IMG/VR virus record: IMGVR_UViG_3300022723_000063
Coordinates: 1 to 27,660 of that record
Direction: 5' to 3' (one strand)
DNA: 27,660 bases
From: a virus
This document shows positions 1 through 27,660 of this stretch, piece by piece (positions within the stretch are counted from its first letter, which is position 1; each line of letters starts with the position of its first letter). The position numbers were made by a program, and so were the translations under genes. The notes under the pieces are model-generated. The model was not told the origin of the DNA, searched no databases, and worked only from the letters and a program-made list of their open reading frames with translations.

Positions 1-107
1 CGGGTCGCTTGCCGGTAGGTAAATGCCATTTTCCTCGCCCGTAGACTCCGCTGCCGTCTGCTTTTAAGCATTTGTAGTATTTTCGTGGCATCGGGTTACC
101 GTCGACG
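1..107. repeat. Direct repeat, copy A (107 bp, window edge)
   Basis: Identical base for base to 1024-1130; the two copies diverge at position 108 versus 1131, and the left limit is cut by the window edge, so the repeat may be longer. Read on the minus strand it encodes the start of the conserved domain of the 377-aa protein (from VDGNPMPRKYY to PTGKRP). That frame has no ATG and is closed by a TAG about 15 codons upstream, so this is a fragment, not a second intact gene. It is either a true partial duplication or an assembly join at the contig end. Confidence 0.95.
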
Positions 108-138
108 TGAGCGTCCAAGCAATGAGCCAATTGATCAT
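64..138 (-). CDS. Start of a small hydrophobic protein, probably interrupted by the edge repeat
   Basis: ATG at 138-136 has a perfect AGGAGG ribosome site at ideal distance and overlaps the stop of the upstream small gene by ATGA, the coupling used throughout this genome. The predicted product begins MINWLIAWTLTSTVT, which is hydrophobic and could be the start of a membrane segment. After 11 codons it enters the 107-bp repeat in a frame unrelated to the one used there, and stops at 64-66 after 24 residues. The strong start signals suggest a real gene whose remainder is missing or replaced. It follows a probable endolysin in the same operon, so a holin or other membrane protein is possible, but that is a guess from position only. 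Confidence 0.35.
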   Translation of the reverse strand: MINWLIAWTLTSTVTRCHENTTNA

Positions 139-371
139 GGCTGAATACCTCCTAGATGCGGCGCTTGTGGCGCGCAATGTTCAAAATAAGAATACACCGG
201 TGCGCCGGGGCAATTCAGGCACCGTGGGAACCAAACTTGTGATTTTTCGCACCAGACGAGCGTAAGATTCTCAAAGTACGTAACGCACGATGCGTGATCG
301 TCCCGCATCCACTCCGGGCACCACACGACGCCGGGAGGCAGCGTGAACGAAAAAAGATGCAGCGCGATCAT
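135..371 (-). CDS. Small cysteine-rich hypothetical protein
   Basis: A 78-residue product starting at ATG 371-369; a TTG three codons earlier (380) would give 81 residues. The start sits just past the TGA of the 377-aa gene (377-379), and its own TGA overlaps the next ATG by four bases, so it fits as the middle gene of a coupled leftward operon. It has six cysteines, including a CLNCPG pair near residue 55, which might bind a metal, but the spacing does not match a family I recognise. There is no signal peptide. No clear ribosome site is seen at its own start, so expression would depend on coupling. Moderate confidence that it is real. Confidence 0.5.
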   Translation of the reverse strand: MIALHLFSFTLPPGVVWCPEWMRDDHASCVTYFENLTLVWCEKSQVWFPRCLNCPGAPVYSYFEHCAPQAPHLGGIQP

Positions 372-376
372 TGTGC

Positions 377-1510
377 TCAAGACTGCCTCACTCGCTCCAA
401 ATACTCAAAAAGCCGTTTCGTCTGCCAGCGCCGCTCAGCGTCCCCAGCAGCCTCCCCAGCAGCAGCCTGAGCAGCAGTCCAAGCAGTCCAAGCAGCCTCA
501 GCAGCCCCTGCTGCCCCTGCTGCCCGAGCAGCAGCCCCTGCTGCCCCAGCAGCCCAAGCAGCAGCCCGAGCGTCCCAAGCAGCCTCCCCAGCAGCAGCCC
601 GAGCAGTCCAAGCAGCCCAAGCAGCAGCCCGAGCAGCCCAAGCAGCGTCCCAAGCAGCAGCCCGAGCAGCGTCCCAAGCAGCCGCTAGCCGATCTCTTGC
701 CGTCACGCGATTAACAAAACGTCGGGCAGTCTCGATTGCGTTTCGCGGGCGCTTGTCGTCTGGGAAACGAGCTTCGAAGAGCGGCAAAACGCGCTCTGCA
801 CAGTCGCAGGCAAAAAGGCGGGCGATTTTTGCGTCCCAATGAAGCTCCCGCACCAGTCGCGCTTCCCGCCCAACAACCTTATTATCTCCACGAATAACCT
901 CACCCCGAAACGCAACTTCAAAAATGCGGTCATCGAGCCAGTCTACTAAATCCTTTTTACAACAGGCGTGGTAGCCGTTACTGCACAGAGCTAGATCACC
1001 TCGAGTCGGCGGCATCCACTTACCGGGTCGCTTGCCGGTAGGTAAATGCCATTTTCCTCGCCCGTAGACTCCGCTGCCGTCTGCTTTTAAGCATTTGTAG
1101 TATTTTCGTGGCATCGGGTTACCGTCGACGGTCGCCACCCACCCATCGCCGTGCGCGCGCTCTAAGATCCGCTCAAAGACCTCCTGGGGCGCGCAGTCGC
1201 AGTCGCTTTCTGCGAGCGCCTCGCGAAGCAGGTCATGTGCAGCCTCTCGCGAAAGCGCGCCACATTCGAGGTCGAGTCGGCAGCACCGGCGCTCGAGCGC
1301 CAGAGAGGCTTTGTGGTAGGGCTCACTAGCGACATAGGCGATCTCATCGCTCGGCGCCGCCTGTGGCTCGCTACCGATCACCACCCGCCGCCCTGCGTGG
1401 CGCTCGAGCTCGGCGATACACGCGGCCTCGGTCTCGCCGACGGCCTGAAGCAGCCCCGCCTCACTCCAAATTTCCCACCATTCTAATAAATAACTCTGTT
1501 TTTTTCTCAT
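377..1510 (-). CDS. DUF7666-like phage protein with Ala/Trp-rich helical repeat tail
   Basis: A 377-residue protein. The start ATG (1510) follows AGGAGA at good distance and a promoter-like pair of boxes. Residues about 130-235 (PRKYYKCLKADGSGVYG ... CSNGYHAC ... FRGEVIRGDNKVVGREARLVREL) resemble the DUF7666 domain found in many phage and bacterial proteins: a CxxGxHAC motif followed by a GEV..GDNKVV strand. This match is from memory. Residues about 270-360 are almost wholly Ala with regularly placed Trp, Arg, Asp and Glu, often 11 residues apart, which predicts a long regular helix or helical stack. A role is not known; it lies downstream of the endolysin-like gene in a leftward operon. Part of its coding sequence is repeated at 1-107. 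Confidence 0.75.
   Translation of the reverse strand: MRKKQSYLLEWWEIWSEAGLLQAVGETEAACIAELERHAGRRVVIGSEPQAAPSDEIAYVASEPYHKASLALERRCCRLDLECGALSREAAHDLLREALAESDCDCAPQEVFERILERAHGDGWVATVDGNPMPRKYYKCLKADGSGVYGRGKWHLPTGKRPGKWMPPTRGDLALCSNGYHACCKKDLVDWLDDRIFEVAFRGEVIRGDNKVVGREARLVRELHWDAKIARLFACDCAERVLPLFEARFPDDKRPRNAIETARRFVNRVTARDRLAAAWDAARAAAWDAAWAARAAAWAAWTARAAAGEAAWDARAAAWAAGAAGAAARAAGAAGAAEAAWTAWTAAQAAAGEAAGDAERRWQTKRLFEYLERVRQS
425..690. repeat. Low-complexity repeat coding for the Ala-rich tail
   Basis: Degenerate CAGCAGCC / CAAGCAG / CCCAGCAG units fill this stretch on the plus strand. On the minus strand they read as Ala codons with Trp, Arg, Asp and Glu inserted, forming the C-terminal repeat of the 377-aa protein. 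The units are imperfect, so it is a diverged coding repeat rather than a recent microsatellite expansion. The open plus-strand frames here (Gln/Pro and Ser/Pro rich) are by-products. Confidence 0.85.
1024..1130. repeat. Direct repeat, copy B (107 bp, inside DUF7666-like gene)
   Basis: This is the in-context copy of the 107-bp repeat. It lies inside the open reading frame of the leftward 377-aa gene and codes for the middle of its conserved domain. Because the frame is intact on both sides, this copy is the likely original and the one at the window edge the derived or artefactual copy. Confidence 0.95.
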
Positions 1511-1538
1511 AATTGCTATCTCCTATTCGTCTATACAC

Positions 1539-1567
1539 AAGATATCGTCTATATCATCTACCGTCAA
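1539..1567 (-). promoter_or_regulatory. Sigma70-like promoter for the leftward operon
   Basis: On the minus strand TTGACG (1567-1562) is followed after exactly 17 bases by TATCTT (1544-1539), then AGGAGA and the ATG of the 377-aa gene at 1510. The -35 box matches five of six consensus bases and the -10 box four of six. It lies in the 62-base gap between the endolysin-like gene and the 377-aa gene. It could serve the leftward genes independently of the endolysin. Confidence 0.55.
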
Positions 1568-1572
1568 GCGCT

Positions 1573-1896
1573 CTAAGCGCGCGTGTTCGACTTCGGCTGC
1601 CATTCGACGTGGATATGCGTTTCGTGAGCCACCACGTCAAACTCCGCGCTTAAAGCGTCTCGGATTTCCACCGCGGCGCGCTCGATCTCCGCCGGGCCCC
1701 AGCCGAGCGGATCGTAGTCTTCGGCTTGACCTGCGTAGTGTAGCGAGCCGCGCGAATGGGCTCCGTCACGCACGCTAGAAATAACGCAGTGGCCACACTG
1801 TAAGCGCTCGAGCGCGTTTAGCACGACGGGTCGAGCGGCGAGGATTTCCGGCCGGATTCCGCATAGGCTTACCGAGCTAGACATAACAATTTTCAT
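1573..1896 (-). CDS. M15-type zinc peptidase, probable endolysin
   Basis: A 107-residue protein if the start is ATG 1896, chosen because a GGAGG lies five bases upstream; the frame stays open up to 1965 but without such a site. It carries the zinc-peptidase signature of the M15 / D-Ala-D-Ala carboxypeptidase-like fold: H53-Y-A-G-Q-A-E-D60 (HxxGxAxD) and the late H94-I-H96 motif (ETHIHVEW). Members of this family in phages cut the peptide cross-links of peptidoglycan for lysis, or in virions for entry. No signal peptide or membrane segment is present, so release would need a holin. It is short for the family but both motifs are intact. It is transcribed leftwards, away from the structural genes, as the first gene of its operon. 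Confidence 0.68.
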   Translation of the reverse strand: MKIVMSSSVSLCGIRPEILAARPVVLNALERLQCGHCVISSVRDGAHSRGSLHYAGQAEDYDPLGWGPAEIERAAVEIRDALSAEFDVVAHETHIHVEWQPKSNTRA

Positions 1897-1945
1897 GCAA
1901 GCCTCCGTTTTTCTCACCAGCATACACCCACAGACAAACACCACG

Positions 1946-1974
1946 TTGACAGAAATCTCGGCCATTGCTAATGT
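1946..1974 (+). promoter_or_regulatory. Strong sigma70-like promoter for the rightward recombination/replication genes
   Basis: A perfect TTGACA -35 box at 1946-1951 is followed after exactly 17 bases by TAATGT (1969-1974, four of six). The first rightward gene starts at 2011. The site lies in the gap between the divergent leftward and rightward operons, where an early phage promoter is expected. Confidence 0.6.
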
Positions 1975-2010
1975 TAAGCTGTGGACAAGCTCTGAATACG
2001 GAATGAAACT

Positions 2011-2193
2011 ATGGTAAAACTACACACGACGCACACGCAAAAGAAATCGCTCCGCCGACAGCGCGTGGCTCCACATGTTGAGCGCTCGGCCGAAATACAA
2101 CGCGCAGAAAAGCGGCTTGCGGCTGCTGAGCGCCGCTATAGATCGGTGACGCTCGCACAGGATCGTAATAAATGGCTGAATGTCGCATGCTAA
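2011..2193 (+). CDS. Small basic hypothetical protein
   Basis: A 60-residue, strongly basic protein starting at ATG 2011, the first gene after the rightward promoter; a CGGAA at 1999-2003 could act as ribosome site. Residues about 25-50 (ERSAEIQRAEKRLAAAERRYRS) form a highly charged helix likely to be a coiled coil. It overlaps the start of the exonuclease gene by 22 bases. No family recognised. Its first position in an early operon would suit a small host-takeover or nucleic-acid-binding protein, but that is only inference. Confidence 0.5.
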   Translation: MVKLHTTHTQKKSLRRQRVAPHVERSAEIQRAEKRLAAAERRYRSVTLAQDRNKWLNVAC

Positions 2194-3011
2194 AGCACAC
2201 GCCGGAAATGACCGTTGGTATACACAAGGACGTGCCGCCGGCGGTCTATCATCGCTGGGACTGCTGCTCGCACTCGCGACTGAAAGCGCTTGAGCGATCG
2301 GCGATGCACTGCAAGCACGCGATCGAAAATCCGCCGGGAAGCGCCGCGCTTGTTTTTGGCGAGGCGCTGCATCTCGCGGTATTCGAGCCCGATCGGTTTG
2401 ACAACGTCGTCACAATCGGTCCGACAAAAACACGCGCTTCGAAAGCGTGGCGCGAAGCGCAAGCAGAAAAGCCGAATCACATTTTTTTGACAGCGTGCGA
2501 GTGCGCCCGCTTGCGAGCAATAGTTGAGGCGATCAGCGCTCATCCGAAGCTATGGCCAGTAATGAGCCCGGAGGCCGATCGGGAGGTAAGCCTTGTCTGG
2601 CAAGACGTTGAGAGCGGGCTAATGTGTAAGGGTCGCACCGATTTGGTCGACTGGAAACATAAGCTCATTCTCGACCTGAAAACATGTCGCGACGCTTCAC
2701 CGCGGGCGTTTTCCAAGTCCATTTTCGACTTTGCATACCATCGGCAAGGCGCAATGTACCTCGACGGCTGGCAAGCGCTCGGCAAAGAGCTTGAGCATTT
2801 TGCGATCGTCGCGGTCGAGAAAGAGCCACCGCACGGAGTCGCTTTGTATTGGCTCGAACCGGAAGCGCTCACGCAGGGTCGCGCTGAATTGTCGGAGCTG
2901 AAACAAACTTACGCAGAATGTCTGCGCACTGGAAAATGGCCGGGGTATCCCGCGCGCTTCGAGCGCATCGGGTTGCCGCGCTGGGCGAAAAAACGCGAGA
3001 ATGACGAATGA
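2172..3011 (+). CDS. RecE-like PD-(D/E)XK exonuclease
   Basis: 279 residues from ATG 2172; ATG 2187 or 2208 are possible later starts, the last giving the more family-like beginning MTVGIHKDVPPAVYH. It resembles the DUF3799 / RecE C-terminal nuclease group. The N-terminal YHRWDCCSHSRLKAL region is followed by FGEALHLAVFEPDRF. The active-site motifs come near residues 155-170: KGRTDLVD gives the metal-binding Asp and LILDLKTC gives the D-x-K pair. YHRQGAMYLDG, the conserved Gln-Tyr helix, follows near residue 190. Such enzymes degrade one strand of double-stranded DNA ends to prepare them for annealing. The gene overlaps the next by ATGA, pairing it with a putative annealing protein as in RecE/RecT and lambda Exo/Bet systems. 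Confidence 0.82.
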   Translation: MAECRMLKHTPEMTVGIHKDVPPAVYHRWDCCSHSRLKALERSAMHCKHAIENPPGSAALVFGEALHLAVFEPDRFDNVVTIGPTKTRASKAWREAQAEKPNHIFLTACECARLRAIVEAISAHPKLWPVMSPEADREVSLVWQDVESGLMCKGRTDLVDWKHKLILDLKTCRDASPRAFSKSIFDFAYHRQGAMYLDGWQALGKELEHFAIVAVEKEPPHGVALYWLEPEALTQGRAELSELKQTYAECLRTGKWPGYPARFERIGLPRWAKKRENDE

Positions 3012-3871
3012 GAAAAACAACAAACGGAAAAAGCGGCACGCCGGTAGTCGAAGCGGAAATCGTATCGAGCGATGTTGCGCTCGGCGCGTTAAACAGAAGC
3101 GAAATAGACGTGCAGGTTGCAACGGCAAAGCAATATCCGCGCTCGATGAAACGGTTTCGGCAGACAGCGCTTGAGCTTGCAACACTTGACGAAGAGACGG
3201 CGGCGTCGATGTTTTATGCCCTGCCGCGCGGCAGGAAAACGATTGATGGGCCGAGCGTCCGTTTAGCCGAGATCATAATGCACGCGTGGACCAATCTTCG
3301 TGCCGAAAGCGACATCATCGCGATCGACGAAACGCATTTAACGGCGATGGGCTGGGCAATTGACCTGGAGACGAACATCGCTTGCCGTTCCCGCGTGAAG
3401 CGTCGCATAACAGACAAAAATGGCCGTCGCTACAACGAAGACATGATCATTGTCACCGGTAACGCCGCGTCATCGATCGCGCTCAGGAATGCCATTTTTA
3501 AGGTCGTCCCGTTTGCGCTCGTGCGTGACGTGTACGCCGCCGCGCGGCGCACTGCGATAGGTGACGCGAGCACGCTACGCGATCGGCGTGCAAAGGCGTT
3601 TAGCTGGTTCTCAAACCTCGGCGTGACGTACGAGACTATTCTTAAACGGCTGGGGCGACGAGGGCTTGAAGAAGTCACGCTTGATGATCTTGAGTTGCTC
3701 ACAGGTCTGCGCACGGCAATTAAGGACGGCGACACGAGCGTCGAAGATGCGTTTAAAGTCGGGGCGAACGAAGACGACTTGAACGCGCAACTCGAAGATG
3801 AATTAGCAAACAAACCAAACGCCCAGACAACAGGGCCACAGTCCGCTATGCAACCGGAGCGGGAGCGATGA
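3008..3871 (+). CDS. Putative single-strand annealing / recombination protein
   Basis: 287 residues, translationally coupled (ATGA) to the RecE-like nuclease. Residues about 65-85 (FYALPRGRKTIDGPSVRLAE) and about 135-185 (RVKRRITDKNGRRYNEDMI, then NAASSIALRNAIFKVVPFAL) are well-ordered blocks. I recall similar blocks in phage proteins next to RecE-type nucleases. The S..LRNAI..V(I)P pattern recalls the conserved core of phage annealing proteins of the RecT/Sak type, but I cannot place it in one superfamily. The C-terminal 40 residues are acidic and poor in structure, as is common for partner-binding tails. The likely role is to coat resected DNA and promote annealing. A stretch of 27 bases within it (3407-3433) is repeated exactly before the 14068 gene. 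Confidence 0.65.
   Translation: MRKTTNGKSGTPVVEAEIVSSDVALGALNRSEIDVQVATAKQYPRSMKRFRQTALELATLDEETAASMFYALPRGRKTIDGPSVRLAEIIMHAWTNLRAESDIIAIDETHLTAMGWAIDLETNIACRSRVKRRITDKNGRRYNEDMIIVTGNAASSIALRNAIFKVVPFALVRDVYAAARRTAIGDASTLRDRRAKAFSWFSNLGVTYETILKRLGRRGLEEVTLDDLELLTGLRTAIKDGDTSVEDAFKVGANEDDLNAQLEDELANKPNAQTTGPQSAMQPERER
3407..3433. repeat. 27-bp exact repeat, copy 1 (coding)
   Basis: Identical to 14033-14059, 10.6 kb away. Here it is in frame inside the annealing-protein gene, coding for ITDKNGRRY, a part of the conserved block. This is the likely source copy. Confidence 0.95.
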
Positions 3872-4047
3872 AAGACAAATTGGAAGACGCGGTGAGCGAA
3901 TCCGTGCGGCGCGATGTCGAGCGAGACGCTCTGAAGCGCGCGGAGACGGTCAGTGAAAGGAATTTATGGCGATCGATTTACGATTACGATCGAGACGCAT
4001 TGCTCGACGAGCTTTATCCTGACCGGCCACGATCGAGAAAGCTGTAA
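3868..4047 (+). CDS. Small charged hypothetical protein (59 aa)
   Basis: ATG 3868 overlaps the stop of the preceding gene by ATGA and has GGAGCGGGAGCG just upstream as ribosome site. The 59-residue product starts MKDKLEDAVSESVRRDVERD and is rich in Asp, Glu, Arg and Lys, with a probable amphipathic helix for the first 35 residues and a YDYDRDALLDELYPD segment after it. The size, coupling and codon pattern support a real gene although it is short. No family recognised. Its place between the recombination and replication genes suggests an accessory DNA-metabolism role. Confidence 0.6.
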   Translation: MKDKLEDAVSESVRRDVERDALKRAETVSERNLWRSIYDYDRDALLDELYPDRPRSRKL

Positions 4048-4143
4048 TCACGTTGATTTTCGGGGCGGCGGTGGCTCTCCTATTCGTGTTTCAATTCCAT
4101 TCCAGCCGCCGTCGCCCGTTTTTTCTTTGTTCGAGGTATTTGC

Positions 4144-4974
4144 GTGTCCAGTGGATGGGTAAAATTACACAGGCGAATCAAGCAGAGCGAGATAGCTCGG
4201 CGGCCCAATCAGTTCCTCGTGTGGTGCCACTTGCTAGTGATGGCACAGCATGGCCCGAGCACGATTACGTTCAAAGGGAAGCCTCACAAGCTAGAGCCAG
4301 GAGATGTTGTTACAGGCAGGAAGCAGCTCGCTGAGGATACGGGGTTACCCTTATCAACCGTGGAGGACTCCCTCAGATGGCTAGAATCCCGACAACAAAT
4401 CCGCCAACAGAAATCAAATAAAGGTCGAATCATTTCAATAACTAACTGGGATGAATTTCAAAGTCCCGACAGCCAGCCGACAACCAACCGACAACAAACC
4501 GACAGCCAGCCGACAACCAACCGACAACAAACCGACAGCCAGCCGACACTCAATAAGAATGAAAGAATGAAAGAATGTAAGAATGAAAGAAAGAAGAATA
4601 CCCCCTTACCCCCTAAAGCACACAAATCTTATGGCGAAAACTCATTCGTGCAGCTGACCGATGAAGAATACCAGAAACTCGAAAGCAAATTCGGGAAGCT
4701 CGAACTCAAAACTGCGATCGCCGTGCTCGATGGCTGGATTTCCTCAAAGCCGAACCAGCTCGAGTGGTTCAAGAAAAAATATTCTTCAGCGTTCCACGTA
4801 CTGAACCCGATAAGCTCCTGGGTGTGGCAGCGCGTCGAAGCCTTGAAGAAGAATTCTCAAATGCAAAACGGAATTCAGTCGATGACAAGTGCGCAGTTTG
4901 CGCTCGCTCTCGCGCGGCAGTTCGAAGCAGAAGAAGCAGCAGAGGAAGCAAGGAAAGAAAATGAAAAAAAGTGA
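4144..4974 (+). CDS. Phage replication initiator (O-like, winged-helix N-terminus)
   Basis: 276 residues from GTG 4144, with GAGGT eight bases upstream. The start SSGWVKLHRRIKQSEIARRPNQFLVWCHLLVMAQH is the usual opening of phage helix-turn-helix replication proteins (replisome organiser / DnaD-like group). Residues 40-105 (ITFKGKPHKLEPGDVVTGRK ... TGLPLSTVEDSLRWLES ... GRIISITNWDEFQ) form the winged-helix DNA-binding domain. Residues about 108-137 are a tandem DSQPTTNRQQT repeat coded by the in-gene iterons. The C-terminal part (about 165-276) is helical and ends in a Glu/Ala/Lys-rich tail; it probably contacts the loader or helicase. The helicase loader gene follows with a 14-base overlap. 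The arrangement closely parallels lambda O/P. Confidence 0.75.
   Translation: MSSGWVKLHRRIKQSEIARRPNQFLVWCHLLVMAQHGPSTITFKGKPHKLEPGDVVTGRKQLAEDTGLPLSTVEDSLRWLESRQQIRQQKSNKGRIISITNWDEFQSPDSQPTTNRQQTDSQPTTNRQQTDSQPTLNKNERMKECKNERKKNTPLPPKAHKSYGENSFVQLTDEEYQKLESKFGKLELKTAIAVLDGWISSKPNQLEWFKKKYSSAFHVLNPISSWVWQRVEALKKNSQMQNGIQSMTSAQFALALARQFEAEEAAEEARKENEKK
4466..4600. promoter_or_regulatory. Probable replication origin: 11-bp iterons plus A-rich tract
   Basis: Eight consecutive 11-bp units, each starting CCGACA, run from 4466 to 4553 at 4466, 4477, 4488, 4499, 4510, 4521, 4532 and 4543. They occur in three types (CCGACAGCCAG, CCGACAACCAA, CCGACAACAAA), the set of three repeating every 33 bp. The 11-bp step is about one helical turn, so all sites face the same side of the DNA. 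Immediately downstream (4554-4600) is a purine-only, A-rich tract built on GAATGAAA/GAATGTAA units, suitable for unwinding. Iterons inside the initiator gene followed by an A-rich region are the known layout of the lambda origin. Origin function here is inferred. Confidence 0.6.
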
Positions 4975-5479
4975 AGTGAGTTTACTTCTCGCAGAAATCA
5001 GTGCGGCGTTTCCGAATTTCCACGTCACGAACGAAACACACCGCGTTTGGTTGGAGCATCTGAAAACTCAAACTTTTGCGGTGTGTCGAAAAGCACTCGC
5101 CGAATACATTGCAGCGAGTAACACGGAGTGGGCTCCGTCGGTGTCGCAGCTTCTACACCGCGTAGCGCAAGCTACGCAGCAGCCCGAAGCAAAACTCACG
5201 TTTTATGAGGCACGCGATTTGAACACCGAATATTACCAACGCGCTTTTCAGCTGTGGGGTGGTGCACGACGGTGGGCAACATTACCCGATCCGTTGTACA
5301 CCGGAAAGAGCCAAGACCAACGGACGCTCGACTTTGCACTGCGCGACATTGAAAATATTTACAACGACCAGAAAGCGCGAGCGACTGCGCAGCACGCAAT
5401 CGACGTTCGCGCAAACGGAGCCGCCGAAGTGACGAAGCTCGTGCACGCAATTCTCGGGGATGGAAATGAACAAACGTGA
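4961..5479 (+). CDS. Helicase loader / G39P-like protein
   Basis: 172 residues from ATG 4961, chosen because AGGAAAG lies just upstream and the product then begins MKKSEVSLLLAEISAAFPNF. The frame is open further upstream but that part overlaps the initiator gene. Residues 1-75 fit the 'loader and inhibitor of phage G40P' family (PF11417 as I recall): a S-E-V..LL..I..A.PNF..T..T...W...L start and an 'APSVSQLL' (PPTIAEI-like) end. In SPP1, G39P binds the initiator and delivers the hexameric helicase to the origin. Residues 76-172 are an extension with Trp and Tyr (YYQRAFQLWGGARRW) not found in short G39P. The 14-base overlap with the initiator gene supports coupled expression and joint action. 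Confidence 0.7.
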   Translation: MKKSEVSLLLAEISAAFPNFHVTNETHRVWLEHLKTQTFAVCRKALAEYIAASNTEWAPSVSQLLHRVAQATQQPEAKLTFYEARDLNTEYYQRAFQLWGGARRWATLPDPLYTGKSQDQRTLDFALRDIENIYNDQKARATAQHAIDVRANGAAEVTKLVHAILGDGNEQT

Positions 5480-5720
5480 TTTTGCAAAACACGCACACGC
5501 GCAGCTCGCCGCCGGGCTTGTACCGATTTTCGGTGAGAACGCCGAGCGCCGGGACTGCTATCGCTGGGTGCGAGCGGATCGAGCCTGCGTTGCCGGAGGG
5601 ACCGTCACGCACAAAGGATTTAAATTTCTTAGGTTTTTACGGCAACATCCGCCTCGGCCAGGTTTTAGTATTCAGCCGGATACAGAATCGCCCGCTGCCA
5701 AGATTTGCGATTCTAGCTAG
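5466..5720 (+). CDS. Small hypothetical protein, frame uncertain
   Basis: 84 residues from ATG 5466 (MNKRDFAKHAHAQLAAGLV), overlapping the loader gene's end by 14 bases with GGGGATGG upstream; ATG 5460 is an alternative. The first 50 residues look protein-like. The rest (FKFLRFLRQHPPRPGFS) looks less so, while another frame (GTG 5476 to 5724) reads more naturally in the second half (DLNFLGFYGNIRLGQVL). Either could be the gene, or a single-base indel near 5610 could have split one gene. Both frames end in the CTAG tract. It is the last gene before the terminator of the replication block. No function recognised. Confidence 0.4.
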   Translation: MNKRDFAKHAHAQLAAGLVPIFGENAERRDCYRWVRADRACVAGGTVTHKGFKFLRFLRQHPPRPGFSIQPDTESPAAKICDSS

Positions 5721-5728
5721 CTAGCTAG
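5713..5728. repeat. (CTAG)4 tract giving stops in all six frames
   Basis: Four perfect copies of CTAG. TAG occurs at 5714, 5718, 5722 and 5726, covering all three plus-strand frames; because CTAG is its own complement the minus strand is closed likewise. The tract directly precedes a terminator hairpin at the border between replication and structural regions. Confidence 0.9.
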
Positions 5729-5747
5729 CTCGTGACGCGAGTTTTTT
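5727..5747 (+). terminator. Rho-independent terminator after the replication block
   Basis: AGCTCG (5727-5732) and CGAGTT (5738-5743) pair around a five-base loop with one G-T pair, and six T residues follow (5742-5747). The stem is short, but position at the end of the rightward early genes and before a 200-base gap fits a terminator. Confidence 0.5.
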
Positions 5748-5848
5748 AGTAAATCAAAGGGAGCCGCGCGAAAACGAGAAAGATCAAACGTAGGCTGGTT
5801 TACGGGAATTTAAGATTGCTCGGAAGTTTAGTGTGTTAATAGCGGAAA

Positions 5849-5878
5849 TTTAGCTTGTAAATACAAAACCACTACAAT
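5849..5878 (+). promoter_or_regulatory. Possible promoter for the structural genes
   Basis: The gap 5748-5941 is relatively AT-rich and holds TACAAT (5873-5878, five of six of the -10 consensus). Eighteen bases upstream lies TTTAGC (5849-5854), a poor -35 box. It follows a terminator and precedes a long run of same-strand genes, so a promoter is expected here. Nothing else recognisable was seen in the gap. Confidence 0.35.
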
Positions 5879-5941
5879 ACACTCGGAAAATCAACGGGCT
5901 TTTGAGGGAAATCAATCGCCCCACTATCCGTGGAGTCGGAC

Positions 5942-6715
5942 ATGAAGAAATACCTTAGCGCGCTTGCCGCGATCATTCTTACACTCACGCTCGCAAAACA
6001 TACGCGCGCCGAAGTCACCGCAGGCGATGGCACGCCGCTGACATGCGTCGGCCCGCAATCACACCTCGATGAAATCGTAGATGCGATCGCAAGCGGTGAA
6101 CTACAGTGTACTGAAGATTTGGAAACAATTCCCGATCCCGGGCCGCCGGATGTGTTGCCGATTCCGCCGGAAACTAACGCAGTTCCTTCAGACGTGCGTT
6201 GCGTCGATTTATTCGGCGGCGAAGTGCCAAAATTAAACGACATTAACTATTCACAACTCTGTGAGTGGCACGCCGACGCCGCAGCCGATGCTTACGTTGA
6301 ACTCGAAAACGGCGACCAGCGCATCTCAAACACCTACGGCCATTACATCGCCTGCATCAATCATCGGGCGGCGCAAGAACAAAAAGCACGCTGCAACATC
6401 AACACCGACTTTCGTGACGGACCTAACGGCGCACTGTGGAAACCGGTATCCGACAACACCGGAAACCCAGTGATACTCTATCCCGCTTCTTATACCGGCG
6501 GACCCGCTGCGCCGAGCTCAGTAGAGATTCTCGATAGTGCGTTTAACCCTGTCACCACATCGACATTTCGAACCGTCGCAAACGGCAACCGTTTGCACTG
6601 GAACGTGAACGACCGCTGTGAAGCACTGCCCGCAAACCTGATCGTACGCGCAACCCGAGCCGACGGCATCACCGAATGCCGCACCGTGCCCGATCCTTGC
6701 ACGAGGGAAGACTAG
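5942..6715 (+). CDS. Exported cysteine-rich protein
   Basis: 257 residues from ATG 5942, preceded by GGAG; GTG 5930 would add four residues before the signal peptide. The start MKKYLSALAAIILTLTLAKHTRA is a clear Sec signal peptide with cleavage expected after TRA (about residue 23). The mature part has nine cysteines, consistent with disulfides in the periplasm. It includes a Pro-rich linker (residues about 64-80) and a GHYIACINHRAAQEQKARC helix. No family recognised. It stands alone at the start of the structural operon. Phage-encoded periplasmic proteins often alter host entry or lysis, but this one gives no motif for either. Confidence 0.7.
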   Translation: MKKYLSALAAIILTLTLAKHTRAEVTAGDGTPLTCVGPQSHLDEIVDAIASGELQCTEDLETIPDPGPPDVLPIPPETNAVPSDVRCVDLFGGEVPKLNDINYSQLCEWHADAAADAYVELENGDQRISNTYGHYIACINHRAAQEQKARCNINTDFRDGPNGALWKPVSDNTGNPVILYPASYTGGPAAPSSVEILDSAFNPVTTSTFRTVANGNRLHWNVNDRCEALPANLIVRATRADGITECRTVPDPCTRED

Positions 6716-6716
6716 C

Positions 6717-7019
6717 GTGGGGAAACTCATCAATCTAAAAGACGCAAAATATTCCCGTAAACAGAAGCTCGGGGCACAAACTGGCAGACAACCCCAGCCA
6801 AAACCTACCCACCAGTTTGTGCCCCTTTTAAACATCGAAGAGTTCGTCGAATCGCTCGACGTGCCGATGATCGGCATCATTCCATCTTTCGACTGCCCCG
6901 TCGAAATGATCTGCAATCAATGGGAAGTGCTCGAGACCGACTTAGAGACCGGGACAATGACGATTAGGCTTACCGATATTCCCGGTAACCCCGATCACGA
7001 AGCGCTCGGCGAAGACTAA
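6717..7019 (+). CDS. Hypothetical protein (100 aa)
   Basis: Starts at GTG 6717, one base after the preceding stop, with GAGGGA nine bases upstream. The 100-residue product has a basic N-terminus (MGKLINLKDAKYSRKQKLG), a Gln/Pro linker, and an acidic folded-looking part (FVESLDVPMIGIIPSFDCP ... WEVLETDLETGTMTIRLTDIPG) typical of small beta-rich domains. No function recognised. Confidence 0.6.
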   Translation: MGKLINLKDAKYSRKQKLGAQTGRQPQPKPTHQFVPLLNIEEFVESLDVPMIGIIPSFDCPVEMICNQWEVLETDLETGTMTIRLTDIPGNPDHEALGED

Positions 7020-7024
7020 AAAAT

Positions 7025-7243
7025 ATGGACAAAAAACACGTAAGCGTCGCGCGACTCTCAATGCAGCTCGGCCGCGCAATGTGCTTGATCGAGCAATTGA
7101 CGCGTGCAGCACACGAGGCACACTTGGACCTACCCACAGACCTACACAATAACGTGACCGACGCGCTCGGTGGCTGGCACCGTTTTATGTACCATTACGA
7201 CTGGCCGGAGGAAGAGAGTGAAAATAGTCGAGCGGGCACTTGA
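7025..7243 (+). CDS. Hypothetical protein (72 aa)
   Basis: ATG 7025, five bases after the preceding stop, with only a weak ribosome site. The product is probably all helical (VSVARLSMQLGRAMCLIEQLTRAAHEAHL) and ends in an acidic tail. It overlaps the methyltransferase remnant by 26 bases. No family recognised. Confidence 0.55.
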   Translation: MDKKHVSVARLSMQLGRAMCLIEQLTRAAHEAHLDLPTDLHNNVTDALGGWHRFMYHYDWPEEESENSRAGT

Positions 7244-7472
7244 CGAAATAGTACCATACGCGCGAAACCCGCGAAAAAATGATCACGCCATAGAAATGGA
7301 GCCTAGATACGTCGACGTTATCCGGAAGCGTTACTTCAACGAACCCGGCATTACCCCAAGAACCCGGCATTACCCCAAAAATAGCCGACGGCAGGGAGTT
7401 CCCAGTTGCCACAGAATGACACACAAAACAGCTCGGAAATGCGCATGGAAATGGAACCGGTTTCCGAACTGA
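7218..7472 (+). pseudogene. Remnant of a ParB-domain DNA methyltransferase, internally deleted and frameshifted
   Basis: GTG 7218 has an excellent GGAGGA site. The first 24 residues (KIVERALDEIVPYARNPRKND) are the usual start of phage ParB-like / DNA-modification methylase proteins. The next segment, HAIEMEPRYVDVIRKRYF, is the usual C-terminal end of their methylase domain (AIE..P.YVDVI..R). The several hundred residues that normally lie between them, including the catalytic motif, are absent. A 19-bp tandem duplication (7341-7378) then shifts the frame, so the rest (RTRHYPKNSRRQG...) is out of frame until TGA 7470-7472. Without the duplication the frame would run EPGITPKIADGREFPVATE and stop at TGA 7417-7419, just inside the next gene. 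The product would lack methyltransferase activity. Confidence 0.72.
7341..7378. repeat. 19-bp tandem duplication causing a frameshift
   Basis: GAACCCGGCATTACCCCAA occurs twice without a gap (7341-7359 and 7360-7378). Nineteen is not a multiple of three, so the second copy moves the methyltransferase remnant out of its ancestral frame. Confidence 0.95.
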
Positions 7473-7945
7473 CTGATGTGCAGCGAAAAGCGGCGCTCGT
7501 GCTTGCCCGCTTGGGGTACGTCAAAGGGCATCGCCAACGCACCGGCGCGCCGTTTCTAGCAGCGGAAGCAGTGAACGTGTGCCGAAAAACAATTTACCGT
7601 TGGCTCGATATCCCTGAGTTTTTGGACGAAGTGGCAAAACAGCGTGAAAAAATTTGGCTACTCGCTGACGAAGTGCTGATGGATGAAATGAAATTGCGCG
7701 GCCCGCAGCGCGTGCTTTGTGCAATGCACTACAAAAGCACGATCAACCCAGATGTCGGCGATCCGTATTACATCCGCGACAGAGCGAAGCACTGCGATCG
7801 GGTCGCCATCGAGGAGCTGCGCAGGCCGGAAGGAATCGAGGCAGACGAACCGCCGGAAACGGAAATCGTTTTCAAAACAGTGGTGTTCGACGAAGATACT
7901 GCACACGGCAGCATTTCACCCGAGGATCTCACAACGCTTGAGTGA
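7406..7945 (+). CDS. terS: Terminase small subunit
   Basis: 179 residues from TTG 7406, with GGGAG upstream; ATG 7439 would give 168 residues and is equally possible. The N-terminal half holds a helix-turn-helix (AAEAVNVCRKTIYRWLDIPEFLDEVAKQ, residues about 50-75) of the kind small terminases use to bind the packaging site. A helical segment and an acidic C-terminal tail that may contact the large subunit follow. It lies directly before the large subunit, joined by TGATG. Family assignment rests on the HTH plus position. Confidence 0.75.
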   Translation: MPQNDTQNSSEMRMEMEPVSELTDVQRKAALVLARLGYVKGHRQRTGAPFLAAEAVNVCRKTIYRWLDIPEFLDEVAKQREKIWLLADEVLMDEMKLRGPQRVLCAMHYKSTINPDVGDPYYIRDRAKHCDRVAIEELRRPEGIEADEPPETEIVFKTVVFDEDTAHGSISPEDLTTLE

Positions 7946-9243
7946 TGGCGGAGGTAATTTTATGGCAGGGCCAAGAGCGGCTCTTAAAAGACACGAGCCA
8001 CTATTTTCACGGTGTCGTCGGCGCGGTCGGGTACGGGAAAACCGAATTCGGCACCAAGTGGTTTTGGCTCCGTCGGCAACTCAATCGCAAGTCTCATCAT
8101 TCGCTCGTCGTAGCGCCTAAAAACGACCTACTCATAAACGTCAACGCCGAGGCGATCTCGGAGTATCTCGACACACTCGGCTATAAACGAAACACGCATT
8201 ACCGCTTCGTGCGCGACCCTTCGAACATGCGTTTTGAATGGTTTTGGGGCGGCGTGACGTTGCTACGCTCGGCAGAAACATGGCGCAGAATCGTCGGCTA
8301 CTCGACAAGCGACGTTTGGATCGACGAAGCGGGATTGTGTCCAAAGGAAGTGCTCACAGAATGCGTGAAGCGGAATCGATGCCCGCAGGCAAAGCACCTG
8401 CAAATACTTCTCACAGGGTGCGGCGAGGGCTGGTTGTATGAGTGGCTCGAAGAGATTTACGACGAGGGCGCAAAATTTAGCGAAGACGAAAAGCGCCTCG
8501 TTCTTCACGGATCGGCTTACGAAAACAAACTTTTGCCGCAGCAATACATCGATCAGCTTGAGGATCAATTTGCGGGAAACGAAGCCTCACAGATTGTCTA
8601 CATTCACGGCGGCCTCGCATCGATCGCGTCGGGTAACGTTTACTCATACATCGCCAAAAAAGATCGCGGCCCATACAACCCAAACCGCGAAAATATGACA
8701 CTACACCTTACCTGGGATTTTAACGTCGGGCTGACCGGGTGGACTGCGATCCAGCAAGAACAGGGCGAGCACCGATGCGTCGCCGAGGCGCCAGATTGCC
8801 GAGGCACCGATGAAGCGTGTCTTGCGTTTATCGACGCGTTTCCGCCGTCAGAATGGCGACATCACACGATTCTCGTTCACGGCGATGCAAACGGCTGGCA
8901 CTCAGACACGCGAACCGCCGGAAACGACTATGTAATAATCGAGCAGGTGCTCCAAGACCACTACCCACGCCTCAAAGTCGTTGCCGGACGCTATAATCCG
9001 CACGTCACGACGCGGATTACCGCGGTAAACCGGGGCTTTAATAAAAACCTATTGAAAATAGGTGAGAACTGCCCTACCCTGGCAAATAGCCTAGCAAAAA
9101 CACGTTATGATGATCGATATGGCGGGCTGCATAAACCCGCAGGCGAAGCAATCACGCACCGGGCCGACGGGCTCGGGTACTACGTCATGGACGAAATGCC
9201 AGTGCTTGATCGCGACCAACTCACCGCAAAAGGCCACCGCTAA
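7945..9243 (+). CDS. terL: Terminase large subunit (packaging ATPase and nuclease)
   Basis: 432 residues from ATG 7945 (GTG 7942 would add one). The Walker A loop is GAVGYGKT at residues 26-33, close to the N-terminus. The Walker B is VWIDEAG near residue 125. A LTGCGEG segment near 155 is the probable coupling motif. The C-terminal RNase H-like nuclease shows its acidic residues in LTWDFNVG (about 255), VHGDANG (about 312) and THRADGLGYYVMDE (about 410). It powers DNA entry through the portal and cuts the concatemer. The order terS-terL-portal is standard. Confidence 0.93.
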   Translation: MAEVILWQGQERLLKDTSHYFHGVVGAVGYGKTEFGTKWFWLRRQLNRKSHHSLVVAPKNDLLINVNAEAISEYLDTLGYKRNTHYRFVRDPSNMRFEWFWGGVTLLRSAETWRRIVGYSTSDVWIDEAGLCPKEVLTECVKRNRCPQAKHLQILLTGCGEGWLYEWLEEIYDEGAKFSEDEKRLVLHGSAYENKLLPQQYIDQLEDQFAGNEASQIVYIHGGLASIASGNVYSYIAKKDRGPYNPNRENMTLHLTWDFNVGLTGWTAIQQEQGEHRCVAEAPDCRGTDEACLAFIDAFPPSEWRHHTILVHGDANGWHSDTRTAGNDYVIIEQVLQDHYPRLKVVAGRYNPHVTTRITAVNRGFNKNLLKIGENCPTLANSLAKTRYDDRYGGLHKPAGEAITHRADGLGYYVMDEMPVLDRDQLTAKGHR

Positions 9244-10784
9244 TGGCAGCCAACGACACATTTAAAATTCACAGACACCCGCAGCTCGTCGAGGATCAGG
9301 AGTCGCACGTCGGGATCGACGATTTCGTGCGCGGAAAAAAGAAGTACGTTGACAAGTATCTGCAAATGTATTCGACCGAACTTGAGGATAGTGCAGCAGC
9401 GCGGCGCGCGTTTCAGAATCGCAAGGCGCGAAGCTACAACAAGAACCTGTGCAAACCCATTCTGAAAACTCACGCGCCAAATCTCGCACAGAAACTCAAC
9501 CTTTCGGGCACAGACAGCGAACGCATGAGCGCAATCGTCGAGGATATAACGGGCTACGGTGTGTCCATAGCACGCTTTCGCTCACAATGTGCGTGGGAAA
9601 TGCTGAAGCATGGCATCTTGGGCGTGCTCGTAGAAGGCCCGGCGCTAATAGCGGCGGACCGACAAACAGCGCAAGAACTGCGCGAGCGCTCTTATTCAAT
9701 TCTCTATCGCGTGTCAGAAATCTTTTACTGGCGCTTTGTCGAAAGTGGCCCACGCAAAGGCGAAATAGGCGATGTGATTCTCTACGCGGATGCGGTCAAA
9801 GACAAAACGACAGGAAAAACTGTGCGGATGTTTGACCGCTATTTTCTTGGGCTTATCGACGAGTCCGAGAATGCAGACCTTACCGTGATCCATCAAAAAC
9901 TTATCGAGGACGGAAACAGCATCGGCGAACGTGACACGAAAGTGCGCGTCGTCGGAGAAACAGCGCTTGCGATCGATCAAGTGCCGTTCGTGCTGATAGG
10001 TGAAGGCGTAAAAAAAAGTGTGCTAGACGACGTGTGGCAGCTGAACGCCGCGCATTTCAATCAACAGTCGCTACTCACAAACGTGAATTACAAACAAGGG
10101 TTTCGTGTGCCGATTATTAGCGGCGACATCGATACGAGCTTAATCGCAAAAGGGATCAGCGAGAGCACGTGGCTTGCGTTTCGAGGAACAAATGTGAGCG
10201 TTGACATGATCGACGAAGGGGAACCCACGTCGATCGAAGCGGAGTTGCACCGCCTAGAGCGCTTCATTCGAGACGTGGGTGTGATGATGATCACGCGCCA
10301 AGTTTCAGACGATACACGACAGGAGCAGGGTGCTGCATCGAAACAGCTCGACATGTCAACGCGCATCGAATACTACTCAGAACTACTCGACGAACTCGCC
10401 CAAGCGTTTACAAAGATTCTCAGACTACACTCACAATACGAAGGCGAAGGCCCAGACGACAACATTGAAGCTACGTTTGCAAAAGATTTTGCTATCGACG
10501 ACCGCGAGCAGGTCGTGCTCGAGCGCACGGCAACAAACGCGGCAGCAAGAGAATTGAGTGTGATCAAAGTGCAAGGCGAAGTCCTAAAAAGCTACATTGC
10601 AGAAATGGAAATTGTCCCTGCGGAAGGAAAAAGCTTGGAAGAGACTCGCGAGGAACTTATGGCCGCTGTTGACGCCGCCGTTATTGCGTTCTCGCCCGAC
10701 GACGGGAGCGCGAATAACAACAACGGGCAGACGAGGCGACGACAGCCGGATGATGGAACAATCTCTCTTGATGATCTACTATAA
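9243..10784 (+). CDS. Portal protein (DUF4055-like)
   Basis: 513 residues; the start overlaps the terminase stop (TAATG). The opening HPQLVEDQESHVGIDDFVRGKKKYVDKYL and the segment WEMLKHGILGVLVEGP near residue 120 match the DUF4055 group of portal proteins as I remember them. The middle has the QVPFVLIGEG and NAAHFNQQSLLTNVNYKQ region, and a long helical C-terminus includes RQEQGAASKQLDMSTRIEYYSELLDELAQAF. The last 60 residues are acidic and Asn-rich. It forms the dodecameric ring through which terminase packages DNA. Confidence 0.85.
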   Translation: MAANDTFKIHRHPQLVEDQESHVGIDDFVRGKKKYVDKYLQMYSTELEDSAAARRAFQNRKARSYNKNLCKPILKTHAPNLAQKLNLSGTDSERMSAIVEDITGYGVSIARFRSQCAWEMLKHGILGVLVEGPALIAADRQTAQELRERSYSILYRVSEIFYWRFVESGPRKGEIGDVILYADAVKDKTTGKTVRMFDRYFLGLIDESENADLTVIHQKLIEDGNSIGERDTKVRVVGETALAIDQVPFVLIGEGVKKSVLDDVWQLNAAHFNQQSLLTNVNYKQGFRVPIISGDIDTSLIAKGISESTWLAFRGTNVSVDMIDEGEPTSIEAELHRLERFIRDVGVMMITRQVSDDTRQEQGAASKQLDMSTRIEYYSELLDELAQAFTKILRLHSQYEGEGPDDNIEATFAKDFAIDDREQVVLERTATNAAARELSVIKVQGEVLKSYIAEMEIVPAEGKSLEETREELMAAVDAAVIAFSPDDGSANNNNGQTRRRQPDDGTISLDDLL

Positions 10785-11626
10785 TGCCGCCGAACGCCCG
10801 CGAATTACTTCGGCAGATTCAACGCGAGGAAGCTACACTTGACGAAATCGAGCGAAAATATAGCCGAGCCATCAAACGTCTGTATAAAACTTTTCGCCGA
10901 CGGCTCCGTGAAGTTCTCGAAAATCCTGCACTCTACACACGAGCGGATCGAATTGAACTACGACGATCCTTGCGTTTGGCTGAAAGACTTGGAGAGTTTC
11001 TTTCTGAATCAGGGCTCAATAACCTCGCTGAAAATTACGTGCGCGAATTCCCGCGTCTCGCTAATGAGGTCTTGGACTATTTTAGGCTCTTCGAGACAGC
11101 AAAGATCGCCGGTTACACCGCCGAACAGCGCCGAGCGTTTCGTTCAGTGGTCCGTCAATATCGCCGCAACCTTGCGCGACAAGTGTCTCAGAGCATTCTC
11201 GCACCGGCAGAAAGCGCGATCTCGAGCGCTGCGGCGGCGGGCCTGGAACGCGCTCAGGCGATCGAAACGATCATGTCGACCGTCGACGGACTATCCCCTG
11301 CTCGCTTGGAAACGCTCACTGTGGACCAAACCGCGCAGTTTCAGCGAGCAGCGCGCGCGGCGCAAGCCGAGAATCTAGGCATGGAGCTCTACACATACAT
11401 TGGCCCACTCGACGGAATCACGAGCGAACAGTGCAGATTTTTACTAACTTATGCGCCAAACGGCGTCCCGGGGCTACTCTATAAGGACCAAATCAGTGCA
11501 GATTTGCAAGAGAACTTGCAGGCCGATCCGCTCATTTACGGTGGGCACCCTAACTGCCGCCACCATTATCGGCCGGTCACACTCGAGTTCGCAGAAACAT
11601 TGCCGGGCTTTCAACAACGTGGCTAG
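10784..11626 (+). CDS. Minor head / head morphogenesis protein (SPP1 gp7 / Mu F-like)
   Basis: 280 residues, start coupled to the portal stop (TAATG). The first two thirds are helical and strongly basic (IKRLYKTFRRRLREV; VVRQYRRNLARQVSQS). The C-terminus carries the family signature: ...TSEQCRFLLTY... followed by IYGGHPNCRHHYRPV, the GH(I/P)NCRH motif of phage head-morphogenesis proteins. In SPP1 and Mu such proteins are minor head components linked to the portal. Position right after the portal agrees. Confidence 0.85.
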   Translation: MPPNARELLRQIQREEATLDEIERKYSRAIKRLYKTFRRRLREVLENPALYTRADRIELRRSLRLAERLGEFLSESGLNNLAENYVREFPRLANEVLDYFRLFETAKIAGYTAEQRRAFRSVVRQYRRNLARQVSQSILAPAESAISSAAAAGLERAQAIETIMSTVDGLSPARLETLTVDQTAQFQRAARAAQAENLGMELYTYIGPLDGITSEQCRFLLTYAPNGVPGLLYKDQISADLQENLQADPLIYGGHPNCRHHYRPVTLEFAETLPGFQQRG

Positions 11627-12134
11627 AGTTGAAACGATTTACATTAAGCGTGGACAGCGCGTTGATCTACGGCTTAAATCGAAACTGTTCACAGATGCCG
11701 AGCTACAGCGGGTTGCGATGCAGCAAATGGAATCGACGCAAGCGCGGATTCTCACAAACGTTACATCAGGCCGCGACATGACGGGCCGGAAACTAAAGAG
11801 CTACAGCCCCGGCTACAAACACGCGATCGAACAAGGTTTAGTGCGCTCGCGCTCGACGGGTGTTCCTAAAGTCTCGACCGCGACAAATCTCACCATTAGC
11901 GGCCAATTACTGCGATCACTCACTGTGCGACCGCACCCACGCTTTCCAGGCGCGATTCTTGATTTCGAGGGCCACCACACCGACGCTGATAAAGACATGG
12001 CCGACCTTGCAAAAGAGTTGGAAGATAGGGGGTTTAAACGCTGGTTTGGTTTCTCGAAGAAACTCGACGGCACGCTCGTGATGCGCGCATTTGCGCGACT
12101 CGTCGATAAAAAACTCGATAACTTAGTTGACTAA
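11619..12134 (+). CDS. Putative virion morphogenesis / tail-completion protein
   Basis: 171 residues from GTG 11619, which overlaps the preceding stop by eight bases; the frame is open further upstream but inside the minor head gene. The order of motifs resembles phage morphogenesis proteins of the Mu gpG / HK97 gp10 type: SGRDMTGRKLKSYSPGYK, TNLTISGQLLRSLTV, a beta segment, then DRGFKRWFGFSKK near residue 140. These act at the head-tail joint. The resemblance is in pattern, so the family assignment is tentative. Confidence 0.6.
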   Translation: MARVETIYIKRGQRVDLRLKSKLFTDAELQRVAMQQMESTQARILTNVTSGRDMTGRKLKSYSPGYKHAIEQGLVRSRSTGVPKVSTATNLTISGQLLRSLTVRPHPRFPGAILDFEGHHTDADKDMADLAKELEDRGFKRWFGFSKKLDGTLVMRAFARLVDKKLDNLVD

Positions 12135-12154
12135 ATCGAAGTGGAGTGCATAAC

Positions 12155-12871
12155 ATGACAGACAAGAAGACATTGGACGATGTCCGCAGGGACTCGGACG
12201 ACGCCCCGCCTGAGCCCGGGCACGACAAACCCGGGGACGACGATAATGACAATGATGTAGATTGGAAATCGCGTTTCGAGCGCGAACGCGCCAAAAACGA
12301 AGACATCATCAAAAATCGCCAAAAAACGAAAGACAAGAACAAGCAGCTCCAGGATCGCATTGAAGCGCTCGAATCGAAGTTAGAAGGCGGCGACAAGGGC
12401 ACGAAGAAGGATCAGACGGAGGCTTGGAAAGCGGAACGTGACGAGCTTCAGCAAAAAATAGAAAGCCTGAAACAACGCGAGCAGCGACGTCTGCTTGAAC
12501 AGCCTTTTTATGAACGTGCCGACGAGTTCGTGAAATTGCCCGCCGCAATTCGACTGGGCATCGACGGGCTTGCAGTCGACGATGAAGACGGGGAGCCGAA
12601 AGTCATCGTCAAAGATAAGCCTTGGGAAGATGTGAACGATTATCTGGATCGCTTTATCGAGGAAAACCCGTTTCTTGCGAAAAACAAGCGCATTGCAGGG
12701 ACCGGGAACCAAGGCGCAAAAGGTGACACCGGCGGGAAACTTACAGAAATTCCGTCCCACTATTACCAAATGACGCGAGAACAGCGGGCAAAGTTTCGAC
12801 GAGAGCATCCAGAGCTGACGGAAGAATTTAAAAAATCGAGCAATCGCGCCCTAAACGTAGGGACAATTTGA
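12155..12871 (+). CDS. Capsid scaffolding protein
   Basis: 238 residues from ATG 12155, with GTGGAG upstream. It is extremely charged: an acidic N-terminus with DDDNDNDVD, a predicted coiled coil at about residues 35-115 (FERERAKNEDIIKNRQKTKDKNKQL ...), and a basic helical C-terminus (EQRAKFRREHPELTEEF). This composition and the place directly before the capsid gene are typical of scaffolds, which guide shell assembly and then leave. The assignment rests on these features, not on a conserved motif. Confidence 0.8.
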   Translation: MTDKKTLDDVRRDSDDAPPEPGHDKPGDDDNDNDVDWKSRFERERAKNEDIIKNRQKTKDKNKQLQDRIEALESKLEGGDKGTKKDQTEAWKAERDELQQKIESLKQREQRRLLEQPFYERADEFVKLPAAIRLGIDGLAVDDEDGEPKVIVKDKPWEDVNDYLDRFIEENPFLAKNKRIAGTGNQGAKGDTGGKLTEIPSHYYQMTREQRAKFRREHPELTEEFKKSSNRALNVGTI

Positions 12872-12887
12872 CAACGGAGAGTAGAGA

Positions 12888-13751
12888 ATGGCCGACGAAC
12901 CCACCGTATACGCCGATAGTGTAAATCTAACCGATCAACTCGATTCGGGAATCGCAGAATATCTGCGCGAGAATTTGGTGTTGATGCCGCTCGTGCATCA
13001 AGTTCAATTCACGCGTGGCTCTGACTCCGTGAAGCTGCGACAAAAGGGCACCGTCGCCGCAACAACCGCAGCCGAAGCGACGGCACACGCAATGGACGAC
13101 TACGAACAATCGACGCCCGGCACACTGCAAGTGCAAGAGGTTAAGGTTTACATTGAACACTCGTATAAGGCGCAAAAATTTGGAATGACCACAACCGAGG
13201 AACTCATCGACGCGATGGGCTACGCGGTGATGAAAAAAGTGGAAACGGATTTGATCGCGCTTGCAGATGGATTTGCAACCGAAGTCGGGTCGACTACCGT
13301 GGACCTCACACCGGAAGTGCTTCGAACGTCGTTTTATAATCTGGACTTGTCAAACGTTCCAGGCCCATATGCGTCAGTGCTCCACGCAACGCAAATCAGC
13401 GATGTACAGCAGGATTTACTTGCCGCCGCCGCGGACGTTTGGGGAAACCCGAACGTTAACTTGTCGATTCTCGGTGGCCAGCCGCCACAAATTAACGGAC
13501 TCAAAGGCGTGTTTCTTGACGTGCCGATCTTCCGGTCGAATCTAACGAAATCGATCAACGGGGGCGATGACTGGGCTGGGCTGACTGCAAATCCGCAAAT
13601 GGCGCTAGCATTCGCGACCGATGATCGTGGCATCGTCACCGAAATCGATCGCAACATTGAAAAGGGCGTGCTTCAACTCGCAGCTTATATGTTCTACGAC
13701 ACCGGGGAATATATCGATCTCGCTGGCGTGCAAGTCACATCTGACCAGTAA
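12888..13751 (+). CDS. Major capsid protein
   Basis: 287 residues, ATG 12888 with GGAGA at good distance. The sequence (VYADSVNLTDQLDSGIAEYLRENLVLMPLVHQV ... KAQKFGMTTTEELIDAMGYAV ... TDLIALADGFATEVG) has the order of HK97-fold coat proteins: an N-arm, a long spine-like helix near 95-135, and a P-domain. The PYASVLHATQISDVQQDLLAAA helix and the final DTGEYIDLAGVQV strand are also usual. The size is on the small side for the fold. Scaffold-capsid order supports the call. Confidence 0.85.
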   Translation: MADEPTVYADSVNLTDQLDSGIAEYLRENLVLMPLVHQVQFTRGSDSVKLRQKGTVAATTAAEATAHAMDDYEQSTPGTLQVQEVKVYIEHSYKAQKFGMTTTEELIDAMGYAVMKKVETDLIALADGFATEVGSTTVDLTPEVLRTSFYNLDLSNVPGPYASVLHATQISDVQQDLLAAAADVWGNPNVNLSILGGQPPQINGLKGVFLDVPIFRSNLTKSINGGDDWAGLTANPQMALAFATDDRGIVTEIDRNIEKGVLQLAAYMFYDTGEYIDLAGVQVTSDQ

Positions 13752-13769
13752 TAGCGAGAGAATTTGAGC

Positions 13770-14036
13770 ATGGCCAAGAATGTAACACTAGGCGCGACGG
13801 TTTGGTACCAAGGCCCGTCACACGCGTATCACAAGCCGTTTAAAGTTGCGAAAACTATGAGCGATGGCCGTGTGCGCCTTGAGCCCGGCCGCTTTTGGGT
13901 GTCCGCCGATCGTGTGAAGGAGGATCAACCGAGCGAGGAGCGGGCAGTCGCGCGGAATAAATACCGCGGCGGGCAAGCGCCACGGCCAAAACCGAAATTG
14001 GCACAGGTAAAGAGTAAAAAAAGCGAAGAGAAATAA
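13770..14036 (+). CDS. Small head-region protein (88 aa)
   Basis: ATG 13770 preceded by GCGAGAG; TTG 13764 is a possible earlier start. The first 50 residues (GATVWYQGPSHAYHKPFKVAKTMSDGRVRLEPGRFWVSADRV) look like a small SH3-like beta barrel. The last 35 residues are Lys/Arg-rich and disordered. No family recognised. Position just after the capsid gene would suit a decoration or capsid-linked protein. Confidence 0.6.
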   Translation: MAKNVTLGATVWYQGPSHAYHKPFKVAKTMSDGRVRLEPGRFWVSADRVKEDQPSEERAVARNKYRGGQAPRPKPKLAQVKSKKSEEK

Positions 14037-14059
14037 CAGACAAAAATGGCCGTCGCTAC
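14033..14059. repeat. 27-bp exact repeat, copy 2 (intergenic)
   Basis: Identical to 3407-3433. Here it begins one base before the TAA of the 88-aa gene and fills the short gap up to the GGAGG site of the next gene. Being non-coding here and codon-aligned in the other copy, it looks like the acquired copy. Confidence 0.95.
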
Positions 14060-14067
14060 GGAGGAAT

Positions 14068-14643
14068 ATGGGACGCAGACCAACATTAGGCGGCGGACGC
14101 CGTGACATATACACAGGGCCGGTAGTTTGGTTTCGCCGCACGCGAAACGTCGGCATTGAAGAAACACGCGCAGTATTTCCGCCGAAACATCCGAAAGCCG
14201 GTGAGGAGTACGTGTTACAGCGCGGCGAATATGTAGAGGAATGGCCGTTTACGCTCAGTGACGATCAAGGGGAGCTGCATCCGTTCGCAACCGTAGCGAA
14301 TATGTTACAGAAGCTTTCGAAGGGCTGGACGATCCTGCGGATCGAAGGGTTCGAGGAGTTCTTGCGCCGCAAGGACAACAGCGAGCCGCTCGTGGAAGAG
14401 CTAATCGAAGTAAAGCGGTTTTGTGAACAGCGAATTAGCACTCACGATGCATTAGCAGAGCGCGACAGAGAGATCGAAACACTACGCAAAAGACTAGCGG
14501 AGAAAGTCGGTGAAAGCCGTAACGAAAAAGGATCAAGTGTACGTGAACGCCAACGAGCGTCGGGAAAAGGTACAGCGATGGATGGAGCGGGAAAAGCGTC
14601 ATCAGGAAGCGCAGGGGAAGCAACCGACGCAGCGGCAGCTTGA
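14068..14643 (+). CDS. Hypothetical virion-region protein (191 aa)
   Basis: ATG 14068 has a strong GGAGG five bases upstream-adjacent. Residues 1-120 look folded: a Gly/Arg-rich start, GPVVWFRRTRNVGIEETRAVFPPKHPKAGEEYVLQRGEYVEEWPF, then a helix. Residues 120-147 form a charged coiled coil (ALAERDREIETLRKRLAEKV). The last 44 residues are low complexity (Ser, Gly, Ala) and overlap the next gene in another frame. No function recognised; it sits between capsid and connector genes. Confidence 0.6.
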   Translation: MGRRPTLGGGRRDIYTGPVVWFRRTRNVGIEETRAVFPPKHPKAGEEYVLQRGEYVEEWPFTLSDDQGELHPFATVANMLQKLSKGWTILRIEGFEEFLRRKDNSEPLVEELIEVKRFCEQRISTHDALAERDREIETLRKRLAEKVGESRNEKGSSVRERQRASGKGTAMDGAGKASSGSAGEATDAAAA

Positions 14644-14695
14644 GAAGATTTGGCATGGCATTGCTGAGCGCGAAGATAGAAAACGAGGCTGGTAA
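14510..14695 (+). CDS. Small charged protein (61 aa), overlapping gene
   Basis: GTG 14510 lies seven bases after GGAGAAA, a good ribosome site. The 61 residues form one very charged helical protein (ERREKVQRWMEREKRHQEAQGKQPTQRQLEKIWHGIAERED). It overlaps the C-terminal coding part of the 191-aa gene for 134 bases in a different frame, and its codon pattern looks the more natural of the two there. The next gene starts five bases after its stop. No function recognised. Confidence 0.6.
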   Translation: MKAVTKKDQVYVNANERREKVQRWMEREKRHQEAQGKQPTQRQLEKIWHGIAEREDRKRGW

Positions 14696-14699
14696 CGGA

Positions 14700-15140
14700 A
14701 TGAAGACAAACAGACTATTAGTAAGTTTTGCGCTAATCACAGCAGCACTTATATTCGCGGCCGCCGAGTTTGGCGAGAGTATGAAGTTCTCAGCGGGGCT
14801 CGAGACTGACACGATCAGCGAATTCACGTCAGCCGCAGGCGTAACCGCCGATGGTGTTTTGTTAAAAGACGGCAATGTCGATCTGCCGACGACGGGAAAA
14901 ACACTCATTCTCGAAGATGGTACAGCGGCTTCAACGTGTGTTGGTACGGGTACGCTTACAGCCGCTACACCCGTCACTATCGCGACGACTTGCATTGCAA
15001 CAGGTGACTACGTATTCATCACGCGCTCGAGCGCCGACACGGATGGCGCTGGTACCGAATACGTTGATAACATCGTCGACGGCACGAGCTTCGACGTCAC
15101 AAGCGTGACAGACGACACCGCCACTTTCAATTGGTGGTAA
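14700..15140 (+). CDS. Putative surface/decoration-like protein with signal-like N-terminus, truncated by duplication
   Basis: 146 residues from ATG 14700; a longer frame from 14640 lacks a ribosome site. The N-terminus MKTNRLLVSFALITAALIFAAAEF resembles a signal peptide or membrane anchor. The next part, SAAGVTADGVLLKDG, is a motif I recall from phage head-fibre and tail proteins. The C-terminal half (TCVGTGTLTAATPVTIATTC ... GTSFDVTSVTDDTATFNWW) is a beta domain with two cysteines. The reading frame ends at TAA 15138-15140, formed by the second copy of a 70-bp tandem duplication. Without it the protein would end NWWIVKGQ, five residues longer (stop 15223-15225 in present numbering). The fold is probably little changed. 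Confidence 0.65.
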   Translation: MKTNRLLVSFALITAALIFAAAEFGESMKFSAGLETDTISEFTSAAGVTADGVLLKDGNVDLPTTGKTLILEDGTAASTCVGTGTLTAATPVTIATTCIATGDYVFITRSSADTDGAGTEYVDNIVDGTSFDVTSVTDDTATFNWW

Positions 15141-15207
15141 CATCGTCGACGGCACGAGCTTCGACGTCACAAGCGTGACAGACGACACCGCCACTTTCAA
15201 TTGGTGG
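15068..15207. repeat. 70-bp perfect tandem duplication
   Basis: Bases 15068-15137 are repeated exactly at 15138-15207. Seventy is not a multiple of three, so the copy changes frame and its first three bases (TAA) end the upstream gene. The second copy and the old gene end (15208-15225) are now untranslated. Confidence 0.95.
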
Positions 15208-15255
15208 ATCGTTAAGGGGCAATAATCAACAGCGGCTAAGCGGCTAAGGGAATGA

Positions 15256-16011
15256 ATGGCGCTAGACGACTACACGAGGCATTTATTCGGACGCACGGTG
15301 AAATATCGCTTTACACCGATGGCCGGTGGCGAAGCGTATGACATCGACACATCGCAGTTCCAAGAGTCACGGATCTACGCCGACAAACCAAGCTCAACGG
15401 AAGAAACCGACATAGGCGACAGCGAGGGAACCGCCGTGGAAGCGGTGACCGCAGTACAATCGGAGGGCGAGCATACTTACCTTGTCGAGTTTTCTCCGAT
15501 CACTGATCCAACACCAAGCGACGGTGCCGACTACGAAGATTATTGGATCGTTACAAACTACCGCGTCGAATCCGGCGGCCCATCGATTTTCATCGTCGAT
15601 AAAATTTTCCTATGGCGCTCGAGCTCGCTTTCGTCGCGAATAAGCCTCGAAGTCTCGCAGCTACAGGCGCTCGACCGGCAGCTCTATAAACTTTTTCACG
15701 TCAACGACATCGCGGATCTTATCCGTGAAGCAAGAAACGACTTGATCGACGATTTACGGAACCTCGACGACGCGCTCGATCACTTTTTTAATCTCGATGA
15801 ACTCAATATTGTACTGAAATACCGATCCCTCGCTTACATGGCTCGCTCGGTCGCAAACGAGGAAAATCGCTTTTGGTTTGAGAAGTACAAAGATTACAAA
15901 GATGAATACATGCGAGTGTTTGACCATGCGAAAGTCGGACACGCGCCGGATAAGAATGTCGGCGGCGCGACCTCGAAAGGCTCGGTCGGCCTGCTGCACG
16001 TGCCGCACTGA
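15256..16011 (+). CDS. Putative head-tail connector protein (251 aa)
   Basis: ATG 15256 preceded by AAGGG. The first half is beta-rich (RTVKYRFTPMAGGEAYDIDTSQFQESRIY; EHTYLVEFSPITDPT). The second half, from about residue 120, is one long helical region (LEVSQLQALDRQLYKLFHVNDIADLI ... EENRFWFEKYKDYKDEYM). Its place between the head and the tail-completion genes suggests a connector or neck role. I do not recognise the family. Confidence 0.6.
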   Translation: MALDDYTRHLFGRTVKYRFTPMAGGEAYDIDTSQFQESRIYADKPSSTEETDIGDSEGTAVEAVTAVQSEGEHTYLVEFSPITDPTPSDGADYEDYWIVTNYRVESGGPSIFIVDKIFLWRSSSLSSRISLEVSQLQALDRQLYKLFHVNDIADLIREARNDLIDDLRNLDDALDHFFNLDELNIVLKYRSLAYMARSVANEENRFWFEKYKDYKDEYMRVFDHAKVGHAPDKNVGGATSKGSVGLLHVPH

Positions 16012-16514
16012 TGACAGTAGCGGCGACCATAGACTCAACGCTTGCAGCCGCGATAAGCGGAATATCAAGCGCTTTGGGGTATCATGAGTCAAGCGAAACC
16101 GTGAAAAAATACACGCTTGATCAGGAAGAAGATTCGAAAGTGGTGGAATATTTGATGGTTGATTTAGCTGATGGCACGCGAGCGGTAAGAAGATGGGCAG
16201 TGTTTAGCACGCCGCGCGACGAGCCGCACGGGTCGGCGGATTTGCGAATGAGAACTTTGGATGTAAGCGTGCATGGCTATTACGATCTTGGAATCGAAGG
16301 TGCAGGCGCAAAATTACTGCGTGACCACATCCAACGTGTAATGGATGCGATTCTTGACTTAGGCATCCGCTGGGGTGGGGTGATTGACCGCGTGGCTGGT
16401 GTCACGAGCCCGGTAATCGAGAAACGCGGCGGTGTGAGCCCTGGGCCTGGTACGATTATCGAAGCGAGTTGGACCTACACCGTCGAAAAAAGAGCACCGG
16501 GGTATCCGGCATGA
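16011..16514 (+). CDS. Putative tail terminator / neck protein
   Basis: 167 residues, start fused to the preceding stop (TGATG). It has an alpha/beta pattern with LRMRTLDVSVHGYYDLGIEGAGAKLLRDHIQRVMDAILDLG at about residues 75-120 and a final EASWTYTVEKRAPGY strand. This strand-helix-strand order is seen in tail terminators (lambda gpU-like) and related neck proteins. It lies two genes before the tail tube, the usual place. The call is by pattern and position. Confidence 0.6.
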   Translation: MTVAATIDSTLAAAISGISSALGYHESSETVKKYTLDQEEDSKVVEYLMVDLADGTRAVRRWAVFSTPRDEPHGSADLRMRTLDVSVHGYYDLGIEGAGAKLLRDHIQRVMDAILDLGIRWGGVIDRVAGVTSPVIEKRGGVSPGPGTIIEASWTYTVEKRAPGYPA

Positions 16515-16717
16515 AAATCGAAATTATTAGGCGCGAGAAATTACCGGACGGCACGAGGCGCAACGCTGGACGATTTTTCGTTGACGCCGCGGAAGCTGCG
16601 CGACTCGTCGAGACAGGCGATGCGCGTTATGTCGGCGAAGCGCCGAATGGAGCGTTTCAGAAGGCCGAGCCGATCGAGGATGAGAAGAATTTTACGGAGG
16701 AAATAAACGATGGCTGA
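16511..16717 (+). CDS. Small hypothetical protein (68 aa)
   Basis: ATG 16511 overlaps the preceding stop (ATGA). The product MKIEIIRREKLPDGTRRNAGRFFVDAAEAARLVETGDARYVGEA has the strand-helix pattern of small phage proteins in which a helix-like AAEAARLVETGDA segment follows a short sheet. An acidic tail overlaps the tail-tube start by eight bases. Function unknown; it may be a joining or capping protein. Confidence 0.65.
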   Translation: MKIEIIRREKLPDGTRRNAGRFFVDAAEAARLVETGDARYVGEAPNGAFQKAEPIEDEKNFTEEINDG

Positions 16718-17798
16718 TTTAGGTTCGACCGATTTAATGGACGTTGGCGTCGCGCTTGGTTCGACGTGGCACACCGCTGCGGATTTCAGTAGTGCCGGCG
16801 ACCTCATTCATTGCCGGATGGGATTAAACGCCGGATACGGGCTTTTTACGCCACGCGATAACGGGTTCAACAACTTTCGCGGCTCGATTACGCGACTAGC
16901 AAAAAACGTCGGCGTCCAGATCACTTGTGACCTCGCATATGATCAAGCGTGGATGATGTTGCTATTTGCTTTCTTGGGTCAGAGTACCGCAAGCCCATCG
17001 GAAAACAATGTCGGCGAAGGCGACTATGCACATACCGGCGCAATGGCGGAAGAAACGGGTAAATTTGTGACACTTGGTTGGTTGATTGAGGACGATGAAG
17101 CAGTCGAAATTCCTTCAGCTATCGTGCAATCGATCTCGATCCAGAGTGATGTTAATGGGGTCGGTACCTTTCAGGCGAATCTCATAGCGGATCAAATAGT
17201 CGGACCCGGCTCGGTCACGAACTCGGTGGCTGACATTCAAGGGCTCTCGTACCCGACATTCGAAGCCGCGGTGTTTGGCGACACGAATCACTATTTAAGG
17301 ATCGACGATTACTCGACCTCTGGGTCGCTATCGAGTGCAGACGACCAAGAAATCCTGAGCTATACACTCAATCTGAGTCGACCGCTTCCGGCGAAATTCT
17401 CGCTCCGAGGTGCCAACTCGAAATACACGGACTTGCCAAAACAGCTCGGCCCAGCATCCGGCTCGCTCGCTTTTCAACTAGCTCAAAATGATTCGAGCGA
17501 TTTCGACGCGATCGACGAGTTTTTAACGGAAACGGTGAAGATGGCGGAAATTTTCTTTGACGGCTCGCAGATCGAAAGCGGTGATAATCGTTCGGTTAAA
17601 CTGCAAATGCCGTCGATGGAAATCATCACGCTTCCATCCGAGCTTGCGCCGCAGTCGAACAACCAGCTTATTCAGCCAACGGTCACGCTTGAAATGGTCC
17701 AAGCTGCAGCGGCCGCAAGCGGCATGAGCGGTTTCACTAGCTACCTAAACGCCGAGATAGTCGGGACGCGCTCAGCTACTTGGGTTGGAGCAGCATAA
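16710..17798 (+). CDS. Major tail tube protein
   Basis: 362 residues, ATG 16710 with a strong GGAGG in the block ACGGAGGAAATAAAC, also found before the 26087 gene. The sequence is beta-rich throughout with Gly, Ser and Asp turns (FTPRDNGFNNFRGSITRLAK; VQSISIQSDVNGVGTFQANLIADQ; EILSYTLNLSRPLPAKFSLRG; VTLEMVQAAAAA). The length and the place directly before the chaperone frameshift gene and tape measure identify the tube subunit. No sheath gene is present, so the tail is non-contractile. Confidence 0.83.
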   Translation: MADLGSTDLMDVGVALGSTWHTAADFSSAGDLIHCRMGLNAGYGLFTPRDNGFNNFRGSITRLAKNVGVQITCDLAYDQAWMMLLFAFLGQSTASPSENNVGEGDYAHTGAMAEETGKFVTLGWLIEDDEAVEIPSAIVQSISIQSDVNGVGTFQANLIADQIVGPGSVTNSVADIQGLSYPTFEAAVFGDTNHYLRIDDYSTSGSLSSADDQEILSYTLNLSRPLPAKFSLRGANSKYTDLPKQLGPASGSLAFQLAQNDSSDFDAIDEFLTETVKMAEIFFDGSQIESGDNRSVKLQMPSMEIITLPSELAPQSNNQLIQPTVTLEMVQAAAAASGMSGFTSYLNAEIVGTRSATWVGAA

Positions 17799-18397
17799 TG
17801 GGCTTTATTGAGAGGTTTAAAACACGAGAAGCGCCCGACACGATTCACACGGTCCCGATTGCGCTAAAGAGCGGCGCGCTCGTCGACGTGTTCGAGTTCG
17901 AGGTGGCTGAGTTTTCGCCGATCGAACTTGACGGCGCTCGGGAGCGTGCGAAAGCATCGCTTGTGCAGCGCGGAATCGATGTCGTGTCCTTCTCAAGCGA
18001 GGGGCTCAACGAGCCAACGAAAAAACTGCTCATCGAAGAAGGAATGATCGAAATTGCTGAAACGCTCAAGCCGCATATAAAAGACTGGACGCACAAACCA
18101 CCTGACGGCGAGGAGCCACTGAGCTTTACGGATGAAAACCTCGAGACTGTGTGGGCGGCGCTCCACCGCGGCCACAAGTTTTTGGTCTCAACGCTTTATC
18201 TGGCGGCCGTCAACGCTGAGGGGAAAAAAAAAGCGGTAAACCCTTCGGCCGCGGTTTCAGAGAAAAACTCAAGCGACGCATCACCCACGACATTACAAAC
18301 GCTCAGCTCAACTGCGCCCGCTGCCGACAATACGTCGCAGATGGCACCCGGCGAGGCTATCCATGCCACACAAAATGGTGTTCCGCATCTGAGCTGA
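17798..18397 (+). CDS. Tail assembly chaperone, zero-frame product (gpG-like)
   Basis: 199 residues from ATG 17798, fused to the tail-tube stop (TAATG). The folded part (residues 1-140: FIERFKTREAPDTIHTVPIALKSGALVDVFEFEVAEFSP ... ALHRGHKFLVSTLYLAAVNAEG) resembles tail chaperones. At residues 142-145 the codons GGG AAA AAA AAA form a run of nine A residues. The zero frame then continues for about 54 low-complexity residues (Ser, Thr, Ala) and stops at 18397, whereas the -1 frame is open to 18666. Chaperones of this type bind the tape measure and recruit tube subunits; the ratio of the two products is set by the frameshift rate. Confidence 0.78.
   Translation: MGFIERFKTREAPDTIHTVPIALKSGALVDVFEFEVAEFSPIELDGARERAKASLVQRGIDVVSFSSEGLNEPTKKLLIEEGMIEIAETLKPHIKDWTHKPPDGEEPLSFTDENLETVWAALHRGHKFLVSTLYLAAVNAEGKKKAVNPSAAVSEKNSSDASPTTLQTLSSTAPAADNTSQMAPGEAIHATQNGVPHLS
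18226..18232 (+). promoter_or_regulatory. Probable -1 programmed ribosomal frameshift site (A AAA AAA)
   Basis: In the zero frame the codons are GGG AAA AAA AAA GCG, so A-AAA-AAA (18226-18232) is a correctly phased slippery heptamer. After a -1 slip the next codon is AGC at 18232. A weak hairpin can form five bases downstream (AAACC 18238-18242 with GGTTT 18253-18257). Frameshifting between tail-chaperone genes just before the tape measure is known in lambda (G/GT) and many siphoviruses. Confidence 0.8.
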
Positions 18398-18666
18398 TGT
18401 TACCGGCGTTTTCGCCGTGGATCGGTTTTGTCACGCAATTGCAGCGGCCGTTAGTGCGGGAATGGGCAACGCAAAAAGCGTTTAGTGAGTTGAATGTGTC
18501 GGATGAGGAACTCGCGCTTCTGGCGGACTGTGATGACCTGGTAAAAGTCGCGCTCGAGAAGAAGCAGCAGGGTGAGTGGCAAAAAAAACAAGTAGCGAGT
18601 CACCATGGCCGACTTCATTCGCCGGTTTCTAGTCGAGCTGGGGTTCGACGACAAACAAGCAGTTGA
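18232..18666 (+). CDS. Tail assembly chaperone, -1 frame extension (gpGT-like T part)
   Basis: Read from the slip site this frame adds 144 residues, giving a fusion of about 289 residues with the gene starting at 17798. No stop occurs from 18232 to 18664. The added part opens basic (GRGFREKLKRRITHD), then has four cysteines, CARC and CHTKWC, spaced C-x2-C-x13-C-x4-C. A helical part beginning LPAFSPWIGFVTQL follows. An ATG at 18397 could start a shorter independent product, but the cysteine block lies upstream and would be lost, so the fusion is the better reading. It overlaps the tape measure start by 62 bases. Confidence 0.75.
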   Translation, partial: SGKPFGRGFREKLKRRITHDITNAQLNCARCRQYVADGTRRGYPCHTKWCSASELMLPAFSPWIGFVTQLQRPLVREWATQKAFSELNVSDEELALLADCDDLVKVALEKKQQGEWQKKQVASHHGRLHSPVSSRAGVRRQTSS

Positions 18667-21484
18667 CGCGGTTCAGCGATCGAACCGCTCATTTACCGAA
18701 TTAAATCAAGCAATCGAGCTTGTCCAAAAAGGCTTCGGCGTTGCCGAAAGCGCCTTTAATACGTTCGCTCGACAACTCGAGCGCGCCGGTCAAGTCGAGG
18801 GACTCACACAAGGCTTTAAAAACTTTCAGGCCCAAGCGGGACTTCTCGCTAGTGACTCGCTGCCTCGTCTACGGGAAGCCACCCAGGGCCTGATTTCTGA
18901 TTTCGATCTAATGAGCGCCGCTAATCTTGCGGCCACGCTTGGGCTTCCGCTCGAAGAGTTCGACCAGCTCGCGCAGAACGCCATTAAGCTCGGTGCGGCC
19001 GTGGGCCGAGACGCGACGGGGGCGATACAAGACTTGTCCTTCGGTGTCGGGCGCATGAGTCGGATGATCCTCGATAACCTAGGGATCGTCGTGAGCGCCG
19101 AGGATGCTTACAAACGCTTCGCGGCGGCGAACAATATAACAACCGCAGCGATGGACGACGCCCAAAAGAAAATGGCGTTTGTCGATTTAGCCCTCGAGAA
19201 AATCGCTGAAGGCGCTGAGACGGCCGGTGCGGTACAGCTTACGGCCGCAGGAGCAGCCGATCAGCTAGCAGCGAGCTACCAGAATGTCACAGACCAGTTT
19301 ACCACGGGGCTTTCCTCGAGTGAACGATTGCGGGATGCATTGTCTGAGCTTGCAGGCGTTACACAAGACGGCGCGGAATCGTCAACAACGTTAGGGAAAC
19401 AATTCGGCGATCTCGGCGCAACAGTCCTTGAAGAACTCGTAATCCCCATCGGGCGGGCAGTCCAGGCATTCGTAAATTTAAATACAAAACTCGAAGAATT
19501 ACCGACGCGGCTCAAAATAGCGGGGCTCGAAACGATCCGGCTGACGGAAAGCTGGGGCGAATGGCTCGCCATCTCAAATCCGCTTTTAGCACAAACGACG
19601 GCGCTGACCGATAAACTCAGAGAGTTGGCGGGTGTCAGTAAAGACGAAGTCGGGCGTGAAATCGATGACCTGACAAAGCGTCTAAAGCTTGAGCTTGAAA
19701 TCTTTCATGACACTGACGCCGCCGCCGAGGATCTAACGAAAACACTAGCGAGCGGCGGCGGCTCGGCCGGCAGCCTTGCCGGTGCTACCGACGAAGCCGC
19801 CGAGAAAGCGAAAAAACTGCGTGAGGAGTGGGCGAAGACCGTTCGAGAAATCGAGCTGCGATCGTTGGAGCAGCAGATCAGTGCCGCGATTGCCGATCTC
19901 GACGAGGCGCAGTTTAGAGAGCTACTCCTGCAGTTTGAGGATGCGACGTTTGAGGGGCTCATGGCAGGGTGGCGAAAGTTTGTCGACGGCGGCATCCCTG
20001 CAGCAGAGGTCCGCGAGCGTGCCGAAGCCGAGGCATTGCTTTCAGCAGAAGTGCACGCCGACGCGATGAGCGAGGCGTCAATCGAGGCAGCGATCGAGCA
20101 AAGGGATGCACTCAAAGAGAAATACCAAGAAGCCGCAGACTTTTACACCGACGTGTTTCGCGACGCGGTCGACGGCACGCTTTTCGACCTCGAGAACGCG
20201 CTCGAGCGTTTCGCTTCGGGTGTTGCCGGTGGAGCACTCGCAAGCATTTTCGGGGGTGCGCCGGGAACGTCTATCACCGGGCTTGGACAACAGATTGGTG
20301 GGAGCGTTATCGGCGGCGGTATCTCGAATCTTTTAGGGTCTGCCGGTGGTGCAGCGCTCGGGAGTGTTGGGCTCGGTGGCGGCCTTGGCTCGATTGCAAG
20401 CGCCATCGGGCTCGGGGGCTCGGCGACGACCGGACTTTTAGGCGGCGGTTTTGCAGGGAGCATCACGGGCCTTGGGTCTGCGGCGGGTCCGATCGGCCTC
20501 GGCCTTGGGCTCGGCGCATTCGCGCTCAACGAATTTGGTGTTTTTGATGACCTATTTGGTGGGGGTGGAGATCCTGACGAATTGTCACGCCGGGAGTTTC
20601 GCGAGCAGCTCACGCAGCTGCTAGGCTCAAATCTACAATTCCAGACCGTGGGCGGCCCGTCACAATCACTTTTTGACATTGACTTTGCGGATTTCGGCGA
20701 GCGAATAGAAGGCGGTGACGAGCTTCTCGGCGAGGCTGCGACGCTTACGGGCGGTGTCGCGAACGCGCTCACCGGGGGCGGGAAGCTCGGGGAGGATTTC
20801 CAATCGATTTTCGCGCTAGCGGTGTCAGATGCGGAGGACTTTAATGAAGTTGTAGTCAACACACTAAGTCTCATGGATTCACTCGGGATTAGCGCGGAAG
20901 AAGCAAAAGGCGGACTCACTCAAGCGTTTCTCGACGGCACCGTCTCGATCGACGAGTTCGCAACGCAGCTCTATGCATTGAACTTACTAGCGACAGAAGA
21001 CCTCGAGAGCATCGGCGCGGCGATCGACATTATGGGCCGCGCTTTCGATCAACCGCGGCAGCAGATCAAAGCGCTTGAGCTCGGGTTTAAAGAAGCCGGG
21101 CAGGTCGGTGAGGATCAATTCGGAATACTGCGCGCCGAAATTGTCGAGCGCTTTGGCCCCGAAGCTGGAAACGTTTTCGATCGTTTGAAGGACGTGGGCA
21201 TCACGACTTTCGAGGATATTCAATCGGCAAGCGCCGAACAGATTCTCGCAATGGCCCAAGTGCTCGATGAACTCGAAACGTTCATGGGCGACATATCGAA
21301 AACGGGTGAGCAAACCGGGAAAACATTATCGAATGCTTTTCAAGAGTCAGCCGATAGTATATTTGGCGCAGTCCGAGAAGCCGACGGATTACAGCAGCGT
21401 ATTGAGCGCTTGAACGGCTCGAGTATAAATATTCGTGTGAACTACGAAACGAGCGGCGAAGAATCGATCGACGATTTCGCTTGA
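18605..21484 (+). CDS. Tape measure protein
   Basis: 959 residues, the longest gene here, directly after the chaperones. It is mostly helical. The N-terminus (LVELGFDDKQAVDAVQRSNRSFTELNQAIELVQKGFG) and residues about 95-300 (an ALGLPLEEFDQLAQNAIKLG-type region and QLAASYQNVTDQFTTGLSSSERL) are typical of tape measures. Residues about 535-655 are Gly/Ala-rich and hydrophobic, which may insert in the host membrane during DNA entry. A helical C-terminus follows. The protein sets tail length. The ribosome site before ATG 18605 is weak, so translation may depend on coupling with the overlapping chaperone frame. Confidence 0.92.
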   Translation: MADFIRRFLVELGFDDKQAVDAVQRSNRSFTELNQAIELVQKGFGVAESAFNTFARQLERAGQVEGLTQGFKNFQAQAGLLASDSLPRLREATQGLISDFDLMSAANLAATLGLPLEEFDQLAQNAIKLGAAVGRDATGAIQDLSFGVGRMSRMILDNLGIVVSAEDAYKRFAAANNITTAAMDDAQKKMAFVDLALEKIAEGAETAGAVQLTAAGAADQLAASYQNVTDQFTTGLSSSERLRDALSELAGVTQDGAESSTTLGKQFGDLGATVLEELVIPIGRAVQAFVNLNTKLEELPTRLKIAGLETIRLTESWGEWLAISNPLLAQTTALTDKLRELAGVSKDEVGREIDDLTKRLKLELEIFHDTDAAAEDLTKTLASGGGSAGSLAGATDEAAEKAKKLREEWAKTVREIELRSLEQQISAAIADLDEAQFRELLLQFEDATFEGLMAGWRKFVDGGIPAAEVRERAEAEALLSAEVHADAMSEASIEAAIEQRDALKEKYQEAADFYTDVFRDAVDGTLFDLENALERFASGVAGGALASIFGGAPGTSITGLGQQIGGSVIGGGISNLLGSAGGAALGSVGLGGGLGSIASAIGLGGSATTGLLGGGFAGSITGLGSAAGPIGLGLGLGAFALNEFGVFDDLFGGGGDPDELSRREFREQLTQLLGSNLQFQTVGGPSQSLFDIDFADFGERIEGGDELLGEAATLTGGVANALTGGGKLGEDFQSIFALAVSDAEDFNEVVVNTLSLMDSLGISAEEAKGGLTQAFLDGTVSIDEFATQLYALNLLATEDLESIGAAIDIMGRAFDQPRQQIKALELGFKEAGQVGEDQFGILRAEIVERFGPEAGNVFDRLKDVGITTFEDIQSASAEQILAMAQVLDELETFMGDISKTGEQTGKTLSNAFQESADSIFGAVREADGLQQRIERLNGSSINIRVNYETSGEESIDDFA

Positions 21485-21488
21485 GTGA

Positions 21489-22841
21489 ATGAAGATCATA
21501 ACGAACAGCGTGTGGCGTGATGCCAACGGGACGTACACGGACGAGCTTTCGACCGTGAGTGGCGACCCGTCAAATCTTGCATATGGGCCGCGCTCGTTAC
21601 ACTTCAAGGCAAACGCCACGGATTATCCGACCAAGTGCGGATATGAAAATGACGCTGCATCGAACCTCGCGGCAGATTTTTGCGTTATTGCAGGCGCAAA
21701 AAATCTACAAGACACCGATCAATGGTTTCGCTTACGTCGTGTCGAGTCGAGCACGTCGTATCTACTATACGACCCGCTACCTTTTAGCGAGTCCAATTGT
21801 CTCGGAATCGACAATGAGGATTTTGTCTTTGACTTCATTCGACATGAGAATTTGATCGTATACTCAGAGTGGTTTGCAAAAAGTGAGTGGAATAAAAGTA
21901 ATGTGAGCGTGACGGGGAATCGCACCGAAAGTGATCCGTTTGGTGGCACGGAGGCGTCGGAATACACAGAAGACAGCGCGACCAGCACACACGCGACGTG
22001 GGATACGGTAACCTCACTCTCGGACGCGACGCAGTATCGCGGATCCATATTTGTTGCGAAAGCGTCCCAGCGTCATATTTCGTTACTACTCGAGGGAGCG
22101 GCTTTTTCTTCGGATTTTTGGGCACACTTCGACATCACGAACGGAGTTTTAGCAGATTCGTATAAGATCGATCGCGCCTGGGTCGAGGATTGGAATAGTG
22201 ATTGGTGGCGTCTACACATCGAAGCTACCAGTGACGGTAGTGGGAATGCGACGTTTCACATTTATTTCGCTGACTCGCCGGGCACGAGCAACAATACTCC
22301 GCAATACGCAGGCGACGGCGCTAGTACCGTTGCAGTTTTCGGCGCGCAAGTGTCCCAGGCCGATAAAAGTGAGCACTACGTACGCACGCTCGGTGTGGCG
22401 ACTCCCGCACCGGGGTTGGTAACGGACCAAGAACGGCTTTGGTATGGTCACGACGACACGAATCCCATTTCGCTATCACCAACGAAAATTTACGGAATTT
22501 ACTTCGGCGAGGCGTTCGAGCTTGATCACCCAGTCGGCTCGATTATCAGCCAAGGACCGCCGGGAGTGCTTGCCGGGGGCATTTGGTACCACACGCTAGA
22601 AACCGCCGAACTTACTTACGAAGGCATTTCAGCGGCAGACTTGCAAACGTTCGAGCGCCTGTATCGAATTTATGACAGCCCTTCGTTTTGGTGGGATGAA
22701 TATGGGGTGATGCTGCCCGATAAACTATGGCACGCCATCGCCGGACGCCCGAAGATAACGACCACTTTCGATGACCTCTATAAGGTAGTGTTTCCGATCT
22801 ACCGTTTACGTAATTACCCGGAGGACTTAAATAGCAACTAA
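21489..22841 (+). CDS. Tail-tip protein with carbohydrate-binding-like insert
   Basis: 450 residues, ATG 21489, four bases after the tape measure stop. Residues about 1-117 and 305-450 form the tail-protein framework; the C-terminal part ends LYKVVFPIYRLRNYPED. Residues about 118-305 look like an inserted beta-sandwich of the carbohydrate-binding / concanavalin-like type common in phage virion proteins. The marks are NLIVYSEWFAKSEWNKSNVSVTGN, SIFVAKAS, FDITNGVLADS, DWWRLHIEATS and a closing GAQVSQADKSEHYVRT. It may bind the host surface glycan. Position after the tape measure fits a distal-tail or tip protein. Confidence 0.7.
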   Translation: MKIITNSVWRDANGTYTDELSTVSGDPSNLAYGPRSLHFKANATDYPTKCGYENDAASNLAADFCVIAGAKNLQDTDQWFRLRRVESSTSYLLYDPLPFSESNCLGIDNEDFVFDFIRHENLIVYSEWFAKSEWNKSNVSVTGNRTESDPFGGTEASEYTEDSATSTHATWDTVTSLSDATQYRGSIFVAKASQRHISLLLEGAAFSSDFWAHFDITNGVLADSYKIDRAWVEDWNSDWWRLHIEATSDGSGNATFHIYFADSPGTSNNTPQYAGDGASTVAVFGAQVSQADKSEHYVRTLGVATPAPGLVTDQERLWYGHDDTNPISLSPTKIYGIYFGEAFELDHPVGSIISQGPPGVLAGGIWYHTLETAELTYEGISAADLQTFERLYRIYDSPSFWWDEYGVMLPDKLWHAIAGRPKITTTFDDLYKVVFPIYRLRNYPEDLNSN

Positions 22842-23659
22842 TGGGGGTCGTAATTCTTTCTAACACCGTGGGCGCGAAAGCCGATGATTGCGACATACTG
22901 CGCGACACGACGGGCCAACACCCAGCGCCATCGTGGGTCGATCCTCACGATATGCTTTCAGGGCCGCGGTCCACGCGAGTACGCACGGGCACGATCCCAG
23001 ACACGCGCGTCGAAAGACTACGTATGGAGGACTCAACAGAGACCACCGCCGTCGATTACATGGTTGTGATTCGCGCCGATTGGCTCGGCGAAGCCGAAAA
23101 TGCCATACGTGTGTATAAAAATTGGTACACATCGCCCAGCTACTCTGGTTATAATTTTGATAATTATATTGTAATTACAAACGAAACGCTGATCGGCCCG
23201 TATGCGCAAGATTACGTCGTCAGTTACGATTCGGCACCGGTTACTGGCTACGGCTTTGCTATCGAATTATACCGCGACGACACCGGCGATCGTGTGTATC
23301 AAGTTTCAAAGCTGTTTTTCTCGAGTGCCCTCACGCTAGGGACGGAGCCTAAAATCGGTGAAGCCGGGTGGGAACGCGTCGATGTAGAGTTCACACCGCT
23401 CGAAGGCTCATTCGCTTATGCGTGCGAAAGGCGCTTTACCTTAACGTGGGAGTGGGTGACAAAAACGAAGCTAGAAGCATTTCTTGCGCTGCCGCAACTG
23501 ACAAATTGGCCGCTCGTGCTTTACGATTCGGGTGGCGATGTCATCCCGTGGAAGCTCGAGCATTGTCTCGTGGAAAATTTTCAATATCAACTCATGGCAA
23601 AAGGCTACTACAAGCTAACCGCTGCTTTTTTACGGCTGCGGCACTACGATATTTTATGA
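22841..23659 (+). CDS. Minor tail / tail-tip protein
   Basis: 272 residues, start coupled (TAATG). The sequence is beta-rich with many Trp and Tyr residues. The N-terminal half (residues about 60-170: DYMVVIRADWLGEAENAIRVY ... YVVSYDSAPVTGYGFAIEL) looks like a jelly-roll. Its C-terminal part (LEAFLALPQLTNWPLVLYDSGGDVIPWKL ... YYKLTAAFLRLRHYDIL) resembles the C-terminus of the preceding protein in pattern. Likely part of the tail tip. Confidence 0.6.
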   Translation: MGVVILSNTVGAKADDCDILRDTTGQHPAPSWVDPHDMLSGPRSTRVRTGTIPDTRVERLRMEDSTETTAVDYMVVIRADWLGEAENAIRVYKNWYTSPSYSGYNFDNYIVITNETLIGPYAQDYVVSYDSAPVTGYGFAIELYRDDTGDRVYQVSKLFFSSALTLGTEPKIGEAGWERVDVEFTPLEGSFAYACERRFTLTWEWVTKTKLEAFLALPQLTNWPLVLYDSGGDVIPWKLEHCLVENFQYQLMAKGYYKLTAAFLRLRHYDIL

Positions 23660-26070
23660 GCAAGCTGTTTATCGAAGAACACGTCACGGTCGTAAAGCTC
23701 GACCTTAACAACCGCTCGGGGAGCGGTACGACGACGGTGTACGCGGGGCTCGATTATTGGCCGCAGAATACGATTCACACGTCACAAAGCTATTACGTGT
23801 GGCCGCTTCTCGGCGCGGAGCCGCGTCACAGCATTCATGTCAAGCGCTCGATGCAGCGGAAAGAATCGCTCTCGATCGGCCTGCGGGCACAACATCCGTA
23901 TGACGACGGAACGACGCTGACGGAACTGTGGAGCGACACAGTGCAACTCCATAAGTCAACAATAGAAATTTGGCGCTGGTTTAAGCCGAAAAATGCAGCA
24001 GTCGCCATCGGCTCCGACTACGTGCGTCAAGTCATGCGATTGACTGATGCAATGTTCGCCGACAACGGCGCTATTCTCAGCCTTCAGGCCGAAACGTTTT
24101 TTTTCGATAATAAATACATCACGAGACGCTTCCGTGCAGAGGACTTTACGGAGTTGGAGCAATCGGCCGAGAGTGAAATTGCTCCGATTTACTTAGGCGA
24201 TGGCAATAGCGCAGGCTTAAATTACGGCTCGATTGGACACGCGCCGGTGCATGACAGTCGCACGGGCGCAGGTAGTGGAATGACTCGAGCGAAGTTATTC
24301 GCGGGCTACACCTTCGACGATGCTAAAATGAAGAACGGCTCCGATTTGCCGCGTATCTATGTCCGCAACCCCCGCAAATCAGCACAAACAGATCAATGGG
24401 TGCGCTTGCACTTAGAGGGGAATCCTAATGCGCAGTATGTCGGCCCAGGTACATTCACTGGGATGATAACGTCACAACATCCGTTTTGGGTTTTGGGTCA
24501 CACTGAGCGGGCTCACATATTTTCACCCGGAAATAAGGCCCGCATTATTACCGCTTGCGGCGGGGTATATAAAATATACGGAATTGCACCACTGGATCAG
24601 AGTGAGCTTGCGTGTGAAGTGTACGAAGCAGAATGGAGTGGCGCGACGTGGCGGCCTGTGGGTGGGTTGATCGCGCGCACGGTTGTGCAAAGAGACCGCG
24701 CATGGCTCACTGGCAGCAATCGCCGAATTTTCCGCGCGCCTTTTCCTGAGCCATTTCTCGTGACGCCCGACAAAAGCTATATGGCGATATTTTCCCACTC
24801 GTTCGAGTATCCATTCAATGACGATCTTACGAGCGGCTACACGGTGTTTTTACTGCAAGGTGGCGGGCAAGGTGCACCGTCATTGTGGCGGCACACTGTC
24901 GGCCCAGACACATCCTGGCATTATGAGCCAACCATACGCCTCGGGTTTTCTTTATACGCGCTTGGCGAAGCGGATAGCACGTACTTTTATCGCGGGAGTG
25001 GCTCAAGCGTGAGTGCGTCCTATCTACAAATGCAAACTCGCGATCACGAAGATTACGCGCAAGCGGGCTTGCCGCTTCCAAGGCTCGATAACCGCTTTCA
25101 ATTTCGCGTTTCGATGTCGGGGCTTGAAGATACTGACGGCTCTATCACCGGCAGCGCCGGGCAATTGCTCTCGAATCCGGCTGACATTGTTCGTTTCGTG
25201 CTGGAAAGTAGTGATTTCGGGGTAAATGTGTCAAGCGGGGATATCGACTCGGCGGCGCACACAGATGCGCGCGATCGGCTTGAGAATCAGGGCTTGCATA
25301 GTAGTTTCGGCGCAGCGCTCACGACGCAAATTGATGCGGAAACTTTTATTCGTCAGGTGTGCGAGCAATGGCGGCTCGTGTACTATCGCGGCCGCGCTGG
25401 AAAGCATTTCATCCACTACCCGCTTCCGCTCTCAGCAAAATCTACCGCGGCAACGCTACTTGAGGAACGGTTGCGTGACGAGTTTCGCGTCGAACAATAT
25501 CGCGAAAATCCTTTAGATTCGATCGCTAATGACTACGAAATACTTTATGCACCGGACCCACTCGACACGCAGGACGACCCGGCACTTAACCGTCGAGGCG
25601 GACAGAAATTCAAGGGAGTCATATATTTGAACGAAGACGAAACAAACATCGACGGCGAGAGCACGCGAGTGACGGAAGCCGCTACATCGAGCGGAATTTA
25701 TGGGCGAAGATACTTACGCCGACGCTTCTGGACGCATTCCCTTCGCTCGGCAGTGATTAAGGTTTTTAAATACTTATTTGATCGATGGAGCGAAAAGCAA
25801 CAGCAGACCGTAATCAAAATTCCCGCAAGAAATTACTATTCAACTATCGGCCCGCTTGATAAAGTGGTAGCGACACACACCGCCTATAAGCGCGGAAATG
25901 TCCACGGCCAGTTTAAGCACGGGGAAGATGAGTTTGATTCCGACGGAGTGCCGCAAACAACCCTTGACACAAACTCATTCACTGGCGAAGCGATTCGTAT
26001 CGAAGAGCAGGGTGCATACATGTATATCACTCTCGAAACGGTGAGCGAGTTTAGTTATGCATCAGCCTAA
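23656..26070 (+). CDS. Large tail protein, probable tip / hub component
   Basis: 804 residues from ATG 23656, which overlaps the preceding stop (ATGA); the frame is open back to 23368 but only inside the previous gene. Residues 1-180 resemble tail-attachment domains. Residues about 180-430 are beta-rich, with GSYNYG-type and YVRNPRKSAQTDQWVRLHLEG segments that could be a receptor-facing domain. Residues about 450-804 (NPADIVRFVLESSDFGVNVSSGDID ... ETFIRQVCEQWRLVYYRG ... VIKIPARNYYSTIGPLDKVV) have the helix-plus-barrel pattern of baseplate-hub or tail-tip proteins. The family cannot be named with confidence. Confidence 0.65.
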   Translation: MSKLFIEEHVTVVKLDLNNRSGSGTTTVYAGLDYWPQNTIHTSQSYYVWPLLGAEPRHSIHVKRSMQRKESLSIGLRAQHPYDDGTTLTELWSDTVQLHKSTIEIWRWFKPKNAAVAIGSDYVRQVMRLTDAMFADNGAILSLQAETFFFDNKYITRRFRAEDFTELEQSAESEIAPIYLGDGNSAGLNYGSIGHAPVHDSRTGAGSGMTRAKLFAGYTFDDAKMKNGSDLPRIYVRNPRKSAQTDQWVRLHLEGNPNAQYVGPGTFTGMITSQHPFWVLGHTERAHIFSPGNKARIITACGGVYKIYGIAPLDQSELACEVYEAEWSGATWRPVGGLIARTVVQRDRAWLTGSNRRIFRAPFPEPFLVTPDKSYMAIFSHSFEYPFNDDLTSGYTVFLLQGGGQGAPSLWRHTVGPDTSWHYEPTIRLGFSLYALGEADSTYFYRGSGSSVSASYLQMQTRDHEDYAQAGLPLPRLDNRFQFRVSMSGLEDTDGSITGSAGQLLSNPADIVRFVLESSDFGVNVSSGDIDSAAHTDARDRLENQGLHSSFGAALTTQIDAETFIRQVCEQWRLVYYRGRAGKHFIHYPLPLSAKSTAATLLEERLRDEFRVEQYRENPLDSIANDYEILYAPDPLDTQDDPALNRRGGQKFKGVIYLNEDETNIDGESTRVTEAATSSGIYGRRYLRRRFWTHSLRSAVIKVFKYLFDRWSEKQQQTVIKIPARNYYSTIGPLDKVVATHTAYKRGNVHGQFKHGEDEFDSDGVPQTTLDTNSFTGEAIRIEEQGAYMYITLETVSEFSYASA

Positions 26071-26086
26071 ACGGAGGAAATAAACC

Positions 26087-26392
26087 ATGGCAATTGAAGC
26101 AGCAGACATGTTGGTCGATGAAAATGCATCGAGCACGACCAGTGAGCAGGTGGAGATTCCCACGGCTGCGACGCGGCTCACGTTCGTGAATAAAGACGGC
26201 TCAATCGTGCAATACGTAAAACTCGGCACGACTGACAATCTCACGGCCGCATCGACCGATATCGAAGTGCCCGCGAGTACGAGCATCACGTTCGAGTTTG
26301 CGCGTGCTGGACAATTCACGAAGCTTGCAGTGATTGCGGCAAGCGGAACGCCTAATTACCAAGTGCGTGTCGATAACTCGGCGGGGGCATAG
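26087..26392 (+). CDS. Small structural protein, array member 1
   Basis: 101 residues, ATG 26087 with the strong GGAGG block ACGGAGGAAATAAAC also used by the tail-tube gene, so probably highly expressed. The sequence is beta-rich: LVDENASSTTSEQVEIPTAA, then FVNKDGSIVQYVKLG, then FEFARAGQFTKLAVIAASG. The same three blocks occur in the next gene and, in part, in the one after. A single-domain beta sandwich is likely. Position after the tail-tip genes suggests a tail fibre or virion-surface subunit. Confidence 0.7.
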   Translation: MAIEAADMLVDENASSTTSEQVEIPTAATRLTFVNKDGSIVQYVKLGTTDNLTAASTDIEVPASTSITFEFARAGQFTKLAVIAASGTPNYQVRVDNSAGA

Positions 26393-26394
26393 TT

Positions 26395-26709
26395 TTGGGA
26401 ACACTAAACGCGGCAGCGGAACTGTTAGTTTCCGAGGCGCAATCGACAACGTCGAAGGCGTATAAACTCCCGCCAGGCACATCGCGCGTGACGGTACAAA
26501 ACACCGACGCATCTAATGCACTGCATGTGTTTTTCGGTAAACAAAGCGACACAGCCACGACGAGCCATTTTAAATTGGGAACAAGTGCGCCGGGGAATAT
26601 TCAAACTTTTGAGTTTGCTCGTGCGGGGGAATTTCAATGGCTGCATATTGTCGCAGCGGCATCGACGCCGGTCGCGGTGGTTCAGATAGCGCGTGATCTA
26701 CAAATATGA
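26395..26709 (+). CDS. Small structural protein, array member 2
   Basis: 104 residues from TTG 26395, two bases after the preceding stop, with GGGGG upstream; no ATG is available without losing the conserved start. It aligns by eye with member 1: LLVSEAQSTTSKAYKLPPGTSRVTVQNTDAS, then HVFFGKQSD, then TFEFARAGEFQWLHIVAAAST. This is the closest pair in the array. Function as for member 1. Confidence 0.7.
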   Translation: MGTLNAAAELLVSEAQSTTSKAYKLPPGTSRVTVQNTDASNALHVFFGKQSDTATTSHFKLGTSAPGNIQTFEFARAGEFQWLHIVAAASTPVAVVQIARDLQI

Positions 26710-27029
26710 CTACTCGAATGGTAGCGCCATTCTATTTGACCGACCGAGAGCTTGACAGCTCCAGCGGATGGTCTATAGCGCTGCCGTCGCACGTAATGAT
26801 GATCACATGTTTTAATATTCACACGGTAGACATCCATTTGAAATTTACGAACCAAGAAAACGACCCGGCCGCTGCTGGCGATTTGACCGTGTCAGGAGCC
26901 GCGCCTCATAACACGGAAACATTTACCTTTTCCCGGCCAGGGCAGTTCAGGAAACTCAATATTATCGCCCCGACGGCGACAGCAATGGACACCGCGAAAA
27001 TGTTTATTTACGTGGATAAACTCGACTGA
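26706..27029 (+). CDS. Small structural protein, array member 3
   Basis: 107 residues, ATGA overlap with the preceding gene. Shared blocks are weaker, but TETFTFSRPGQFRKLNIIAPTAT matches the third block of members 1 and 2 (FEFARAGQF.KL..IA). The N-terminus (FYLTDRELDSSSGWSIALPSHVMMI) has diverged. Likely the same fold. Confidence 0.65.
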   Translation: MTTRMVAPFYLTDRELDSSSGWSIALPSHVMMITCFNIHTVDIHLKFTNQENDPAAAGDLTVSGAAPHNTETFTFSRPGQFRKLNIIAPTATAMDTAKMFIYVDKLD

Positions 27030-27334
27030 TGTACACGCTCGCTGCTGAAACCGTCGACAGCAACAACCCGGTGACAACTGCGGTCCCGTTTGAGGCAAAG
27101 CGCATTATTTTACAGAATCACTCAACGACAGCCGGATCTGTTGCGCTCGTGCGGGTTGACGACGCCGCGGGAATCGAAAGTTATTTTTACCTCGGCCCGG
27201 ACTCGGATGGGGTGCTTGGCGATCGTATAGTGATGGATGTAAGTCGCCGCCGTCCGGCTCGAATTGTAACGCGTGCGCTCGATTCGAACGACATTGAGTA
27301 CGTCGTACTAAGCGATGCAAGAGCGACAACTTAA
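27029..27334 (+). CDS. Small structural protein, array member 4 (most diverged)
   Basis: 101 residues, start fused to the preceding stop (TGATG). Similar length and beta-rich layout: TVDSNNPVTTAVPFEAKRIILQNHSTT, then RVDDAAGIESYFYLG, then VMDVSRRRPARIVTRALDS. The match to the others is in pattern, not in identity, so common descent is plausible but not shown. Confidence 0.65.
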   Translation: MYTLAAETVDSNNPVTTAVPFEAKRIILQNHSTTAGSVALVRVDDAAGIESYFYLGPDSDGVLGDRIVMDVSRRRPARIVTRALDSNDIEYVVLSDARATT

Positions 27335-27349
27335 AGGAACTAAAGGAAC
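27332..27349. repeat. 9-bp tandem duplication spanning a stop and ribosome site
   Basis: TAAAGGAAC occurs at 27332-27340 and again at 27341-27349. The first TAA is the stop of the preceding gene, and each copy holds an AAGGA ribosome site; the second is at good distance from ATG 27353. Confidence 0.85.
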
Positions 27350-27352
27350 CAG

Positions 27353-27660
27353 ATGCCTACCTCGACGTTAAATCGCAAGGTCACCCAAGATACCCATGAC
27401 GATCTAAACGCAAACGTTAATCTCCAGGTTGGCGACGCAGACGTTGACGACTCGAACCCTGTACCATCGAAGCTCGTCGACGCCGCAGGAAATGAGATCG
27501 CAAGTCGCACAACCCACTTCGGCGACAAGGCGCTAAGCACTTTTGGCCCGTTCTGTTTGGGCGATCAGTACACATCCGCGACAAACCCGACGGTGACAGG
27601 TGGTGGCACGACGATAGAAGGGCTTGCGGTCCCAACGAGCGGTGACTCAGAGCCGGTGCC
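27353..27660 (+). CDS. Start of a structural protein (runs off the window)
   Basis: ATG 27353 follows AAGGA; the frame is open for 102 codons to the window end. The sequence begins MPTSTLNRKVTQDTHDDLNA and contains QVGDADVDDSNPVPSKLVDAAGNEIA, a pattern seen in phage tail or fibre proteins (DV...NP.P..L.D..G). It is probably another tail-surface protein continuing the array or the fibre. It cannot be judged complete. Confidence 0.65.
   Translation, partial: MPTSTLNRKVTQDTHDDLNANVNLQVGDADVDDSNPVPSKLVDAAGNEIASRTTHFGDKALSTFGPFCLGDQYTSATNPTVTGGGTTIEGLAVPTSGDSEPV

Follow-up and report, generated by a model that had tools for sequence, protein, structure and literature searches.

Does a tandem repeat within the coding part of a phage initiator gene serve as the replication origin of the phage, or does it merely accompany the protein that it encodes? 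The question is raised by a 27,660-bp phage contig (the window, i.e. the whole stretch of DNA analysed), in which the initial annotation had placed a lambda-like origin inside the gene of a winged-helix replication protein. The features of the locus are collected in Table 1.

Table 1. Features of the initiator locus, in positions of the window.
Feature	Position	Strand	Basis and remarks
Replication initiator gene, replisome-organizer-like	4144..4974	+	276 aa, GTG start; PHROG matches and predicted structures
Winged-helix DNA-binding domain, residues 1-106	4144..4461	+	AlphaFold2 mean pLDDT 87; Foldseek wHTH neighbours
Recognition helix, residues 70-82	4351..4389	+	Predicted structure; S71, E74 and D75 covary with iteron sequence
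Wing loop, residues 91-94	4414..4425	+	K93 and G94 covariation weaker
Disordered linker, residues ~108-160, encoded by array and tract	4465..4623	+	pLDDT < 50 for residues 112-160
Iteron array, 8 direct units CCGACANNNAN, last unit CCGACACTCAA	4466..4553	+	Exact 11-bp steps; step conserved in family
A-rich putative unwinding tract, directional AAGAATG units	4555..4599	+	8-bp step; stability and family motif counts
Helicase-loader-like gene, G39P-like near threshold	4961..5479	+	phrog_2289 E 1.4e-10; PF11417 E 0.0011

The initiator gene and its iteron array

The predicted structure of the initiator comprises an N-terminal winged helix, a disordered linker and a helical C-terminal domain. In profile searches its N-terminal domain matched phrog_2514 (DnaD-like / replisome organizer) with an E-value of 1.8e-33, a profile also matched by 38/38 aligned relatives, and further matches were obtained with the DnaD-like PHROGs 186 and 7498 and with the O-like phrog_345 (E 7e-8). 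PF04492 (Phage_rep_O) was not matched by the initiator at E<=0.001 and was matched weakly by 3 of the 38 relatives. Foldseek neighbours of the predicted N-terminal fold were TubR (3m8f), 4rs8 and AspA (5k5q), with TM scores of 0.48-0.50. PHROG matches and predicted structures agree that the array is hosted by a winged-helix replication protein, as had been annotated.

The last residues of the winged-helix domain are ITNWDEFQ, and the array begins directly after them. The eight consecutive CCGACA units described initially are exact: they start at 4466, 4477, 4488, 4499, 4510, 4521, 4532 and 4543, and CCGACA opens all of them. The units are asymmetric, 11 bp long, and occur as the variants CCGACAGCCAG, CCGACAACCAA and CCGACAACAAA. 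The longest 11-bp hexamer run in 30 Markov shuffles was 2, and no other hexamer of the window was repeated more than four times at any step of 7-29 bp; at a step of 30 bp one hexamer was repeated six times, in a Q/P-rich repeat near 470. Because 11 is not a multiple of 3, the units pass through all three frames and necessarily encode an 11-residue peptide repeat. Its translation, DSQPTTNRQQT, and its predicted disorder are both as annotated. A 33-bp sequence is present in the array in 2.5 exact copies, which show that the array recently grew by three units, the smallest frame-preserving step. It had also been proposed that the units lie one helical turn apart on one face of the DNA. The 11-bp step is consistent with one unit per turn, but the common face does not hold strictly, since the turn of B-DNA is slightly shorter, and over eight units the drift would come to about 120-140 degrees in DNA that is not underwound.

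Several other repeats were noticed in the window. At 4389-4410, inside the winged-helix coding part (residues RQQIRQQK), CCGACAACAAA is followed by a degenerate CCGCCAACAGA; this sequence precedes the array by 77 bp, or 7 x 11 bp, which puts the two in phase, and may be a stray unit or chance. Q/P-type tandem repeats with periods of 9, 12, 30 and 63 bp occupy 461-683 and overlap a minus-strand ORF (377-1510) that has a weak match to an Imm5 immunity protein (Pfam E ~1e-5). A 70-bp perfect tandem duplication is present at 15068-15207 in the structural region, and GCTA repeats occur at 5713-5733, near the end of a small ORF after the helicase-loader-like gene.

Conservation of the 11-bp step among relatives

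Relatives were gathered by N-terminal protein sequence alone, blind to repeats, together with seven named phages, and were reduced to 147 non-redundant loci. A search of viral contigs with the whole initiator protein as single query found no relatives; alignments of the N-terminal domain did find them. In the 99 bp after the domain, mean lag-11 identity was 0.538, as against 0.276 in downstream controls, and lag 11 was the best of all lags up to 20 in 124/147 loci (6/141 downstream controls). When codons were resampled synonymously with each ORF's own codon usage, the observed lag-11 identity exceeded the resampled value in 147/147 loci (0.573 vs 0.435; p<0.05 in 124), and a control stretch of the same ORFs gave no such excess (4/137). 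Because synonymous resampling lowers lag-11 identity in every locus, it is shown that the repetition is kept as DNA and that selection on the peptide alone is insufficient.

With the 99th percentile of controls as threshold, an array was scored in 135/147 viral loci (median 4.5 units, starting ~17 bp after the domain), and 12/147 had none above threshold. The unit sequence varies among loci while the step stays 11 bp: unit types include CCGACAACAAA, TGAACAACGAG, CGACCAGCAAA, CTAACAAGCAA, GGAAGGGCAAA and more, and the linker peptides differ as well (DSQPTTNRQQT, VNNERTTSEQR, ANDQQTTSKRP and others). The expectation that the CCGACA 11-mer would be conserved where the peptide diverges was thus borne out for the step but not for the hexamer; CCGACA is one of many unit sequences among relatives and was rejected as a universal iteron. 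On the coding strand the arrays are composed of 50% A, 28% C, 15% G and 6.5% T.

Array-bearing relatives come from phages of Pseudomonas, Pseudoalteromonas, Pantoea, Staphylococcus, Listeria and Lactobacillus, and from genomes of Bacillota, Planctomycetota, Verrucomicrobiota, Bacteroidota, Spirochaetota, Nitrospirota and others. Among 64 prokaryote-genome relatives, 22 had no array above threshold, mostly the most distant ones. A DNA scan also revealed non-coding (TGCCGACACCC)n arrays with an 11-bp period at loci L007, L017, L025, L030, L033, L042, L051 and L114, often as two inverted arrays ~100 bp apart in the gap beside terminase-small-like and nuclease-like genes. As independent proof they were set aside, other genes adjoining them and no initiator relative being seen nearby.

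Recognition-helix covariation and the A-rich tract

Mutual information of the unit with each of 100 N-terminal columns was computed, the permutations being made within sequence clusters. At all clustering thresholds used, S71 and D75 were the top two covarying residues; E74 came shortly after them in most cases. Residues 71, 74 and 75 lie on one face of the predicted recognition helix. In a decoy rerun the z scores were 7.3 for S71 and 5.8 for D75, followed by K93, R59 and G94, and decoy DNA from the same genes reached at most 3.1. K93 and G94 are wing residues; R59 was discounted, as it also tops the decoys. The signal is carried by two or three exposed positions of the recognition helix only, and a rank test over the whole helix was not significant (p=0.24).

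At position 2 of the unit, Arg75 was accompanied by G in 36/38 training loci, Asp75 by C in 9/10 (the present phage, with D75 and CC, is of this type) and Lys75 by T in 5/5. In a second collection, drawn from prokaryote-genome relatives and not strictly independent, as it may include close kin of the training loci, Arg75 again went with G in 18/19 loci. The finer code failed there, with Asp to C in only 1/3 and Lys to T in 0/4, partly because the unit register is ambiguous in divergent arrays. The rule of Arg75 with G should be the only one trusted. Covariation with recognition helix and wing points to recognition of duplex DNA.

The tract that follows the array had been described as purine-rich, A-rich and suited to strand opening. 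Its composition was confirmed (AAGAATGA-type units with an 8-bp period), and it ranks among the contig's three least stable stretches of 45 bp (0.13 percentile). The 45 bp that follow the array in relatives have an A content of 57%, and in 81% of 135 loci the tract is in the lowest 10% of ORF windows by stability. AAGAAT was observed 227 times in relatives, vs 61.7 +- 7.0 under synonymous recoding, and the share of AAG among Lys codons is 65% in tract codons vs 32% elsewhere. Within the 20 bp that follow the array, AAGAAT has a density of 48.5 per kb, as against ~1 per kb elsewhere; its orientation is almost always forward (228 vs 5 reverse), and it occurs out of codon frame in 23 loci. In 42 of ~90 loci the start of the first AAGAAT is 11 or 12 bp downstream of that of the last unit. 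The usual step in relatives is 9 bp; here it is 8 bp, so that one DNA motif, passing through all three frames, is translated as KNERMKECKNERKK. Next to the array, the A-rich tract forms a second DNA element, and one with a direction. Unlike the iterons, the AAGAATG motif is common to different recognition-helix types, and its recurrence suggests that it plays a physical role or has a common reader. A reading of the AAGAATGAT tract as a DnaA-trio was rejected, since by eye it misfits in two of three triplets.

The origin reading and known systems

Taken together, these features make it highly probable, as far as can be judged from sequence, that 4466-4599 is the theta-replication origin of the phage, lying within the linker-coding part of the initiator gene and working by a winged-helix/iteron array, tract opening and the loader. 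The conserved 11-bp step, the synonymous excess and the recognition-helix covariation support the initial proposal of a lambda-like origin inside the initiator gene. A change of GC skew near 4500, which had been expected along with it, was not found; the contig has no clear minimum there, and its skew minimum is at 2074.

What we infer from these features is the stoichiometry of binding, the opening of the strands, the loading of the helicase and the function as origin. The N-terminal winged helix would bind each non-palindromic 11-bp unit, one domain per turn and head to tail, reading the unit through the wing and through residues 71, 74 and 75 of the recognition helix. The nucleoprotein array so formed would open the adjacent AAGAATG tract, at which the C-terminal domain and the neighbouring G39P-like loader would place the helicase. 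Since an 11-bp pitch is slightly longer than that of relaxed B-DNA, a straight array of eight units would hypothetically underwind the DNA by ~0.4 turn, and opening may be driven by such underwinding, brought about by domains packed 11 bp apart. As to the loader, the annotation of a G39P-like gene next door agrees with the match to the helicase-loader profile phrog_2289; PF11417 (SPP1 G39P) was matched near threshold, its score of 19.9 bits being below the curated cutoff of 22. That the adjacent gene would work like a G39P loader is suggested by phrog_2289 and gene order. In the relatives KLEP17-4, Pantoea PA-1, phiAT3 and Orisa03 the neighbours are DnaC-like or DnaB-like.

Other explanations of the array have to be weighed against the origin reading. 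One possibility is that the repeat is a feature of the protein, namely a flexible Gln/Asn/Thr-rich linker grown by tandem duplication, with the DNA repeat as a by-product. The predicted disorder of the segment and the 33-bp copies, a frame-preserving expansion unit, would suit this. As sole explanation, however, it is contradicted by the synonymous test in 147/147 loci, and neither a step that is no multiple of 3 yet holds across differing peptides nor unit bases that covary with recognition-helix residues would be expected from it; we regard it as extremely improbable. It also seems highly unlikely that the array has its role in RNA or single-stranded form, for instance as an unstructured CA-rich strip onto which helicase, SSB or an RNA-binding protein would load, the 11-nt step then being no duplex signal. 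The coding strand of the arrays is T-poor and hence would have little structure, and AAGAATG is strand-specific, but it is not obvious why single strands should need a step of 11 nt, and the covariation with recognition helix and wing favours the duplex.

Initiators often self-repress through iterons, and the array lies within the initiator's own transcription unit, so that it might instead be an operator or an autoregulatory or copy-control (handcuffing) site for the initiator, with strand opening elsewhere. Its place in mid-gene and not at a promoter, with no sigma-70-like site in 3900-5600, renders this very unlikely, as does the low-stability AAGAATG tract that typically comes after the array, as for an origin. 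Returning to the origin reading, we lean towards the broader view that the relatives represent an unnamed, widespread class of phage origin. In this class a winged helix would read asymmetric 11-bp iterons in the DNA of its own linker, two or three residues of the recognition helix would rewire its specificity, and beside the iterons would lie a conserved directional AAGAATG unwinding element, constant as the iterons diverge and probably read single-stranded by a shared factor.

In most sequenced phages the origin is unmapped. The layout described here would allow a likely origin, its binding unit and a likely unwinding element to be read from the sequence by itself, in phages and prophages across many phyla, Bacillota, Pseudomonadota, Bacteroidota, Planctomycetota and Verrucomicrobiota among them. 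Gene and site share one stretch of DNA, and so protein and site can co-evolve; such pairs are a natural set of matched winged helices and iterons on which a recognition code may be tested. The locus also illustrates that selection can act chiefly on the DNA of what appears to be a low-complexity linker of a protein.

Among known systems, the centromere-binding winged helices of TubR/tubC and AspA (pNOB8), proteins that coat DNA in successive arrays, are alike in fold only (TM 0.48-0.50), their role being plasmid partition and not replication. Origins inside initiator genes are already known from lambda, r1t and Tuc2009. The lambda ori in gene O and phi80 gene 15 likewise have direct iterons and an adjacent A-rich tract in the middle of the initiator gene, after the winged helix, and a loader or helicase-loading gene is adjacent, as here. 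The repeats differ, as the initial annotation had noted: lambda has four 18-bp iterons at steps of 20-24 bp (two turns) and phi80 has four 15-16-bp sites at steps of ~21 bp (two turns), whereas the present array consists of eight asymmetric one-turn units of 11 bp and contains no lambda-type ~18-bp dyad iterons at two-turn spacing. Neither lambda O nor phi80 gp15 was matched directly by the family profile. Lambda O works in dimeric form, and plasmid replication of the lambdoid p27 was abolished when the iterons within gene O were altered silently (PMC7466680).

The counterparts in unit length are the lactococcal replisome organizers r1t ORF11 and Tuc2009 Rep, which carry in-gene 11-bp direct units (GGAACCGAAAT type and CAACCAAGTGT type, respectively) in the same location as here. 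The Tuc2009 Rep record is annotated as origin-containing, and the organizers of Tuc2009 and TP901-1 are reported to bind direct-repeat regions of their own genes, which serve as ori (PMC8965321). Both r1t and Tuc2009 differ from the present initiator in N-terminal sequence and in their C-terminal domains (Phg_2220_C, Rep_Org_C). In Staphylococcus phage 80alpha (ORF20) and in TP901-1 (ORF13) the initiator gene is thought or shown to carry the origin (PMC5499656 and PMC8965321, respectively), as proposed here, at a repeat step of 15 bp and not 11; the 80alpha record has an annotated rep_origin. Against the searchable literature, outside which lie most subscription papers, reviews of phage replication modules included, neither the widespread 11-bp class with its partial recognition code nor the AAGAATG element seems to have been described before.
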